This document shows, one piece after another, positions 1 through 64,000 of a DNA stretch of 64,000 nucleotides (its first letter is position 1; each line of letters starts with the position of its first letter). The position numbers were made by a program, and so were the translations under genes. Under the pieces are notes generated by a model. The model was not told the DNA's origin and did not search any database. It saw nothing but the letters and a program-made list of their open reading frames with translations. The stretch is from Hymenobacter mellowenesis (lineage in GTDB: Bacteria > Bacteroidota > Bacteroidia > Cytophagales > Hymenobacteraceae), in the NCBI RefSeq assembly GCF_030581005.1, contig NZ_JAUQSX010000001.1, positions 558,001 through 622,000 on the forward strand. Direction: 5' to 3'.

Positions 1-2
1 CC

Positions 3-221
3 GCCCACGAGCGCACCCATCCCGACCTCGACCTGATGCGGCCCCTCACGTCGCCCATCGTGTTTGGGCTCAGCATCGTGCTGTCGTTCTTCGTACAGCC
101 TTGGACGCTGCGCATGGTGCCGGCGGTAGTGTTCCCGCTGCTGGCGCTGCTGTTGCGCCGGCGGCACCAGCGCCTGGAACAACACCACGCCCAGACCGGG
201 GCGGCGCGGCAGCACTCGTAA
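3..221 (+). CDS. C-terminal end of a membrane protein (possibly TMEM175/DUF1211 family)
   Basis: The reading frame is open from the window edge to the stop at 221, so only the last 72 residues are present and the start lies outside. Two hydrophobic segments (about residues 17-29 and 37-50 of the visible part) are followed by a strongly basic RRRHQR tail, the pattern of a membrane protein ending with a cytoplasmic C-terminus. The segment pattern and the short basic tail remind me of the end of bacterial TMEM175-like (DUF1211) potassium channels, but no diagnostic motif is visible in this fragment. An internal ATG at 36 exists, but the frame continues upstream of it without a stop. The family assignment is a guess. 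Confidence 0.45.
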   Translation, partial: AHERTHPDLDLMRPLTSPIVFGLSIVLSFFVQPWTLRMVPAVVFPLLALLLRRRHQRLEQHHAQTGAARQHS

Positions 222-227
222 GGCGGC

Positions 228-662
228 CTACTTCCTGGCCGGTCCCACAGCCACGCCTTCCCACTGCAGCTCGTAGGAATCGCAGCGCAGGGCGTTGATG
301 TTCATGCGGAAGCGGCCCTTGGCGGTTTTGCCGGTAATCTGCCCGCCGAAATCGAAGCACCACGCCGTGGCTCCGCCGTTCGGCGGCTCGCAGAGGCGGC
401 CCGAGATGGTGCCGTTGCGCACGGCGTAGGTGCCTTTGGTGGGGTCGGCGGCGCGCTGCTGCTCCAGCTTGCCGTCGCAGCGCCAGTAGCCTTTGAAGGT
501 TAGGTTGCGCACGGTTTTGCCGTCGGGCGCCAGCACGAAGCTCAGGCTGTCGCCCTTCATGCCGTTGAGAATTTTGGCTTTGAACAGCGTGCCCGCTGCG
601 GGTGCTTTGGGCGGGATGCCGGCGCTCAGGGCCAGCAGCGGAATCAGTACAAGGGCGCGCAT
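228..662 (-). CDS. Small secreted hypothetical protein
   Basis: This encodes 144 residues starting at the ATG at 662; a TTG two codons upstream (668) is possible but less likely. The N-terminus (MRALVLIPLLALSAG) is a short hydrophobic export signal with an Ala/Gly-rich end, so the protein is probably periplasmic or surface exposed. The mature part alternates polar and hydrophobic residues with many Gly, typical of a small beta-rich domain, and carries three Cys (CDG, LCEPP, WCFDF). I do not recognise a family and propose no function. It sits downstream of uvrA on the same strand but beyond a strong uvrA terminator at 675-710, so it probably has its own promoter or depends on read-through. Confidence 0.6.
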   Translation of the reverse strand: MRALVLIPLLALSAGIPPKAPAAGTLFKAKILNGMKGDSLSFVLAPDGKTVRNLTFKGYWRCDGKLEQQRAADPTKGTYAVRNGTISGRLCEPPNGGATAWCFDFGGQITGKTAKGRFRMNINALRCDSYELQWEGVAVGPARK

Positions 663-674
663 GAGCAAAAATGA

Positions 675-710
675 AAAGAGGCCGGAAAAATAAATTTTTC
701 CGGCCTCTTT
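675..710 (-). terminator. Intrinsic terminator after uvrA
   Basis: Two perfectly complementary 17-nt arms (675-691 and 694-710) are separated by two bases. The GC core GAGGCCGG is flanked by A/T runs, so the hairpin ends in a U tract on either strand. It begins 20 bp after the uvrA stop codon on the minus strand. Confidence 0.85.
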
Positions 711-729
711 CGCAAATATTCAACTATTG

Positions 730-3700
730 CTATACTGTGGCGTACTTGCTCGTGCGCAATTCCTCGGCCAGGAAACGGGCGGTGTGGCCCTTGCCAGCCT
801 TGGCTACCTGCTCGGGCGTGCCCTGGGCCACGATGGTGCCGCCGCCCGCGCCGCCCTCAGGGCCAATGTCGATAACATGGTCGGCCACCTTTATCAGGTC
901 GAGGTTGTGCTCGATGATGAGGACGGTATTGCCTTTGTCGGCCAGCTTCTGCAGTACGTCGGCGAGGTGGTTGATATCCTCGAAGTGCAGGCCGGTGGTG
1001 GGCTCGTCGAGGATGTAGAAGGTCTTGCCGGTGTCCTTTTTGCTGAGTTCGGTGGCGAGCTTCACACGCTGGGCCTCGCCGCCCGAAAGCGTGGTGGCCT
1101 GCTGGCCCAGCGTGAGGTAGCCCAGGCCTACCTCGTTCAGCGTCTTGATTTTGCGCAGGATGCGGGGCTGAAACTCGAAGAACTCCACGGCCTTTTCCAC
1201 GGTCATGTCGAGGATGTCGGTGATGGATTTGCCTTTGAAGCGCACTTCCAGCGTTTCGCGGTTGTAGCGGCGGCCTTTGCAGGTTTCGCAGGGCACGTGT
1301 ACGTCGGGCAGAAAGTTCATCTCAATGGTGCGGATGCCGGCGCCCTCGCAGGTTTCGCAGCGTCCGCCCTTCACGTTGAAGGAGAAGCGGCCCGGGCCGT
1401 AGCCGCGGATTTTCGCCTCCGCCATCTCGCCAAACAACTGGCGGATTTCGGTGAATACACCCGTATAAGTGGCCGGGTTCGAGCGCGGCGTGCGGCCGAT
1501 GGGCGACTGGTCGACCTCAATCACCTTGTCCACCAAGTCCAGCCCCTCGATGCTGCCATAAGCCAGCGGCTCCTTTTTGGCGTTGAAGAAGTGCTGGTTG
1601 AGAATCGGGTACAGCGTGTCGTGGATGAGCGTGCTTTTGCCCGAGCCCGATACGCCCGTCACGGCCACCAGCTTGCCCAGCGGCACCTTCAGGGTCACGT
1701 TTTTCAGGTTGTTGCCCTTCGCGCCTTTCAGCACCAGCTCGGTGCCTTCGCCCTTGCGCTTCTTTTTCTGCAGTTCGATGTGCTTCTGCCCGCTGAGGTA
1801 CTGCGAGGTGAGCGAGCCGGAGTTGAAAATTTCCTGCGGCGTGCCCGAGGCCACGATGTGCCCGCCGTGAATGCCCGCGCCAGGGCCAATATCCAGCACA
1901 TGGTCGGCGTTGAGAATCATGTCCTTGTCGTGCTCCACCACAATCACCGAGTTGCCGATGTCGCGCAGGTGCTGCAGGGCCTTGATGAGCCGCTCGTTGT
2001 CGCGCTGGTGCAGGCCGATGCTGGGCTCGTCCATGATGTAGAGCACGCCCACGAGTTGGGTGCCAATCTGGGTAGCGAGGCGGATGCGCTGGCTTTCGCC
2101 GCCGCTTAGCGTGCGCACCGGGCGGTGCAGGTTCAGGTAGTCGAGCCCCACTTCCAAGAGGAAGCCGATGCGCTTGCGGATTTCCTTGAGCAGCTCGCGG
2201 GCGATGACGTTCTGACGGTCGGTCAGCCGGTCTTCCAAGCCTTCAAACCAGCCGGCCAACTCGTTCAAATCCATTACCGACAGCTCGCCGATGTGCTTGC
2301 CGTCCATTTTGAAGTGCAGGCTTTCCTTCTTGAGGCGGTAGCCCTGGCACTCGGGGCAGGGCTGGGCCTGCGCGTACTGCGCAATCCACTCACGGATGTT
2401 GTCCGACTCGGAATCCATCTGCCGGCGCAGGAAGGGAATAATGCCCTCGAACGGCTCCGAATACATGCCCTTGCCGCTATCGGCCTCATCTTCCGAGATA
2501 CCGTGCAGCAGGCGCTTCAGCAGTTCCTCGGGCAGCTTGTCAATCGGCGTGTTCAGCGTGGCCTTGTTCTTCTTGAGAATGAGCTGCAGTTGCTGAAAAA
2601 TCCAGATGTCGCGGTACTCGCCCAGCGGCGCGATGCCGCCCCGGCTGATGCTCAGCTTGCGGTCGGGCAACACGGCTTCCTCGGTGATTTCCTGCACTTC
2701 GCCCAAGCCGTTGCAGGTGGGGCAGGCACCGTAGGGCGAATTAAAGGAGAATGTGTTCGGTGCCGGGTCGTCGTATGCGATGCCCGTCGTCGGGTCCATC
2801 AGGAAGCGCGAGAAGAACTGCGGCGCGGCCTTTTTGGCGTCGGGGTCGAGTACCAGCATGGTGCCTTTGCCGTGCGTGAGGGCGTTCTGCACCGAGCCCG
2901 AGAGGCGGAATCGGTCCTCCTCCTTCACCAGCAGGCGGTCAATTACGATTTCGATGTCGTGGATTTTGTAGCGGTCCACCTGCATCTTGGGCGTGATGTC
3001 GAGGATTTCGCCGTCGACGCGCACTTTGGTGAAACCCAGCTTGGCAATCTTCTGAAAATCTTCGCGATAGTGGCCTTTGCGACCCTTCACCACAGGCGCC
3101 AGCACCACCAGCTTCTTGCCGTCGGAGTGCTTGATTATGTAGTTGATAATCTGGTCATCAGATTGCCGAATCATCTTCTTACCCGTGGCGTAGCTGAAAG
3201 CCTCAGCGGTACGCGCATACAGCAGGCGCAGGAAATCGTAAATCTCCGTGATGGTGCCCACCGTGGAGCGCGGGTTGCGCGAGGTCGTCTTCTGCTCGAT
3301 GCTGATAACCGGTGACAGGCCCTCAATCTTGTCCACGTCGGGCCGCTCCAGCCCGCCCATGAAGCTGCGGGCGTAGGCCGAAAACGTCTCCATGTAGCGC
3401 CGCTGTCCCTCGGCATAAATGGTATCGAAGGCCAAGCTCGACTTGCCCGAACCCGAGATGCCCGTGAACACCACCAAGCGGTTGCGCGGAATCTGCACAC
3501 TCACGTTTTTCAGGTTGTGCTCGCGCGCGCCGTACACTTCAATGTACTGGGCTTCCAAGTGCTGCGACTGGTGGGCCGCGTCGTGGGGCGCGGGGGGCGG
3601 CAGCGTCTCGGGCGTCTGATGCTGGAGGGCCACGGCCACGCTGGCCAAATTGGGCTGGGTGGCCGCCGCAGCTGCCGGTTCGGTGAGGGTGCCGGCCAGT

Positions 3701-3801
3701 TGCTTTTTCAGCGGAGCAGCGGCGGTTTTCGGTGCTTTGGCCGACGCCGACCTTTGGTTGGAAGCTTTAGCAGCCGGGGTAGCAGTTGATTTTTTGGCCA
3801 T
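730..3801 (-). CDS. uvrA: Excinuclease ABC subunit UvrA
   Basis: UvrA is the damage-sensing ATPase of nucleotide excision repair; it dimerises, finds distorted DNA and loads UvrB. The 1023-aa protein shows both ABC ATPase modules: Walker A GISGSGKSS near residues 114-122 and a second GVSGSGKST, two LSGGE signature motifs, and MDEPSIGLH and LDEPTTGLH Walker B regions. Zinc-finger cysteine pairs are visible as CPTCNG, CPECQG and CETCEG...CETCKG. About 85 Ala/Pro/Lys-rich residues precede the conserved N-terminus (IEVYGAREHNLKNV). They are longer than the usual UvrA start and look unstructured, so a later start cannot be excluded, although no better ATG is obvious. A strong hairpin terminator follows at 675-710 and a -7-like box precedes the gene at 3826-3833. 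Confidence 0.98.
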   Translation of the reverse strand: MAKKSTATPAAKASNQRSASAKAPKTAAAPLKKQLAGTLTEPAAAAATQPNLASVAVALQHQTPETLPPPAPHDAAHQSQHLEAQYIEVYGAREHNLKNVSVQIPRNRLVVFTGISGSGKSSLAFDTIYAEGQRRYMETFSAYARSFMGGLERPDVDKIEGLSPVISIEQKTTSRNPRSTVGTITEIYDFLRLLYARTAEAFSYATGKKMIRQSDDQIINYIIKHSDGKKLVVLAPVVKGRKGHYREDFQKIAKLGFTKVRVDGEILDITPKMQVDRYKIHDIEIVIDRLLVKEEDRFRLSGSVQNALTHGKGTMLVLDPDAKKAAPQFFSRFLMDPTTGIAYDDPAPNTFSFNSPYGACPTCNGLGEVQEITEEAVLPDRKLSISRGGIAPLGEYRDIWIFQQLQLILKKNKATLNTPIDKLPEELLKRLLHGISEDEADSGKGMYSEPFEGIIPFLRRQMDSESDNIREWIAQYAQAQPCPECQGYRLKKESLHFKMDGKHIGELSVMDLNELAGWFEGLEDRLTDRQNVIARELLKEIRKRIGFLLEVGLDYLNLHRPVRTLSGGESQRIRLATQIGTQLVGVLYIMDEPSIGLHQRDNERLIKALQHLRDIGNSVIVVEHDKDMILNADHVLDIGPGAGIHGGHIVASGTPQEIFNSGSLTSQYLSGQKHIELQKKKRKGEGTELVLKGAKGNNLKNVTLKVPLGKLVAVTGVSGSGKSTLIHDTLYPILNQHFFNAKKEPLAYGSIEGLDLVDKVIEVDQSPIGRTPRSNPATYTGVFTEIRQLFGEMAEAKIRGYGPGRFSFNVKGGRCETCEGAGIRTIEMNFLPDVHVPCETCKGRRYNRETLEVRFKGKSITDILDMTVEKAVEFFEFQPRILRKIKTLNEVGLGYLTLGQQATTLSGGEAQRVKLATELSKKDTGKTFYILDEPTTGLHFEDINHLADVLQKLADKGNTVLIIEHNLDLIKVADHVIDIGPEGGAGGGTIVAQGTPEQVAKAGKGHTARFLAEELRTSKYATV

Positions 3802-3825
3802 TCAGGAACGCAGCGAATAAGTGCG

Positions 3826-3833
3826 TAAAGGTA
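3826..3833 (-). promoter_or_regulatory. Probable -7 promoter element of uvrA
   Basis: On the minus strand this reads TACCTTTA, 7 of 8 matches to the Bacteroidota TAnnTTTG box, 24 bp before the uvrA ATG. It lies in the 301-bp divergent gap 3802-4102, in which I see no other gene; the rest of that gap presumably carries the leader of the gene starting at 4103. No clear -33 TTTG was found. Confidence 0.4.
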
Positions 3834-4102
3834 CGTAGAAGCGCCCCCGAAGGCTAATGCGAAAGGCATATTTGCCAGTTGCGTTAGCCGGCGCAGGGCC
3901 GGGGGCGTCGGTGCACAACAGCAAGCGGCCCTCATTTGTCCCCGGCTTTCGGACAGAAAACCAATGGGCGACGATTTGTGAGAGTTGGGCGATGTTTTTT
4001 CGGGCTGAGGCTACTTCGCCGGGCACCTTGGCACTTGCCTTGCACCTATTGAGTTGCAGCGCCGTTAGGGGCCTGTTCCACTTCTTCATTCAATCCATTC
4101 TC

Positions 4103-4837
4103 ATGAAACCCCTCGCAAGATTTTTTGGCGCGGCCCTGGTGGGCGCGTTTGCCCTGTTGGCCACGCCGGCCGCCCAGGCGCAGGTGGGGGTGAATATTAA
4201 TATCGGCGCACCGGCCTGGGGCCCGCAGGTCCCTTACGGCACGCAGTATTACTACATCCCCGAAATTGATGGGTACTACGACCTCTACAACCAACAATAC
4301 ATCGTTTTTCAGGACGGCTACTGGGTGCCGCTGCCGCAGCTCTACGGCTACGACCCCTACCAGTTCCACCCGGTAATTGTGGACTACCGCGGCCCCCAGC
4401 CTTGGCTGCGCGTCGACTACTACCGCCAGCGCTACGCCTACCAGCCCTACCGTAACTACGGCCCCAGCCGCGGCGGCTACTATAGCGGCTATGGCTACAG
4501 CGGTGGCTACAATGGTTACGGCGGCTACAACCGCCCGGGCACCGCGTACTCCAACGGCCGCAGCTACAACGGCCGCGACGGCTACCGTGGCAACGACAAC
4601 CGCGGCGGCGGCCAGTATCCCGGCGGGGGCTACAACAATCCGCCGCGCGGCAACCAGCAGCCTCAGCCCCAATCGCAGCCGCAGCCGCAGGGCGGTTACA
4701 ATCCCGGCCCGGGCCAGAACCAGGGCAACCACGGCGGCCAGGGCCAGCCCGGCGGCTACAACGGCGGCTACAACGGCGGCTACAACGGCGGCGGGCGTGG
4801 TGGTAACGGCGGTGGCCACAGCCGCAGCCGTGGCTAA
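4103..4837 (+). CDS. Secreted Tyr/Gly-rich protein, paralog 1 of 3
   Basis: This 244-aa protein has a clear signal peptide (MKPLARFFGAALVGAFALL...AAQAQ). A conserved module follows (about residues 40-95): YYYIPEIDGYYDLYNQQYI, then a hydrophobic strand with GYWVPLPQLYGYDPYQFHP and VDYRGPQPW. The same module occurs in the next two genes, so these are tandem duplicates. The last ~140 residues are low complexity, rich in Tyr, Gly, Asn and Gln, ending with three GGYN repeats and GGHSRSRG. The start at 4103 was chosen because the signal peptide begins exactly there; the frame is open further upstream without signal-like sequence. Export to the periplasm or surface is likely. The function is unknown, and the tail suggests a flexible or adhesive surface segment. 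Confidence 0.8.
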   Translation: MKPLARFFGAALVGAFALLATPAAQAQVGVNINIGAPAWGPQVPYGTQYYYIPEIDGYYDLYNQQYIVFQDGYWVPLPQLYGYDPYQFHPVIVDYRGPQPWLRVDYYRQRYAYQPYRNYGPSRGGYYSGYGYSGGYNGYGGYNRPGTAYSNGRSYNGRDGYRGNDNRGGGQYPGGGYNNPPRGNQQPQPQSQPQPQGGYNPGPGQNQGNHGGQGQPGGYNGGYNGGYNGGGRGGNGGGHSRSRG

Positions 4838-4889
4838 GCCAGCGGGCCGAGTTGTCGTTCAACCTGCCCACTACGAATGCAGTATAAGG

Positions 4890-4928
4890 CACCCGGTGCG
4901 GCCCGCGCGGCGCCGGGTGTATTTTTTT
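4890..4928 (+). terminator. Intrinsic terminator after paralog 1
   Basis: A CACCCGG arm (4890-4896) pairs with CCGGGTG (4913-4919) around a GC-rich loop, followed by TATTTTTTT. Confidence 0.7.
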
Positions 4929-4946
4929 AACTTGATGCTCCCGCCC

Positions 4947-5399
4947 ATGAAACTGATTCCCAACTTGTTTTGCGCCGTCCTGCTTGGAGGCGTTATACTG
5001 GCCGCCGCGCCAGCAGCGCAGGCCCAGATTAACGTCAACATCAACACGGCGCCGCCGGTGGTGGTGGGCGCCCCGGCCGATGCGCAATACTACTACGTGC
5101 CCGAAATCAACGGTTATTACGATGTGCCGGCCCGACGCTACATCGTGCTGCGCAACGGCAACTGGGTACGGGTGGAGCGGCTGCAGGGCTACGACCCGCG
5201 CAACTTCCACCCGCAATACATCGATTACCGCGGCAACTCGCCCTGGACCTACCGCGGCGGCAACCCCAGCAACGGCGCGCTGCCACCCGGCCAAGCCAAA
5301 AAGATGGGCTACCCCGCCAACCCCAGCAATGGTGGCCTGCCCCCCGGCCAGGCCAAGAAAATGGGCGGTGGCAAAGGCCATGGGCACGGCAAGCACTAA
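4947..5399 (+). CDS. Secreted protein, paralog 2 of 3
   Basis: This 150-aa protein has a signal peptide (MKLIPNLFCAVLLGG...AAQAQ) followed by INVNINTAPPVVVG and the family module YYYVPEINGYYDVPARRYIV, GNWVRVERLQGYDPRNFHP, IDYRG. The C-terminus holds two copies of NPSNG(A/G)LPPGQAKKMG and a GKGHGHGKH tail, a His/Lys-rich end that could bind metal or polyanions, although this is inference. The start at 4947 is preferred over an in-frame ATG at 4935 because of signal peptide geometry. Terminators lie on both sides (4890-4928 and 5421-5447), so it is probably transcribed alone. Confidence 0.8.
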   Translation: MKLIPNLFCAVLLGGVILAAAPAAQAQINVNINTAPPVVVGAPADAQYYYVPEINGYYDVPARRYIVLRNGNWVRVERLQGYDPRNFHPQYIDYRGNSPWTYRGGNPSNGALPPGQAKKMGYPANPSNGGLPPGQAKKMGGGKGHGHGKH

Positions 5400-5420
5400 T
5401 TGCCGCAACCGTCAGCACGA

Positions 5421-5447
5421 AGCCCCGCTACATTGGCGGGGCTTTTT
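5421..5447 (+). terminator. Intrinsic terminator after paralog 2
   Basis: AGCCCCGC (5421-5428) pairs with GCGGGGCT (5436-5443), followed by a T run. Confidence 0.8.
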
Positions 5448-5509
5448 GGTGGTCCACAGTTTGGCATCGCGCTTGCCAATGCGTTGCCGTCACTTAATTC
5501 AATCAAGCT

Positions 5510-6007
5510 ATGAACTTGCTTCCTAAAACCTTCTGCACGGCGCTACTTTGCGCGCTCATCGGGGCGCTGGCGCCCGCCGCCCACGCGCAGGTCAACGTGA
5601 ACATCAACACCGCGCCGCCGGCCTGGGGGCCGCCCGTGCCACAGGGCACGCAGTTCTACTACATCCCCGAGATTGACGGGTACTACGACCTATATGCCCA
5701 GCAGTACATCGTGTTTCAGAATGGCCAGTGGGTGGCCCTGCCGGCCCTGAACGGCTACGACCCTTACGCCTTCCACCCGGTGGTGCTCGACTACCGCGGC
5801 CGCCAGCCGTGGGTGTACGTGGGCGCCCACCGCGACCGGTACCCGCGCCGCGTGGTGGTGGTGCAGCCCCGCCCCGTGATAGTGAACCGGGGCTTGCCGC
5901 CCGGCCAGGCCAAAAAGCTTTACCGCGAAGGCTACCGCGAAGGACGCCACGATAATGACCAGGGCCACGGCCGGGGCAATGGCCACAGCCGCGGCCGGCG
6001 CGACTAA
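5510..6007 (+). CDS. Secreted protein, paralog 3 of 3
   Basis: This 165-aa protein has a signal peptide (MNLLPKTFCTALLCALIG...AHAQ), then VNVNINTAPPAWGPPVPQGT and the shared module YYIPEIDGYYDLYAQQYIV, QWVALPALNGYDPYAFHPV, DYRGRQPWVYVG. The C-terminal part contains RGLPPGQAKKLYREGYREG and a basic, His/Gly-rich tail. The LPPGQAKK motif is shared with paralog 2, and the PQGTQFYYIPEIDGYYDLY region is closest to paralog 1, so this copy links the other two. No enzymatic motif is visible. It ends just before a bidirectional terminator shared with asnS. Confidence 0.8.
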   Translation: MNLLPKTFCTALLCALIGALAPAAHAQVNVNINTAPPAWGPPVPQGTQFYYIPEIDGYYDLYAQQYIVFQNGQWVALPALNGYDPYAFHPVVLDYRGRQPWVYVGAHRDRYPRRVVVVQPRPVIVNRGLPPGQAKKLYREGYREGRHDNDQGHGRGNGHSRGRRD

Positions 6008-6024
6008 ACGCTCAGGTAATAGCA

Positions 6025-6058
6025 TAAAAAAACCGACCTGAAAAGGTCGGTTTTTTTA
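6025..6058. terminator. Bidirectional terminator between paralog 3 and asnS
   Basis: A perfect inverted repeat (ACCGACCT stem extended by A7/T7 flanks, tetraloop-like GAAA) lies in the 66-bp gap between convergent genes, so it can terminate both transcripts. Confidence 0.9.
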
Positions 6059-6073
6059 TACCTGCAGGCTGGC

Positions 6074-7468
6074 TTAAAACGCCGCGTTTTTGGGGTAGCG
6101 CGGGAAGGGAATCACGTCGCGGATGTTGCTCATACCGGTCACGAACAGCACGAGGCGCTCGAAGCCCAGGCCGAAGCCGGCGTGCGGCGCGGTGCCGAAG
6201 CGGCGGGTGTCGAGGTACCAGTCGAGGTCTTCGGCGGGCACGTGCATTTCGGCCATGCGCGTGGTGAGCTTGGTGTAATCTTCCTCGCGTTGCGAGCCAC
6301 CGATGATTTCGCCGATACCGGGAAACAGCACGTCCATGGCGCGCACGGTGCGGCCGTCGTCGTCCAGCTTCATGTAGAAGGCCTTGATTTCCTTCGGGTA
6401 GTTGGTGAGAATGACGGGCTTCTTGAAGTGCTTCTCCACCAAGTACCGCTCGTGCTCCGACTGCAAATCGGTGCCCCAGTCGACGGGGAATTCGAATTTC
6501 TGCTTCGCCGATTTTAGGATTTCGACGGCCTCGGTGTAGGTGAGGCGCTGGAAGGCGTTATCGACCACGAAGTTGAGGCGGGTGAGCAGCTCCTTGTCGT
6601 ACTGCTCATTGAGGAAGGCGAGGTCGTCGGCGCAGTTGGCCAAGGCGTAGCGCACCAGGCTTTGGAGGAAATCCTCAGCCAGGTCCATGTTTTCTTCGAG
6701 CTCGTTGAAGGCCACTTCAGGCTCAATCATCCAGAACTCGGCCAGGTGGCGGGCGGTGTTGGAGTTCTCAGCCCGGAAGGTGGGGCCGAAGGTGTAGATG
6801 CTGCCCAGGGCCATGGCCGCCAATTCACCCTCAAGCTGTCCGCTCACGGTGAGGTTGGTTTGCTTGCCGAAAAAGTCCTGCGTGAAGTCCACGGAGCCGT
6901 CTTCGGTGCGGGGCGGGTGCTCGGGCGGCAGCGTGGTGACGCGGAACATCTGGCCCGCACCTTCGGCGTCGGAACCGGTGATGATGGGCGTGTGGACGTA
7001 GAAAAAGCCGTTCCGGTTGAAGTAGTCGTGGATGGCGAAGGCCAGCGCGTGGCGCACGCGCAGCACCGCGCCAAAGGTGTTGGTGCGGGGGCGCAGGTGG
7101 GCAATGTCGCGCAGGTGCTCCAGCGAGGTGGCTTTCTTTTGCAGCGGGTAGGCCTCGGCATCGGCGGCGCCCAGCACGGTGACTTCGGTGGCTTGAATCT
7201 CTACGGCCTGGCCTTTGCCCTGCGAAGCCACTAGCGTGCCCCGAATGGCCACGGCCGCGCCGTTGCTCACGTCCTTGAGGGTTTCCTCGGGGAAATTCTC
7301 GGCGGCAGCCACGGCCTGGATGGTGTGGATGGTGGAGCCGTCATTTACGATGATGAACTGCACGTATTTGTTGCCGCGGCGGGAGCGAACCCAGCCTTTG
7401 ACGAGGACTTCGCGGTCGAGGTCCTGGCTGGCCAGAAGTTCTTTGACGGTGGACCGTTTGAGGGACAT
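6074..7468 (-). CDS. asnS: Asparagine--tRNA ligase
   Basis: This class IIb aminoacyl-tRNA synthetase charges tRNA-Asn. The 464-aa length fits bacterial AsnS (~466). An N-terminal OB-fold anticodon-binding domain ([17 protein letters not shown], about residues 20-110) is followed by the catalytic core, with motif 2 around [20 protein letters not shown] and motif 3 [10 protein letters not shown] near the C-terminus. The start at 7468 is favoured over an in-frame ATG at 7513: it matches the family N-terminus, and a perfect -7 box (TACCTTTG at 7506-7499) lies between the two, so the longer start would be upstream of the promoter. It converges with paralog 3 and is divergent from rpoN. Confidence 0.97.
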
Positions 7469-7498
7469 AACTTGCGGGGGAAGCGGATTGTAAGAGGG

Positions 7499-7506
7499 CA
7501 AAGGTA
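7499..7506 (-). promoter_or_regulatory. -7 promoter box of asnS
   Basis: On the minus strand this reads TACCTTTG, a perfect match to TAnnTTTG, 30 bp before the asnS ATG at 7468. No matching -33 box is evident, because the adjacent REP doublet occupies the upstream side. Confidence 0.5.
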
Positions 7507-7512
7507 GAGCCA

Positions 7513-7592
7513 TAGCGTGGACTCTGCGAGTCCGCGCATTGCAGAGGCTTGGTGCCGACCCGTCCGGGCGCGGACTCACAGAGTCCACGCTA
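7513..7592. repeat. REP doublet (inverted pair), GTGGACT family
   Basis: Two 25-bp arms (7513-7537 and 7568-7592) match in inverted orientation with one mismatch. Each arm is a (G/A)TAG tetranucleotide followed by a small hairpin (CGTGGACTC / GAGTCCGCG), the classic REP architecture recognised by RAYT transposases. The layout matches the REP doublets around the RAYT at 13.3 kb, but with a different stem sequence. It lies between asnS and rpoN. Confidence 0.75.
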
Positions 7593-7647
7593 CATCAACT
7601 TTTCATGCCAAAGGTTAGTAAAACGGACTGTCGGCTGGTCCTTTCCG

Positions 7648-7655
7648 TACTTTCG
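7648..7655 (+). promoter_or_regulatory. Possible -7 box of rpoN
   Basis: TACTTTCG (one mismatch, T to C, against TAnnTTTG) ends 5 bp before the rpoN ATG at 7661. If real, the transcript would be leaderless or nearly so. Confidence 0.3.
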
Positions 7656-7660
7656 TCATT

Positions 7661-9253
7661 ATGCAACGCCTCGACCTTAAACAGCTCCTCTCGCAAAAGC
7701 TTAGTCCGCAGCAGATTCAGTTCATCAAGCTGCTGCAAATCCCAACGGCGGAACTGGAGACGCGCATCAAAGAGGAAATGGAGGTGAACCCGGCGCTGGA
7801 GGAAGACGAACCCGACGACGCCGAGGACCTGGAGCGCGACGATGACGACAGCGACGACTCCGACGACCCGGACGCCAGCCTCGACAACGACGAAAACACC
7901 CTGGACGAGGACTTTGACGACCGCAGCGGCAACGACTCGGAGATGTCGGACGAGATGCCCGAGCCTGACCTGGCGCCCAAGGATGAAGGCCCCGCCGACA
8001 CCGATGCCAACGCCGACAACACCGACCTCGACCTGAGCGACTACCTCAACGACGACGAAATAGCGGGCTACAAGATGCAGGGCGACGGCCCCGGCGAGGA
8101 GGAGGAGCGCGACACCCCGCTGGCCGACACCAGCGGCTCGCTGCTCGACTCGCTGCTCGACCAGCTGCACTTTGCCAACCTCGACGAGCGGCAGGAGGCC
8201 ATCGGCCAGCAGCTCATCGGCTCGATTGACGGCGACGGCTACATTCGGCGCGATTTGGCGGCCATTGCCAACGACCTGGCCTTTAGCCAGAACCTGGAAG
8301 TGACAGTGCCCGAAATTGTGGCCGTGCTGCGCGTGGTGCAGCAGTTCGACCCGCCCGGCATTGCCGCGCGCGACCTGCCCGAGTGCCTGCTGCTGCAGCT
8401 GGAGCGCCGCCCGCAGGACGAGGCCACGAACAACGCCGAGCGCATTCTGACCGACACGTTTGAGGAGTTCAGCAAGAAGCACTACCCGCGCATTCAGCAA
8501 AAGCTGGACTTGGAAGATGACGAGCTGAAGGAGGCCATCAGCGTGATTCTGAAGCTGAACCCCAAGCCGGGCGGCAGCGGCCCCACCGGCCTGGGCAAGA
8601 CGCAGTACCTGATGCCGGACTTCATTCTGACGAACGACAACGGCGTGCTCAACCTGACCCTGAACGCCCGCAACGCCCCCGAGCTGCGCGTGAGCCCAGC
8701 CTACACCGAGATGTTCCGGACCTACGACAAGGCCGCCAAGAAGGACACCAAGATGAAGGAGGCCGTGACCTTCGTGAAGCAGAAGCTCGACTCGGCCAAG
8801 TGGTTTATCGACGCCATTCGGCAGCGGCAGAACACGCTGCTGCGCACCATGAACGCCATAGTGGAACTGCAGCGCGAGTTTTTCATGGAAGGCGACGAGG
8901 GCAAGCTCAAGCCGATGATTTTGAAAGACATTGCCCAGATGATTAGCATGGACATCTCGACGGTGAGCCGCGTGGCCAACTCGAAATCCATCCAGACCGA
9001 GTTCGGCATCTACCCGCTCAAGTACTTCTTCTCCGAAGGCATTGCCACCGACTCGGGCGAGGACGCCAGCAGCCGCGAGGTGAAAAGCATTCTGAAAGAC
9101 CTCATCGGCAAGGAGAGCAAGGAGCGGCCCCTCAGCGACGACAAGCTGGAAAAGATGCTCAACGCCCGCGGCTACAACATTGCCCGCCGCACGGTGGCCA
9201 AGTACCGCGAGCAGCTCAACATTCCGGTGGCCCGGCTGCGCAAGGAGCTGTAG
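7661..9253 (+). CDS. rpoN: RNA polymerase sigma-54 factor
   Basis: RpoN directs RNA polymerase to -24/-12 promoters and needs AAA+ activators. The 530-aa protein starts with the region I helix (LKQLLSQKLSPQQIQFIKLL). A very acidic, Asp-rich region II of about 100 residues follows, then the core-binding domain (LLDQLHFANLDERQEAIGQQ, VQQFDPPGIAARDLPECLLL). After that comes the HTH (LKDIAQMISMDISTVSRVAN), and the protein ends with the RpoN box ARRTVAKYRE. All regions needed for function are present. No sigma-54 activator or obvious -24/-12 promoter was noticed in the window. It is followed by a hairpin repeat (9273-9370) that may act as its transcription end. Confidence 0.98.
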   Translation: MQRLDLKQLLSQKLSPQQIQFIKLLQIPTAELETRIKEEMEVNPALEEDEPDDAEDLERDDDDSDDSDDPDASLDNDENTLDEDFDDRSGNDSEMSDEMPEPDLAPKDEGPADTDANADNTDLDLSDYLNDDEIAGYKMQGDGPGEEEERDTPLADTSGSLLDSLLDQLHFANLDERQEAIGQQLIGSIDGDGYIRRDLAAIANDLAFSQNLEVTVPEIVAVLRVVQQFDPPGIAARDLPECLLLQLERRPQDEATNNAERILTDTFEEFSKKHYPRIQQKLDLEDDELKEAISVILKLNPKPGGSGPTGLGKTQYLMPDFILTNDNGVLNLTLNARNAPELRVSPAYTEMFRTYDKAAKKDTKMKEAVTFVKQKLDSAKWFIDAIRQRQNTLLRTMNAIVELQREFFMEGDEGKLKPMILKDIAQMISMDISTVSRVANSKSIQTEFGIYPLKYFFSEGIATDSGEDASSREVKSILKDLIGKESKERPLSDDKLEKMLNARGYNIARRTVAKYREQLNIPVARLRKEL

Positions 9254-9272
9254 GGTGGAGAGCGAAATGTAA

Positions 9273-9370
9273 GACGCCTGTCATCCTGAGCGCAGCGAAG
9301 GACCTTATCACGCTTGAACGACTTGTTCGTGCTTGATAAGGTCCTTCGCTACGCTCAGGATGACAGGCGT
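9273..9370. repeat. Long hairpin element, GTCATCCTGAGC subtype, copy 1
   Basis: The inverted arms begin with GACGCCTGTCATCCTGAGC and continue through AGCGAAGGACCTTATCA, folding into one long stem with a short loop. The same element occurs at 27342-27455. It fills most of the gap between rpoN and the hybrid kinase. It may work as a terminator or RNA-processing hairpin. Confidence 0.85.
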
Positions 9371-9443
9371 TCTTCGACAACCGTCTTTCATGCCTCATCC
9401 CTTCTTCATAATTCCTTAAGCCGGGCCTCCCGTTATTTACAGG

Positions 9444-12266
<2,823 letters not shown>

Positions 12267-12285
12267 GGGGGCGGAGGCTGGGGCA

Positions 12286-12375
12286 CTAACGGCGCGGGCG
12301 GGACGCCTCACCCCCCGGCCGGCATGCTAACGGCGCGGGTGGGGCGCCCCGCCCGCGCCATTGAGATGCCGTTAG
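12286..12375. repeat. GC-rich direct/inverted repeats (CTAACGGC motif)
   Basis: CTAACGGCGCGGG(C/T)GGG(A/G)CGCC occurs at 12286 and 12327. The reverse-complement GCCGTTAG occurs at 12368. The three motif starts are exactly 41 bp apart. The region lies directly before the 43-bp palindrome array, within the 342-bp gene-free gap 12267-12608. Confidence 0.6.
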
Positions 12376-12410
12376 AGCAGAGCACCCGCCCGCGCCACCC
12401 ACCCGCTTCG

Positions 12411-12592
12411 CCGCATGCGGCAAGCCACCCCAGCACACCGCCCACCCCCACCGCCGCATGCGGCGGGATACCTCGGCATACCTCCTACATCCATCACCGC
12501 ATGCGGTGAGCCACCCAAGCACTGTGCCCACCTGGACCGCCGCATGCGGTTAGTCAGGTGGGCACACCGGGTATATCCTTCGCCGCATGCGG
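12411..12592. repeat. Five-copy palindrome array CCGCATGCGG, 43-bp period
   Basis: The 10-bp palindrome CCGCATGCGG occurs at 12411, 12454, 12497, 12540 and 12583, each exactly 43 bp after the last, with four 33-bp spacers. The palindromes are identical, whereas the spacers have diverged: spacer 1 and spacer 3 share about 24 of 33 positions, the others less. The array lies between the convergent hybrid kinase and a pseudogene. No cas gene is near and the repeat is far too short for CRISPR. Confidence 0.85.
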
Positions 12593-12608
12593 CGGAAGTT
12601 TTCGGGAG

Positions 12609-13186
12609 TTAGGGCTTGGTGGCTGCCGCGGCGGGCTTGGCCTTGCCGCCGGTGCGGTTGGGCAGCAGGCCGTAATTGAAGTAGGCCTCGGCCTGCGCGG
12701 GGTGTTCCCAGAAGGCCCCCAGCGCGGTGCAATGCACCTGCCACAGCAGCCGGGTGGCCTGCGCCCATTGCCCGCCCAGGGCGCCAATGGTTTCCTTGGC
12801 CACTTTCAGACCGGCGTCTTTGGCGGTGGTGGCGGCCGTGAGCTCGGCCAGCAGGGCGTTGGCATCCTGGCCCAGGTCGGCGCCCAAGGCAGCGGCGTGG
12901 GCACTGAGGGCTTGGGCGAAGGCCTCGAAGCGCACGGGCAGGTCGGTGGTATTGGCGTCGGTGAGGTGCATCAGGCCCTGGGGCAGCAGTTCCTTGAGCT
13001 TCTCGGGGTGCTCGAGGTAGGTGGGCACCAGCTTCGCGGCGTTGGTGTGCTGCACAAACACGCGCATGGCGCGTAGCACGTCCTTTTTGGAGCGGGTGAG
13101 GGTTTGGCCGGTGGCGCCCTAACCTTCGCGGGCCACCACGCTGCCGCCCAGGGCCTGCGCGGCGGCCTGCAGGTCGGCGCTCAGCT
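12609..13186 (-). pseudogene. Truncated hypothetical protein with internal stop
   Basis: The frame runs from the stop at 12609 upward through LTRSKKDVLRAMRVFVQHTN, AAKLVPTYLEHPEKLKELLP and a C-terminal Lys/Ala tail. It is closed by a TAG at 13121-13119. Beyond that stop the same frame continues in clearly coding sequence (KLSADLQAAAQALGGSVVAR) for about 22 codons until it runs into the REP doublet at 13187. The intact protein would therefore have continued upstream. It carries both a nonsense codon and a 5' truncation at the REP boundary. The visible domain is helical and Ala/Leu-rich; I do not recognise the family. The remaining 156-codon open frame begins with a GTG at 13079 and could still be translated, but a functional product is unlikely. 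Confidence 0.7.
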
Positions 13187-13288
13187 TAGTAGCGCGAACT
13201 TTTAGTTCGCGTCCCCACGCGATACCTGCACGACCGCCGGACGATTATCTACCGGCGCGGAAACGCGGACTGAAAGTTCGCGCTACTA
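13187..13288. repeat. REP doublet upstream of RAYT, GCGAACT family
   Basis: The left arm starts with TAGTAGCGCGAACT and pairs with the right arm ending GTTCGCGCTACTA at 13288. Each arm is GTAG plus a hairpin (CGCGAACT / AGTTCGCG), separated by about 50 bp. The same family occurs at 13901-13987 on the other side of the transposase. Confidence 0.85.
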
Positions 13289-13298
13289 CCTTAACGGC

Positions 13299-13868
13299 AT
13301 GGGTGACCCGATACATTATGAGCGCAACCTGCCGCACCGCCTTCCGCCTGGGTCCGATATTTTTCTCACCTTCCGGCGGGCTGATTCACTGCCAGCCGCA
13401 CAGGTAATGCAGCTGCGGGCACAGTTTAGCCGCACCGATGCTGAAGACGCCAAGACCGCCGAAACTTCTTATGCCTGACAACGCCGGTATTTCGGCCGGT
13501 TCGATGCGCTACTTGATGCCGGGCACCACGGGCCTGTCTGGCTTCGCAATCCAGCTGTCGCCGCTATGGTGGGCACGGCACTTCGCCATTACCATGGCAA
13601 TGCCTACACCCTCGTTTGCTATTGCCTGATGCCAAACCATGTGCATCTGGTGGTTTCGTTGCCCGATGAAGCCCCGCCATTACTAAAAACTCTCCAACAT
13701 CTGAAAGGCTATACGGCCCAGCAGGCCAACCAACTGCTGGGGCGCACGGGGCAGTTCTGGCAGCGCGAAACCTATGACCACCTCATCCGCAGCCCCGAGG
13801 AAATGACGCGCATCATTGCCTATGTCGTGAACAACCCAGTGAAAGCAGGACTAGCCGCCAATTGGTAA
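13299..13868 (+). pseudogene. REP-associated tyrosine transposase (RAYT) with in-frame TGA
   Basis: RAYTs are single-domain Y1/HUH enzymes that cut REP hairpins after the GTAG signal. Reading from the ATG at 13299 gives MGDPIHYERNLPHRLPPGSD, FLTFRRADSLPAAQVMQLRA and so on to SYA. A TGA at 13476-13478 interrupts it, and the same frame then continues as QRRYFGRFDALLD, CLMPNHVHLVVSLPD (HUH motif) and RIIAYVVNNPVKAGL, which holds the presumed catalytic Tyr. The two halves together have the usual RAYT length (~190 aa), so a single nonsense mutation is the simplest reading. The downstream half alone keeps the catalytic motifs and has an ATG at 13566. REP doublets of one family flank it at 13187-13288 and 13901-13987. 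Confidence 0.85.
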
Positions 13869-13900
13869 GAGTGGCCGCACACCTACTGGCCGGAAAATCC

Positions 13901-13987
13901 GTAGCGCGAACTTTCAGTTCGCGTCCCCACGCGACACCCGAACGACCACCCACCGACGCGGGGACGCGAACTGAAAGTTCGCGCTAC
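13901..13987. repeat. REP doublet downstream of RAYT, GCGAACT family
   Basis: GTAG plus hairpin arms (13901-13928 and 13960-13987) are inverted to each other with near-perfect complementarity. The last bases of the right arm overlap the stop codon of the gene at 13984. Confidence 0.9.
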
Positions 13988-16083
13988 TTGCCCACGCGCC
14001 ACTCCGCCGTCACCTCAAAATAGGGCAGCACCCGCTCCGTCTCGCGGTCCAAATCCAGGGCTGAGTAGCTGGTGCCAATGAAGGCGCCCCGGCCCAGGGT
14101 GTAGGTCGAGTAGGTCCGCATCCATTGCAGCCACAGGCTGGCCGTGAGGTTGAAGCCGGCCGTGGCCCGGCGCTCGATGGCCACCTCCGGCCCCTGCTGC
14201 CGGGTGATGTTGTGCAGGTAGATGAGGCTCACGGCGGGATTCGCGGCCGAGGCGTCGGGCAGCAGGGCGGCACGGCCGTAGTTGCGCTGCTCCAGCAGGC
14301 GGTAGCCCAGGCGCAGGCTGGTGCTGCCGCGCGGCCCGGCCCAGCTCTGGCGCGCCCCAATGTTGAGGTCGTGCGTCACGCTGGTATCGAGCGGACTTTC
14401 GCGGAAGCGGGACCAGTCGAGCTGGCCCACGCGGTTTTCGCGGCGCACATAGTCGGCCAGCAGCAGCAGGCGGGGCCGCAGCTGGTAGGTGAGGCCCTGG
14501 GTTTGCTCCAGCACGCGGCTGGCGCGGTTGCGCAGCTGCTCGGTGGCCTGGTCGCGCACCTGGTAGCTCACCCAGAGGTGGTAGTTGGAGCGGATGCTCC
14601 ACTTGCCCGGCGCCCAGGTAAAGCCCGGCTCCCAGTGCAGCAAGTGGTCGGTATAATTCTCGGCGCTGAGGCCGGAGCGGATGAACACCGTCTGGCGGTA
14701 CTCGCCGGCCACGCCCAGTGTGGTGCGGAAGGCCCCGGCCCAGCGGCCCGTCCAGGTCAGGCGCAGCAGGTGCTGGGCTTCGTCGCGGGTTTGCTGGTTG
14801 TCTTTGCTGGGGGCGTCCACGCGCAGCAGTTGGGCGGTGCCCAGCAGGGCCAGCGCATGGCGGGCGGTGGGCAGCCAGGTTAGGTTGCCCTGCCAGAGGG
14901 TGGTTTGCTCGGTGATGTCCTTCACCTGCTCGCGGGCCAGGGCGGTGACCAGCCGCGCGGCACTCAGGTTGCGGGAGTTGTCGAGGTAGTAGGCCCGGGT
15001 CCGCTCGCGGTAGTTGAACGTGACAGATGCCTGCAGCTTGGGCCGGGCAAAGCGCAGCTCCTGCCGCGTATCCAGCTCGCGCTGGCGGTAGCCGACGTTC
15101 TGCAGCGTATCGGCCCCCTCGCTCAGCCGCCGGTACAGAAAGGCCCGCGTGGGCAGTAGCATACTGTTGTCGGAGCGCAGCGTGGCGTACTCGTTCACCT
15201 TGTAGGTAGCGCCGGCCTGCGCCAGCACCGTGTCGGACTGAATGCGCTGCACCGAGCCCAGCAGGTAGTCCTCGGCGCGGTTGGTGCGGTAGCCCAAGCG
15301 GCCCTGCACCAGCAGCGGCGCGTTTTCCATAAACACCTGCTCACCGGCGGCCTCGGCCACCAGCCGCTGCATGGTGCGCGGCCCCAGCCGTGAGCGAGTA
15401 CCCAGCACGCGCACGGCCAGCGGCGGCGCGGCCATGCCGTTCAGGAAATACAGCGCGGCGGCATCGAAGCCGTAGGCCACGCCGGCGTCGTCGCGGCCGT
15501 TGCGGCGGTCGGTGGCCAGGCCGCCCAGGGCCGTGAGGTGCAGTTGGCTCAGGGTGTCGACGGGGCTGGCCGGCCGCAGGCGGCGCTGGTAGCCCACGCG
15601 GCCCAGCCACAGGCCGGTGCGGGTGTTGTTGGCGCGGCTCTGGTCGTAGTGCAGCTGCTGGCCCACCTGCCAGTGGTTGGCCGCGTCGAGGGTGAAGACG
15701 TGGGCCACGTCGGCGCCGTAGTCCTGCCGCACGAAGGGCGGCGTGCCGCGCGAGTCGTAAATCCAGTCGCTTCCCACGCGGTAGCGCAGCTGCTGGCGCG
15801 GCCCCAGGCGCAGGTAGCCCAGCGCCCGGCTGGTTTGCACGAAGGTGCTCACGCCCACCCGCCGCGCCTGCGCCACCAGAAACAGCGCCGTATCGACCCC
15901 GGCCGGCCGCAAGCCGCTGAACACCGGCCCAAACGGCGTGGCGCCCACCAGTACCTGGGCTGTGGCGCGCCGGCCCGACACTAGGAAAAACAATAAAATC
16001 AGCCCGGCCACGGTGCCCCGAATCAAGGGCCAGAAATCCGCCCCTCTCCCCCGTTCAAGCACCGAAAAACCCTGAATTATCAC
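13984..16083 (-). CDS. Probable outer-membrane beta-barrel protein
   Basis: This 699-aa protein begins with a short basic region, a hydrophobic segment (VAGLILLFFLVSG) and GRRATAQVLVG, a plausible export signal. The mature part is rich in Arg, Leu, Tyr and Thr, with alternating strands throughout (LRYRVGSDWIYDSRG, TTLGVAGEYRQTVFI, GSTSLRLGYRLLEQRNYG). It ends in FEVTAEWRVGK, resembling barrel strands. I do not recognise the family. The annotated start is a GTG at 16083; a TTG near 16023 would place the signal peptide closer to the N-terminus. The TAG stop is formed by the first bases of a REP element (13984-13986), so the C-terminus may have been altered by REP insertion. Confidence 0.75.
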   Translation of the reverse strand: MIIQGFSVLERGRGADFWPLIRGTVAGLILLFFLVSGRRATAQVLVGATPFGPVFSGLRPAGVDTALFLVAQARRVGVSTFVQTSRALGYLRLGPRQQLRYRVGSDWIYDSRGTPPFVRQDYGADVAHVFTLDAANHWQVGQQLHYDQSRANNTRTGLWLGRVGYQRRLRPASPVDTLSQLHLTALGGLATDRRNGRDDAGVAYGFDAAALYFLNGMAAPPLAVRVLGTRSRLGPRTMQRLVAEAAGEQVFMENAPLLVQGRLGYRTNRAEDYLLGSVQRIQSDTVLAQAGATYKVNEYATLRSDNSMLLPTRAFLYRRLSEGADTLQNVGYRQRELDTRQELRFARPKLQASVTFNYRERTRAYYLDNSRNLSAARLVTALAREQVKDITEQTTLWQGNLTWLPTARHALALLGTAQLLRVDAPSKDNQQTRDEAQHLLRLTWTGRWAGAFRTTLGVAGEYRQTVFIRSGLSAENYTDHLLHWEPGFTWAPGKWSIRSNYHLWVSYQVRDQATEQLRNRASRVLEQTQGLTYQLRPRLLLLADYVRRENRVGQLDWSRFRESPLDTSVTHDLNIGARQSWAGPRGSTSLRLGYRLLEQRNYGRAALLPDASAANPAVSLIYLHNITRQQGPEVAIERRATAGFNLTASLWLQWMRTYSTYTLGRGAFIGTSYSALDLDRETERVLPYFEVTAEWRVGK

Positions 16084-16219
16084 GCTTCAGCGCCCCGCGA
16101 AATGTTGGCTCGCGGAACGGTTTCGGGAAGGTAATACATTCGTTTGGGAGGCTTCGCAAATCTTTTTCATTAGGTTAGCTTCCGTAAATCACTTCGCCAT
16201 TCCGTTGCAATTGCCGTTA

Positions 16220-16250
16220 TTTGCCGGACTTACCGCTGTTGCTACGTTTT
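16220..16250 (+). promoter_or_regulatory. Promoter-like pair upstream of the OmpA/PD40 gene
   Basis: TTTG at 16220-16223 and TACGTTTT at 16243-16250 are separated by 19 bp, matching the Bacteroidota -33/-7 layout with one mismatch in the -7 box. The gene starts at 16266. Confidence 0.5.
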
Positions 16251-16265
16251 CATTCGGTCATTACT

Positions 16266-18368
16266 ATGAATAATTATCTTATCCGAAACTCACTACTGGC
16301 GGTGCCCGCGGCGCTACTGCTCTCGGCGGCCCCGGCCCTGGCCCAGCACGTGCAGTGGGCCGCCCGCCTCGTCGCGGTATCGTCCTACAAGTCGGAGGGC
16401 AAAGACCCCTTCTCCCCCAACCAGGTGCTGGGCGTGCCCAACGCCCTGCCGCTGGGCCAAATCAGCAACGACGCCTGGATTCCGCGCAAAGAGGGGCCCA
16501 ATGAGTTCATCGAAGTGCGCTTTGCCCGCTCCATCGCGGCCCAGCAGGTCACCATCGTGGAGAACTTCAACCCCGGCTCCATCACCAAAGTCGAGGTGAT
16601 TGACACCAAGGGCGTGGCCCACGAGGTGTACGCCAACGCCAACCCCGGCCCGCTGCCCGAAACCTTCCGCACGCTGGAAATCCGGTTTCCAGTGGCCGAC
16701 TACCGCACGCTGGGCGTGAAGGTGTACATGAACACCGCCAAGGTGGAAGGCGTGAACCAGATTGACGCCATCGGCGTGGCCGACGTAGCCTCGACCATGG
16801 TGAAGCAGGATTTCACCGCTCCCAAAGGCCCCGATGCCGTGAAGTCGACGCAATTCGACTCTTCGCTGGTGAGCCTCGGCCCGAACATCAACACGCGCTA
16901 CGTCGACACCCACCCCGTGATTTCGCCCGACGGCCGCACCCTCTACTTCGCCCGCCAGAACCACCCAGGCAACGTGGGCGGCGCCCGCGACCCGCAGGAC
17001 ATCTGGTACTCGAAACTGGTGTCGGGCCGCAACAAAACCTGGGGCCCAGCCAAGAACATGACCGAACCCAGCAACACCCCTGAAGACCCCAACGGCCTCG
17101 CCTCGGTGTCGGCCAACGGCAAGTCGGCCCTGCTCATCGGCGTGTACGAAGACGGCCTGATGCAGCCCAAAGGCTTCAGCATGAGCAAGTACACCCCCGG
17201 CGGCTGGACCAAGCCCCTGAAGGTGGAAATTGACGACTACTACAATAAAGACCCCGAGCATATCGACGGCTTCCTGGCCACTTCCGGCAAGGCCCTGCTG
17301 ATGGCCGTGGAGCGCACCGACGGCGCCGGCGGCCAAGATTTGTACGTGAGCTTCCCCAAAGTCGACAAGCTGCCCGAGGGCGTGGCCACGGTAAAAAAAC
17401 AGACCGAGTGGACCAAGCCGCTCAACCTGGGCCGCAACATCAATACCACAGGCTCGGACTTCGCACCCTTCCTGGCAGCTGATGAGAAGACCTTGTACTT
17501 CGCCAGCGATGGCCGCGGCGGCTATGGCAAGTCCGACATTTTCTACACCAAGCGCCTGGACGATACCTGGACCAACTGGAGCACGCCCCGCAACCTGGGC
17601 CCGGTGGTGAACTCGCCCGATTTCGACGCCTACTACACCATTTCGGCCGCCGGCCAGGACGCTTACCTGGTGTCGTCGCGCAACGGCGTGGACGGCTCGA
17701 AGGACATTTTCCGTATCTCGCTGGCCCCCGCCTTCCAGCCCGAAGTGGTGACGCTGGTGACCGGCCAGGTGCTCGACGTGAACACCAAAAAGCCCATCCG
17801 GGCCATTATTCACTACGAAAACCTGCTCACGGGCGAGGAAATCGGCGTGACTGAAACCGACCCGCGCGACGGCTCCTATACGATTGTGCTGCCTAGCGGC
17901 GTGCAGTACGGCATGCGCGCTGAGGCCAAAGGCTACATCGCCGAAAACGCCAACCTCGACGTGACGGCCAAGGACAAATATTCCGAGCAGAAGCAGGACC
18001 TGTTCCTCGTGCCCTTCGACGTGGGCCAGACCGTGAAACTGAACAACATCTTCTTCCAGCAAAGCAAGTACTACCTCAACACCAGTTCCTACCCCGAATT
18101 GCTGCGACTCATCCGCATCATGAAAGACTACCCCACGGTGGAAATCAAGATTGCGGGCCACACCGACAACCAAGGCGACCCCGCCCTGAACCTCAAGCTC
18201 AGCCAGGACCGCGTGAACGAGGTGAAGAAGTACCTCGTGGCCCACGGCATCAACGGCGGCCGCATCACCACCGAGGGCTTCGGCGGCACCAAGCCCATCG
18301 CCAGCAACGACCAGGAGGAAACCCGCTCCCGCAACCGCCGCGTGGAGTTCACAATTACCAAGAAGTAA
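16266..18368 (+). CDS. OmpA-family protein with PD40 repeats
   Basis: This 700-aa exported protein has a signal peptide (MNNYLIRNSLLAVPAALLL...ALAQ). The N-terminal ~170 residues form a jelly-roll-like region (VRFARSIAAQQVTIVENFNP). Several PD40/WD40-like blades follow (HPVISPDGRTLYFARQNHPG, FLAADEKTLYFASDGRGGYG, PDFDAYYTISAAGQDAYLVS), then a carboxypeptidase-regulatory-like beta domain (VTGQVLDVNTKKPIRAIIHY). The C-terminal OmpA domain (about 590-700) has peptidoglycan-binding signatures IKIAGHTDNQGDPALNLKLS and SRNRRVEF. This architecture resembles T9SS-associated PorE-like or motility-associated OmpA proteins, so a role anchoring surface machinery to peptidoglycan is plausible but inferred. 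The start at 16266 fits the signal peptide. A terminator follows directly. Confidence 0.88.
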   Translation: MNNYLIRNSLLAVPAALLLSAAPALAQHVQWAARLVAVSSYKSEGKDPFSPNQVLGVPNALPLGQISNDAWIPRKEGPNEFIEVRFARSIAAQQVTIVENFNPGSITKVEVIDTKGVAHEVYANANPGPLPETFRTLEIRFPVADYRTLGVKVYMNTAKVEGVNQIDAIGVADVASTMVKQDFTAPKGPDAVKSTQFDSSLVSLGPNINTRYVDTHPVISPDGRTLYFARQNHPGNVGGARDPQDIWYSKLVSGRNKTWGPAKNMTEPSNTPEDPNGLASVSANGKSALLIGVYEDGLMQPKGFSMSKYTPGGWTKPLKVEIDDYYNKDPEHIDGFLATSGKALLMAVERTDGAGGQDLYVSFPKVDKLPEGVATVKKQTEWTKPLNLGRNINTTGSDFAPFLAADEKTLYFASDGRGGYGKSDIFYTKRLDDTWTNWSTPRNLGPVVNSPDFDAYYTISAAGQDAYLVSSRNGVDGSKDIFRISLAPAFQPEVVTLVTGQVLDVNTKKPIRAIIHYENLLTGEEIGVTETDPRDGSYTIVLPSGVQYGMRAEAKGYIAENANLDVTAKDKYSEQKQDLFLVPFDVGQTVKLNNIFFQQSKYYLNTSSYPELLRLIRIMKDYPTVEIKIAGHTDNQGDPALNLKLSQDRVNEVKKYLVAHGINGGRITTEGFGGTKPIASNDQEETRSRNRRVEFTITKK

Positions 18369-18386
18369 TTCCTGGTCTGTCGAAAA

Positions 18387-18424
18387 GCAAAAGCCCCGGT
18401 ACCAATTGGTGCCGGGGCTTTTTG
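18387..18424 (+). terminator. Intrinsic terminator after the OmpA/PD40 gene
   Basis: AAGCCCCGG and CCGGGGCTT arms with flanking A and T runs enclose a short loop. It lies between convergent genes and could serve both. Confidence 0.85.
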
Positions 18425-18442
18425 TTGCGGGCCGGGGGGGCG

Positions 18443-18868
18443 CTATTTCTTAGCAGTAGCCTCGGCTTCGACGAAGGTCGTGAGGCGGCCTTCGGAACTT
18501 TCAATGCCCACGAGGTCGAGCAGGTCTTGGTAGAAGGAGGCCACTTGCTGGCGGTCTTCCAGCGTTTTCATCATTGGATTGATGCGGCTCAGGCCGGCAT
18601 CAAGGCTTTGCAGGAAAGCTTCTTTGGTGGGATTAGTGCGCGAGGCAAGAGCCAGGAAATCAGAAGTTGACTGCGCCAATACGCGGCTGGTCATTGGGCG
18701 GGCTTCTACTGGCAGAATGGCCGCTTTCTTGCCAACCACCACGGCATCCTGCGTCTGCTTGAGTAGTTTTTCAAGTTTGCCGGCGGCTTTGCTGGGAATG
18801 GTGATGGAAGTCTGGGCATAGGCGGAGCCAGCCATTAAAAAAAGTAGGGCGAAAAGAATGTGACGCAT
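18443..18868 (-). CDS. Small secreted hypothetical protein
   Basis: This 141-aa protein has a clear signal peptide (MRHILFALLFLMAGSAYAQ). The mature part is largely helical (KAAGKLEKLLKQTQDAVVVG, REDRQ-like and FYQDLLDLVGIE segments), with no Cys and no catalytic motif. I do not recognise the family; a small periplasmic helical protein is all the sequence supports. A perfect -7 box TATCTTTG lies at 18931-18924, giving a leader of about 50 nt, consistent with an independent gene. It converges with the OmpA/PD40 gene. Confidence 0.7.
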   Translation of the reverse strand: MRHILFALLFLMAGSAYAQTSITIPSKAAGKLEKLLKQTQDAVVVGKKAAILPVEARPMTSRVLAQSTSDFLALASRTNPTKEAFLQSLDAGLSRINPMMKTLEDRQQVASFYQDLLDLVGIESSEGRLTTFVEAEATAKK

Positions 18869-18923
18869 AGCTGGGAAGAGTGAAGAGTGTAGTGACCGCG
18901 CAACCGCGCGGCCGATTCATATT

Positions 18924-18931
18924 CAAAGATA
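18924..18931 (-). promoter_or_regulatory. -7 promoter box of the gene at 18443-18868
   Basis: TATCTTTG on the minus strand is a perfect TAnnTTTG match in an AT-rich stretch 55 bp before the ATG. It lies in the 307-bp gene-free gap 18869-19175, whose other content is the hairpin at 19051-19103 and a smaller inverted repeat around 19135-19167. Confidence 0.5.
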
Positions 18932-19050
18932 ATTAGAACATATAATATTCATACTAGAAAAATCAAATAATTTATCTGAATCTGAACAATTTACAGGCCT
19001 TAAGAAATTATTTACTGGTAGTTAGCTTCCTGCAATAGCTGCAAACAATA

Positions 19051-19103
19051 AAGCCGCAGCGCAACGACAAACTCGTTTTGAGTATGTCGTTGCGCTGCGG
19101 CTT
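19051..19103 (-). terminator. 19-bp perfect hairpin downstream of proS
   Basis: Arms 19051-19069 and 19085-19103 are perfect reverse complements (core CCGCAGCGCAACGACA) around a 15-nt loop. On the minus strand a T-rich tail follows. It lies 73 bp after the proS stop. Confidence 0.55.
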
Positions 19104-19175
19104 CCATAAAATCAAGGCCGACCAGTCACTCGTTGCTGCTGCTACTGTGTCATGCAGTAGCAGCAGTTGGAATCC

Positions 19176-20651
19176 CTAATAAGCGCGGGCGAAGTAGGCG
19201 CGGCGGGCGCTGGGCTTGCCCGTCACCATGCACACGCCTTCCTCGTCGGGCTCGGCCAGGGCCAGGCAGCGCACGGTGGCTTTGGTTTCGTCCTTGATTC
19301 GCTCCTCGGTTTCGGAGGTTCCGTCGTAGTGGGCCAGCAGGAAGCCGGGCTCCTCGTCCAGCATGCGCTTGAACTCGTCGTAGCTGTCCACGCGGGTGGT
19401 GTTTGTGTCGCGGAACTTGCGGGCCTTGGCGTAGATGTTGGTTTGGATGTCGATGAGCAGTTGGTCGACGCTGGCCACGATGTCGGCCAGGGGCAAGCTC
19501 ATTTTTTCCTTGGTGTCGCGGCGCACCACTTCCACGGTGCCGGCATCAAGGTCGCGCGCACCGATTGCCAGGCGCACGGGCACGCCCTTCAACTCCCACT
19601 CGGCAAACTTGAAGCCGGGGCGCTCGGTGTCGCGGGCGTCCAGCTTCACCGAAATGCCGCGCGCGATGAGTCCCTGCTGAATGGGCCGGATGCGCTCCAG
19701 CAGCGCGTCGAGCTCGCCGGTTTTGTACACGGGCACGATGACGCACTGGATGGGGGCCAGCTTGGGCGGCAGCACTAGGCCTTCGTCGTCGGAGTGGGCC
19801 ATCACGAGGGCGCCCATCAGGCGGGTGCTCACGCCCCAGCTGGTGCCCCACACGTGCTCCCGCACGCCTTCTTTGTTGGCAAACTGCACATCAAAGGCCT
19901 TGGCGAAGTTCTGGCCCAGGAAGTGGCTGGTGCCGGCCTGCAGGGCCTTGCCATCCTGCATCAGCGCCTCAATGCAATACGTGTCCTCGGCGCCGGCGAA
20001 CCGCTCGTTGGGCGTTTTCACGCCCTTCACTACCGGCAGGGCCATGTGCTCCTCGGCAAACTCGGCGTACACGTCGAGCATCTGGCGGGTTTCGGCCACG
20101 GCTTCCTCGGCGGTGGCGTGGGCGGTGTGCCCTTCCTGCCACAGAAACTCGGCGGTGCGCAGAAACAGGCGGGTGCGCATTTCCCAGCGCACCACGTTGG
20201 CCCACTGGTTGATGAGCAGCGGCAGGTCGCGGTAGCTCTGCACCCAGTTCTTGTAGGTGCTCCAGATGATGGCCTCCGAGGTGGGGCGCACCACCAGCTC
20301 TTCTTCGAGCTTGGCATTGGGGTCGACACGCAGCTTGCCCGGCTTGTCGGGGTCGGTCTGGAGGCGGTAGTGGGTTACTACGGCGCACTCTTTGGCGAAG
20401 CCTTCGGCGTTTTTCTCCTCGGCCTCGAACAGGCTTTTGGGTACGAAAAGCGGGAAGTAGGCGTTTTCATGGCCAGTGCGCTTGAACATATCGTCCAACT
20501 GGCGCTGCATTTTTTCCCAAATGGCGTAGCCGTAGGGCTTGATAACCATGCAACCGCGCACGGCCGAATTTTCGGCCAGGCCAGCACGCTTCACTAACTC
20601 ATTGTACCAGAGAGAGTAATCTTCTTGGCGGGTAGGCAACTTTTTGCTCAT
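19176..20651 (-). CDS. proS: Proline--tRNA ligase (eukaryote/archaeal type)
   Basis: This class II synthetase charges tRNA-Pro. At 491 aa, and without the ~180-residue editing insertion of E. coli-type ProS, it is the shorter form common in Bacteroidota. Recognisable segments include [20 protein letters not shown] at the start, [17 protein letters not shown], motif 2-like [20 protein letters not shown], then [18 protein letters not shown], the anticodon-binding region ([20 protein letters not shown]) and a C-terminal Tyr end (ARAY). The start at 20651 matches the family; an in-frame ATG three codons earlier (20660) is also possible. It is divergent from the Tyr/Gly-rich lipoprotein at 20931 with a 279-bp gap that contains a small GGCACCG/CGGTGCC hairpin (20717-20733). 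Confidence 0.97.
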
Positions 20652-20930
20652 GGAAGGCATCTTAGGGGTAATCGAAAAAGTTCCCAACTCTGGTACAACA
20701 TTTGAATTGACTGAGCGGCACCGTTTCGGTGCCAAATTACGTTAGTAATGCGCGGACCTTCCCAGCGGCGTGCGGCCGGCCCTTGCGGGCAGGCGCGCAA
20801 GGCCTGATAACTTTCGCAGCGCTTTCTGCTTGTTTGTTAGTGGGTTTCGACCCATTGCCTCCTTCATCCGCCTTCCACTATTTGCGTTGTTACTTTACTG
20901 CACGCTGTCCCACTCTTTTCGCCCTTCGTT

Positions 20931-22448
20931 ATGAAAAATTCGCTCACCGCTTTGTTGCCCGCCATGGCCCTGCTCGCGCTGGGCGGCTGCGCGAGCACCG
21001 CGGGCCTCGCCACGTCGGAAGACGACGGGGTCTATTATTCCTCCAAGGACCGCACCACGGCCGTGGTGGCCGCTGCGCCGGTTCCGGCCAGCACCGACGA
21101 AGCCGCCAACCCCGACTACAACGGCAGCCCGGCCCGGTCATCGACCAATCAAGGCACCGGTTCCGACCAGTACTACGACAATACTTATACCTACATGAAG
21201 GGGGTGCCCACCAGCCCGGGCCTGAGCTACTACAGTCCGTATAGCCCCTACACCACCCTCAGCTATGCCGGTGGCTACGGCTATTCGCCCTACGCTTACG
21301 GTGGAGGTTTCTACGACCCGTTCTACAGCTCGTTTTATAGCCCTTTCTATAGCCCATTTGGCTATGGCTACCGGTCGGGCATCAGCATAAGCTTTGGGTT
21401 TGGCTACGGCCGCTCGTACGGCTATGGCGGCTACTCGCCCTTTGGCTACGGCTACGCGCCCTACGGGTATGGCTATGGTGGGTACGGCGGTTTCTACGAC
21501 CCCTTCTACTCGCCCTACTACTATGGCGGGCCCTTATACGGCGGCTATTATGGCCGGGGCGGCTACTACGGCAACAGCTACTACGGCGGCGGCTACGGTG
21601 GCAACTACGGCTATGGATACGGCAACAGCTCTTACGACAATGGCAACGGCCGGGGCCGCACCTCGGGCCACCGCAACGACCGCAGCACGGATGGCCGCGT
21701 ATCGTCGGGCGGCGTGAGCAGTGGCGGTGGCTCCACGCCTATGCCCATGACGTCGGGTGGCGGCCGGGTCCGCAGCGAGATGGTGGCCCAGCCGGGCGGT
21801 ACGAATGGCACGATGCAATCGGGCGACGGCGTGATGCTGGAGCGCGGCCGCGGGCGCACCGACGCCGCTGCCGCCACGCCCAACACGGCAGAGCAGCCCA
21901 TTGGTGGCTACAACCGCCCGCAGCGGATGGACGGCTCCCGTCGGCCAGAATACCGCAACATGGACCAGTCGGCTGGCACCACTATCCAGCCGGCCCAGCC
22001 CGACCTCAGCCCCGTCCAGAACCTGGACACGCGCAATAACGCCCGGGGCCGCTGGCGCAATGCCGACGTGAGCGCCCAGCCCCAGCCCGGCCAGATGCAG
22101 CCCGAGGCCGCACCACAGCAGCAAGACATGGAACGCCGCCGCGGTGGGTTCTTCCGCAGTGCCCCTGTTGAGCAGCCCACTAACGCCGGCACCCAGGCGG
22201 CTGAGCAGCCCCAGCGCCGCATCTACCGGGAAGCTCAGCGCAGCTTTGAGCAGCCCCAACAGCAGCGCAGCTTTGAGCAGCCGCAGCAGCGCAGCTTTGA
22301 GCAGCCGCAGCAGCGCAGCTACGAGCAGCCGCGCCAGGAGCAACGCACCTTCAGCCAGCCTAGCCAGCCGTCGTACTCGGCCCCGTCGGGCGGGGGTGGC
22401 GGTGGCGGGGGTGGTGGCGGCGGCCACAGCCGCGGCCGCGGCGAGTAA
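20931..22448 (+). CDS. Tyr/Gly/Gln-rich lipoprotein
   Basis: This 505-aa lipoprotein has a lipobox ALGGC within the first 21 residues (MKNSLTALLPAMALLALGGC). Residues ~100-240 are extremely rich in Tyr and Gly with repeated YGYGGY, SPFYSPF and DPFYSP units. Residues ~240-400 are polar and basic. The C-terminal third holds near-perfect repeats of SFEQPQQR (four tandem copies at about 435-465), then a Gly run and HSRGRGE. The composition suggests an unstructured, surface-exposed or sticky protein; no enzymatic domain is visible. It is followed by its own terminator (22487-22516), so it is separate from the downstream porin. Confidence 0.8.
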   Translation: MKNSLTALLPAMALLALGGCASTAGLATSEDDGVYYSSKDRTTAVVAAAPVPASTDEAANPDYNGSPARSSTNQGTGSDQYYDNTYTYMKGVPTSPGLSYYSPYSPYTTLSYAGGYGYSPYAYGGGFYDPFYSSFYSPFYSPFGYGYRSGISISFGFGYGRSYGYGGYSPFGYGYAPYGYGYGGYGGFYDPFYSPYYYGGPLYGGYYGRGGYYGNSYYGGGYGGNYGYGYGNSSYDNGNGRGRTSGHRNDRSTDGRVSSGGVSSGGGSTPMPMTSGGGRVRSEMVAQPGGTNGTMQSGDGVMLERGRGRTDAAAATPNTAEQPIGGYNRPQRMDGSRRPEYRNMDQSAGTTIQPAQPDLSPVQNLDTRNNARGRWRNADVSAQPQPGQMQPEAAPQQQDMERRRGGFFRSAPVEQPTNAGTQAAEQPQRRIYREAQRSFEQPQQQRSFEQPQQRSFEQPQQRSYEQPRQEQRTFSQPSQPSYSAPSGGGGGGGGGGGGHSRGRGE

Positions 22449-22486
22449 ATTTTGACCCTAAGGTTTCTGCAAAATACTTTCCCAGC

Positions 22487-22516
22487 GAGCCGGCCGAACG
22501 GCCGGCTCTTTTTCTT
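22487..22516 (+). terminator. Intrinsic terminator after the Tyr/Gly-rich lipoprotein
   Basis: GAGCCGGCC (22487-22495) and GGCCGGCTC (22500-22508) form a perfect stem with a 4-nt loop, followed by TTTTTCTT. Confidence 0.9.
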
Positions 22517-22524
22517 CCCACCCC

Positions 22525-24150
22525 ATGAAAAAACGGATATTATGGCTTAGCCTGGCCCTCGTAGCAGGGCAGGCCGGCCACGCCTTTGCCCAGGGCCCCA
22601 GCGATGCCCTGCGCTATTCTCGTCTGCAATTTGGCGGTACGGCCCGCACCCAAGGCATCGGGGGCGCCAATGTGGCGGTGGGGGCCGATTTCGGCAACCT
22701 CACCAGCAACCCGGCCGGGCTGGGCCTCTACCAGAAATCGGAGCTGCACATCACGCCGGGCATCGGCATCGGCAGCAGCGACGCCCGCCCCGATGGCAGT
22801 TCGGCCGCCGCCGTGAGCGAGGATAAAAACAGCTTCCATATTGCCAGCACCGGCCTGGTGCTCACCAACCGCCGGCCCGACGGCGACCTGAGCACCAACT
22901 GGCGGGGCGGCTCGTTCGCGTTGGGCTTCACCCGCGTGGCTGATTTCAACACCGCCTCGCGCTACAGCACCACGCTCAACGACCGCAGCGTGAACGGCCG
23001 CAACTATACCAGCGCCGACCAGTCTTATCTGGCCTCGCTGCGGGGCGAAGCCGGGCAGAGCTACTTCGATGAAATTCGCCGCCAGGCCCGGTCCGGCGAC
23101 TACAGCACCACCGGCAGCTACGGCCTCGACCCGCTGGCTTACGGCGCCTACCTCACGCGCATTGTGAAAACCCGCGGCGGCGTCGATTCCGCGTTTGCGT
23201 CCACGGCGTTGCGCGGGCCCATCGGGCAGTCGGAATACATCACCACGCGGGGCTCCGTTTCGCAGTTCGACCTGGGCTGCGGCGCCAGCTACCGCGACCG
23301 GCTCTACCTGGGCATTGGGGTGGGAATTGTGAGCTCAAACTACCACCAGACGAAAGATTTCACCGAGTCGGACAACTCCACGGCCACCCACCTCAACAAT
23401 TACACCCTGCACGAAACGCGCGACGTGAAAGGCAGCGGCTTCAACGCTCGCCTCGGCGCTATTTTCCGGGCTACCGACGCCTTGCGCATCGGGGCTTCTG
23501 TGCAGACACCCACGTTCATGCGGTTTACCGACACCTACAACGCCCAGTTCACCACCGACTTCAGCACCCAAGGCACCGACGTGGTTTCGACTTCGGTGCC
23601 GGCCGGGAGCATTCCGTCCGACATCGTGGGCGTGACGTCGGTGGATGCCCTGCCCAACGACTATGCCTATTCCATGACCACGCCCTTCCGGGCCAATGGC
23701 GGCGTGGCTTACACGCTGGGCAAGCACGGTTTCCTGACGGGCGATGTGGAGTACGTGGGCTACGGCCAGGCCCGCCTGCGCAACGACCCCCAAAATGCCA
23801 ACGGCGACAACTACGCTTTCACGCAGGAAAATAACGACATCCAGACCCTGTACAAGAACACCGTCAACCTGCGCTTTGGCGCCGAGGGCAGGTTCGATGT
23901 GTTCCGGGTGCGGCTGGGCTACGCCCGCTACGGCGACCCCTACACGGCCGATGCCAGCAACGAGCGGGCCCAGAATTTCTATACCGCCGGCCTAGGCCTG
24001 CGGGAAGGCAACTTCTTCATTGATGCCGCCGGAGTGTACACCACTTTCAACCAAATCTACACGCCCTACACCCTGGCCGGCCTGCAGCCCACCATCAAAG
24101 TGAACAACACGCGCTTCACCACCAGCGTCACGGCCGGCATCACGTTCTGA
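22525..24150 (+). CDS. Outer-membrane transport protein, OMPP1/FadL/TodX type
   Basis: This 541-aa protein has a signal peptide (MKKRILWLSLALVAG...FAQ). The N-terminus has the FadL-like pattern LRYSRLQFGGTARTQGIGGA, NVAVGADFGNLTSNPAGLGL, in which an early NPAGL loop is characteristic of hydrophobic-substrate channels. A long set of barrel strands with aromatic girdles follows, ending RFTTSVTAGITF, and the terminal Phe fits BAM recognition. In Bacteroidota such proteins import hydrophobic compounds or belong to the PorV/LptO group of the T9SS; the sequence here does not decide between these. It ends 80 bp before a convergent lipoprotein gene, with a bidirectional terminator in between. Confidence 0.85.
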   Translation: MKKRILWLSLALVAGQAGHAFAQGPSDALRYSRLQFGGTARTQGIGGANVAVGADFGNLTSNPAGLGLYQKSELHITPGIGIGSSDARPDGSSAAAVSEDKNSFHIASTGLVLTNRRPDGDLSTNWRGGSFALGFTRVADFNTASRYSTTLNDRSVNGRNYTSADQSYLASLRGEAGQSYFDEIRRQARSGDYSTTGSYGLDPLAYGAYLTRIVKTRGGVDSAFASTALRGPIGQSEYITTRGSVSQFDLGCGASYRDRLYLGIGVGIVSSNYHQTKDFTESDNSTATHLNNYTLHETRDVKGSGFNARLGAIFRATDALRIGASVQTPTFMRFTDTYNAQFTTDFSTQGTDVVSTSVPAGSIPSDIVGVTSVDALPNDYAYSMTTPFRANGGVAYTLGKHGFLTGDVEYVGYGQARLRNDPQNANGDNYAFTQENNDIQTLYKNTVNLRFGAEGRFDVFRVRLGYARYGDPYTADASNERAQNFYTAGLGLREGNFFIDAAGVYTTFNQIYTPYTLAGLQPTIKVNNTRFTTSVTAGITF

Positions 24151-24174
24151 TGTCGTTCAAGTGGCTAGGCCGCA

Positions 24175-24213
24175 ATAAAAAAGGCGCCCTCGCATGAGTG
24201 GCGCCTTTTTTAT
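24175..24213. terminator. Bidirectional terminator
   Basis: ATAAAAAAGGCGCC and GGCGCCTTTTTTAT arms are perfectly complementary across an 11-nt loop, in the gap between two convergent genes. Confidence 0.9.
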
Positions 24214-24230
24214 GGACTTGCGGGCCTGCT

Positions 24231-25259
24231 TTACTTCGTCACCTTCACCGAGCAGGTGAGCACGGGGGTGGTGCCCAGCACCAGGTTGCTCACCAGCAGC
24301 AGGCCGGTATGCGTCGTCCCTTTTTCAGTCACTTGAAAAGCCACGACCTGATTTTTGGCCAAAATGCCCGTGCTGGAGGCGCTGGTGAATGGCGTGCTGG
24401 CAGTGAAAGCGTTGTTGATGCCCACCACGGTGGTGGTGTTGGCAAAATCGGTTTCGTTGAGGCGGGTGGCGCGCAGCACGGTGGCGTTGCGGTGGCTTCG
24501 GGGCCACTGCCCATCATTCAGCTTCACATTAACCGTGTCGGTGGGGGAGCTCAGACGCACGGAGGTCCCGTCAGTGCTAGTGCATATCAGGTCCACCAGC
24601 AGCTGGTTGCTTTGCACGGTGGCCAGGTTGTTCACCACGGCGTATTTGGGCAGCTGCAGGCCGGTGCGCAGGTTCAGGTAGACGCGGCGGGTGGCGCGCA
24701 GCAGCCCGGCGTCGTTCGCTGTGCGGTTGCGGGGCACGGGGCGCAGCAGCGCGGTATAGCTGTGGTACACGGCCGCCGAGTCGGCTTTGCGCACCGTGAG
24801 GCGCAGGGCCCGGCTGGCGGTTTCGCTTTTCTTGTCGGTGATGGTGTATTGCCACTGCTCGGTGCCCGAAGTGGCGCGCGCCACAAAGGCATTGTTGAAT
24901 AAATACTCGCCGCCATCCGGGGGCCGGCTACCGGTATAAATCGGCTTGACGAGGGTATCGAGGTACACGATGGTCTCGCCTTCCGGGGCGTTCCCGGGGT
25001 CGAAGCTCGATACCGGCGTGGGGTAATTGATGGGGCTAAGTCCGGGACTGTACGCTACTTCCACGCGCAGGCGGCGCAGCGAGTCTTGGTTGCCCACGGC
25101 ATAAATGCGCGTGGTGAGGGTGTCGTTGGCCGCCACCGTTTTGTTGCCGGACGTGAGCGTGGAGGAGCCCACGAAGTCGAGCTGCACGGGCCGGCTGGTT
25201 TTAGAACAAGCCCCCAGCAGCACGGGCAGGCAGAACAGCATCAGAAAGCGAAAGCGCAT
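24231..25259 (-). CDS. Hypothetical lipoprotein
   Basis: This 342-aa protein has a lipobox LLGAC (MRFRFLMLFCLPVLLGACSK), so it is probably anchored to the outer membrane. The mature part is beta-rich with Ser/Thr-rich strands (VQLDFVGSSTLTSGNKTVAA, DTLTTRIYAVGNQDSLRRLR), resembling an Ig-like or DUF4397-type surface domain, but I cannot assign the family. The -7 box TACCTTTG at 25271-25264 lies only 4 bp before the ATG. Confidence 0.7.
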   Translation of the reverse strand: MRFRFLMLFCLPVLLGACSKTSRPVQLDFVGSSTLTSGNKTVAANDTLTTRIYAVGNQDSLRRLRVEVAYSPGLSPINYPTPVSSFDPGNAPEGETIVYLDTLVKPIYTGSRPPDGGEYLFNNAFVARATSGTEQWQYTITDKKSETASRALRLTVRKADSAAVYHSYTALLRPVPRNRTANDAGLLRATRRVYLNLRTGLQLPKYAVVNNLATVQSNQLLVDLICTSTDGTSVRLSSPTDTVNVKLNDGQWPRSHRNATVLRATRLNETDFANTTTVVGINNAFTASTPFTSASSTGILAKNQVVAFQVTEKGTTHTGLLLVSNLVLGTTPVLTCSVKVTK

Positions 25260-25263
25260 GGTG

Positions 25264-25271
25264 CAAAGGTA
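25264..25271 (-). promoter_or_regulatory. -7 promoter box of the gene at 24231-25259
   Basis: TACCTTTG, a perfect match, is separated from the ATG by only four bases (25260-25263). This implies a leaderless or very short-leader transcript. Confidence 0.5.
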
Positions 25272-25384
25272 ACGGCGTGAAGGGTGTGCGCTCGTGCTAC
25301 AGGCAGGGCTAGCCGTAAACGCACAGTCGCTGCGCTTATTTTAACCACGTTGTAGTGTCCCTGCGGCCGGGCATCCCGGGTGGC

Positions 25385-26242
25385 CTACCGCCGGGTGCCG
25401 CGCACCATCCGCGCCTTCCCGAACATATCGGGCACCACGCACACGTTCTCAAAATCAGCGGGCATCAACAGAGCAGCCGTTTCCGCACCCAGTGCTTCGT
25501 TGATTTCCAAATAAATAGCCCCACCAGCACGCAGCAGCCCTCGGCCCACCTCGGCCAGGCGGCGGTAAAAGAGCAGCGGGTCTTCGTCGGGCACGAAGAG
25601 GGCGGTGGCGGGCTCCCAGGCCAGCACGTTTTCGCGCATCTCCGTTCGTTCGCTTTCGCGCACGTAGGGCGGGTTGCTCACCAGCATATCGAGGGTGCCG
25701 GGCGGCAGGCCGGCGGGCAGCGTCTGCAAAATATCAACCTTTTGAAAGGCCACGGCCGGGGCATAGCGGGCGGCGTTGCGGCGGGCCACGGCCAGCGCAT
25801 CGGCCGAAATATCCACGGCCAGCACCTCGGCGCCGGGCAGCGCGCGGGCCAGCGCCAGCGCCAGGCAGCCCGAGCCAGTGCCCACGTCGAGCAGGCGCAG
25901 GCCGGCGCGGCCTTTCTGTTCCTGCGTGATGAGGTGCACCAGCTCCTCAGTTTCGGGGCGCGGAATGAGCGTAGCGGGTGTCACCTCCAGCTCCATGTCG
26001 GCGAAGTAGGCGGTGCCCAGCACGTATTGCACGGGTTCGTGGGCCAGCAGGCGGGCCAGCAGCGCGGGCCGGGCGGCCTCGGCGGCGGCGGGCACGGCCT
26101 CCTGGGCGTCCATCATGCGCTGCAGGGAATCGATACCAAGCAGGTGCTCCACCACCAGCGCGGCAATGGCCTGGGCCTCACGCTCGGGGTAGTGGGGCTG
26201 AAGGGCCTTAGCAAAGTCGGTGGTGAACTGGCGCGTGGTCAT
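25385..26242 (-). CDS. prmC: Peptide chain release factor N5-glutamine methyltransferase
   Basis: PrmC methylates the Gln of the GGQ motif in RF1/RF2. The 285-aa protein has the N-terminal helical release-factor-binding domain (to ~75), the PRPETEE segment (95-101), SAM motif I DVGTGSGCLALAL (119-131) and the hallmark NPPY (190-193). Length and motif order are standard. It is transcribed away from ribD with 55 bp between the two starts. A perfect -7 box TACATTTG (26255-26248) sits five bases before the ATG. Confidence 0.96.
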   Translation of the reverse strand: MTTRQFTTDFAKALQPHYPEREAQAIAALVVEHLLGIDSLQRMMDAQEAVPAAAEAARPALLARLLAHEPVQYVLGTAYFADMELEVTPATLIPRPETEELVHLITQEQKGRAGLRLLDVGTGSGCLALALARALPGAEVLAVDISADALAVARRNAARYAPAVAFQKVDILQTLPAGLPPGTLDMLVSNPPYVRESERTEMRENVLAWEPATALFVPDEDPLLFYRRLAEVGRGLLRAGGAIYLEINEALGAETAALLMPADFENVCVVPDMFGKARMVRGTRR

Positions 26243-26247
26243 CGGAA

Positions 26248-26255
26248 CAAATGTA
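26248..26255 (-). promoter_or_regulatory. -7 promoter box of prmC
   Basis: TACATTTG is a perfect match, five bases upstream of the prmC ATG in the 55-bp prmC/ribD divergent gap. A weaker box TACCTTCA for ribD lies at 26285-26292, also five bases before its ATG. Confidence 0.5.
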
Positions 26256-26297
26256 GGCCCATGGCGTAGCTACGGCACGGGCCCTACCTTCACACTC

Positions 26298-27332
26298 ATG
26301 AAAACCGAAGACGTCCCTTTCATGCGCCGCGCCCTGGAGTTGGCGCAGCTCGGCATGGGCCATGCCCGTCCCAACCCGTTGGTGGGCTGCGTGGTGACGC
26401 ACCAGGGCCGCATCATCGGCGAGGGCTGGCACCAGCAGTACGGCGGCCCCCACGCCGAAGTAAACGCCCTGGCCGCCGTGGCCGACCAGGAATTATTAAA
26501 GCAAAGCCGCGTGTACGTGACGCTAGAGCCTTGCGCCCACCACGGCAAAACGCCGCCCTGCGCCGACCTGCTCATTGCCCGGGGCGTGCCCGAGGTGGTG
26601 ATTTGCAACGACGACCCGTTTCCGCTGGTGGCGGGCCGCGGCTTGGAGAAGCTGCGCGCCGCCGGCGTACACGTCGAAACTGGCCTGCTGGCCGAGGAAG
26701 GCCGCTGGCTGAACCGACGCTTCTTCACGTTTCACGAGAAAAAGCGGCCTCATCTGGTGCTGAAATGGGCCGAAACGGCCGACGGTTTTTTGGCCGGGCG
26801 CTACTTCCAGCCGGTTCAAATCAGCGGGCCGCAGGCGGGCCTGCTCACCCATCAGTGGCGGGCCGAGGAGCAGGCCATTCTGGTGGGCACCCGCACGGCC
26901 CTGCACGACAACCCGCGCCTGAGCGTGCGCGACTGGCCTGGCCAGCAGCCCACGCGCCTTGTCATCGACAAAAACCTGAGCTTGCCGCCCACCCACCACC
27001 TGCTCGACGGCTCGCAGCCCACCCTTATCTACACCTACCGCCAGCCCTACCACAAGGCCAACCTCGACCTGGTGCACCTCTCCGAAGCCGACGACCTCAT
27101 CCCGCAGGTATTGGCCGACCTGTATGAGCGTCAGGTGCAGTCGGTGCTGGTGGAGGGCGGCCCCACAGTGCTCAACGCGCTGCTGAACGCGGGCCTGTGG
27201 GACGAAATCCGGGTGTTCCGGTCGCCCATGAAGCTGGGGCAGGGCATTGCCGCGCCACGCATCGGCTTCGGCGGCTTGCGCAGCACCGAAAACGTTGGGC
27301 CGGATAAGCTGTTCCGGTACGTGAACGAGTAA
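26298..27332 (+). CDS. ribD: Bifunctional riboflavin biosynthesis protein RibD
   Basis: RibD performs the deaminase and reductase steps after GTP cyclohydrolase II in riboflavin synthesis. This 344-aa protein has the zinc-dependent deaminase domain first: PHAEVNALAA (His52, Glu54) and PCAHHGKTPPC (Cys79, Cys88). The reductase domain follows from about 150 (RPHLVLKWAETADGFLAGRY, LVGTRTALHDNPRLSVRDWP, VLVEGGPTVLNALL). The start at 26298 is the first ATG that gives the conserved N-terminus (FMRRALELAQLGMGHARPNP). No other rib gene is adjacent. A long hairpin repeat follows 9 bp after the stop and may end the transcript. Confidence 0.96.
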   Translation: MKTEDVPFMRRALELAQLGMGHARPNPLVGCVVTHQGRIIGEGWHQQYGGPHAEVNALAAVADQELLKQSRVYVTLEPCAHHGKTPPCADLLIARGVPEVVICNDDPFPLVAGRGLEKLRAAGVHVETGLLAEEGRWLNRRFFTFHEKKRPHLVLKWAETADGFLAGRYFQPVQISGPQAGLLTHQWRAEEQAILVGTRTALHDNPRLSVRDWPGQQPTRLVIDKNLSLPPTHHLLDGSQPTLIYTYRQPYHKANLDLVHLSEADDLIPQVLADLYERQVQSVLVEGGPTVLNALLNAGLWDEIRVFRSPMKLGQGIAAPRIGFGGLRSTENVGPDKLFRYVNE

Positions 27333-27341
27333 TTCTTCTTC

Positions 27342-27455
27342 GACGCCTGTCATCCTGAGCTTGCGAAGCACCTTATCACATTTGAGCGCAGCTCGCTGTA
27401 ATTCAAATTACCCACGTGCGATAAGGTCCTTCGCAAGCTCAGGATGACAGGCGTC
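27342..27455. repeat. Long hairpin element, GTCATCCTGAGC subtype, copy 2
   Basis: The inverted arms (GACGCCTGTCATCCTGAGC..., ...GCTCAGGATGACAGGCGTC) include the AAGG/ACCTTATC segment also found at 9273-9370. It starts 9 bp after the ribD stop and ends 28 bp before msrC. Confidence 0.85.
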
Positions 27456-27483
27456 CGTGAGCAACCAACAACTAAAACCCATC

Positions 27484-27966
27484 ATGGCCGAAACCCTCGC
27501 CCTCGACACCACCCTCACCAAAGCCGAACAGTACCGGCAGCTGCTGCCCCAAATCGAAGCCCTCACCACCGGCGAACCCGACCTAACCGCCAACCTGGCC
27601 AATACGGCGGCGGCGCTGCGGCAGGCTTTCGGGTTTTTCTGGGTGGGTTTTTACCTCGTGAAAGGCGATGAGCTGGTGCTGGGCCCATTCCAGGGGCCCA
27701 TTGCCTGCACGCGCATCCGGCACGGCAAGGGCGTGTGCGGCGCCAGCTGGGCGCGGGCCAAAACCCTGCTCGTGCCCGACGTGGAAGCCTTTCCCGGCCA
27801 CATCGCCTGCAGCTCGGAGTCGAAGTCGGAAATCGTGGTGCCCATCCTCAAAAACGGCCAGGTTGTGGCCGTGCTCGATGTGGACAGCGACCAGCTCAAC
27901 GATTTCGACGCCGACGACCAGCAGGCGCTGGAGCAGCTAATGCAGCTGGCGGGGCAGTGGTTCTAA
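27484..27966 (+). CDS. msrC: Free methionine-(R)-sulfoxide reductase (GAF domain)
   Basis: This GAF-fold enzyme reduces free Met-(R)-sulfoxide using thioredoxin. The 160-aa protein has Cys75 (PIACTRI), Cys85 (GKGVCG) and Cys109 (GHIAC). Their spacings of 10 and 24 equal those of the three active-site cysteines of E. coli YebR/MsrC. Other family signatures are WVGFYLV, LVLGPFQG and VLDVDSDQLNDFD. The ATG at 27484 is chosen; an upstream in-frame GTG at 27457 abuts the repeat element and adds residues not typical of the family. Confidence 0.92.
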   Translation: MAETLALDTTLTKAEQYRQLLPQIEALTTGEPDLTANLANTAAALRQAFGFFWVGFYLVKGDELVLGPFQGPIACTRIRHGKGVCGASWARAKTLLVPDVEAFPGHIACSSESKSEIVVPILKNGQVVAVLDVDSDQLNDFDADDQQALEQLMQLAGQWF

Positions 27967-27992
27967 AGCTGGCTTGCGTGCTCAGGCTCCCT

Positions 27993-28409
27993 ATGATGTC
28001 TCGTTTGCTGACCGGGGTGTTGCTCGTGCTACTCAGCGGTTTGGTGGCTTCGTGCAACATGGAATTTGCTCCCGGCGCTGATTTCAAACATGCCAACGAC
28101 GACGTTTTCAATGCGCAAACCCTCGCTTTTGAAGCCGAAACAGTAAGCCTGAGCACTGAGCGCGCCACGGCGAATGACTCCACGCGCACGTATCTTGATT
28201 TGTTACTGCTAAACCCCAAGCGGCAACCCACCGAGCCCGATACGCTTGCCAGCCGCCTGAAGAAGCTGGCCCGCCTCCTCGTGGTTGATTTGAAGAATCC
28301 GCAGGATTTTGATGCCGTACGGATACGGATTCAAACCGACCACGAATACATCGTAGCGTCCACTACCAACGCCCAAACTTTTGAGTTCTCATTGGCAGAG
28401 TTGCAGTAA
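27993..28409 (+). CDS. Small hypothetical lipoprotein
   Basis: This 138-aa protein has a lipobox LVASC near residue 20 (MMSRLLTGVLLVLLSGLVASC). The mature region has no recognised motif. It starts 26 bp after the msrC stop and is probably co-transcribed. The ATG at 27993 or the next codon at 27996 could each be the start. A reading frame that extends further upstream runs antiphase through msrC and is not real. Confidence 0.65.
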   Translation: MMSRLLTGVLLVLLSGLVASCNMEFAPGADFKHANDDVFNAQTLAFEAETVSLSTERATANDSTRTYLDLLLLNPKRQPTEPDTLASRLKKLARLLVVDLKNPQDFDAVRIRIQTDHEYIVASTTNAQTFEFSLAELQ

Positions 28410-28525
28410 AAAGCCAAGAAGATTCATCCGCACTGCCATCCAGCAAGCTCTGCTTCGTTTAGCAGGCTGCTCCACTTAAACCTTCTCATTGGCCTGAGAG
28501 GGGCCATTCATTCTTTGCCCACTCT

Positions 28526-29203
28526 ATGAAAAAGCACTTCCACCTCCTCGGCGACTGGCGACGCAACGTGCTGCTGCTCGCCGCCGCCAGCAGCCTCGGC
28601 CTGGCCCTGCCCGCCTGTTCCAACGACAACGCCCGCACCGACGACAACGGCGCCGAGGGCAGCTGGGGCGGCGAAACCTACAGCCAGGGCGTCATCACGG
28701 AAATGACCGAAGTGACGCCCGGCGAATGGAAAATTACGGCCGAGCGCCCGGCCGGCAAGGAGGAAGTGGCCGCCATTCTGCACCACGCCGATGGCAAAAC
28801 CGACACCCTGCAAGGCCAGGCCCTGCAACGCCAGATGCAGGACTACAGTCGCCAAAACCCCGAAAACCGGGCCCAGGGCAACGGCCTGATGAACGTGCTG
28901 ATGTGGAGCAGCATCGGCTACATGGCCGGCCGCTACATGACGCCCAACCCCGCCTACTACGCCAACCCCGGCGTGATGCAGCAAAACCAGGGCTGGCGCA
29001 ACAGCATCACCAACGAGCGCCAAAACGGCCGCGGCTTCTTCGGGCGCGGCTTCACGGGCCGCAACGCTTCCCCCACGGCGGGCATTCAGGAAAGCCGCTC
29101 CACGATGCGTAGCGCGCCGCGGCCCAGCTTTCGCAGCAGCGCGCCGTCCGGCCGCAGCAGCGGCTTCGGCAGCCGCGGCGGCTTCCGGGGCTTTGGGGGG
29201 TAA
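28526..29203 (+). CDS. UPF0323/DUF1190-like lipoprotein
   Basis: This 225-aa protein has a lipoprotein signal (LGLALPACSND near 25-35). A short conserved region follows (YSQGVITEMTEVTPGEWKIT, then VAAILHHADGKTDTLQ) and a segment GLMNVLMWSSIGYMAGRYMT that resembles the membrane-associated middle of UPF0323 proteins. The C-terminus is rich in Ser, Arg, Gly and Phe. It directly precedes a glutathionylspermidine-synthase-like gene. Elsewhere (E. coli ygiB-ygiC, yjfM-yjfC) a small lipoprotein of this kind is paired with that ligase, which supports the assignment. An AT-rich inverted repeat separates the two here. Confidence 0.7.
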   Translation: MKKHFHLLGDWRRNVLLLAAASSLGLALPACSNDNARTDDNGAEGSWGGETYSQGVITEMTEVTPGEWKITAERPAGKEEVAAILHHADGKTDTLQGQALQRQMQDYSRQNPENRAQGNGLMNVLMWSSIGYMAGRYMTPNPAYYANPGVMQQNQGWRNSITNERQNGRGFFGRGFTGRNASPTAGIQESRSTMRSAPRPSFRSSAPSGRSSGFGSRGGFRGFGG

Positions 29204-29207
29204 TTTT

Positions 29208-29303
29208 CATTTAACATTTATCAATTAACATTTAACACTCTCACCTACACACTATTTGATTTCCTGACCGAATTGTTAAATGATAAATGTTAATTGTTAA
29301 ATG
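29208..29303. repeat. AT-rich inverted repeat, TTAACATTTATC family, copy 1
   Basis: The arms TCATTTAACATTTATCAATT... and ...GTTAATTGTTAAATGA are inverted around a ~35-bp centre. A second copy lies at 42465-42563. The last bases of the right arm contain the ATG of the next gene (29301). Confidence 0.85.
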
Positions 29304-30479
29304 ACAATAAACCTCCTCCCCCTTTCCGGCGACGTGGCCCCGGCCGTGCGGACACTGGGCTGGGACTGGGCCATTGAAGATGCCTGCCAGCACTACGTGG
29401 CCCGCGAAGCCGTGCAGCTTACCGAAGCCGAGGCCGAAACCCTGCTCCAGGCCGCCGACACACTTTACGACATGCTGGTGGAGTCCATCCCCGACCCCAT
29501 CCCCGATGAGCTGCTGCAAAAGCTGGCCATTCCGGCCAACCTGTGGGAAGCTGTGCGCCACTCCTGGAACGACGAACGGCACTGGCACCTCTACGGCCGC
29601 TTCGACCTGGCTCTCACCGCCGAGGGCCCCAAGCTGCTGGAATTCAACGCCGATACCGCCACCAGCCTGCCCGAAACCGCCGTGGTGCAGTGGGCCAGCC
29701 TGGTAGCCGCCGGCCAGTCGGACGATGACCGGCAGGCCAACGGCCTGTTTGAGTGCCTGGAGGACCAGTTCCGCCACTGGCGCGCCCTCAACCACGACCG
29801 GCAAGCCACCCTCCTACTCGTGCACCTGCCCGGCAGCGCCGAGGACGAAGCCAACTGCGCCGTGCTGGCCGAGGCCGCCCGCGCGGCCGGCTTTGCCGAC
29901 GTTTTCATTTGCCCCGTGGATGCGATGACGGTTTCGGTGGCGGGCGAAGACCGGGGCGTATGGGCCGAATCGGTGCCCGGCGAGTGGCAACGGTTCGACT
30001 TCCTGTTCAAGCTGGTGCCCTGGGAAATTTTGGCCGAAGAAGAACCCGACCTCACCGCCGACCTCGTGCACCTGCAGCTCACCCGCGACGTGCTGACGGC
30101 CAACCCCGCCTACACCCTCCTTTTCCAGAGCAAAGCCCTACTGGCGCACCTCTGGGACACGTTTCCGCACCACCCGCTACTGCTCGAAGCCAGCCTGAGC
30201 CCGCTGCCCGGCCACCACGTGCGCAAGCCCCTGCTGGGCCGCGAAGGCCAGAACGTGACCGAAATCCAGCCCGATGGCCGCCCCGGCGCCGAGGTGCCCG
30301 GCGAGTTCGGCCAGCAGCCCCAACTCTACCAGCGCTGGGCCGAGCTACCCACCGACGCGCAGGGCCGCCGCTACCAGGCCGGCGTGTTCTGGGCCGGCGA
30401 GGCCTGCGCCCTCGGCTTCCGCCGCGACGTGGGACTCATCACCAACCTGTCAGAATTTGTGCCGCACGTCTTGGTATAA
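29301..30479 (+). CDS. Glutathionylspermidine synthase-like ATP-grasp ligase (YgiC/YjfC family)
   Basis: This 392-aa ATP-grasp protein of the YgiC/YjfC family, homologous to the synthetase half of Gsp, joins a peptide carboxylate to an amine; the true substrate in Bacteroidota is unknown. Family signatures visible are LYGRFDLA with KLLEFNADTATSLPE (about 97-120), FLFKLVPWEILAEE, then LLFQSKALLAHLWDTFP, and the nucleotide-binding KPLLGREGQNVTEIQPDG. It ends with DVGLITNLSEFVPHVLV. It pairs with the lipoprotein just upstream. The ATG at 29301 falls inside the end of an inverted-repeat element. Confidence 0.9.
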   Translation: MTINLLPLSGDVAPAVRTLGWDWAIEDACQHYVAREAVQLTEAEAETLLQAADTLYDMLVESIPDPIPDELLQKLAIPANLWEAVRHSWNDERHWHLYGRFDLALTAEGPKLLEFNADTATSLPETAVVQWASLVAAGQSDDDRQANGLFECLEDQFRHWRALNHDRQATLLLVHLPGSAEDEANCAVLAEAARAAGFADVFICPVDAMTVSVAGEDRGVWAESVPGEWQRFDFLFKLVPWEILAEEEPDLTADLVHLQLTRDVLTANPAYTLLFQSKALLAHLWDTFPHHPLLLEASLSPLPGHHVRKPLLGREGQNVTEIQPDGRPGAEVPGEFGQQPQLYQRWAELPTDAQGRRYQAGVFWAGEACALGFRRDVGLITNLSEFVPHVLV

Positions 30480-30498
30480 TGCCTTATATCCAATAGAC

Positions 30499-30635
30499 CA
30501 GGCAAAAAAGGTCGTCATGCAGAGCGCAGCGAAGCATCTCGCGTGTGGTAGTAACTTAATCGTGACAATGTCAATGATTAGTAATTGCACGCGAGATGCT
30601 TCGCTGCGCTCTGCATGACGGCCTTTTTTTGCCTG
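30499..30635. repeat. Long hairpin element, GTCATGCAGAGC subtype, copy 1
   Basis: The arms (GTCGTCATGCAGAGCG, AGCGAAGCATCTCGCGTG and their complement) are extended by AGGCAAAAAAGG / CCTTTTTTTGCCT flanks. The hairpin therefore ends in a T run and can serve as a terminator after the ligase gene. The second copy is at 63012-63123. Confidence 0.85.
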
Positions 30636-30740
30636 ACTTTCCGATGCCCATTTCCAAGGCAGCGCGGAGGCACTTGCAACCAAAAATCGACCTGGTTTCT
30701 CCTTTCCGCAGCTCTGCTCCATCCTGAGCTTCTTTCACCT

Positions 30741-31691
30741 TTGCCCATCCCCTATTTCAACCGTTGTTTTCTGTTGGCCCTGCTGCCCATGGCAGCCCGG
30801 GCCCAGCAGGCGCCGCTCACCGGCGTGGTGACGGACGCCACCACGGCGCAGCCGGTGCCCTTCGCTGTGGTCGAGTTGCTCACCCAAAAAGCCGGGGTGC
30901 AAGCCGATTTACAGGGGCGCTTCTCCCTGGAGCTGTCCGCCGCGCCCGTGGCTACCGATTCCCTGACCGTATCGGCCCTCGGCTATAGCCGGCGCCGTGT
31001 GCCTGTGCCCGGCAGCGGGCCCGTTCAACTGGTGCTCAGCGCCGCGCCCGTGGCCCTGGCCGAGGTGCAGGTGCGGCCCGCCCCAAGCACGCCCGTGCTG
31101 CTGGGGGCTACCGGCAGCAGCCATTCACTGCGGTTCAGCTCCTCGGGCGAGGCAGCCCGGCGCGGCGGCCACCAGATAGCCCGCTTCTTCCCGGCGACGG
31201 CGCCCGGCTATTTCCAGTCCGTCGGCTTCTACATGGACAACGGCCTGGTGGCGGCGCTGGGCCCCTGCGACCACAAGCTGCGCAACACGGCTCCGTTTCG
31301 GGTGCGCCTCTACGCCGCCGACGGACCCGATGGCGCGCCCGGCACCGACCTGCTCAATAGCACCTTGCTCACGGCGGCCACTCGCAAAACTGGCTGGCAC
31401 ACCGTCGACCTGCGCGCCCGCAACCTGCGGCTGCCCGCCACCGGCTTCTACGTGGCCATGGAATGGGTATTCACCGACGCCAAATACCTCTGCGAATACG
31501 AGGTGACGAACAAAGCCGATAAGACGAAAAAGACCTACATCTGGTACGGGCAGTTTCTGGAAGGCACCGAGGAGCAGGAGCCGCTCGCCTGGTCGTACAC
31601 CGCCGGGCGGGGTTGGCACCGCTTCCCGGTGATGCGGCCCGGCCACGGCCCCGAAAACCCGATGATTCAGGCGCTGGTATTGCCCGACTGA
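30741..31691 (+). CDS. Exported protein with carboxypeptidase-regulatory-like domain
   Basis: About 316 residues follow a hydrophobic signal (FLLALLPMAARAQ). The first ~90 mature residues are a CarboxypepD_reg-like Ig fold (PLTGVVTDATTAQPVPFAVV, TDSLTVSALGYSRRRVPV). The rest (FRVRLYAADGPDGAPGTDLL, NLRLPATGFYVAMEWVFTDA) looks like a beta-sandwich of the DUF5074/C-type carbohydrate-binding style, but I cannot name it. No ATG is well placed. A TTG at 30741 (MPIPYFNRCFLLAL) gives the best signal peptide, so the start is uncertain; an open frame extends further upstream into the repeat. It converges with psd. Confidence 0.65.
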   Translation: MPIPYFNRCFLLALLPMAARAQQAPLTGVVTDATTAQPVPFAVVELLTQKAGVQADLQGRFSLELSAAPVATDSLTVSALGYSRRRVPVPGSGPVQLVLSAAPVALAEVQVRPAPSTPVLLGATGSSHSLRFSSSGEAARRGGHQIARFFPATAPGYFQSVGFYMDNGLVAALGPCDHKLRNTAPFRVRLYAADGPDGAPGTDLLNSTLLTAATRKTGWHTVDLRARNLRLPATGFYVAMEWVFTDAKYLCEYEVTNKADKTKKTYIWYGQFLEGTEEQEPLAWSYTAGRGWHRFPVMRPGHGPENPMIQALVLPD

Positions 31692-31707
31692 GGCATGGCC
31701 CAAAAGC

Positions 31708-31738
31708 AAGAAGCCCGACCAGAGCGGCCGGGCTTCTT
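31708..31738. terminator. Terminator between the exported protein and psd
   Basis: AAGAAGCCCG (31708-31717) pairs with CGGGCTTCTT (31729-31738) between convergent genes; short A and T runs flank both sides. Confidence 0.75.
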
Positions 31739-31767
31739 ATAATGTGGCAGGAATTGGGCGCCTGAAT

Positions 31768-32433
31768 TTACCCCACTTTCAGCTGGCAAATGACGGTTTC
31801 GCCGCCCTTCACTTTCTGGCCCAGCTCCACTTTCACTTCGGTATCGAGCGGCACGAACACATCCACGCGCGAGCCGAATTTGATGAAGCCGAACTCCTCG
31901 CCCTGGCTCACTTCGTCGCCCTCGTTCACGTACCACACAATACGGCGGGCCATGGCCCCGGCAATTTGCCGGAAAAGCACCAGCGGGCCGGCATCCGACT
32001 CCACCACCACGGTGGTACGCTCGTTTTGGGTGCTGCTTTTGGGGTGCCAGGCCACGAGGTAGTTGCCGGGGTGGTACTTGAAGTATTTCACGAGGCCCGA
32101 AATCGGGTTGCGCGTCACGTGCACGTTGATGGGCGACATGAAAATGCTGATTTGCTTGCGCTCGTCCTCAAAATACTCGGGCTCAAACACGTTTTCAATC
32201 ACCACCACCTTGCCGTCGGCCGGCGCAATCAGCAGGTCTTCGTGGGTGAACATGTGCCGGAACGGGCTCCGGAAAAACTGTAGAATCAGCAAAAAGATGA
32301 TGACCGTGGCGCCCGCAAACAAGCGGTTCACCAGCACATTGCCTTTGTTGAAATAGAACATCAGCAGGTTGAGCGTCAGCAAAATCAGCAGCGTGACGAA
32401 CAGAATGCGTCGTCCTTCTTTATGTATTTTCAT
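31768..32433 (-). CDS. psd: Phosphatidylserine decarboxylase proenzyme
   Basis: This enzyme converts phosphatidylserine to phosphatidylethanolamine at the inner membrane. It is a 221-aa short-form Psd with two N-terminal membrane segments (ILFVTLLILLTLNLLMFYF; LFAGATVIIFLLILQFF). Catalytic-domain features are APADGKVVVIENVFE, then ISIFMSPINVHVTRNPISG with its conserved His, and the self-cleavage Gly187-Ser188 in KFGSRVDVFVP, where Ser becomes the pyruvoyl group. Phosphatidylserine synthase is not adjacent. cdsA, which supplies CDP-diacylglycerol, is 5 kb away. Its start codon abuts one arm of a CCGCGGATT repeat. Confidence 0.93.
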   Translation of the reverse strand: MKIHKEGRRILFVTLLILLTLNLLMFYFNKGNVLVNRLFAGATVIIFLLILQFFRSPFRHMFTHEDLLIAPADGKVVVIENVFEPEYFEDERKQISIFMSPINVHVTRNPISGLVKYFKYHPGNYLVAWHPKSSTQNERTTVVVESDAGPLVLFRQIAGAMARRIVWYVNEGDEVSQGEEFGFIKFGSRVDVFVPLDTEVKVELGQKVKGGETVICQLKVG

Positions 32434-32680
32434 GAACCGCGGATTGAACAGATTTTAACGGATTGAGCAGATTCTTTGTGGTTCCGAACAGCCGCTAAGA
32501 TGAGGGGTCGGGGTGAATTCCGGCAAACAAAGGTCGGCAGGAAAACCAAAAAGGCACGAACCTTATGGCCCGTGCCTTTTCATAAGCAATTACGTCAGGA
32601 TTTTAAAAACGGTTGGAAGCGGGCGACCCATCATGAGCCGAACCACAAAAATCCGTTAAATCCGCTAAATCCGCGGTCCT
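32434..32680. repeat. Gap bounded by inverted CCGCGGATT repeats
   Basis: GAACCGCGGATTGAACAG with TTTTAACGGATT (32434-32473) is matched by an inverted, less perfect copy at 32649-32680 (AATCCGTTAAATCC...ATCCGCGGTCC). The left arm touches the psd start codon and the right arm touches the gdh stop codon. The enclosed ~170 bp contains only the terminator at 32549-32580. Confidence 0.6.
32549..32580 (-). terminator. Intrinsic terminator after glutamate dehydrogenase
   Basis: AAAAGGCACG and CGTGCCTTTT form a perfect stem with a 12-nt loop, in the gap between gdh and psd, both on the minus strand. Confidence 0.75.
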
Positions 32681-33966
32681 TAGAAGCCGCCGCGGTACTT
32701 GTAGGTCTGGGCTACTTTGTCGATGGCCACCACGTAGGCCGCGATGCGCATCGGGATTTTATACTTCTGGCTGGTCTGGTACACTTTCTCGAAGGCGTCG
32801 GACATGATGCGGTCGGCGCGCTCGGTCACCATTTCCAGCGTCCACTTGAAGCCCTGCTTGTTCTGCACCCACTCGAAGTACGACACCGTGACGCCGCCCG
32901 AGTTGGCCAAGATGTCCGGCACCACCATGATGCCCTTCTCGTTGATAATCGGGTCGGCCGAGGCCGAGGTGGGGCCGTTGGCACCCTCCACGATGAGCTT
33001 AGCCTTGATGTCGTGGGCGTTGTGCTCGGTGATGACGTCTTCCACGGCAGCGGGCACCAGCACGTCTACGGCCGAGGTCAGCAGGTCGTCGGGGTTCATC
33101 GGCGTGGCGCCGCTGAAGCCTTCAAGGCGGCCGTTGTGCGCGTTTTTGTAGGCAATGGCCTCGTCGATGTTGATGCCATCCTCGTTCCAGTAAGCGCCGG
33201 AAATGTCCGACACCGCCTTGATTTTTACGCCTTGCTGGTGCAACAGCACCGCCGCCCAAGAGCCCACGTTGCCGAAGCCCTGCACGGCGGCCGATACTTC
33301 CGTCGGCTTCAAGCCGAGCTTCTTGAGGGCGGCCAGGGCCGACACCATCACGCCGCGGCCGGTGGCCTCGGTGCGGCCCAGCGAGCCGCCCATCACCAGC
33401 GGCTTACCGGTCACTACAGCGGGCGAGGTCATGCCGTTGGTTTTCGAGAATTCGTCCATCAGCCACGCCATTTCGCGGGGACCGGTGCCCATGTCGGGGG
33501 CCGGAATGTCGCGGTCGGGGCCGAAAATGTCTTTCAGGGCCAGCGTGTAGCCGCGCGTCATGCGCTCAATTTCGCCGGCGCTCATGGTGGTGGGGTCGCA
33601 GATGATGCCGCCCTTGGCGCCGCCGTAGGGGATGTCGACCACCGCGCACTTCCAGGTCATCCAGGCCGCGAGGGCCTTCACCTCGTCGAGGTGCACGTTC
33701 TTATCGTAGCGGATGCCGCCCTTGCTCGGGCCCAGAATGGTATTGTGAATGACGCGGTAGCCTTCAAAAACGTGAATCTTGCCGTCGTCCATCGTCACCG
33801 GAATGTTGACGATAACCTGTTTGTCGGGCGCTTTGAGCACGTTGTAGGTTTCGTCATCAAGGCCAAGGATTTCGGCCGCGATGTTGAAGCGCGACATCAT
33901 CGATTCGAGCGGGTTTTCGCGGTCCATTAAGGGCGCGGGCTCTTTATACACAGTGTGGGCTGCCAT
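32680..33966 (-). CDS. Glu/Leu/Phe/Val dehydrogenase (glutamate dehydrogenase)
   Basis: This 428-aa protein of the hexameric GDH family interconverts glutamate and 2-oxoglutarate plus ammonium. Visible are the substrate-binding segment (GYRVIHNTILGPSKGGIRYD), WKCAVVDIPYGGAKGG with the catalytic Lys region, DIPAPDMGTGPREMAWLMDE and a Rossmann domain (VQGFGNVGSWAAVLLHQQGV). The ATG at 33966 is chosen because a perfect -7 box (34033-34026) lies downstream of the alternative start at 34110, and family proteins begin near here. Cofactor preference cannot be read by eye. Confidence 0.93.
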   Translation of the reverse strand: MAAHTVYKEPAPLMDRENPLESMMSRFNIAAEILGLDDETYNVLKAPDKQVIVNIPVTMDDGKIHVFEGYRVIHNTILGPSKGGIRYDKNVHLDEVKALAAWMTWKCAVVDIPYGGAKGGIICDPTTMSAGEIERMTRGYTLALKDIFGPDRDIPAPDMGTGPREMAWLMDEFSKTNGMTSPAVVTGKPLVMGGSLGRTEATGRGVMVSALAALKKLGLKPTEVSAAVQGFGNVGSWAAVLLHQQGVKIKAVSDISGAYWNEDGINIDEAIAYKNAHNGRLEGFSGATPMNPDDLLTSAVDVLVPAAVEDVITEHNAHDIKAKLIVEGANGPTSASADPIINEKGIMVVPDILANSGGVTVSYFEWVQNKQGFKWTLEMVTERADRIMSDAFEKVYQTSQKYKIPMRIAAYVVAIDKVAQTYKYRGGF

Positions 33967-34025
33967 GCGGAAGGGGGGTTGGTTTGAGAAGCGTTGGGTG
34001 GGATGATGGATACGTTTTAGGGCCG

Positions 34026-34033
34026 CAAAGGTA
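34026..34033 (-). promoter_or_regulatory. -7 promoter box of glutamate dehydrogenase
   Basis: TACCTTTG, a perfect match, lies 59 bp before the ATG at 33966. It is in the 358-bp divergent gap 33967-34324. I see no gene in that gap; it is AT-richer than the surroundings near 34140-34250 and must also hold the promoter of the gene at 34325. Confidence 0.55.
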
Positions 34034-34324
34034 TTGCTTTTGTCGGGAGGATGAAGGAATTCCCTGCAAACGTTTGGGGATATGTCCACGCAACCGAAGG
34101 CCGCCGGCACGAAGTTGCAACCGGCACAACGCGCCTACTTCAAATAATTGACAATCAGAATAATGTTTCAACGCACAAGGCAATTTTCTGTTGATTATAA
34201 GCCCGTTGCTTTCGGCTACCGCGCACATTATCAGCGCCAAAATATTGTTCGGGCCTGACGGTGCAGGAGAGTGCCGGGAAACAGCCCATGTAAGTTCATC
34301 CCAAACTTTAATTCCCACATCCTT

Positions 34325-37300
34325 ATGGTTAAACATTACCTTCTGGCCCTGCTGCTGGCCCTGAGCTGCGGCCCGGCATTCGCCACCAAGTTTTACGTGG
34401 CCCCGACGGGCAGCGACACCAACCCCGGCACGATTACGTCGCCCTTTCTCACCGTTCAGCGGGCGCAGGCGGTGATGCTGGCCAATTCTACGCCCGTTTC
34501 TACCACGACCATCAGCACCGGCGACACGGTGTATATCCGCGGCGGCACGTACATGATGCAGAACTCGCACATAGCCGGTTATTCGACCGTTGCCAACGGC
34601 AACTACGCCTACATCACGCTCCTGAACATCAGCGGCGTAGCCGGCAAACGCGTCAATTACTGGGCCTACCCCGGCGAGCAGCCGGTGTTCAACTACGCCA
34701 ACGTCGACCCCAACGCCACCAACGCCGGGGCCCCGAACCCGCCCCCCTACCGCCTCAGCGCGTTTGAGGTGACGGGCGGCTACATCCACATTCGCGGGCT
34801 GGAAATAGTGGGGCTGCGAGTGCCCCTGGTGAGCTCTACTGTTAATACGCTGTCTATCTGCGTGTCGCAGAGCGGGGCGACCGGCAACAACATCTTCGAG
34901 CGGCTGAGCATGCACGACGGGCAGGCCATCGGCTTCTACATGACGCGCGGGGGCAATACCCTGGTGCTGAACTGCGACGCCTACCGCAACAACGACAACG
35001 TGAACGCGCCCAACTCCACCGGCACGGCCAACGGCGGCAACGTCGACGGCTTCGGGGCTCACGTGAACCAGATTACTTATACCGGCAACGTGTTTCGCGG
35101 CTGCCGCGCCTGGCAAAACAGCGACGACGGCTTCGACTGCATCTCGAACAACGCGGCCGTCACGTTTGAGAACTGCTGGGCTTTCTACAACGGGTACACG
35201 CCGAAATTCGTGAGCCGCGGCGATGGCAACGGCTTCAAGGCAGGCGGCTACGGCGTGGGGGCCAACCCCAGCGTGCCCAACCCCATTCCGCGCAACGTGG
35301 TGCAGGGCTGCGTGTCGGTGCGCAACAAGGCGAACGGGTTCTACGCCAACCACCACCTGGGCGGGCTCACCTTTGTCGACAACACGGCCTACCGCAACGG
35401 CAGTGGTTCGAGCAGCGCCAACTACAACATGCTGAACCGCGGCAATGCCAGCCTGGCGACGAACACTGACGTGCCCGGCTACGGCCACATTGTGCAGAAC
35501 AACATCAGCTACAGCCCGGCCATAGCAGGCGCCGACCTCACCAATTGCGACGCCACCACCAGCACCGTCGACCATAACACCTTCGCGCCCAACGGCGTGG
35601 GCGTGACGGTGAGTAGCAGCGACTTTCTTAGCATTGATACCACCCTGCTGCGGGCCCCGCGCCAGGCCGACGGCAGCCTGCCCATCATCCAGACATTGCG
35701 CCTGGCGGGCAATAGCGCCCTCATCGACGCGGGCACCATGGCCAACTACCCCACCAACTTCACCTACACCGGCAGCGCCCCCGACTTGGGCGCCTACGAG
35801 TACGCCAACCTGTGGACCGGCGCGGCCGGCACCGACTGGCTGACGGCCGGCAACTGGACCGGCGGCGTGCCGGTGGCCACCCTCGATGCCCTCGTTCCGA
35901 GCGTGGCCGTTACGCGCTTCCCGGTACTGAGCACCGGCACGGCTGTAGCCCGCGCCCTAGTGGTGAGTAGCGGCGCCTCGCTCACGCAGAGCGGCGGCAC
36001 CCTGAGTTTAACGGGCAATTTGACCAACAACGGCACCTGGACGGCTACCGGCGGCACGCTGGCCACCACCGGCAGCGCCAGCCAGGTGCTGGGCGGCAGC
36101 AGCCCGCTGCGGGTGCAGGGCTTGAGCATTGGCGCCGCCGGGGCCAGCTTGGGCACACCCACCAGCTTCCAGGGCGCCCTCACGTTGCTGGGCAACCTGA
36201 CCACGAACGGCCAGCGGCTGACGCTGCTTTCCAGCGTGAGCGGCGGTGTGGCTAATGACGGACTGGTGGTGAACAGCGGCGGCTTGGTCAATGGCGTCGT
36301 AACGGTGCAGCGCGCCATTGACCCCAGCTTGAACCCGGGCTTGGGCTACCGCCATTATTCCTCGCCGGTGAGCAACACCACCGTGGCTGACCTAAACACG
36401 GCAGCCCAGGGCGGCGGCTTCGCGCCGGTGCTGAATGCGGCCTACAACTCGGCTGCTGTGCCCAACAGCATCACGCCCTTCCCCACGGTGTACGGCTACG
36501 ACGACAGCCGGTTGGCTCTGACCAACGCCACAACTTCCTTTGACAAAGGCTTTTTCTCGTCAAGCGCCACCACCGATGCGCTGACCGTGGGCCGGGGCTA
36601 CACTGTGAACATCGGGGCCGGGGAGCTGGTCGATTTTCGGGGCGCGCTCAACGATGGCCCGCTCACGCTGGCCCTCACGAGCAGCCGCCCTACCTATACC
36701 GATGGCGGCTGGCAGCTGGTGGGCAACCCCTACCCTGCCCCGCTCGACTACTCTTTGGTAGATGCGGCCGACCGCGCGGGCCTCGACGACGCCATTTACG
36801 TCTATGCCAGCACCGGGCAGTACGCGGGCCAGTACCGCAGCTACGTCAACCGCGTGGGCAATTCGGTGCTGCCGGTGGGCCAGGGCTTTTTCGCCCGCGT
36901 GGCGGCCGGGCAGAGTTCGGCCACGCTCACCTTCCGCAACAGCCAGCGCCTGACGGCGGCCAACGGCACCACCTTCCAGCGCAGCACCGCCGAAACCCGG
37001 CCGCTGCTGCGCCTCACTCTGCAAGGTGCCGGCAGCCCACTGGCCGATGAGGCCACGGTGTACTTCGAGCGCGGCGCCACCAGCGGCTTCGACCGTTCCT
37101 TCGATGCCGAGAAGCTGCCAAACCCCTCGGGCCTCAACCTGGCCACCAGCCAGAGCAGCCATCAATTCAGCATCGACGGCCAGCCCGAGTTGGGCGTGGC
37201 CGTGCGCGTGGTACCGCTGGCCGTGGGCGTGCCGGCCGCGGGGATTTACACTTTCAATGTGGGCGAAATGCTGAATCTGAGCACCGTACCTGTGTACCTG

Positions 37301-37696
37301 CGCGACCTGCAGCTCGGCACTCTCACCGACCTGCGCCAGCAGCCCAGCTACCGCTTCACCGTAGCCAATGCGGCGGCACTCAACACCACGCGCTTTGAGT
37401 TGGTGTTTGGTGCGCTGCAAGTGCTGGCTACCGCGCCAGCCGGCCTAGCCCAACAAGTGGCCCTGTACCCCAACCCCGCCACCAAGCAGGTAAACATCGA
37501 GCTACCGCTGGGTTTGAGCCGCCAGCCCGTGACGGTGGCGCTGGTCGATGCCCTGGGCCGCGTGGTGCGCCAGCAGGTGCTGCCCGCCGGGGTGGCCGTG
37601 CACGCGCTACCGCTCAGCGAGGTGGCCGCTGGCGTGTACTCCATGCGCCTGACCACGGACCTGGGCACGGTGGTGAAGAAGCTGGTGGTGGAGTAG
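34325..37696 (+). CDS. T9SS-exported right-handed beta-helix polysaccharide lyase (PL9-like)
   Basis: This 1123-aa protein has a signal peptide (MVKHYLLALLLALSCGPAFA). The mature N-terminus KFYVAPTGSDTNPGTITSPF is typical of PL9/right-handed beta-helix proteins. The helix coils carry conserved segments such as DGFGAHVNQ, CRAWQNSDDGFDCISNN and GNGFKAGGYGVGAN, resembling the Ca-binding catalytic face of PL9 pectate lyases. After ~500, repetitive Ser/Thr/Gly strands (GNLTNNGTWTATGGTLATTG) form autotransporter-like passenger repeats. The last ~75 residues are a type A T9SS sorting domain (VALYPNPATKQVNIEL, LGRVVRQQVLPAG, GVYSMRL, KKLVVE). Pectin or a similar polyuronate is the likely substrate, by inference. 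The start at 34325 fits the signal peptide. Confidence 0.85.
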   Translation: MVKHYLLALLLALSCGPAFATKFYVAPTGSDTNPGTITSPFLTVQRAQAVMLANSTPVSTTTISTGDTVYIRGGTYMMQNSHIAGYSTVANGNYAYITLLNISGVAGKRVNYWAYPGEQPVFNYANVDPNATNAGAPNPPPYRLSAFEVTGGYIHIRGLEIVGLRVPLVSSTVNTLSICVSQSGATGNNIFERLSMHDGQAIGFYMTRGGNTLVLNCDAYRNNDNVNAPNSTGTANGGNVDGFGAHVNQITYTGNVFRGCRAWQNSDDGFDCISNNAAVTFENCWAFYNGYTPKFVSRGDGNGFKAGGYGVGANPSVPNPIPRNVVQGCVSVRNKANGFYANHHLGGLTFVDNTAYRNGSGSSSANYNMLNRGNASLATNTDVPGYGHIVQNNISYSPAIAGADLTNCDATTSTVDHNTFAPNGVGVTVSSSDFLSIDTTLLRAPRQADGSLPIIQTLRLAGNSALIDAGTMANYPTNFTYTGSAPDLGAYEYANLWTGAAGTDWLTAGNWTGGVPVATLDALVPSVAVTRFPVLSTGTAVARALVVSSGASLTQSGGTLSLTGNLTNNGTWTATGGTLATTGSASQVLGGSSPLRVQGLSIGAAGASLGTPTSFQGALTLLGNLTTNGQRLTLLSSVSGGVANDGLVVNSGGLVNGVVTVQRAIDPSLNPGLGYRHYSSPVSNTTVADLNTAAQGGGFAPVLNAAYNSAAVPNSITPFPTVYGYDDSRLALTNATTSFDKGFFSSSATTDALTVGRGYTVNIGAGELVDFRGALNDGPLTLALTSSRPTYTDGGWQLVGNPYPAPLDYSLVDAADRAGLDDAIYVYASTGQYAGQYRSYVNRVGNSVLPVGQGFFARVAAGQSSATLTFRNSQRLTAANGTTFQRSTAETRPLLRLTLQGAGSPLADEATVYFERGATSGFDRSFDAEKLPNPSGLNLATSQSSHQFSIDGQPELGVAVRVVPLAVGVPAAGIYTFNVGEMLNLSTVPVYLRDLQLGTLTDLRQQPSYRFTVANAAALNTTRFELVFGALQVLATAPAGLAQQVALYPNPATKQVNIELPLGLSRQPVTVALVDALGRVVRQQVLPAGVAVHALPLSEVAAGVYSMRLTTDLGTVVKKLVVE

Positions 37697-37814
37697 AACG
37701 ACGTAGAGGCGGGGCCTGCCCCTGCCCGGACGCTCGCGCCGTCCGGATACCGGCGCCGATGCAATGACTACCGTTCAACGACCAGGCGGGGGCAAGCCCC
37801 GCCCCTACGCCGTT
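37697..37814. repeat. REP-like doublet, GGGGCGGGGC family
   Basis: The left arm (ACGTAGAGGCGGGGCCTGCC, from 37699) and the right arm (GGGGGCAAGCCCCGCCCCTA, ending CGCCGTT) are inverted. On its own strand the right arm reads GTAG followed by a GGGGCGGGGCTTGCCCC hairpin, the GTAG-hairpin REP design. It starts immediately after the PL9-like stop codon. Confidence 0.75.
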
Positions 37815-37851
37815 AAAGGTCAGCAAAGACTCCGATACTGCTCTGCACATT

Positions 37852-37900
37852 CCATAGAAAAAGCCCCGCCGCCAATCAGGCCGCGGGGCTTTTTCTATGG
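37852..37900. terminator. Bidirectional terminator between the PL9-like gene and cdsA
   Basis: CCATAGAAAAAGCCCCG and its complement CGGGGCTTTTTCTATGG form a 17-bp stem in the convergent gap. Confidence 0.9.
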
Positions 37901-37912
37901 TTTCACCTTGCC

Positions 37913-38881
37913 CTACTCTGCCAGCAGTTGCAGCAGCGCTAGCACCGGCAGCACCAGCAGAAACGCATCGAACCTATCGAGCAGGCCGCCGTGGCCGGGC
38001 ATGATGCTGCCCGAATCCTTCACCCCCACACTGCGCTTGAGCATGGACTCGGCCAAATCGCCAAGCGGCGCGAACACGGCCACCACGCCGGCCGCCACAA
38101 GGCGGTGCGTGAGCGGCATGTCGGGCAGCATGAAGCCGATGGCCCAGCCCACCAGTAAGGTCATCGCGAAGCCACCGGCCCAGCCCTCCCAGGTTTTGCC
38201 GGGCGAGATTTTAGGGGCCAGCTTGTGCTTGCCGATGGCCCGGCCCACGGCGTAGGCACCAATGTCGGAAGCCCAAATGAGAAAGAGCAGGCCGAAGATG
38301 CGGCGGTAGTCGTAGGTATTGGCCTTACTGAGTGATATGAACACCAGCATAGTCATTGGAAAGCTGATGTATAGCAGTCCCCCAATCACTGTAGCAATAT
38401 TTACGAAAGGCTGTTTGAATTTAGGCCAAACCAACATTTCACGAATTATCAATAGGATTGGCAGCACCAATAGAAAAAAGACTACGACCCCAAATACGGA
38501 AACGCCCCACAGCTCTCCCAATTCATCTTTCATTGAGGAATAAACTTGGGTTGAGCAGGTAACCAAAAAGGTTGTCGTGCCCATTACCACCCCAATCCAC
38601 GTAGCCGGCGCGTAGCCGCCCGCCCGCATCATGCGGTAGAACTCCCAGAGCATCACGGCCTGCACGGCGGCGAAAAACAGCCCGAACGTGACGGGGCTGA
38701 ACCAGACGCTACCCAGCAGCAGCGCGGCCCCGATGATGCCCCAGAGTAGGCGCAGTTGCAGGTTGCTGGGGCCGCCTTTTTCGGCGGAGGTTTCGGTGGG
38801 AATCGGAGGTGTAGAGTCAGGCAAGGTGGAAAGGGATGTAGAGACGCATACTTGCGTCTCGTCGTTGTTGATGTTGTTCAA
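37913..38881 (-). CDS. cdsA: Phosphatidate cytidylyltransferase
   Basis: CdsA makes CDP-diacylglycerol from phosphatidate and CTP at the inner membrane. This 322-aa polytopic protein has multiple hydrophobic helices (LLWGIIGAALLLGSVWF, FGLFFAAVQAVMLWEF and others). The family signature appears as SDIGAYAVGRAIGKHKLAPK with SPGKTWEGWAGG, and the C-terminus has KDSGSIMPGHGGLLDRFDAF. The first ~15 residues (MNNINNDETQVCVST) are encoded by a REP element at 38838-38948. The original start may therefore have been replaced; a TTG near 38825 is an alternative. Confidence 0.93.
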   Translation of the reverse strand: MNNINNDETQVCVSTSLSTLPDSTPPIPTETSAEKGGPSNLQLRLLWGIIGAALLLGSVWFSPVTFGLFFAAVQAVMLWEFYRMMRAGGYAPATWIGVVMGTTTFLVTCSTQVYSSMKDELGELWGVSVFGVVVFFLLVLPILLIIREMLVWPKFKQPFVNIATVIGGLLYISFPMTMLVFISLSKANTYDYRRIFGLLFLIWASDIGAYAVGRAIGKHKLAPKISPGKTWEGWAGGFAMTLLVGWAIGFMLPDMPLTHRLVAAGVVAVFAPLGDLAESMLKRSVGVKDSGSIMPGHGGLLDRFDAFLLVLPVLALLQLLAE

Positions 38882-38948
38882 TCTGTGCGGCTAGGGTCAT
38901 TCAAGGTGTTTATCGTTCAACGACGAGACGCAAGTATGCGTCTCTACA
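38838..38948. repeat. REP doublet, GTAGAGACGCA family
   Basis: GTAGAGACGCATACTTGCG plus TCTCGTCGTTG (from 38839) is inverted against CAACGACGAGACGC...GTCTCTACA ending at 38948. Each arm is GTAG plus hairpin. The element overlaps the 5' end of cdsA and the 3' end of the CPBP protease gene. Confidence 0.9.
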
Positions 38949-39918
38949 CCGTTCTTTTCACCCCCTCGCTGCTGAGGGTGAGCATTTGGGTGGGCGGGGC
39001 CGGGGCCGCTGCCATGCGCTGGCTCAGCACGTAGAGCAGGGCCGCCGTGAGCAGGCCCGAGGGCAGCACCAGCCACCACGGCAGCGCTTCGTTGGAATCA
39101 GGGTCGAAGCCCCAGCCGAACTGGCCGCGTTGCGTGAGGTACACCAGCAGCAGCTGGAAGGCGTTTTGGGTGAAGTGGGCCGCCATACTCACCAGAATAT
39201 TGCCGCTCCAGAGGTACAGGTAGCCCAGCACCAAACCCAGCAGAAAGCGCGGCACAAACCCGAAAAACTGCACGTGAATGGCCGAGAAAATGGCCGCCGC
39301 CAGCCACACGCCCACATGCGGCGAAAACCAGCGCACCAGGTTTTTCTGAATCACGCCCCGAAACACCAGTTCCTCGGCCACGGCCGGCACCAGCGCCACC
39401 ACCACCACGGCCACCGCAAACCGCGTCCCGGAATTGAACCGGGTGAGGAACTTGGTAAGCACGGCGGCGCGGTCTTCGCTGGCGCGGGCCCAGCCCTCAA
39501 AATCGTGCAGGAAACCGGGGAAGTGCGCTCCCGCGTTCCAGGCAATGACGACGGACATCAGTGGCATGAGGACGAGCATGAGCGCGCCCGCCGCCAGCAG
39601 CCACCAGCCCGCCCCCAGCCGGCGCGGGCTGAAATACGCGGCCCAGCCGTAGCCCAGCGCCGAAGCCAGCGCCAGCGCGCCCCCGCCAAACACCAGCCCC
39701 AGCGTCACGCCCTGCACCATCATCATGACGCCCCAGCCGGCGGGCGAACCGGCGGGGTTTTGCAGGGCCGCCATCAGCTCGCCCACCGACAGCCCGAAGC
39801 CGCCCATGCCCCAGGCAAAAATCACGGCATAGGCCACGCAGAGGGCCAAAGCCATGAAACCCAGCAGCAGCAGTATCTGCAGGCCGGGGTGCAGCGTGCG
39901 GGGCAGGAAACCTTTCAT
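38944..39918 (-). CDS. CPBP-family intramembrane glutamic endopeptidase
   Basis: This ABI/CaaX-type membrane protease has 324 aa and about eight hydrophobic segments. Conserved motif 1 reads VAEELVFRGVI with Glu182, Glu183 and Arg187. Motif 2 His lies in FSAIHVQFFGFVPRFLLGL and motif 3 in MAAHFTQN. The ATG at 39918 is chosen over an upstream TTG (39930); a TAAATTTA -7-like box precedes it. The TAG stop is provided by the REP doublet at 38838-38948. Bacterial CPBP proteins often process peptides or confer self-immunity, but no bacteriocin gene is seen nearby, so the substrate is unknown. Confidence 0.88.
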   Translation of the reverse strand: MKGFLPRTLHPGLQILLLLGFMALALCVAYAVIFAWGMGGFGLSVGELMAALQNPAGSPAGWGVMMMVQGVTLGLVFGGGALALASALGYGWAAYFSPRRLGAGWWLLAAGALMLVLMPLMSVVIAWNAGAHFPGFLHDFEGWARASEDRAAVLTKFLTRFNSGTRFAVAVVVVALVPAVAEELVFRGVIQKNLVRWFSPHVGVWLAAAIFSAIHVQFFGFVPRFLLGLVLGYLYLWSGNILVSMAAHFTQNAFQLLLVYLTQRGQFGWGFDPDSNEALPWWLVLPSGLLTAALLYVLSQRMAAAPAPPTQMLTLSSEGVKRTV

Positions 39919-39943
39919 AGCGGGGTGCAAGTTGGGAAGGGCG

Positions 39944-39951
39944 TAAATTTA
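39944..39951 (-). promoter_or_regulatory. Probable -7 box of the CPBP protease gene
   Basis: TAAATTTA on the minus strand (7 of 8 to TAnnTTTG), 25 bp before the ATG at 39918. Confidence 0.35.
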
Positions 39952-39989
39952 CCGCAGTTTTTAACTTAGGCTTGAATAGCACGTCACAT

Positions 39990-40100
39990 CAGAACGTCAT
40001 GCTGAGCGCAGCCGAAGCATCTCTACCGCAATAGTAAATCCAATTGGCTTGGTTAGTTGCGCGGTAGAGATGCTTCGGCTGCGCTCAGCATGACGTTCTG
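39990..40100. repeat. Long hairpin element, GTCATGCTGAGC subtype, copy 1
   Basis: The arms run from CAGAACGTCATGCTGAGCGC through AGCCGAAGCATCTCTACCGC and back in inverted form, with a ~30-nt loop. Copy 2 lies at 41131-41238, on the other side of dusB. Confidence 0.9.
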
Positions 40101-40123
40101 AATACCATAATTCGATATCCCCC

Positions 40124-41116
40124 GTGGTCAACATCGGTCCCAACATCTCCCTCCCCGACTTCCCCCTGCTCCTCGCGCCCATGGAGGACGTGAGCGACCC
40201 GCCCTTCCGCGCCGTGTGCAAGGCCAACGGGGCCGACTTGATGTACACCGAGTTTATTTCCTCGGAAGGCCTCATCCGGGCCGCCGCCAAGAGCCGCAAG
40301 AAGCTCGACGTGTTCGACTACGAGCGGCCCATCGGCATCCAGCTCTTCGGCTCCGACGTGGAAACGATGGGCGAGTGCGCGGCCATCAGCACCGAAGCCG
40401 GCCCCGACCTCATCGACATCAACTACGGCTGCCCGGTGAAGCAGGTGGCCTGCCGCGGCGCCGGCGCCGCCCTGCTTCAGGACATTCCCAAAATGGTGGC
40501 CATGACGGCCGCCGTGGTCCGAAGCACCCACCTGCCCGTGACCGTGAAAACCCGCCTGGGCTGGGACGAGGGCACCAAAAACGTGGAAGAGGTGGCCGAG
40601 CGCCTGCAGGACGTCGGCATTCAGGCCCTCACCGTGCACGGCCGCACCCGCGCCCAGCTCTACAAGGGCGAGGCCGACTGGCGCCTCATCGCCAGCATCA
40701 AAAACAACCCGCGCATCAAAATCCCCATCTTCGGCAACGGCGACATCACCTCGCCCGAAAAAGCCCTCGAATACAAAAACCGCTACGGCGTGGATGGCGT
40801 GATGATAGGCCGGGCCAGCATCGGCTACCCCTGGATTTTCCGCGAGGTGAAGCACTACGTGGCCACCGGCCAGCACCTGGCCCCGCCCACGCTGGAAGAG
40901 CGCGTGGCCATGTGCCAGATGCACTTCGACCGCAGCGTGGAGTGGAAAGGCCCGAAAGTGGGCGTTTTCGAAATGCGCCGGCACTACGCGCACTATTTCC
41001 GCGGCCTGGAGGGCGCCAAGGCCTGGCGCACCCGCCTGGTGGATGTGGGCACGCCGGCCGAAGTGTATGAGATTCTGCAGGAAATTGCCAACAGCGACGC
41101 CGTGCTGGTGGGGTGA
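40124..41116 (+). CDS. dusB: tRNA-dihydrouridine synthase
   Basis: This FMN-dependent enzyme reduces uridine to dihydrouridine in tRNA. The 330-aa protein has the FMN-binding start LLAPMEDVSDPPFRAVCK, MYTEFISSEGL, the catalytic loop INYGCPVKQVACRGAGAALL (catalytic Cys103), TVKTRLGWDEGT, LTVHGRTRAQLYKGEADW and FGNGDITSPEKA with GVMIGRASIGYPWIF. The start is a GTG at 40124, directly giving the conserved N-terminus. Near-identical long hairpin elements lie on each side (39990-40100 and 41131-41238). Confidence 0.95.
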   Translation: MVNIGPNISLPDFPLLLAPMEDVSDPPFRAVCKANGADLMYTEFISSEGLIRAAAKSRKKLDVFDYERPIGIQLFGSDVETMGECAAISTEAGPDLIDINYGCPVKQVACRGAGAALLQDIPKMVAMTAAVVRSTHLPVTVKTRLGWDEGTKNVEEVAERLQDVGIQALTVHGRTRAQLYKGEADWRLIASIKNNPRIKIPIFGNGDITSPEKALEYKNRYGVDGVMIGRASIGYPWIFREVKHYVATGQHLAPPTLEERVAMCQMHFDRSVEWKGPKVGVFEMRRHYAHYFRGLEGAKAWRTRLVDVGTPAEVYEILQEIANSDAVLVG

Positions 41117-41130
41117 TAGAACGTCCTCGT

Positions 41131-41238
41131 AGCACGTCATGCTGAGCGCAGCCGAAGCATCTCTACCGCAATAGTAAACCAACCATTGAGTTACTACTGC
41201 GGTAGAGATGCTTCGGCTGCGCTCAGCATGACGTGCTA
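41131..41238. repeat. Long hairpin element, GTCATGCTGAGC subtype, copy 2
   Basis: The arms AGCACGTCATGCTGAGCGC...GAAGCATCTCTACCGC and their inverse are the same as in copy 1, differing mainly in the loop and the outermost bases. Confidence 0.9.
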
Positions 41239-41262
41239 TTTATTCCAATTGAAACCCTGTTG

Positions 41263-42462
41263 ATGATTCCGATTTACGAAAAGAAAACCCGCATCAAAAT
41301 CCTGATTGCGGTGCTGGCGCTGCTCATCGGCGCGGCCACCGTCATCTACACCAATTGGCTGGTGAAACGGGTGGCCGAGCGCGAGCAGCAGCAGATTCAG
41401 CTCTACGCCAAGGCCCAGCAATTCACCGTTAATTCGGAAACCATCAACCCGTTCATTTTCGACCAAATAATCAACGGCAATACCACTATTCCGGTCATCC
41501 TCACCGACGGCACCAACGTTGTCAGCGCCAAGAACATCGACATGCCGCCGCACCTGCCCGAAGCCGATTCGATGGCCGTGCTGCAGCAGGAGCTGGCCAA
41601 GATGAAGCTGCTGCACCCGCCCATTGTGGTGGAGCTGGGGGCCGGGGCGCGCAACTACATTTTCTACCGCGACTCGCAGCTGCTGCGGCAGCTGCGCACC
41701 TACCCGCTGGTGCAGTTGGTGGTCATCGGCTGCCTGGCCGTCATTGCCTACTTCGCGTTCAGCTCCTCGCGCCGGGCCGAGCAAAACCGCGTGTGGGTGG
41801 GCTTGGCTAAAGAAACGGCTCACCAGCTGGGGACGCCGCTCAGCAGCCTCGTGGGCTGGCAGAACTACCTGCGCGACTCCGACCGCTTCAAAAACGAGCC
41901 CATTGTGGAGGAGCTGGGCAAGGACATCCGGCGCCTGGAAATCATCACCGAGCGGTTCAGCAACATCGGCTCCGTGCCGGTACTGAAGGACGAAAACCTG
42001 TTCCAGACCACCCGCAACGCCATCGAGTACCTGCAAAGCCGGGTGTCGAAAAAAGTCATCTTCAAGATTGAATCCGACCTGCCGATGGACACGCCCGCCC
42101 GCATCAACGTGCCGCTGTTTGATTGGGTCATCGAAAACATCTGCAAAAACGCCGTCGATGCCATGGACGGCCGCGGCTCCATCACGTTGCACCTGCGGCG
42201 GGTGCGTACGCGCCGCACTTGGTACCGGCGCGGCGCCCCGCCCCGCCAGGTGGCCGTCGACATCACCGACACCGGCAAGGGCATCCCCAAAAACAAGATG
42301 GAAAGCGTGTTCATGCCCGGCTTCACCACCAAGAAGCGCGGCTGGGGCCTGGGCCTGGCCCTAGCCAAGCGCATCATCGAGAACTACCACGAGGGCCAGC
42401 TCTTCGTGAAGTGGAGCGAGATGGGCCGCGGCACCACCTTCCGGGTCGTGCTGAACCAGTGA
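41263..42462 (+). CDS. Membrane sensor histidine kinase
   Basis: This 399-aa kinase has an N-terminal membrane helix (about 11-31), an extracytoplasmic sensor of ~115 residues, and a second helix (about 148-166). The dimerisation region follows with LAKETAHQLGTPLSSLVGW (phospho-His near 187). The HATPase shows NICKNAVDAM (N box), DTGKGIPKNKM (G1) and FTTKKRGWGLGLALAKRI (G2). No response regulator is adjacent, so this is an orphan kinase here. The ATG at 41263 is preferred because the frame upstream enters the hairpin element. Confidence 0.92.
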   Translation: MIPIYEKKTRIKILIAVLALLIGAATVIYTNWLVKRVAEREQQQIQLYAKAQQFTVNSETINPFIFDQIINGNTTIPVILTDGTNVVSAKNIDMPPHLPEADSMAVLQQELAKMKLLHPPIVVELGAGARNYIFYRDSQLLRQLRTYPLVQLVVIGCLAVIAYFAFSSSRRAEQNRVWVGLAKETAHQLGTPLSSLVGWQNYLRDSDRFKNEPIVEELGKDIRRLEIITERFSNIGSVPVLKDENLFQTTRNAIEYLQSRVSKKVIFKIESDLPMDTPARINVPLFDWVIENICKNAVDAMDGRGSITLHLRRVRTRRTWYRRGAPPRQVAVDITDTGKGIPKNKMESVFMPGFTTKKRGWGLGLALAKRIIENYHEGQLFVKWSEMGRGTTFRVVLNQ

Positions 42463-42464
42463 TT

Positions 42465-42563
42465 TCATTTAACATTTATCAATTAACATTTAACAGCCGT
42501 TCTGCTGGCCCCAATTGGTCCGACAGAACGGCTGTTAAATGTTAATTGATAAATGTTAAATGA
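42465..42563. repeat. AT-rich inverted repeat, TTAACATTTATC family, copy 2
   Basis: Outer arms like those at 29208-29303 enclose a second nested inverted repeat (AACAGCCGTTCTG / CAGAACGGCTGTT). It lies exactly between the stop codons of two convergent genes, starting 3 bp after one and ending 1 bp before the other. Confidence 0.9.
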
Positions 42564-43619
42564 CTAACGGTTCGTGATTTCCACATACGCATTCCCCGTC
42601 ACGGGCTGGCCGTTGTGGGTGCCCGTCACGCGGCACATGCCTTCCCAATAGCGCAGGTTCAGCACTTTGAAGACGCGCAGGTTCAGTTCCTGGTTAGGCA
42701 CCAACGGCGTCACGGTCAGCTCGTAGCCCTTGCTGGGCACGCTGATGTGCCAGGTGGCGGGGTATTTTTTCTTTGAAACGGGGCTGGTCCAGTACGTGAG
42801 GGGCTCCAGCTTGAAATCGGCTTCGGCGAGGTGCAGGTTCTCGCCCTTGGCGCCGAAGTGCGAGCCGCCGCCGATGTGCTGGCCGGTCTGGGTGTCGTGC
42901 ACGGTGTAGAGCATCAGTTCCTCGCGGGGCTCGTCGAGCTGCAGGCTGAGCCAGTCCCAGGCCACGTTTTTCTTGTTCACGCCGCCGCAGTTCCACTGGC
43001 GGTCGTACCACAGCTCGCCAGTCACTTCGTGCGTTTTGCCGGCTACTTCGATGGTGCCGGTGGTGGCCAGGCGCGGGTAGCTGTAGTAGCCGGCCTGGGC
43101 CACGGGGCCGTACTGCTCGTAGCCGGTGCCGCCGTGTAGCAGCACGGGCTTGGTGGGCGTGGTGCGCAGGCTGATGGCCTGGCCGGCGTGGTTGGTCATG
43201 CGGGCTTGCAGCTGGTAGGTGCCCTCCTGGCCGGTCATCGTCCAGGTTTGGGCGGCTTTGGGCTGGGCCAGGCTAAGCGGCAAGGTGGCCGTGAGCGGCT
43301 GGGGCAGCTTGCCGAGGTAATAGTCGTAACGAAACTGTTGGGTTTGCGGGTCGGTGAGGGCGAAGTGCACCATCTGCTGGTCTTGCTTGCCGCTGGGGTT
43401 GAAGTGGAAGAAAACGTATTCCACGCCGAAGGTTTCACCCGTTTTCACGTCCTTGAGGTGGCCCGTGAAATACCACCATTCCAGCGAGTTATTCACGTGC
43501 GGTGCTTCTTCCTGGGGCAGCTGGGCGCGGCCAGGAAAAAGGTCGTTTTTAGTGGTGGGCTTGAGGATGGAACAGGCAGTGGCAACCGTGAGCAGCAGGG
43601 CGAAACGCAGGAATTTCAT
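42564..43619 (-). CDS. AttH/CrtC-like lipocalin-fold lipoprotein
   Basis: This 351-aa protein has a lipoprotein signal (FALLLTVATACSILK). Features of the AttH/hydroxyneurosporene-synthase-like family (DUF2006) are NNSLEWWYFTGHLKD, VEYVFFHFNPSG, GELWYDRQWNCGG, then WDWLSLQLDEPREELMLYTV and YPATWHISVP. The family has a double lipocalin fold; members act as CrtC hydratases or as AttH components next to ABC exporters. Neither carotenoid genes nor an ABC exporter are adjacent, so only the fold can be claimed. The ATG at 43619 gives the signal peptide. Confidence 0.85.
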   Translation of the reverse strand: MKFLRFALLLTVATACSILKPTTKNDLFPGRAQLPQEEAPHVNNSLEWWYFTGHLKDVKTGETFGVEYVFFHFNPSGKQDQQMVHFALTDPQTQQFRYDYYLGKLPQPLTATLPLSLAQPKAAQTWTMTGQEGTYQLQARMTNHAGQAISLRTTPTKPVLLHGGTGYEQYGPVAQAGYYSYPRLATTGTIEVAGKTHEVTGELWYDRQWNCGGVNKKNVAWDWLSLQLDEPREELMLYTVHDTQTGQHIGGGSHFGAKGENLHLAEADFKLEPLTYWTSPVSKKKYPATWHISVPSKGYELTVTPLVPNQELNLRVFKVLNLRYWEGMCRVTGTHNGQPVTGNAYVEITNR

Positions 43620-43668
43620 ACCCCTTGAGAAGGCTTTTTGGGGCAGAAAGGTTTGGTACAAGCCGGGG

Positions 43669-44421
43669 CTAGCGGAATTTGCCTGCCGAATGCACCTTTC
43701 TTTTCAAATGGTTTTTCAGGTAAAGCAGGCTCGGCTTCTGGCCGGTTGGGTCGACGGCCGCACTGGCCATCTGGTAATACCAGCCCACCTCCTTCCAGTG
43801 ATAAGCCCCCACGTTCGGCTCGTCGCCGAGCGCGGCAGCAGGCACTACCAATTGAAACCTTCCCTGGTCATCGGTGGTGGTGTCAAAATCACCGGACATA
43901 GCCGACCACAAACTCACGGTAACGCCCGCCTGGGGCTTGCCATGGGCATTATACACCACGCCCCGAATGGTTAGTGCAGCGATATCGTTCGCCACCGCTG
44001 GTTGGGCGCGGGCCACCGAGTCGGGGCGTTCGGCCGATGCCGCGCCCGCATTGGCTGGCGGCGTCATATTTTTTGGCAGTGGCCCGCCCCAGTATGCCGG
44101 GGGCGCGGCCTGCCCGCGCGCCTGCGGCCCGGCCAGCGCCCCCAGGCCCAGCAGCGCCAGCGTGGCGCCCCACCAGCGCCGCCAGCCGCCCACGGCCCGG
44201 GCCGGCGCCCGCAAAGGCCGGTCGAGTTGGTCGTTCCGAAACCGGCCGCAGCTCACGGCTGGGTATTGCCGCAGAAACGTCACTACCTCGGCCTCGCTCA
44301 TGCGAGTGAAGTCCACCACGGTTTCCTGGCAGCTGGCGCAGTGGCGGCCGGTGGCCGTGGGCGTCATGGCGGCCCAGCTTTCCGGGCAGGGGCTGGGGAG
44401 GTGAATAGTCGTTTCGGGCAT
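43669..44421 (-). CDS. Membrane protein with Cys motif and carboxypeptidase-regulatory-like domain, paralog A
   Basis: This 250-aa protein begins with a cytoplasmic Cys module: PCPESWAAMTPTATGRHCAS with CQETVVDFTRMSEAE, where CP and HCxxC suggest a metal site. A further SCGRF follows, then a basic stretch and one membrane helix (WWGATLALLGLGALAG). The outer part ends in a carboxypeptidase-regulatory-like Ig domain (IRGVVYNAHGKPQAGVTVSL, DDQGRFQLVVPAAAL). Two paralogs follow at 45398-46102 and 46129-46926. The order (small metal module, helix, external Ig domain) resembles a zinc-finger anti-sigma-like anchor, but no sigma factor is adjacent. The function is unknown. Confidence 0.8.
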   Translation of the reverse strand: MPETTIHLPSPCPESWAAMTPTATGRHCASCQETVVDFTRMSEAEVVTFLRQYPAVSCGRFRNDQLDRPLRAPARAVGGWRRWWGATLALLGLGALAGPQARGQAAPPAYWGGPLPKNMTPPANAGAASAERPDSVARAQPAVANDIAALTIRGVVYNAHGKPQAGVTVSLWSAMSGDFDTTTDDQGRFQLVVPAAALGDEPNVGAYHWKEVGWYYQMASAAVDPTGQKPSLLYLKNHLKRKVHSAGKFR

Positions 44422-44425
44422 GCGC

Positions 44426-44433
44426 CAAATATA
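44426..44433 (-). promoter_or_regulatory. -7 promoter box of paralog A
   Basis: TATATTTG, a perfect match, lies four bases before the ATG at 44421. It is part of the 288-bp divergent gap to the gene at 44710, in which I see no other gene. Confidence 0.5.
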
Positions 44434-44709
44434 GGCGGCAAGGCCTTAATGGTGAGTCAATAAGCACGCGCGCAATTCCAAATTCCACACAACGCCTACG
44501 GCCGCCGCGGCTGGCGAAAAGTGGCACCACGTTGGCCCGGGAAAAAAAGGAGGCCGGGAGAAATTTCACTAAAGTCCTTTTTATTCACCTCAAAAGTGCA
44601 GGCCAGGCACCTGCGCGCCACTTCGTGTCTCGCAAGGGCACTTGCGCAAAGTCCTCATTGGCTGATTTATGTGTTGGAAAGCTGGAGAAATATTTCCGTA
44701 GTTCAGGCC

Positions 44710-45354
44710 ATGAAAGCACGCTACCCTCTGTTGTTCTGGCGCGCGGCGCTGCTATTGCTCTCAACGGGCTACGCGCACGCCAGCCACGCCCAGGCTCCGA
44801 GGGAGCCGCCAGCATCCGTTGGTCGCAACATTGTCTCGCTTTCGCCCGCCGAGCTGTTCTACAAAACGCAGTTGGGCTACGAGCGGGGCGTGGGCCCGCA
44901 CAGCGCGGTGGGCCTGCTGGGCAGCTACCACTACGGCGTAATTGAGGGCTACAAAGGCCCGCAAGCAACGGTTTACTACCGCTACTTCGTGAAACGGCCG
45001 TTTCCCACGGGCCTGTACTTCCATTGCCAACTCAGCCTGCTCCATGTTGAACAGACGGCGGACTTGGTCAACATCAAGACCAAACAGTACACCGAATACC
45101 GGTACCAGGCCGTGAGCATGGGCGGCGGCATCGGGCTGGGGTACCGGCGCTACCTGGTGCGCAAAGCCACCAAAAGCCACTTGCTCGTCAACGCCCTGCT
45201 CGGCTACCGGGGCAACCCACGCCCCCAGCCCGACTTCGATTCCAGCATTTACCGGTTAGAATCCAGCTTTCTGGGGCCCGATTTTGGTTGGTACCTGGGG
45301 TTCAGTCCCGGCTCCATGGCTTTCGGGCTGCTATCTCTCGACTACCAGTTTTAA
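44710..45354 (+). CDS. Exported hypothetical protein, probable small beta-barrel
   Basis: This 214-aa protein has a signal peptide (YPLLFWRAALLLLSTGYAHA). The strands (AELFYKTQLGYERGVGPHSA, GLLGSYHYGVIEGYKGPQAT, GGGIGLGYRRYLVRKATKSH, AFGLLSLDYQF) alternate in barrel fashion and the protein ends in an aromatic residue, as outer-membrane barrels of the DUF3575 kind do. I do not claim a family. The start at 44710 begins the signal peptide; an open frame further upstream is not protein-like. Confidence 0.7.
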   Translation: MKARYPLLFWRAALLLLSTGYAHASHAQAPREPPASVGRNIVSLSPAELFYKTQLGYERGVGPHSAVGLLGSYHYGVIEGYKGPQATVYYRYFVKRPFPTGLYFHCQLSLLHVEQTADLVNIKTKQYTEYRYQAVSMGGGIGLGYRRYLVRKATKSHLLVNALLGYRGNPRPQPDFDSSIYRLESSFLGPDFGWYLGFSPGSMAFGLLSLDYQF

Positions 45355-45397
45355 GCAACCAACCCAGCGCCTCATTTCGCTCCACGGTGGCTTTCCG

Positions 45398-46102
45398 CTA
45401 GCCCCGCGGCGGCGTCATGGGCGGCACGGGCGGCACCATGCGGCCCATGATGTGGCCGCGCCCCTCGGTCGACTGCAGCTTGATTTTGAGTTCGATGGGC
45501 TGCACGGCCGTCCGCACGTTCACGGGCACGTCCTGGGGCTTGAGTTCGAACGGGTTTCCCTGCACGTGTAGGGTGAGGGCGCCGGCCTTCACGGGCGCCC
45601 AGCTGGAGGCCAGCACCAGCTCGAAGCGGCCGTTTTCGTCGGTGGTCGCGCCGTATTCGGTTTTGTTGATGAAGACGAAGGCGCCCGCCACGCCGGGCCC
45701 TTTCTCGCCATCTAGCACCTGCCCGCGGATGACAATGGATTTCTGCGACGCGGCCGGGTCGGCCACGGCGGCGGTGGGCGTGGGGGGCGGGGCCTGGGGC
45801 GGCTTGCTGGCGCAGGAGGCTACCGGGTGCCAGCCCAGCAACGCCAGCGCGGCCCACAGCCAGCGCCGGGGGCCCTGCAGCCGCGCGGCGGGCCGGGGCG
45901 TGAGCGGGGCAGCCATCAGCCCACACACCCGCTGGCCGGAGCGCGCCGCCAGAAACGCCAGCACCTCGGCTTCGCTCATGCGAGTGAAATCGACCACTTC
46001 GGTGGCGCACACGGCGCAGTGGCGGCCTTGGGCAGTGGGCGTCATGGCGGCCCAGCTTTCGGGGCAGGGCTGCGGAATGCGGGGGGCTTGGCTGGAAGTC
46101 AT
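45398..46102 (-). CDS. Membrane protein with Cys motif and regulatory-like domain, paralog B
   Basis: This 234-aa protein is a paralog of the gene at 43669. Its Cys module is PCPESWAAMTPTAQGRHCAV with CATEVVDFTRMSEAE, and a VCGLM replaces SCGRF. The membrane segment is LWAALALLGWHPVASCAS, which contains a lipobox-like ASC. After a Pro-rich linker, the outer domain VIRGQVLDGEKGPGVAGAFV and ATTDENGRFELVLASSWAPV matches the carboxypeptidase-regulatory-like fold. It ends in a Pro/Met tail. The start at 46102 agrees with the paralog and with a near-consensus -7 box four bases upstream. Confidence 0.78.
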   Translation of the reverse strand: MTSSQAPRIPQPCPESWAAMTPTAQGRHCAVCATEVVDFTRMSEAEVLAFLAARSGQRVCGLMAAPLTPRPAARLQGPRRWLWAALALLGWHPVASCASKPPQAPPPTPTAAVADPAASQKSIVIRGQVLDGEKGPGVAGAFVFINKTEYGATTDENGRFELVLASSWAPVKAGALTLHVQGNPFELKPQDVPVNVRTAVQPIELKIKLQSTEGRGHIMGRMVPPVPPMTPPRG

Positions 46103-46106
46103 GCGG

Positions 46107-46114
46107 CTAATGTA
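46107..46114 (-). promoter_or_regulatory. Possible -7 box of paralog B
   Basis: TACATTAG (7 of 8) lies four bases before the ATG, the same spacing as at paralog A. It falls in the 26-bp gap behind paralog C. Confidence 0.35.
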
Positions 46115-46128
46115 GTGTTTTTGGCGGC

Positions 46129-46926
46129 TTAACCGCGCCGGAAGGGGCGCGTAAGCCAGTATTTGCCCCAGTAGAGGAAGCTGCGCGGGTGCCACGGCCA
46201 CGGGCGCGACAGGTGCACCCCACCCGCAACAACCACTTCCATCAAGCCCTTCACATCAGCTCTTAGTAGCACAGGCGCAACTGGAGCGTTGGCACTTATT
46301 AGCCTCTCTTCGGTTACGTAGCCGAGATAGGTAATTTGCAGCTGTACCAATCCAGTCAACCTGTTTTCAGCCGGTACCGTCAGGCTGAACTGGCCGCTGG
46401 CATCGGTCGAAGTTCCTGTCGTGGTGCCTTTAATCAATACGGTCACGCCCGGCAGCCCCTCGCGCGTAACTGAATCCTGTACCATTCCCTTCAACACCCA
46501 AGGCGCCGGCAATGCGTCTTCCTTCTCCGGCTTGCGCTCGGCCCGCACCTCCTCGGGGCGCAAAGCCACTTTGCTCAGCTTGCGCACTTCCGTAGGCACC
46601 TGCGCTTTGGCCGCCGTTCCCACGCCCTCGCGCACGGCCCACAAAGCCGCCGCGGCCGCCAGCCAGGTGCGCCAGCGCGCCGGCATTGGGGCAGCCGGGG
46701 CGGCGCGCTGCAACGGTCGCCCGAGCTGCCCCGCCGCGAAACGGCCGCAGGTGCGGCTGCCCGCGGCATCGGCCAGCAGGGCCAGGATTTCGGCATCGGT
46801 TTTCAGGGTGAAGTCGACCACCGTTTGCTGGCAGGCGGCGCAGTGGCGGCCCTGGGCGGTGGGCGTCATGGCAGCCCAGCTTTCGGAGCAGGGCTGCGGA
46901 ATCTGAAGAGAAATGTTACGGGCCAT
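46129..46926 (-). CDS. Membrane protein with Cys motif and regulatory-like domain, paralog C
   Basis: This is a 265-aa paralog of the two genes above. Its Cys module is PCSESWAAMTPTAQGRHCAA with CQQTVVDFTLKTDAE, plus a later TCGRF. CSES replaces CPES, but HCAAC is kept. A membrane helix (WLAAAAALWAVREG) is followed by a linker rich in charged residues and a regulatory-like domain (LKGMVQDSVTREGLPGVTVL, TDASGQFSLTVPAE). The C-terminus is long and Trp/Pro-rich (RPWPWHPRSFLYWGKYWLTR). It is upstream of paralog B with only 26 bp between the genes, so the two may be co-transcribed. Confidence 0.78.
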   Translation of the reverse strand: MARNISLQIPQPCSESWAAMTPTAQGRHCAACQQTVVDFTLKTDAEILALLADAAGSRTCGRFAAGQLGRPLQRAAPAAPMPARWRTWLAAAAALWAVREGVGTAAKAQVPTEVRKLSKVALRPEEVRAERKPEKEDALPAPWVLKGMVQDSVTREGLPGVTVLIKGTTTGTSTDASGQFSLTVPAENRLTGLVQLQITYLGYVTEERLISANAPVAPVLLRADVKGLMEVVVAGGVHLSRPWPWHPRSFLYWGKYWLTRPFRRG

Positions 46927-46998
46927 AAGCAAAGCGTGCAGGGCGACATCAAGGCTGATGCCGGCCCGGCCCGCTTTGCACACGCCGCCGGCTAATAA

Positions 46999-48132
46999 TC
47001 AGTAGCCGCTCATTTCTACCCGCTGCAGCTCCTGCCAGTTGAGGGCGGCGGCATCGAGCGGCACGCTGCTGCCGTGCAAGGCGCCGTTGCGGTCCTGGTA
47101 CACGTGGTTGTACCGGTCATCGACGCGGTACCGCTCGCCGGTGGCCGTGTTGTCGTAGCGGGCTTTGCCGCTGAGCACGTCGCCCCGGCCCTCGGCAATT
47201 TGCCGCTGCGACCGGTCCCGGTCGGCCGCCATGCCCTCGTTGAGCTGCTGCTCGTGCCGCTGAAAAGCCTCGTAGGCTTTCTGGTCCTGCTGCGTGATGC
47301 GCTGGTTGCTGGCCTGCCCTTGCTGGCTGAGCTGCTGCGTCTCCCGTTGCCAGGCCGGATTGATGCTGAACGACTTGCGCGCCGCCTGGGTCTGGCCATA
47401 GGCAGCGGCCAGCTCGCCCGCGCTGGCCTGGGTTATCGACGGCAGCGCGGCCCAGTTGTAGTATACCTCCCCGTTCATGTTGCGGGCCTGCGTGTTCAGC
47501 ACCACTTCCACCCGCGCCATGCGGCCGTTGGGCAGGCGGCCATCCACGTAGCCGGTGGCCGATGTGGCGCCGGCACCGGTGGCATGCGCCGGCTGCTCTT
47601 GCGAGCCGGTAGGCTGGATGGTCAGGCCCTGCCGGGCCAGGTTGGGCAGCAGCACCTGCCGGATGTAGAGCAGCGGCGTCATGGGCGCCAGTTCGTACTC
47701 GTCGTGTTGCGGCATGGGCATGCCCATCGAAATGGCCTGCTGGCGCAGGCTCCGCGAGGTGGGCCCGTCCTGATAATAGTATGGCCGCTCGGGCAGGAAA
47801 TCAACCTGTTGGGCGCCCCCCGGCGCCAGCAGCTTCAGCGATATCTGATTGACCGGCTGCGCGCCGTTCCACTTGCGGGTGAATTGCTGCCGGAACTGCC
47901 AGCCCCGCGGCACCTTGATGGCAAAGGCCACCATGTTGTGCAGGCCCGGGTCGATGATGCCGCGCACCGTGTAGGGCGCGGGCGGCGGTGGCGTAGCGGG
48001 GTTCATAGCATCGGGCTGATTTGGTACGGCCGGGGCCAGCCGCGCGGGCTCGGCGGTGGCCTGGGTGGCGGCAGGACTGTCGCAGGCCATGGCGGTGCTC
48101 GCCACTAGCCACATAAAAACGAACGGTTTCAT
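46999..48132 (-). CDS. Hypothetical lipoprotein
   Basis: This 377-aa protein has a short lipoprotein signal (MKPFVFMWLVASTAMACDS). A Pro/Ala-rich spacer is followed by a beta-rich region (YTVRGIIDPGLHNMVAFAIK, VPRGWQFRQQFTRKWNGAQP). A Gln/Arg-rich probable coiled coil comes next (about 265-320, QQLSQQGQASNQRITQQDQK). It ends with a short domain with many Tyr/Asp (ATGERYRVDDRYNHVYQDRN). I do not recognise the family. It stands alone on the minus strand, divergent from the next gene. Confidence 0.7.
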   Translation of the reverse strand: MKPFVFMWLVASTAMACDSPAATQATAEPARLAPAVPNQPDAMNPATPPPPAPYTVRGIIDPGLHNMVAFAIKVPRGWQFRQQFTRKWNGAQPVNQISLKLLAPGGAQQVDFLPERPYYYQDGPTSRSLRQQAISMGMPMPQHDEYELAPMTPLLYIRQVLLPNLARQGLTIQPTGSQEQPAHATGAGATSATGYVDGRLPNGRMARVEVVLNTQARNMNGEVYYNWAALPSITQASAGELAAAYGQTQAARKSFSINPAWQRETQQLSQQGQASNQRITQQDQKAYEAFQRHEQQLNEGMAADRDRSQRQIAEGRGDVLSGKARYDNTATGERYRVDDRYNHVYQDRNGALHGSSVPLDAAALNWQELQRVEMSGY

Positions 48133-48306
48133 AAGTCAGATTGGGCGAAAGAAATGACAAGCCTGCTACCGCTGCAACGCGACCACCACAGCATAAATAT
48201 TCAACTTTATATTTATTTTATTCATATCCCTTGTCACCTTTTTTGGTCTGGCAGCTTCGTAAAATTCAGTACCTTGGGGTTCTCTTCTCCACCTCATCGT
48301 CCGGCC

Positions 48307-48828
48307 ATGCTTGTCTTGTCTCGCTTTGCCCCGCTGGCGCTTCTGGCGCTCCCGGCCATCGGCCACGCTCAAACGGGCGCGGCCAATGCCGTCGGGCTGG
48401 AAGTGCCGGCTCCGGCGCCGCCTGGCAGAGGCCATTTCCTGACGGGCACTTACGTGGTGGGCACCTACTTACCCCTGCCCGCTACGAGCAGCTACGGCTA
48501 CGGCGTGCAGCCGTTTCTGCGCTACCAGTTGGGCAGCCGCACGGGCGGCCGGGCCCGGCCCTACGTGCAATACAGTTTTGCGCCCTACCGCGTGCCCACC
48601 TACGGCACCGGTGCGCTCACCGGGCTCGATGCGGCCGGCCTGCCCGCCAATGCGGGATTTGCGCCGCTGGCGGTGCGCAATGCGCCGTATGGGGCGCTGC
48701 CCTACGGCAGCTACGGTGGGCTGGGCGCTTTTTCGGTTGGAATTCCGATGCAGGTAGGCCGTAGCTCGGCCGTGCTGAACGTGGGCGGGGCCTTGCTGCA
48801 AGGCCTTCTGAACCCGACATACTGGTAA
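48307..48828 (+). CDS. Small exported hypothetical protein
   Basis: This 173-aa protein has a signal peptide (MLVLSRFAPLALLALPAIGH). The rest is rich in Gly, Tyr and Pro with barrel-like strands (GTYVVGTYLPLPATSSYGYG, VQPFLRYQLGSRTGGRARPY) and ends in an aromatic residue. It could be a small outer-membrane protein; no family is recognised. The start at 48307 opens the signal peptide; the frame upstream is open but AT-rich and not coding-like. Confidence 0.6.
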   Translation: MLVLSRFAPLALLALPAIGHAQTGAANAVGLEVPAPAPPGRGHFLTGTYVVGTYLPLPATSSYGYGVQPFLRYQLGSRTGGRARPYVQYSFAPYRVPTYGTGALTGLDAAGLPANAGFAPLAVRNAPYGALPYGSYGGLGAFSVGIPMQVGRSSAVLNVGGALLQGLLNPTYW

Positions 48829-48906
48829 GGCGCGGGCGGGCGGCGGGCCGATAACCCGCGCCGGGGCGCTATCTTTTGCCCTTCAAACCCGCCCCGCTTA
48901 CCTTTC

Positions 48907-50691
48907 ATGCGTTCCGACAAATCACTTTTCCGCCGCAAAACCATTGCGGCCATCCTCCAGAATCCCCCCGCCGACCACGAGGGCCACGGCGCCGCCGGCG
49001 GCCTGGAGCGTCACCTCACCGTGCGCGACCTCACGGCGCTGGGCATCGCGGCCATCATTGGGGCCGGCATTTTCAGCACCATCGGCAAGGCTAGTCTGGA
49101 CGGCGGCCCAGCCGTGTCGCTGCTGTTTGTGTTCACGGCGGTGGCCTGCGCGTTTTCGGCGCTTTGCTACGCGCAGTTCGCGGCCACCATCCCGGTCAGT
49201 GGCTCGGCTTACACCTATGCTTACGCCTCCTTCGGCGAGCTGGCGGCCTGGATTATTGGCTGGGCATTGATTATGGAATACGCGGTGGGTAACATCGTGG
49301 TAGCCATTTCCTGGTCCGACTACTTCACTGGTTTACTTGATGGTATTGGAATTCACCTACCGCTCTGGCTCACAATGGGCACCCAGACGGGCCACGCCGG
49401 CTATGCGGCCGTCACGGCCCTCACCGAGCAGGGCAAGTCGCTGACGGAAGCGCTGGCCGCCGTGTCGCCCGCGCAGCTCGATGGCTACAAGGCCTGGACG
49501 CAGGCGCCCGCGCTGTTCGGCGGCCTGCACATGGTGATGGATTTGCCGGCCTTCGTCATCACCGTCCTCATCACGGCGCTGGTGTACGTGGGCATCAAGG
49601 AGAGCAAAAACGCCTCCAACCTGCTGGTTTTGCTGAAGTTGATTATCGTCTTCATCGTCATTGCGGTGGGCGCGTTCTACGTGCAGCCCGCCAACTGGAC
49701 GCCCTTCGCCCCTAACGGCGTGAGCGGCGTGCTCAAGGGCGTGTCGGCCGTTTTCTTCGCCTACATCGGCTTCGATGCCATCTCGACCACGGCCGAGGAA
49801 TGCAAGAACCCACAGCGCGACCTGCCCAAGGCCATGATGTACGCCCTCATCATCTGCACGGTGCTGTATGTCATTATTACGCTGGTGCTTACGGGCATGG
49901 TGAGCTATAAGGAGCTGGGCGTAGGCGACCCGCTTTCCTTTGTGTTTGCCAAGGTGGGTTTGCCGCGTCTCTCGGGCCTGGTGGCGGTGAGTGCGGTGTT
50001 TGCCATGGCCTCGGTGCTGCTGGTGTTTCAGCTGGGCCAGCCGCGCATCTGGCTCACAATGAGCCGCGACGGGCTGCTGCCGTCCATCTTTTCGCGCATT
50101 CACCCGCGCTTCCACACGCCGTCGTTCAGCACCATTGTCACGGGCTTTTTTGTGGCGGTGCCGGCGCTGGTGCTGAACATGGATTTGGTGGTCGACCTCA
50201 CCAGCATCGGCACGCTGTTCGCGTTTGCGCTGGTGTGCGGCGGCATTCTCATCATCGACCCCTACGGCCGCTCCGAGGCCCGCTTCAAGGTGCCCTACAT
50301 CAACGGCCAATGGCTGGTGCCGCTCATTCTGGCCTTGGGCGCCTTCCTGGTGGTGCGCTATAACGCGGCCAGCAACCACGAGTTCATGCTCGACGTGAGC
50401 GGGGCGCACGGCTGGCTGCTCACCGATGCCGTGAGCGGCAAGGTGACGGGCGGCTTCGCCCACCAGATTCCGACGCTGGTGTTTTTCCTGTTCTGCATCG
50501 CGCTGAGCATCTTGTCGTTTCGCAAGAAGCTGTCGCTGCTGCCCACGCTGGGCCTGCTCATCAACCTGTACCTGATGACCGAGCTGGGCATCAGCAACTG
50601 GACCCTGTTTTTTGTGTGGCTGCTGATTGGGCTGGCCGTATATTTTGGCTACGGATATAAAAACTCCAAGCTGAACCAGACGGCCCGCTAG
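48907..50691 (+). CDS. APC-superfamily amino-acid permease
   Basis: This 594-aa polytopic transporter imports amino acids by proton coupling or exchange. The APC signature IGAGIFSTIG lies near residues 51-60 in TM1, followed by AVSLLFVFTAVACAFSALCY, PVSGSAYTYAYASFGELAAW and the family segment AVFFAYIGFDAISTTAEECK. Twelve to fourteen hydrophobic helices are visible. The CAT-like (cationic amino-acid transporter) arrangement and length suggest basic or neutral amino acids, but the substrate cannot be set from sequence alone. It ends just before a perfect 70-bp palindrome. Confidence 0.92.
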   Translation: MRSDKSLFRRKTIAAILQNPPADHEGHGAAGGLERHLTVRDLTALGIAAIIGAGIFSTIGKASLDGGPAVSLLFVFTAVACAFSALCYAQFAATIPVSGSAYTYAYASFGELAAWIIGWALIMEYAVGNIVVAISWSDYFTGLLDGIGIHLPLWLTMGTQTGHAGYAAVTALTEQGKSLTEALAAVSPAQLDGYKAWTQAPALFGGLHMVMDLPAFVITVLITALVYVGIKESKNASNLLVLLKLIIVFIVIAVGAFYVQPANWTPFAPNGVSGVLKGVSAVFFAYIGFDAISTTAEECKNPQRDLPKAMMYALIICTVLYVIITLVLTGMVSYKELGVGDPLSFVFAKVGLPRLSGLVAVSAVFAMASVLLVFQLGQPRIWLTMSRDGLLPSIFSRIHPRFHTPSFSTIVTGFFVAVPALVLNMDLVVDLTSIGTLFAFALVCGGILIIDPYGRSEARFKVPYINGQWLVPLILALGAFLVVRYNAASNHEFMLDVSGAHGWLLTDAVSGKVTGGFAHQIPTLVFFLFCIALSILSFRKKLSLLPTLGLLINLYLMTELGISNWTLFFVWLLIGLAVYFGYGYKNSKLNQTAR

Positions 50692-50710
50692 GCAGTTGCA
50701 AGCCGGTGAA

Positions 50711-50780
50711 AGATGGAATATAAAAACCCATAATCCACTTTAGGTACCTAAAGTGGATTATGGGTTTTTATATTCCATCT
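50711..50780. repeat. Perfect 70-bp palindrome between permease and fic
   Basis: The two 35-bp halves (50711-50745, 50746-50780) are exact reverse complements without a spacer; the centre is TTTAGGTACCTAAA. It begins 20 bp after the permease stop and ends 30 bp before the Fic start codon, and an in-frame ATG (50760) lies inside it. It could be a terminator, an operator for a dimeric regulator, or a recombination site. Confidence 0.95.
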
Positions 50781-50810
50781 TTGCGTTATCAATCAAGCCG
50801 GGACTATCTC

Positions 50811-51947
50811 ATGGACTTAAAGGAATTTCGGGCGGGCTTCTGGCAGCCGCAGGTGGGCTACAAAAGCTTTCAGCCGCATCCGATTAACCACACGCTTACG
50901 TGGGCCGACCCCGAGCTGAATATGCTGCTCGAAGAAGCCACGCTAAAGCTGGGCGAGCTGAATACCTACTCGGAGCTGGCCCCGAGCATCGACCTGTTCA
51001 TTCAGATGCATGTGGTGAAGGAAGCCACGCAGTCGAGCCGCATCGAGGGCACCAAAACGGCGATGGACGAGGCGCTAATGCGTAAGGAAGACCTGCAACC
51101 CGAGCGCCGCGACGACTGGGACGAGGTGCATAACTACATCGAAGCCATGAACGGAGCCATCGCGGAGCTGGAAAAACTGCCGCTCTCGCTGCGCCTGCTG
51201 CGCCACACGCATCAGCAGCTGATGCAGGGCGTGCGCGGTCAGCACAAGAACCCCGGCGAGTTTCGCACGAGCCAAAACTGGATTGGCGGCGCGTCGCTGC
51301 GCGACGCGGCCTTTGTGCCGCCGCACCACCTGGATGTACAGGCCCTGATGGGCGACCTGGAGGCTTTTCTGCACAACACCGACGCGCGTGTGCCGCACCT
51401 CATCAAAATCGCCATCGCGCACTATCAGTTTGAAACCATTCACCCGTTTTTGGATGGTAACGGCCGCCTGGGTCGTCTGCTCATCACGCTCTACCTCGTC
51501 AGCAACGGCATTTTGCGCCGGCCGGTGCTTTATCTATCCGACTTTCTGGAAAAGAACAAGCCCCTCTACTACGACAACCTGACGGGCGTGCGGACGCATA
51601 ACAACTTGAATCAGTGGCTGCGCTTTTTCCTGGTGGCGGTGGCCGAAACCTGCACGCAGGCCCTCACGACGCTCAAGCAGGTGCTGGCGCTTAAGCAGCA
51701 GGTAGAGGGCGAGCGCATTCATCCGCTGGGCCGGCGCATTCCGCAGGCGCAGCAGCTGTTGCAGCTGTTTTATCAGCGGCCGGTGCTGTCGGCCCGCGAC
51801 GTGACGGCCGCCCTCGGCGGCTCGCCCACTTCTACCAATAAGCTGCTTGCCGACCTTGAAAGCCTGGGAATTCTGCGCGAAATGACTGGCTACAAGCGCA
51901 ACCGGCTGTTCGTATTCAGCGAGTACCTAGCCCTGTTTGAGGGCTAG
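50811..51947 (+). CDS. Fic-family protein with N-terminal inhibitory helix and C-terminal winged helix
   Basis: Fic proteins transfer AMP or another nucleotide moiety onto target proteins. This 378-aa class II Fic has the N-terminal inhibitory motif SSRIEG (75-80), whose Glu blocks the ATP site. The Fic core HPFLDGNGRLGR (211-222) retains the catalytic His and the phosphate-binding GNGR. A C-terminal winged-helix-like region follows (VLSARDVTAALGGSPTSTNK, LESLGILREMTGYKRNRLFV). All catalytic residues are intact. ATG 50811 matches the usual N-terminus (MDLKEFRAGF); an upstream ATG inside the palindrome would add 17 residues. It opens the accessory island and is separated by 113 bp from the DUF4007 gene, so a functional link is unproven. 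Confidence 0.93.
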   Translation: MDLKEFRAGFWQPQVGYKSFQPHPINHTLTWADPELNMLLEEATLKLGELNTYSELAPSIDLFIQMHVVKEATQSSRIEGTKTAMDEALMRKEDLQPERRDDWDEVHNYIEAMNGAIAELEKLPLSLRLLRHTHQQLMQGVRGQHKNPGEFRTSQNWIGGASLRDAAFVPPHHLDVQALMGDLEAFLHNTDARVPHLIKIAIAHYQFETIHPFLDGNGRLGRLLITLYLVSNGILRRPVLYLSDFLEKNKPLYYDNLTGVRTHNNLNQWLRFFLVAVAETCTQALTTLKQVLALKQQVEGERIHPLGRRIPQAQQLLQLFYQRPVLSARDVTAALGGSPTSTNKLLADLESLGILREMTGYKRNRLFVFSEYLALFEG

Positions 51948-52011
51948 ACCAATTCGAAAAAACCTGGCCTTTTTAGGCTCAAGCGGTTAGCAAATACAAC
52001 GGTTTTCCGGG

Positions 52012-52043
52012 TTCGGATGCCCCCAGCGCGCGGCGTACCTTAG
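52012..52043 (+). promoter_or_regulatory. Promoter-like pair before the DUF4007 gene
   Basis: TTCG (52012-52015) and TACCTTAG (52036-52043) with a 20-bp spacer approximate the -33/-7 pattern, 17 bp before the ATG at 52061. This suggests the defence-type operon has its own promoter, separate from fic. Confidence 0.4.
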
Positions 52044-52060
52044 CAGAAAAACCGCTTGCT

Positions 52061-52969
52061 ATGCTTACTTCCCGCTTAACGTTTCAGGGCCACGACACCT
52101 TTCTGTGCCGCACAAGCTGGCTGAAAAAAGGCTATGACTTTGCGCAAGCCAACGGCGGCTTCAACGACGCCGACGCGGTGGTGCGGCTCGGGGTGGGCAA
52201 GAACATGGTCACCGCCATTCGGTACTGGCTGCGGGCCTTTGGGCTGGCCAACGAGAACGACGAACTGCTGCCCGTGGCCCACGAGTTATTGGCCGCCATC
52301 GGCGGCCGCGACCCCTACGTGGAAGATGAAGCCACCGTGTGGTATCTGCACTACTTGCTGGTGCGTACCGGCCGCGCCTCGCTCTACCATTTTGTATTCA
52401 ACGAATTGCGCAAGGAGGGCTTCTCCTTCAACCGGGCGCAGCTACGCCAATTCATCGTGCGCAAGTGCGCCGAGCGTGGCTACGCCATCAACGAAAACAC
52501 GCTCGATTCGGACCTGACCGTGTTATTGCGCAGCTACGCCCCTTCGGGCAAAAGCGACCGCGCGGGCAAGCTCGACATTGAAGAGGAATCGACGGGCCTG
52601 CTGCAAGATCTGGGCCTGCTCACCATCAGCCACGACGACGAGGGCACGGCCCGCTACCACATCGAAAACCTGGAGCGCCCCGAGCTGCCCTGGCCGGTGG
52701 TACTACGCGTGATACTGGAGCACCCCGATTGGAGCGACAACATCAGCTTCAACGACCTGGAGGTGGCCCCCGACTCGCCGGGGTTGGTATTCGCGCTCAA
52801 TTCGGCCGGGCTGTTTACCAAAATTGAGGAGATGATGGCCCGGTATCCGAATGCCATCATCTATTCAAGCACGGCCGGCAACCGCGTGCTGACGCTCAAG
52901 CGCGAGCTGCTCGATGTAGCATCCATTATGCAGGAGCACTACGGGCCGCAAATAGCGGCGGCTTACTGA
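52061..52969 (+). CDS. DUF4007 protein (SspB-like)
   Basis: This 302-aa protein has the clear DUF4007 N-terminal signature: FQGHDTFLCRTSWLKKGYDF, then VVRLGVGKNMVTAIRYWLRA and FGLANENDELLPVAHEL. DUF4007 proteins occur in phosphorothioation-type defence loci. As I recall, SspB, the nickase of SspABCD, belongs to this family; this should be verified. The rest of the protein contains likely helix-turn-helix segments (FNRAQLRQFIVRKCAERGYA) and an α/β region (NLERPELPWPVVLRVILEHP). It is the first gene of a tight operon and is followed after 35 bp by the ATPase, as in the ssp B-C-D order. Its molecular role here (DNA nicking or recognition) is inferred only from the family. Confidence 0.85.
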   Translation: MLTSRLTFQGHDTFLCRTSWLKKGYDFAQANGGFNDADAVVRLGVGKNMVTAIRYWLRAFGLANENDELLPVAHELLAAIGGRDPYVEDEATVWYLHYLLVRTGRASLYHFVFNELRKEGFSFNRAQLRQFIVRKCAERGYAINENTLDSDLTVLLRSYAPSGKSDRAGKLDIEEESTGLLQDLGLLTISHDDEGTARYHIENLERPELPWPVVLRVILEHPDWSDNISFNDLEVAPDSPGLVFALNSAGLFTKIEEMMARYPNAIIYSSTAGNRVLTLKRELLDVASIMQEHYGPQIAAAY

Positions 52970-53004
52970 TTCGATACCACCCATCTGATTTTCTAGTTTA
53001 CCTC

Positions 53005-56000
53005 GTGTTCAGTCCTTCCGTTAATATCGTGCGCGACGCGGCGCAGCCGCTCAACTACCTGCCCACGCCCAACGCGCAGCTCGTGTATAAGCAGCTGGCC
53101 AACAACTACCGAACCGGCACGCACTGCTTTAATATCGTCGGCGCCTACGGCACCGGCAAGTCGGCCTTTCTGTGGGCTTTCCATCAAAACCTGACTGGGC
53201 AGCACGCCTATTTTACGGCCGACAAAGACCCGCTCGCGAGCCGGCCGGTGCGGTTCGAGCAGTTTGTGGGACAGTACATGTCGTTGCGCGAGGCGTTTGC
53301 GCAGCGCTTCGTGGCCGGTGGCGCGGCCGATACGCCCACGGCCGCCATTCTGGCCGGCATTGAGGCGCACTACCGCGCCCACGCGCCGGGCGTGCTCGTG
53401 CTGGTCATTGACGAGTTTGGGAAATTTCTGGAATACGCGGCCCGCGAAAATCCCGAGCAGGAGCTGTACTTCATTCAGGAATTGGCCGAGTTTGCCAACG
53501 ACACCACCAAGGACGTACTGCTGCTCAGCACCGCCCACCAAGATGTGAGCGCTTACGCCGTGGGCCTGAGCCGCCCGCAGCGCCTGGAGTGGGAAAAGGT
53601 GAAGGGCCGCCTCAAGGAATTGACCTTCAACGAGCCGGTGGAGCAACTGCTGGCCCTGGCCGCCGAGCAGCTCGCCGCCGCCGGGCAGCCCACTGCCCCC
53701 GACCCCGCCACCAACGAGCGCCTGCTCGCGGTCATTGCGCGGGCGCAGGTGTTTCCGCTGCGCGACTACTTCACGGCCGAGATGCAGCGGCGGCTGTGGC
53801 CGCTCGACCTGCTGTCGGCCGCCGTACTGGTGCAGGCCCTGCAACGCTATGGTCAAAACGAGCGCTCGCTCTTTACCTTTTTGCGGGCTGGCGACTACCT
53901 GGGTCTGGAGCAGAGCGCCGAGGCCGGCACCTACTACAGCGTGAGCCGGGTTTACGACTACCTCAGCTACCACTACTACGCCCTGCTCACCTCGCGCTTC
54001 AACCCCAACTTTGCGCAGTGGGCCATTATTCGCGATTCGCTCGACCGGCTCAGCAAGCATTTTGAGACGCAGGTTGACCTCGACGCGGCCCGGCAGTTGG
54101 TCAAAACCATTGGCTTGCTGACCATTTTCGCGCCGGCCGGGGCCGAAATCAGCGCCGAGTTTTTAGAAGTGTACGCGCAGACGAGCCTGGGCGTGCCCTC
54201 GGTGGCCCCGGCGCTACGGGTGCTGCAAACGCAGCAAATCGTGCGCTTCGTGGCCCACAAAAATAGCTACATCCTGTTTGAGGGCACAGCGCTTGATATT
54301 GAGCTGGCCATCGACGAGGCCGGCACGCTCGTGGAGCAGGTTACGGATGTGGCTACGCGGCTGAGCGGCTTCTTCGACTTCCCCTACATTCCGGCCAAAC
54401 AGGCGTCGTTTGAGGTGGGTACGCCGCGCATCTTTCAGGTGCGCATGACGGACTACGTGCTGCTGGATGAGCCGGAAGGCGAGGTGGACGGATTCATCAA
54501 CCTCATTTTTTCGGACAGCATCACTGAGGATACGCTGCGGCAGCAGGTAGGCGAGCGGCGCTCGGCCACGCTCTACGGCATCTACCGGCGCTCGGGCGAG
54601 ATAAAGCGCCTCATCCGGGAGATTGACAAGGTGGCTAAGGTGCGCGAGCAGAATCTGAATGACCGGGTAGCCAAGCGCGAGCTCGACGGCATCCTGGAGC
54701 ACCAAGAGGCGCTGCTGCGCCACTACGTGCTCGACAGCCTGTACGCGCCCGATGGCAATATTACCTGGTTTTTCAACGGCGAGGCGAACACCGAGTTTAC
54801 GGGCCGCCGGGCATTCAACCGCTGCCTCTCGGCCATTGCCCGCGAGGTGTATACGGCCACGCCCATCTACCGCAGCGAATTGGTGAACCGCACCAACCTG
54901 TCGGTGCCCATCCTCACGGCGCGCAAGAACTACATCCGGGCCTTGTTTGAGAAGTGGCAGTACGCCGAGCTCGATTTTCCGGCCAAAAACTACCCGCCCG
55001 AAAAAACCATCTACCTCTCGCTGCTGCGCGAAACCGGGATGCACCGCGTGCTCGGCGGCGAGTACACCCTCACCGCGCCCACCGATGCTACGTTTCTGCC
55101 GCTGTGGGAAGCATCGGAGGCATTCTTGCAGCGCTCGCAGGACGGCCACCTCAAGGTGCGCGAGCTGATGGACGACCTCACGGCCAAGCCCTTTAAGCTT
55201 AAGCAGGGATTTGTCGATTTTTGGGTGCCCACGTTCCTGTTTATGAAGCGCCACGAGTTTGCGCTCTACGGCGAGCAGGGCCGCTACATTCCCGACCTCA
55301 CGCCCGACGTGGTGGACTTGTTCACCAAAAACCCGTCGCTGTACACCATCAAGGCGTTTTCGCTGCTGCCCGAAAAGCTGGCCCTGTTCAACGAGTACCG
55401 CGAGCTATTGCAGCTCGCGCCCGCCGAGCAGATGTCGAACGTGAGCTTTATTGAGTCCATCAAGCCGTTCCTGTCCTTTTACAAGCAGCTACCGGCCTAC
55501 GCCAAGAAAACGAGTAAGCTCTCGGCCACCACGCAGCGGCTGCGCGAAACCATTGCCACGGCCAAAGACCCCGAAGCGGCCTTTTTCGAGCAATTTCCGG
55601 GCGCGCTGGGCTTCAACCGACTGGAGCTACAGCGCGACGCGGCCATGCGCGAGCGCTACGTGAGCACCCTGCAAGATGCCATTGCCCGGCTGCGGCAGGC
55701 CTACCCCACGCTGTTGCAGCGCCTCGAAGAGTTTATTGCCCGCGAGGTGGCCGCCACCGAGCCCGATTTTGCGCAGTACAAGCGGCAGTTGCAGTACCGG
55801 TTTCGGAGCCTGAGCCCGGCGCAGCTGCCGGAAGGGCTGCGACAGTTTCAACAGCGCCTGATGTCGCGGCTCGATGACCGGGATGCTTGGTTAAACTCGA
55901 TGGCCAATGCCCTGTTGAGCAAAAGCCTGACCTATTTCACCGATGCCGACGAAACGCGGTTTCAGGAGAAGTTTCAGCAGTCGGTGCATGAGCTGGATAA

Positions 56001-56229
56001 CTTCTGCGACCCGACCACGGCGGCCATCAACCCCAGCACCGAAGAATTTTATCAGGTGCGCGTGGCGCAGTTTGGACAGCCCGGAATGGTGCGGAATATT
56101 CGGGCTCCCAAATCGGCGCGCAAGCAGACGCAGGCGTTGGAAAAGGAATTGCGCCAGCTTTTAGCTACCAATAAAGAGCAGAGCAAGCGCGTGCTGGGTA
56201 CCTTACTGGCCGAAAACCTGATGCCATGA
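53005..56229 (+). CDS. Large P-loop ATPase of a phosphorothioation-type system (SspC-like)
   Basis: This 1074-aa cytoplasmic protein has an N-terminal ATPase core. Walker A is GAYGTGKS (46-53), Walker B LVLVIDEFGKF (131-141), and a sensor-like LLLSTAHQD (172-180). The remaining ~850 residues are mostly helical, with long charged stretches and no further motif I recognise. Position and size suggest the SspC-type ATPase that works with SspB and SspD. BREX BrxC also has a large ATPase of this style, but no PglZ or BrxL partner is present. The start is a GTG at 53005, because the next in-frame ATG would remove the Walker A. Its stop overlaps the next start (ATGA at 56226), indicating translational coupling. 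Confidence 0.8.
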   Translation: MFSPSVNIVRDAAQPLNYLPTPNAQLVYKQLANNYRTGTHCFNIVGAYGTGKSAFLWAFHQNLTGQHAYFTADKDPLASRPVRFEQFVGQYMSLREAFAQRFVAGGAADTPTAAILAGIEAHYRAHAPGVLVLVIDEFGKFLEYAARENPEQELYFIQELAEFANDTTKDVLLLSTAHQDVSAYAVGLSRPQRLEWEKVKGRLKELTFNEPVEQLLALAAEQLAAAGQPTAPDPATNERLLAVIARAQVFPLRDYFTAEMQRRLWPLDLLSAAVLVQALQRYGQNERSLFTFLRAGDYLGLEQSAEAGTYYSVSRVYDYLSYHYYALLTSRFNPNFAQWAIIRDSLDRLSKHFETQVDLDAARQLVKTIGLLTIFAPAGAEISAEFLEVYAQTSLGVPSVAPALRVLQTQQIVRFVAHKNSYILFEGTALDIELAIDEAGTLVEQVTDVATRLSGFFDFPYIPAKQASFEVGTPRIFQVRMTDYVLLDEPEGEVDGFINLIFSDSITEDTLRQQVGERRSATLYGIYRRSGEIKRLIREIDKVAKVREQNLNDRVAKRELDGILEHQEALLRHYVLDSLYAPDGNITWFFNGEANTEFTGRRAFNRCLSAIAREVYTATPIYRSELVNRTNLSVPILTARKNYIRALFEKWQYAELDFPAKNYPPEKTIYLSLLRETGMHRVLGGEYTLTAPTDATFLPLWEASEAFLQRSQDGHLKVRELMDDLTAKPFKLKQGFVDFWVPTFLFMKRHEFALYGEQGRYIPDLTPDVVDLFTKNPSLYTIKAFSLLPEKLALFNEYRELLQLAPAEQMSNVSFIESIKPFLSFYKQLPAYAKKTSKLSATTQRLRETIATAKDPEAAFFEQFPGALGFNRLELQRDAAMRERYVSTLQDAIARLRQAYPTLLQRLEEFIAREVAATEPDFAQYKRQLQYRFRSLSPAQLPEGLRQFQQRLMSRLDDRDAWLNSMANALLSKSLTYFTDADETRFQEKFQQSVHELDNFCDPTTAAINPSTEEFYQVRVAQFGQPGMVRNIRAPKSARKQTQALEKELRQLLATNKEQSKRVLGTLLAENLMP

Positions 56230-57329
56230 GTACGACTATTCGCCACGTCCTGGGCATCTCGGGCGGCAAAGACAGCGCCGCGCTGGCCATCTACCTGCGC
56301 CACCGTCACCCCGAGCTGGAAATGGATTACTATTTCTGCGACACGGGTAAGGAGCTACCGGAAACCTATACCCTCATCAGCAACCTCGAAAACTACCTGG
56401 GGCAGAAGATAACCCACCTCGATGCAGTGACGGGCAGCCCCGAAGACTCGTTCGACCACTTCGTGCAGGTGTACGGCGGCTACCTGCCCTCGTCGAGCGC
56501 CCGGTGGTGCACCAAGAAGCTGAAGCTCGAGCCGTTTGAGCGCTACGTGGGTACCGACCCGGTGGTATCCTACGTGGGCATCCGGGGCGATGAGGACCGC
56601 GAGGGCTATATCTCGCGCAAGCCCAACATTCAGTCCATCTTCCCGTTTCGGCGCAACATGTGGAGCGAAGACGTGGTGCAGCGGGTGTTGCAGCCCGACG
56701 CCCTGCCCCGCCTGCGCGGCCTCTACGCCGAGCTGAGCGAGCCGGCCGCCCGCGCCCGCCTGCTCGCCCTCGCCGAAGCGCCCGTGAGCCGCAGCTTTAC
56801 GCGCCCGCAGAAGCTGAATGCCCTGCTCGCGGCCGACGTGAAGCTGTTCAACCAAGTGGTGTTTCAGCTGCTGCGCGACACGGCCTACCCACTCGCGCAG
56901 GCCCCCGATTTTGCCCTGCTCGACAACGATGAGAACCTGATTCGGGAAGACATTTTTCGGCTGCTGCGCGAAAGCGGGGTGGGCGTGCCGGCCTACTACG
57001 AGAAGCGCACCTTTGAGGTAGATGGCCAAACGGGCGAGTACGCCCGCAGCCGCTCGGGCTGCTACTTTTGCTTCTTCCAGCAAAAAATAGAATGGGTGTG
57101 GCTCTACGAGCAGCACCCCGAAAAATTTGCCCAAGCAATGGCCTACGAAAAAGACGGCTACACCTGGATGGAAGAATCGCTAACCGAACTGATTAAGCCC
57201 GAGCGTATCCGGCAAATCAAGCTGGACGCACTAAAGAAGCAGCGCAAAACGACTACTGCCGCTAGCCCCTTCCTACTCGATACGCTGGATGATGAGGAAG
57301 GTATTGGCTGCGCGTCGTGCTTTATTTAA
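56226..57329 (+). CDS. PP-loop ATP pyrophosphatase of PAPS-reductase family (DndC/SspD-like)
   Basis: This 367-aa protein has the PP-loop SGGKDS at residues 12-17 (HVLGISGGKDSAALAIYL), and DYYFCDTGKELPETY and WCTKKLKLEPFERYV follow. C-terminal Cys pairs SGCYFCFF (Cys279, Cys282) and GCASCFI (Cys362, Cys365) could hold an iron-sulfur cluster, as DndC does, together giving four Cys. DndC and SspD activate the DNA phosphate by adenylation before sulfur insertion. The ATG at 56226 overlaps the ATPase stop. No DndD or DndE is present, so SspD is the closer model. Sulfur would have to come from an unlinked cysteine desulfurase. Confidence 0.88.
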   Translation: MSTTIRHVLGISGGKDSAALAIYLRHRHPELEMDYYFCDTGKELPETYTLISNLENYLGQKITHLDAVTGSPEDSFDHFVQVYGGYLPSSSARWCTKKLKLEPFERYVGTDPVVSYVGIRGDEDREGYISRKPNIQSIFPFRRNMWSEDVVQRVLQPDALPRLRGLYAELSEPAARARLLALAEAPVSRSFTRPQKLNALLAADVKLFNQVVFQLLRDTAYPLAQAPDFALLDNDENLIREDIFRLLRESGVGVPAYYEKRTFEVDGQTGEYARSRSGCYFCFFQQKIEWVWLYEQHPEKFAQAMAYEKDGYTWMEESLTELIKPERIRQIKLDALKKQRKTTTAASPFLLDTLDDEEGIGCASCFI

Positions 57330-57350
57330 GCCCGCTAACGCCTTCTTTTG

Positions 57351-58454
57351 ATGGAATTACCCGCCAGCCCCCGTCTGAGCGTCGCCGACTTGTCGGCCGT
57401 TTTTGCCAGCACCACCAACTCCTATAAATTTTACTGGTTTCTGGCCATTCTGGATGAGCTGGCTGAAACGGGGCAGCCGCGCATTGCGCTGCGCAGCCTG
57501 GCGCTGCGCATGGTGGCCAACGTGTGGTATCCGCTTGATTACTATAAGCTGTCGTTTGGCGTGGATGATGGCTTTAAGCTGATTGCCGACTTTGTGTCGG
57601 CGCACATGCAAGTAGACAACCGGCCCACCGCCCGGCCTTTGTTCGAGCAGCTGCAAGCAGGGCTGGGGGGCGACGCGCTGGCGACGGTGGGGCAGAAGGT
57701 GATAGGCTTGCTGCGCTACGTGCCCAGCCGATTCATCCGGCCATTTCTCAAAGCCGAGCTGAGTGGCGTGCCCGAAGCGAAGGTTGACAAACGCATTGCC
57801 GAGCTATCGCAGTTCAGCTCCGCCGCGCCCTACCGACTGGGGCGCGAGGCCATCGAACTGCATCCCGAGTGGCTGGCCTATTTGCAGGAGCACCAGGGTA
57901 TTTTGCGCGCCTTTACGCAGTGGCATTTGCTGCGCTTTCTGCAAAAGAATAACCCCAACGTGATTGGGCTCTCCGAAAAGCTGCGCCGCCCCACCGCTGC
58001 CGACCGCAACCTGAAAACCGCTACCGGCTACTGGGGCAGCTTCCTGGCCGCCACGCCCGATTTTCGGTGCATCTATTCGGGGCAGCCGCTCACGACGGCC
58101 ACGCTGAGCATCGACCATTTTTTGCCGTGGTCTTACGTGGCCCACAACCAGCTTTGGAATCTGATTCCAACCTCCAAAACGGTCAATTCGGCCAAGAATA
58201 ACGCGCTGCCCGATTTGGAGCGCTACCTGGGGCCATTCGTGCAGTGGCAAAGCGCGGCGTTTCAGTTTCACGCCGGGCAGGGGCACTATCGGCTGCTCGA
58301 AGAATACCACCTGCTTTTTGCGCAAAGCGTGAAGGACATCCAGCAGCAGCCGGCCGCCTGGTTTGAGGAGCGGCTAAGCCAGCAGATTCAGCCCCAGCAC
58401 CAAACGGCGCGCAACATGGGCTTTGCCCACCCTTTTCGCTACGGCGGGGGGTAG
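57351..58454 (+). CDS. HNH endonuclease, candidate effector
   Basis: This 367-aa protein starts at ATG 57351, 21 bp after the PP-loop gene. The first ~235 residues are helical (KFYWFLAILDELAETGQPRI) with no recognised motif. The HNH site lies near 238-286: FRCIYSGQPL, IDHFLPWSYVAHNQLWNLIP (Asp255, His256, Asn270) and TVNSAKNNALP (Asn279). Only one Cys of the usual zinc pair remains. Its position after the SspD-like gene is where SspE or another PT-responsive nuclease would be expected, so it may cut unmodified or modified DNA. This is inference, and its target specificity is unknown. Confidence 0.85.
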   Translation: MELPASPRLSVADLSAVFASTTNSYKFYWFLAILDELAETGQPRIALRSLALRMVANVWYPLDYYKLSFGVDDGFKLIADFVSAHMQVDNRPTARPLFEQLQAGLGGDALATVGQKVIGLLRYVPSRFIRPFLKAELSGVPEAKVDKRIAELSQFSSAAPYRLGREAIELHPEWLAYLQEHQGILRAFTQWHLLRFLQKNNPNVIGLSEKLRRPTAADRNLKTATGYWGSFLAATPDFRCIYSGQPLTTATLSIDHFLPWSYVAHNQLWNLIPTSKTVNSAKNNALPDLERYLGPFVQWQSAAFQFHAGQGHYRLLEEYHLLFAQSVKDIQQQPAAWFEERLSQQIQPQHQTARNMGFAHPFRYGGG

Positions 58455-58487
58455 CGCAACTTGCGGTAACGCGCTGTTTATTTGGGC

Positions 58488-59333
58488 ATGAATCCGCAGA
58501 ACCCGCACAGCTACCTCACCGCCAAAGAGCGCGACGCCCCCTCGCTGCCCGTGCGGATGCTGCATGGGCGCGGCCTGCTGCGCGGCGCGGTGCTGGACTA
58601 TGGCTGCGGCTACGGGCGCGACGTGGAGTATCTGCGCAGCCGGGGTCTCGACGTGCAGGGCTACGACCCGCATTATTTCCCGGAAAGCCCGGCCCGGAAG
58701 TTTGATACCATCGTGTGCTTCTACGTGCTCAACGTGCTTTTTGCCGACGAGCAAACGGCCGTGCTCATGGATGTGGCGCGGCTGCTCAAGCCCGGCGGGC
58801 GGGCCTACTTCGCGGTGCGGCGCGACATCGCGCAGGACGGCTTCCGACAGCACTACGTGCATAAAAAGCCCGTGTACCAGTGCGCCGTAACGCTGCCCTT
58901 TGCGTCGATTTTCCGCAACGAGAATACCGAGTTTTACGAGTATCAGCACTACACGCAGGTAGCGCACCCGGCCAGCGCCTGCCCGTTTTGCGCGCCCCGC
59001 CCCACGCTGCGCCTGCTCTCCGAAACTGCCCGTAGCTACGCCGTACTCGACGGCTATCCGGTCAGCAAGGGCCACGCCCTCATTTTGCCGAAGGCCCACG
59101 TCGCCAATTTTTTCGACCTGCCCCTGGCCGACCAGCAGGACTGCTGGCGGCTAGCCGGCCAGGCCCAGCGGATGCTTACCAACCGCTACGCCCCGGCCGG
59201 CTTCACGGTGGGCCTCAACATCGGGGCGGCGGCCGGGCAGCGCATGGGCCACGCCAGCCTGCACGTCATTCCGCGCTACGCGGGCGACGTGCGCCACCCC
59301 GCCGGTGGCATTCGCAACATTCTCAAGCGCTGA
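58488..59333 (+). CDS. Fused class I methyltransferase and HIT-domain protein
   Basis: This 281-aa fusion starts at ATG 58488. Residues ~30-155 are a SAM-dependent methyltransferase fold: LDYGCGYGRD motif I (36-45), QGYDPHYF, KFDTIVCFYVLNVLF and RLLKPGGRAYFAVRRD. Residues ~160-281 are a HIT domain with the CPFC start (165-168), DGYPVSKGHALILPKAHVAN and GHASLHVIPRYAGDVRHPAG. The histidine triad reads His255-x-Ser257-x-His259, so the central, normally nucleophilic His is Ser. Fusions of this kind are annotated elsewhere as bifunctional methyltransferase/HIT proteins. It closes the island operon; its role in the system is unknown. Confidence 0.88.
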   Translation: MNPQNPHSYLTAKERDAPSLPVRMLHGRGLLRGAVLDYGCGYGRDVEYLRSRGLDVQGYDPHYFPESPARKFDTIVCFYVLNVLFADEQTAVLMDVARLLKPGGRAYFAVRRDIAQDGFRQHYVHKKPVYQCAVTLPFASIFRNENTEFYEYQHYTQVAHPASACPFCAPRPTLRLLSETARSYAVLDGYPVSKGHALILPKAHVANFFDLPLADQQDCWRLAGQAQRMLTNRYAPAGFTVGLNIGAAAGQRMGHASLHVIPRYAGDVRHPAGGIRNILKR

Positions 59334-59398
59334 GCTGCCCGCCGGGCCGGCACTACCTTGGCGCCCCAAGCCTCAACCATGCTTTTTTACGTTTACGG

Positions 59399-59437
59399 TA
59401 AAAGGGCCGCGGCGAATTTCCGTCGGCGGCCCTTTTT
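59399..59437 (+). terminator. Intrinsic terminator closing the island operon
   Basis: AAAAGGGCCGC and GCGGCCCTTTTT arms are followed by T5 and lie 66 bp after the methyltransferase-HIT stop. The rest of the 267-bp gap to 59601 is AT-rich and holds only a possible weak -7 box for the next gene (TACTTTTC, 59576). Confidence 0.75.
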
Positions 59438-59600
59438 GCTGGCCGTAATTTGCCGGATTGATGGTTTCCTCCGGGCCCGGCCGACTGTCGGCCGCAGGCA
59501 TGCTTTTTTGAATTTATTCTACTATATTCAGAAAACCTTATTTAAATACCATCTGCTAAACTTTTCGTAGCCCACTACTTTTCTCTCTCTTTCCCCTCCC

Positions 59601-60707
59601 ATGCTGGCGCCTCCCGAACCGTTTCACTACCTACTCGAAGGCAGCCAACACGCCTCCTTTATCTACAATGTGAGCACCGGCCGGCTGCTGTACGTGAGCG
59701 CGGCCTACGAAACACTGTTCCCCGGCCACCGGCGCGAAAACGCCCCCGCCGACCTCCCGCTTCTCCTGAGCTACCTGCCCGCCGAGGACCAGGCCTACGC
59801 CCGCAAATGCTTCGCCGACCTGGCCGACGGCCAGCTCCACGACGACTTGCTGCTGCGCGTGCAGCCCCGCCCCGATACGCCTCTGCGCTGGCTGTGCGTG
59901 CGGGCCCACCGCTCGGCCACGGCCGACGGCCAAGTGCTGCTGTCCGGCACCGTGGACGACGTGACCGTGGACCAGGAGTACATCCGCAACGCCGATAAGT
60001 ACATGGCCAAGAAGAACACCACGCTGGAAATTCTGTCGCACGACCTGGCCGGGCCCTTCAACATGCTCCAGCAGCTGGCCGAGTACATCGGCGAGAAAAC
60101 CCAGCCGCTGAACGACCCGCAGGTGCAGAAAATGCTGGGCCTGATGCGCGACACCTGCCGCGACAGCGTGAACCTCATCCGCGACTTCGTGGACGGCGAG
60201 TTCATGGACTCGGCCAGCGTGGAGCTGAAGCGCACGCGCGTGGACCTGGTGCTGGCCCTGCGCCAGGTGGTGGAAACCTACCAGCAGGGCGAGCGCCTGG
60301 TGGCCAAGCACTTCCATTTCGAACCCGCGCAGGCCACGCTGTTTGTCGAAATCGACAATAACAAGTTCCTGCAGGTTATCAACAACCTGATGTCCAACGC
60401 CATCAAGTTCACCCGCGAGGGCGGCCGCATCACGGTGCGCGTGGAACAGCAACCCCAGCACGTGCTCGTGACCGTGGCCGACGACGGCATCGGCATTCCG
60501 CCCGCGCTGCTGCCCGTGCTCTTCGACCGCTTTACTAAGGCACGTCGCCCGGGCTTGCGCGGCGAGAAAACCACCGGCCTCGGCATGCACATCATCCAAA
60601 CCATTGTGCGCCTGCACCACGGCCGCATCTGGGTTGAAAGCACTGAGCAACACGGCACTACTTTTTATATTCAGCTTCCCTCTCCCACCGCTTCGCTGGC
60701 CGAATAG
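59601..60707 (+). CDS. PAS-domain sensor histidine kinase
   Basis: This 368-aa kinase has no membrane segment. An N-terminal PAS fold (about 10-125: FIYNVSTGRLLYVSAAYETL, VQPRPDTPLRWLCVRAHRSA) is followed by HisKA with LEILSHDLAGPFNMLQQLAEYI (His147). The HATPase shows NNLMSNAIKFTREGG, VADDGIGIPP and GLGMHIIQTIVRLHHGRI. It is probably cytoplasmic. The next gene, on the opposite strand with only 14 bp between the stop codons, is a stand-alone receiver and so a plausible but unproven partner. Confidence 0.92.
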   Translation: MLAPPEPFHYLLEGSQHASFIYNVSTGRLLYVSAAYETLFPGHRRENAPADLPLLLSYLPAEDQAYARKCFADLADGQLHDDLLLRVQPRPDTPLRWLCVRAHRSATADGQVLLSGTVDDVTVDQEYIRNADKYMAKKNTTLEILSHDLAGPFNMLQQLAEYIGEKTQPLNDPQVQKMLGLMRDTCRDSVNLIRDFVDGEFMDSASVELKRTRVDLVLALRQVVETYQQGERLVAKHFHFEPAQATLFVEIDNNKFLQVINNLMSNAIKFTREGGRITVRVEQQPQHVLVTVADDGIGIPPALLPVLFDRFTKARRPGLRGEKTTGLGMHIIQTIVRLHHGRIWVESTEQHGTTFYIQLPSPTASLAE

Positions 60708-60721
60708 CCCGCTGCCCGTTT

Positions 60722-61123
60722 TTATTCCGGGTCCGTCTCGGGTGCCAGCTGGGCGCGCACGGCCAGAATCTGGTCCCGGTCGATGGGCTTGCGAATGAGG
60801 CCGGCCACGAGGCCGCTGGCCTGGCCCCGGGCCGCGTCGGCGTAGGCCAGCGACGAGGTGAGAATGTAGATGTGGCAGCGCCCGCGCAGCCGGGCCTGCA
60901 GCGGCTGCAGCGCTTCGAGCAGCTCCCAGCCGTCCATGCCGGGCATGTTCAGGTCGAGAAAGATGACGCGGGGCAGCTCTTCGATGGGAGCTTTCCGCAG
61001 AAACGCCAGGGCTTCGGCCCCGCTGCCAAACGCGGCAATATCGTCGGAGAAATCTTCGCGCCGAAGCAGGCGTTCGGTCAGAAAAAGGGCGATTTCATCG
61101 TCGTCGATGAGCAGGGTGTGCAT
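60722..61123 (-). CDS. Stand-alone response-regulator receiver protein
   Basis: This 133-aa protein is a single receiver domain without an output domain, of CheY-like form. It has the acidic cluster LLIDDDEIALF (7-9), phospho-acceptor Asp57 in VIFLDLNMPGMDGW, a conserved Thr/Ser in ILTSSLAYADA, and KPID Lys. It would pass phosphate or act by protein contact. Convergence with the PAS kinase suggests a partner role. The ATG at 61123 is chosen; the frame is open upstream but not REC-like. Confidence 0.93.
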   Translation of the reverse strand: MHTLLIDDDEIALFLTERLLRREDFSDDIAAFGSGAEALAFLRKAPIEELPRVIFLDLNMPGMDGWELLEALQPLQARLRGRCHIYILTSSLAYADAARGQASGLVAGLIRKPIDRDQILAVRAQLAPETDPE

Positions 61124-61336
61124 GGGAGAAGGTGCAGAAGGAAAGGCCGGCCGGGCCGGATTGTAGCGGAGTAGAGAGGGCAGGCATCGGGGCCGCTCCG
61201 GGCCCATTCGGATGCCAATTAAGCCACTGTCGCCCCAACGCCGGGCGTTGCGGCGTCAGGCCCGGGCCGGCAGGAGGCGTTAAGCGCTACCTTCGGCCGG
61301 CTAGTTTGCTTCCTCTCATTCTGTTCCTGCGCGGCC

Positions 61337-61903
61337 ATGGCTCCCGGCGAAACTTCCCTGCTCACCTTCCGCCTGCACGGCACCATCGGGGCCGCCACCG
61401 GCCGCGAGCTGCAGGCCGCGCGGCGCGCGGCCCAGACCGCCGGCACCGACCATCGCCGTGCCGAGAAGCAGTTTTTTGCCCGGTTCGATGCCGTGCTCGA
61501 CCGCGCTGCCGTCGGGCCGGCTTATTTCGAAAACGAGCAGATGGCCGAGGTGCTGGCCGGCGAAATCATGATGCTGGAAGAAACCGGCTCTGTGGTGCAC
61601 GGCTTTGCCGTATTGCCCAACCACGCCCATCTGGTGCTGCACCTGCCGGCGGGCAGTGGTCTGTCTTTCGCAAAGGCCGTCGACCTGCTGCACCTGCGCA
61701 CCGGTACCGCCTGCCGCCGCCTGGTGCGCCCCAAGCTGCCGCCCGAAGCCGAGTTCTGGCAGGTGGGCTGGCTCGAATACGCCGTGCAGGACGAGGACGA
61801 GCTCACGCGCCTGCTGGCCTACGTGCGCGGCAACGCCCGCGCTGCCGGGCTGCCCGGCCGATTTCAGGAGTGGCCTTATGTGAATGAGGAGGTTAGCGGC
61901 TGA
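61337..61903 (+). CDS. RAYT-like Y1/HUH transposase
   Basis: This 188-aa protein follows the same domain plan as the RAYT pseudogene at 13299. It has EKQFFARFDAVLDRAAVGPA, GFAVLPNHAHLVLHLPAG (HUH motif), FWQVGWLEYAVQDEDELTRL and a C-terminal LAYVRGNARAAGL that would carry the catalytic Tyr. Its frame is intact. It lacks adjacent GTAG-hairpin REPs; instead a short truncated hairpin of the GTCATG family follows at 61936. It may act on elements elsewhere, or be a domesticated member. Confidence 0.75.
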   Translation: MAPGETSLLTFRLHGTIGAATGRELQAARRAAQTAGTDHRRAEKQFFARFDAVLDRAAVGPAYFENEQMAEVLAGEIMMLEETGSVVHGFAVLPNHAHLVLHLPAGSGLSFAKAVDLLHLRTGTACRRLVRPKLPPEAEFWQVGWLEYAVQDEDELTRLLAYVRGNARAAGLPGRFQEWPYVNEEVSG

Positions 61904-61935
61904 ACCAACGAAATCCTTTAGAACGTCATGTTGAG

Positions 61936-61971
61936 TAGAACGTCATGACATTCTCTCGTCATGACGTTCTA
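61936..61971. repeat. Truncated hairpin of the AACGTCATG family
   Basis: TAGAACGTCATGAC and GTCATGACGTTCTA are inverted around a short loop, with another AACGTCATG just upstream at 61922. It looks like a shortened copy of the long hairpin elements. Confidence 0.6.
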
Positions 61972-62035
61972 AAGATTTCCCAAACGGCGTTAACCCCAAT
62001 CCCTTCCGCCGGCCAGCGCGTACCTCCGGCCACTT

Positions 62036-63001
62036 ATGCGCCTGCTGTTCCTTGTGCTTCTATCGTGGCTGCCCCGGTTGGCGGATGCCGCCCCCGCGCC
62101 GGCCGATACGCTGCGCCCGCTGAGCCCCGTTCGGCTGCTGCGCTATACCTACGCCAACGACCTGTTTTTCCGCACCGACTATTATTTCACGCAGGGCATG
62201 ACGCTCACACTGGTGCACCCAGCCCTGGCCCGGCTGCCGGTGCGGCACCTGCTGGCGGCTGGCCCAGCGGGCAGCACGCAGCAGCACGGCCTCACCCTGC
62301 GCTACGATGGATTTACGCCCCTGCGCATTCAGGACGCGTTTATTCGCGTCGGTGACCGGCCGTATGCGGCGTATTTGTACGGGTCGTTTTTCCGAATCAG
62401 TACCCAGCCCGTCCGGCGCCAGCGCCTGACCACGGCGCTGGAAATCGGCTTCATTGGTCCGGCCGCGGGCGGAAAGGAATTGCAAACGGCCATCCACCGC
62501 GTCACGGGCAACGCAGAGCCGCGCGGCTGGGACTTCCAGGTTCGCAACGCGCCCATCATCGGCTACCGTGTGGTGTTTGAGAAGCAGGTGTGGGCCATAG
62601 GCCGCAACGCCGAATGGCTGGCCGACGCGGAGGCGTCGTTGGGCACGCTCTACACCTATGGCAGCACGGGACTGCGGCTGCGTGCCGGGCAGTTCCGGCC
62701 TTCCTTCGCCACCTCAAATCCGCTCGACCGCTCGCCGCGCTGGCAGCTTTATGGCGAAGCCCTCTTAGCTGGCCGGCTTATTGGCTACGATGCCACGCTG
62801 CAGGGCACGCTCTTCGCCAACAACGACCCGTACACGCTGGCCGCCAGCGCAGTGCGTCGGGCCGTTTTGCGCAGCTCCGGCGGTGTGGTACTTAGCCACG
62901 GCGAGCTCAGCTTTAGTGCCACAGCCACCTGGGTGGCGCCGGAATTCGAGGGGAGCCGCTCGCACCGCTGGGGGCAGCTGGGCGTAGCGGTAGCGTTTTG
63001 A
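62036..63001 (+). CDS. LpxR-like lipid A deacylase family protein (outer membrane)
   Basis: This 321-aa protein has a signal peptide (MRLLFLVLLSWLPRLADAAP). LpxR/DUF2219 features are the NDLFF segment (Asn-Asp of the active-site region), YYFTQGMTLTLVHP corresponding to the usual YTNG loop, GDRPYAAYLYG, and late barrel strands ending in VAVAF. LpxR removes the 3'-O-linked acyl chains of lipid A in the outer membrane. Whether it does so in this organism is inferred from the family. Length fits. A hairpin repeat follows. Confidence 0.8.
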   Translation: MRLLFLVLLSWLPRLADAAPAPADTLRPLSPVRLLRYTYANDLFFRTDYYFTQGMTLTLVHPALARLPVRHLLAAGPAGSTQQHGLTLRYDGFTPLRIQDAFIRVGDRPYAAYLYGSFFRISTQPVRRQRLTTALEIGFIGPAAGGKELQTAIHRVTGNAEPRGWDFQVRNAPIIGYRVVFEKQVWAIGRNAEWLADAEASLGTLYTYGSTGLRLRAGQFRPSFATSNPLDRSPRWQLYGEALLAGRLIGYDATLQGTLFANNDPYTLAASAVRRAVLRSSGGVVLSHGELSFSATATWVAPEFEGSRSHRWGQLGVAVAF

Positions 63002-63011
63002 TGGGATATAA

Positions 63012-63123
63012 AAAAGCACGTCATGCAGAGCGCAGCGAAGCATCTCGCGTGCTTCAAGTAATTACATAATACACGTACACAGTACACGCGAGATGCTTCG
63101 CTGCGCTCTGCATGACGTTTTTT
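63012..63123. repeat. Long hairpin element, GTCATGCAGAGC subtype, copy 2
   Basis: The inverted arms (CACGTCATGCAGAGCGCAGC, GAAGCATCTCGCGTG and complements) carry A and T runs at the outer ends, so the element can act as a bidirectional terminator between convergent genes. Copy 1 lies at 30499-30635. Confidence 0.85.
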
Positions 63124-63145
63124 CCCGCCTCCACCTGCTCCTCCC

Positions 63146-64000
63146 CTACTTAGCCCGGTGGATAATGAGCACGCCGCCCAGAATGACGACCATGCCCACG
63201 AAGTGCCAGATGTTGAACGCCTCGCCATCGAGCGCGCCCAGCGCCAATGCCACAATGGGAATGAGGTAGGTGCTTGATGAGGCAAACAGGGCCGTGGATT
63301 GCTGAATGAGCTTGTTGAACAACACCATGGCTACGGCCGTGCTCATGGTGGCCAGCAGGGCGATGTAGCCGAAGGCCGTCCAGGCGCCGGGCGTAGTGCT
63401 AAGCTTGTGCACGAAATCAGTAGCCAGCAGCAGGAAAGCCAGCGCCGGTCCGCCAATGAGCATGAGCAGCACGGAGGTGACGGCCACCGGCGTGAGGCCG
63501 CTCAACCGATACTTTATCACGTTCACACTCAGGCCGTAGCCGATGGTGGCAGCCAGAATGTAGAGGCCGTACCATGCGTTGCCCTCGCCGGCGGGCGTCG
63601 CGTCGCCGCCGCTGCCGCCCAGCTGTAGCATCACCACCGTGCCCGCCAAGCCCAGCCCGATGCCCAGCACCCGAGCCCCCGTGAGCCGCTGCCCAAACAG
63701 CAGCGCCCCCACCAGCAGCACAAACACCGCCGTGAGGGCATTGAGCACGCCTGCCAGCCCTGAGGCCAGCTTGGTTTCGGCATACGCAAAAAGAAACGCC
63801 GGAATGAGCGTACCCACCACCCCGCTCAATGCCAGCCACTTGAAGCGGCTGCGTTCCACGCTGCCCACGTGCCGCAACGCAAACGGCAGCAGCAGCAACG
63901 CCGCCACGCTCACCCGAATGGCGCCCAGCTCCAGCGCCGAAAACACCACCAGCCCCTTCTTCATCAGGATAAAAGACGTGCCCCAGATGCAGGCCAGAAT
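63146..64000 (-). CDS. EamA/DMT-superfamily transporter (5' end beyond window)
   Basis: The open frame continues to the window end (ILACIWGTSFILMKKGL), so the protein is N-terminally incomplete. About 285 residues are visible with nine or ten hydrophobic helices in two repeats: CIWGTSFILMKKGL and AIRVSVAALLLLPFALRHV in the first EamA unit, then GYGLSVNVIKYRLSGLTPVA and LIPIVALALGAL in the second. The family includes metabolite exporters and importers; substrate cannot be predicted. The true start lies at or beyond 64000; the internal ATG at 63964 is not preferred. Confidence 0.9.
   Translation of the reverse strand: MLACIWGTSFILMKKGLVVFSALELGAIRVSVAALLLLPFALRHVGSVERSRFKWLALSGVVGTLIPAFLFAYAETKLASGLAGVLNALTAVFVLLVGALLFGQRLTGARVLGIGLGLAGTVVMLQLGGSGGDATPAGEGNAWYGLYILAATIGYGLSVNVIKYRLSGLTPVAVTSVLLMLIGGPALAFLLLATDFVHKLSTTPGAWTAFGYIALLATMSTAVAMVLFNKLIQQSTALFASSSTYLIPIVALALGALDGEAFNIWHFVGMVVILGGVLIIHRAK

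Follow-up and report, generated by a model that had tools for sequence, protein, structure and literature searches.

The array of five identical palindromes in the 64,000-nucleotide stretch of DNA analysed here (the window) is one member of a family of loci, each composed of a gene and an adjacent array with its own palindrome. Across this family, gene and array are linked, the sites are phased and under symmetric constraint, the half-sites are specific to individual paralogues, and one segment of the encoded protein, the C-terminal tail, tracks the half-site. We consider it probable from these sequence comparisons that the array provides DNA sites for the protein of the adjacent gene, which would bind them as phased dimers with the tail reading the half-sites.

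The window array was located by sequence scan at 12411..12592 (no strand assigned) and is formed by five copies of CCGCATGCGG with half-site CCGC at an exact 43-bp period. Counted from the neighbouring gene, unit 1 lies at 12583..12592, 16 bp from the stop codon of that gene, and is followed by units 2 (12540..12549), 3 (12497..12506), 4 (12454..12463) and 5 (12411..12420), none with an assigned strand. The starts at 12411, 12454, 12497, 12540 and 12583 confirm the regular step reported in the preliminary description, and a direct count reproduces the drift of the spacers, with spacers 1 and 3 agreeing at 24 of 33 positions. In the window, CCGCATGCGG occurs only as the five array copies, as compared with 0.45 copies expected from dinucleotide shuffles, none of which reached five copies (0 out of 100). 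The genome-wide search proposed at that stage found the pattern of paired CCGCATGCGG at 43-bp spacing at one place in the 6.42 Mb genome, the window array itself. Single copies number 14, five in the array and nine elsewhere, and a reversed control pattern occurs eight times; the palindrome is thus not a frequent, randomly spaced sequence of this genome. A scan of the window for palindromes sharing a common 4-bp half-site at 41-43 bp detected the window array alone. The same scan at six other period ranges returned no further 3-unit array, the range of 20-22 bp re-detecting the window array through the rule that allows one skipped unit. An Rfam search gave two weak microRNA matches far below threshold and none near the gathering score.

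The array is flanked on one side by a sensor histidine kinase gene (9444-12266, + strand; Pfam HisKA, HATPase_c, Response_reg and Hpt) and on the other side by an opposite-strand frame with its stop at 12609. This frame belongs to a broken copy of a family gene (12609..13190, - strand), which we recognised by homology to intact relatives over 12612-13190 (570612-571190 on contig C11 of G000, the genome of the window) and which has an in-frame TAG at 13119-13121 and lacks its N-terminal part. It is 79% identical to the H. frigidus gene over 168 residues, and its sole match in Pfam is Cpn60 at 16.2 bits, below the cut-off of 34.3. Judging from sequence, the neighbouring gene is the likely reader of the array. 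The C-terminal tail LLPNRTGGKAKPAAAATKP (12612..12668, - strand), the segment that the tail comparison associates with the half-site, contains RTGGK next to half-site CCGC, and the motif R[NT]GGK is common to the window copy and the CCGC-class members L021, L022 and L023. The place of the N-terminal part is occupied by an IS200-like (Y1_Tnp) frame at 13566-13868 (Pfam E 2.7e-6) together with an inverted repeat ahead of it, at about 13187-13213 / 13258-13288 (GCGCGAACTTT/AGTTCGCG type), and the gene looks as if it was broken by a REP/RAYT-type insertion. All five sites of the window are perfect though the gene is broken; in H. frigidus the gene is intact and two of the five cores are changed. 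With the gene broken, the window array is either now used by another factor or a relic that has still to decay.

To place the window locus among its relatives, we relied on a search for GCATGC triplets at this spacing in 120 genomes of the genus, which matched seven genomes. Besides the window genome (G000), arrays of CCGCATGCGG are present in G025 (H. frigidus), G059 (H. psychrotolerans, two places), G068 and G115 (H. terricola), and the matches in G006 and G021 look by sequence like other kinds of repeat. The one in G021 (L020, C17, 2401-2611) is a 42-bp tandem repeat with GCATGC whose units have no common palindrome layout, in a genome without family match, and it may be unrelated in kind. 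In G025, G059 (C21) and G068 the array adjoins the same gene as in the window. The locus can be recognised in relatives by its kinase neighbour (68-75% identical over 380-385 residues), which makes the H. terricola locus, with a kinase 75% identical over 383 residues, apparently the same one. The half-site is CCGC in the window genome and in G025, and CCAC in all five units of H. terricola, where the tail reads NPGR in place of RTGGK. Spacer similarity in the three pairs of window-locus arrays is 0.61-0.64 at equal rank and 0.49-0.53 at unequal rank. Relatives therefore hold arrays at the same place with diverged spacers, contrary to the recent exact duplication with identical spacers that the preliminary description had considered.

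The distribution of the gene family was traced with two profiles. Profile A1, derived from four relatives, matched 34 of the 120 genomes of the genus. With profile A2 (63 rows), matches were obtained in 43 out of 204 genomes from the bacterial family; they fall in two of six genera, and one genome can have as many as 11. Among 395 genomes sampled evenly from the phylum, matches were limited to G000, G005 and a partial one in G298 (profile residues 18-108, E 5.7e-8), which lies outside the bacterial family and was judged from its surroundings to be due to chance. Family members have about 230 residues and a median pI of 9.1 (82 members, range 5.1-9.8), and they evolve under purifying selection (dN/dS 0.13-0.42 in 10 out of 10 pairs). 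Searches with 63 members against Pfam, NCBIfam, PADLOC, PHROGs and PDB sequences gave nothing credible: PADLOC and PHROGs returned isolated weak matches only (best PHROG E 0.00097, in one member), and no DNA-binding domain was recognised with Pfam and NCBIfam. The AF2 structure model is moderate (pLDDT 74, pTM 0.56) and predicts an all-helical protein; tail residues 216-229 have pLDDT under 50, as might be the case for a tail that folds on DNA. Foldseek gave no match at E <= 0.001 (best E 2.1), and the best VIA-align hit (3dby, Z 7.3, rmsd 5.8, 138 aligned) is in the range of common helical arrangements, with no row standing out.

Family copies seem to be lost often: in 15 of the listed matches one or two stop codons lie within the match, though in some cases perhaps just where it ends, and several further matches are fragmentary. 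A plasmid or phage origin found no support, the array region (as DNA) and one family protein having no match in a plasmid collection, and group 1 having none among viral contigs in one scan. The nearest frames on each side (244 at 126 loci) form similarity clusters of at most seven loci. A frame that reads as lipoprotein-like lies 5' of the gene at L021, L022, L025, L026, L044, L054 and L077, in two subfamilies and with 30-38% identity where aligned to that of L021; it is possibly a partner, or mere shared ancestry. Other neighbour clusters resemble shared loci in which the gene is constant and the palindrome differs (for example L062 CAAC, L066 TACG and L071 CGGA).

We examined 126 family loci, 121 of which are near-complete, with a match spanning at least 180 profile positions, and searched 600 bp on either side of each gene for arrays, defined as at least three palindromic 10-mers at 41-43 bp. 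Arrays were found beside 65 of the 121 near-complete members, 53 behind the gene and 12 others in front, and none appeared in 20 shuffles of each 3' flank; when exact half-site identity was imposed, 57 of the 121 members retained them. The control of 400 kb (20 segments of 20 kb from the gene-bearing G005 and G014) contained no array and not even two units, one of these segments holding a family gene without array. The remaining 56 members have no 3-unit array by this detector, and a few of them lie at contig ends. Arrays behind the gene begin close to it, at most 60 bp from the stop codon in 41 of 53 cases and at most 100 bp in 46; for arrays in front, 86-211 bp separate the profile match from the last palindrome detected in the chain. 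The 65 arrays are composed of three (10 arrays), four (15), five (21), six (16) or seven (3) units. In two arrays in front (L160 1214-1420 and L155), a second palindrome (TACGCCCGTA and TTGGGGCCAA, respectively) recurs at the same period with an offset of about 21 bp, so that two palindromes interleave at half period. Searches of open-licence papers brought up no account of the arrays.

The palindromes differ widely between members, with 36 different half-sites in the 82 members that have at least two units. After omission of the members with fewer than three units (17 of the 82), here as well as in the tail comparison, the regression and the nearest-neighbour tests, half-site agreement (out of four bases) rises with protein identity, although not smoothly: it is 1.1-1.3 below 30% identity, 1.4-2.2 at 30-70%, 3.2 at 70-90%, and 2.5 on average at 90-100%, where only two pairs are available. 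Switches are detectable among close relatives, as in L062 (CAAC) and L066 (TACG), which are 81% identical, and in L037 (GCAC) and L038 (CCAC), at 85%. In addition, the half-site changes (CCAC with GCAC or CCGC) in the course of one phased array in L027, L229, L019 and L227/L230, some of whose units have unlike halves; these arrays are possibly snapshots of a switch.

To identify which part of the protein follows the half-site, we compared pairs of members with at least 60% identity that had the same (45 pairs) or different (77 pairs) half-sites, the pairs not being independent of each other. For the covariation set the window fragment (L029) was omitted, and in the tail tests the register of L086 was reset by hand, giving it half-site GGGA. 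The contrast between the two sets is strongest in columns for residues 213-219 of the model, in the C-terminal tail: residue 215 differs in 2% of the pairs with the same half-site and in 60% of those with different half-sites, and residue 218 in 31% and 83%, respectively. In a regression allowing for body identity, sharing a half-site had an effect on similarity of 0.164 in the tail and of 0.10 and 0.158 in the two windows overlapping the tail, as compared with -0.066 to 0.031 for all others, and none of 1000 permutations reached the effect of the tail. The same signal is detectable across subfamilies, where the tails of 24 pairs with the same half-site have a similarity of 0.327, above the 0.255 +-0.017 obtained by shuffling tails inside each subfamily (0 out of 2000). 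In a leave-one-out test, the nearest tail had the same half-site in 35 of 49 cases and the nearest body in 21 of 49; for neighbours with less than 60% body identity, this lead is barely left (13 of 31 for the tail and 11 of 31 for the body). One segment of the protein, the C-terminal tail, thus tracks the half-site.

Several classes can be recognised by eye. Tails with R[NT]GGK go with CCGC, NP[GSA]R with CCAC, RN..R with GCAC (6 out of 7), [IV]SK.G with TACG, GG[GS]KK with CGGA, and KRP.K with GGAC in two distant subfamilies. L069, in the case of CGGA, and L042 depart from their class. No code is visible in the mostly non-basic tails of two groups, the members whose array precedes the gene and the subfamily comprising L083, L085, L143, L145 and L146. 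In a gene remnant of G006 (L262, G006:C6:900-1900), nothing but the C-terminal portion including the tail is left, and a GCAC array follows it.

When five half-site classes were searched over 120 genomes, arrays were also found away from recognisable family genes. The 14 orphan arrays that we looked at lie between other genes, with no recognisable family gene in several kb around. In this search the CCGC class was covered genome-wide only with an AT centre, which leaves the CCGCGTGCGG array of G066 uncounted; also uncounted is a match in G006:C4, which looks like a plain tandem repeat and where the reversed control gave 6 as well, and the G006:C6 array beside the gene remnant was kept apart as a fragment. 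With orphan and gene lists compiled by hand, the cognate gene was present in the same genome in 11 of 27 orphan genome-class combinations and missing in 16. This co-occurrence exceeds the 5.86 expected when labels are shuffled among gene entries (106 of 20000 shuffles reach 11), and looser nulls expect 1.27 and 3.69 (0 out of 20000 each). G022 and G104 have arrays and no family match at the threshold used. The letters at +-6 and +-7 of orphan units also resemble those of gene arrays in the same genome (0.84, n=15) more than those in other genomes (0.63, n=174; 0 out of 10000). Since the inner spacers are likewise more alike within a genome (0.52, n=15) than otherwise (0.43, n=153, with the G113 gene rows and L023 omitted from the spacer comparison), common descent or duplication may contribute to this similarity. 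In G016, L258 and L259 have unlike spacers (0.44 and 0.34) and matching outer letters (0.85 and 0.90), and in L256 and L257 neither spacers nor outer letters match well (0.40 and 0.60). One orphan locus has five units in G059 and one in G022. An insertion with target duplication at the G059 orphan array, suggested by ACCGTTTCAA on both sides of L017, was rejected, given that the single-unit locus of G022 has the same flanks, slightly changed. Overall, orphan arrays tend to match the gene of their own genome, which lends correlative support to a putative use in trans.

The covariation between tail and palindrome could also arise if another protein reads the array and the family gene is a linked passenger. 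As the tail codons directly adjoin the arrays at the 3' side, joint exchange of the gene end and the array by recombination could create it. A separate reader would suit the 14 orphan arrays and those of G022 and G104, the intact sites beside the broken gene of the window, and the pair L085 and L086, which are 93% identical with nearly identical tails and have different palindromes; the lipoprotein-like 5' frame, recurring at 7 of 126 loci in two subfamilies, makes a partner protein possible. However, tails associated with the same half-site are alike across distant subfamilies, as for GGAC in L034 and L137/L166/L174. Furthermore, L066, with a body that is 83% identical to a CAAC member, combines TACG in its array with a tail of the TACG type, and its spacers are no closer to those of TACG arrays (0.46-0.48) than to those of the others in its own clade (0.41-0.48). 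A constant partner is also not apparent among the nearest frames on each side, where no cluster exceeds 7 of 126 loci. We therefore consider a separate reader unlikely and favour recognition by the protein of the adjacent gene.

The anatomy of the sites is consistent with DNA that is read as symmetric and phased units. Sites with identical half-sites behind the gene are separated by 42 bp in 178 of 225 pairs, by 41 bp in 18 and by 43 bp in 29, and each distance between 11 and 40 or 44 and 75 bp is represented by at most two pairs. In 268 downstream units, mirrored positions are complementary in 96-99.6% of the cases at +-2 to +-5, in 80% at +-6, in 69% at +-7 and in 59% at the central pair, where complementarity is below the expectation of within-array shuffling. 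The identity between units of the same downstream array follows the same course (0.94-1.00 at +-2 to +-5, 0.80-0.83 at +-6, 0.68-0.73 at +-7 and 0.36-0.67 beyond), and values up to 0.82 occur at some spacer positions of the 12 upstream arrays. The downstream paralogues have in common a weak symmetric flank motif at +-11 to +-18 (GGCTTC on the right), and each unit is hence a private core with a shared flank. The preliminary description had interpreted the array as symmetric sites on one helix face for a dimeric protein. Its geometry is supported by the peak at 42 +-1 bp, by the near-invariant and symmetric half-sites and by base-pair covariation that is at most slight; the family of genes and arrays was beyond its reach, and binding by a protein is what the sequences suggest.

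Most arrays lie right behind a stop codon and could be co-transcribed with the gene, so that the palindromes might act at the RNA level, as protein-bound hairpins or as repeats similar to those of type III toxin-antitoxin systems. Some single units do have long complementary arms (unit 1 of L046 and two spacers of L070, for example). The excess of pairing over shuffling of partners within arrays peaks at +-20, with 0.055 in the 268 downstream units and 0.073 in 58 upstream units. An excess so slight indicates that the symmetry derives mainly from common sequence rather than from arm-to-arm pairing, and makes a hairpin or cruciform constraint unlikely. No consistent compensatory covariation is visible over 326 units, and pairing conserved up to +-2 would leave a 2-base loop, which RNA hairpins are not known to form. 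The exact spacing of 42 +-1 bp suits DNA, and no Rfam match approached the gathering score. Alternating inverted units, suggested by a period of 84-86, were also rejected: in 58 arrays, direct identity is 0.594 between neighbours and 0.584 between second neighbours, against 0.484 and 0.485 in inverted orientation. An RNA-level element is in our opinion very improbable, and we retain DNA sites for the adjacent gene's protein.

Spacers were also compared by rank between related arrays. Out of 16 such pairs, 11 have spacers that resemble each other more at the same than at different rank, reaching 0.95 versus 0.51 in L025/L026 and 0.71 versus 0.53 in L136/L184, two pairs with identical half-sites; the five pairs without this advantage are L021/L022, L036/L037, L037/L038, L053/L055 and L062/L066. 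A functionless origin by mutation, with tandem duplication and template switching keeping the palindromes perfect and identical, would agree with these five pairs, with the four-unit difference between G059 and G022 at one locus and with palindromes that differ freely between arrays, but we regard it as the least credible explanation, as the central base pair is neither symmetric nor homogeneous, unlike +-2 to +-5, half-sites are identical where units are individually recognisable (L025/L026 and L136/L184), and the period of 42 and the tail covariation would be left unexplained.

From these patterns we infer a protein that binds DNA, as cooperating dimers, and whose tail reads the half-site. 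The small, mostly basic and by prediction all-helical protein would sit on each palindrome as a dimer of two-fold symmetry, the 4-5-bp half-site being read by its C-terminal tail, as the covariation suggests; its conserved body may touch the weaker symmetric motif in the flanks, 11-18 bp away from each centre. As 42-43 bp correspond to about four helical turns, bound dimers would stack on one face of the DNA and could form one multi-dimer nucleoprotein complex. Since the palindromes of paralogues differ, each copy would be a separate address system, and arrays with the same palindrome elsewhere in the genome may be occupied in trans, in line with the correlation described above. As a first guess, and a doubtful one, the role of this complex might be tethering, bridging or local silencing, by analogy with SopB on sopC.

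Taken further, these loci may form an evolvable DNA-address system, in which a large paralogous family encodes the half-site in a short C-terminal tail, each copy has a private phased array and same-address arrays elsewhere, and addresses are rewritten together with the tail. We propose this with reserve; the window locus provides an example, with CCGC and RTGGK replaced by CCAC and NPGR in H. terricola. If this were true, such sets could organise the chromosome or tell copies of an element apart, and the question would arise of why a genome holds up to 11 family matches and many different self-addressed arrays. It would also imply a DNA-binding family outside the models searched, with dozens of natural pairs of protein and site, where about ten tail residues seem to decide which sequence is read. 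These pairs would offer a directly testable DNA-recognition code and orthogonal DNA-binding parts. More generally, it would show that a protein-DNA system may lie behind a regular palindrome array of 'no known feature type', the array being its visible half.

Several known systems share features with these loci. CRISPR arrays also have identical short repeats at regular spacing, but the repeats here are of 10 bp, the spacers of 31-33 bp are related to each other (identity to the next spacer 0.59, 58 arrays), and the symmetric flank motif extends into them. Type III toxin-antitoxin systems place a small gene beside a short tandem array; their antitoxin repeats are RNA, lie upstream of the toxin and are not palindromic DNA sites, and no model of the ToxN, CptN or TenpN type (ToxIN, CptIN, TenpIN) was matched among the 63 members in Pfam, NCBIfam and PADLOC. 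REP/BIME elements with RAYT (IS200-like) transposases are likewise intergenic palindromes near a gene, and an IS200-like frame lies next door in the window. However, no transposase model was matched by the family proteins, the IS200-like frame seems to have entered the family gene as an insertion of its own, and REPs are not known to form exact 42-bp arrays.

The closest resemblance is to the type Ia partition system of the F plasmid, in which SopB (ParB_F) binds sopC. According to PMC9178275, sopC comprises twelve repeats of 43 bp, in each of which a dimer binds a 16-bp inverted repeat, and lies downstream of the gene of the binding protein; sopC papers are also among the references of PMC9499535. 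The statement that no known feature type explains the array thus goes too far as regards its layout; the protein, however, matches no ParB model. Both systems have 43-bp tandem inverted repeats downstream of a gene, which here is the gene of a putative binding protein, and a multi-dimer complex is likely in both. They differ in that the 63 family members match neither a ParB nor an HTH model in Pfam or NCBIfam, that the arrays counted here have 3-7 units rather than 12, and that there are many chromosomal paralogues with different palindromes. Type Ia partition also has a gene for a ParA ATPase in the operon; here no ParA partner emerged from the nearest frames, which were compared by similarity and form clusters of at most 7 of 126 loci. 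Because a ParB protein, which these loci lack by the models searched, is one of its defining features, we do not file the family under ParABS type Ia partition. As an analogy of layout, F-plasmid sopC is the nearest to these arrays.
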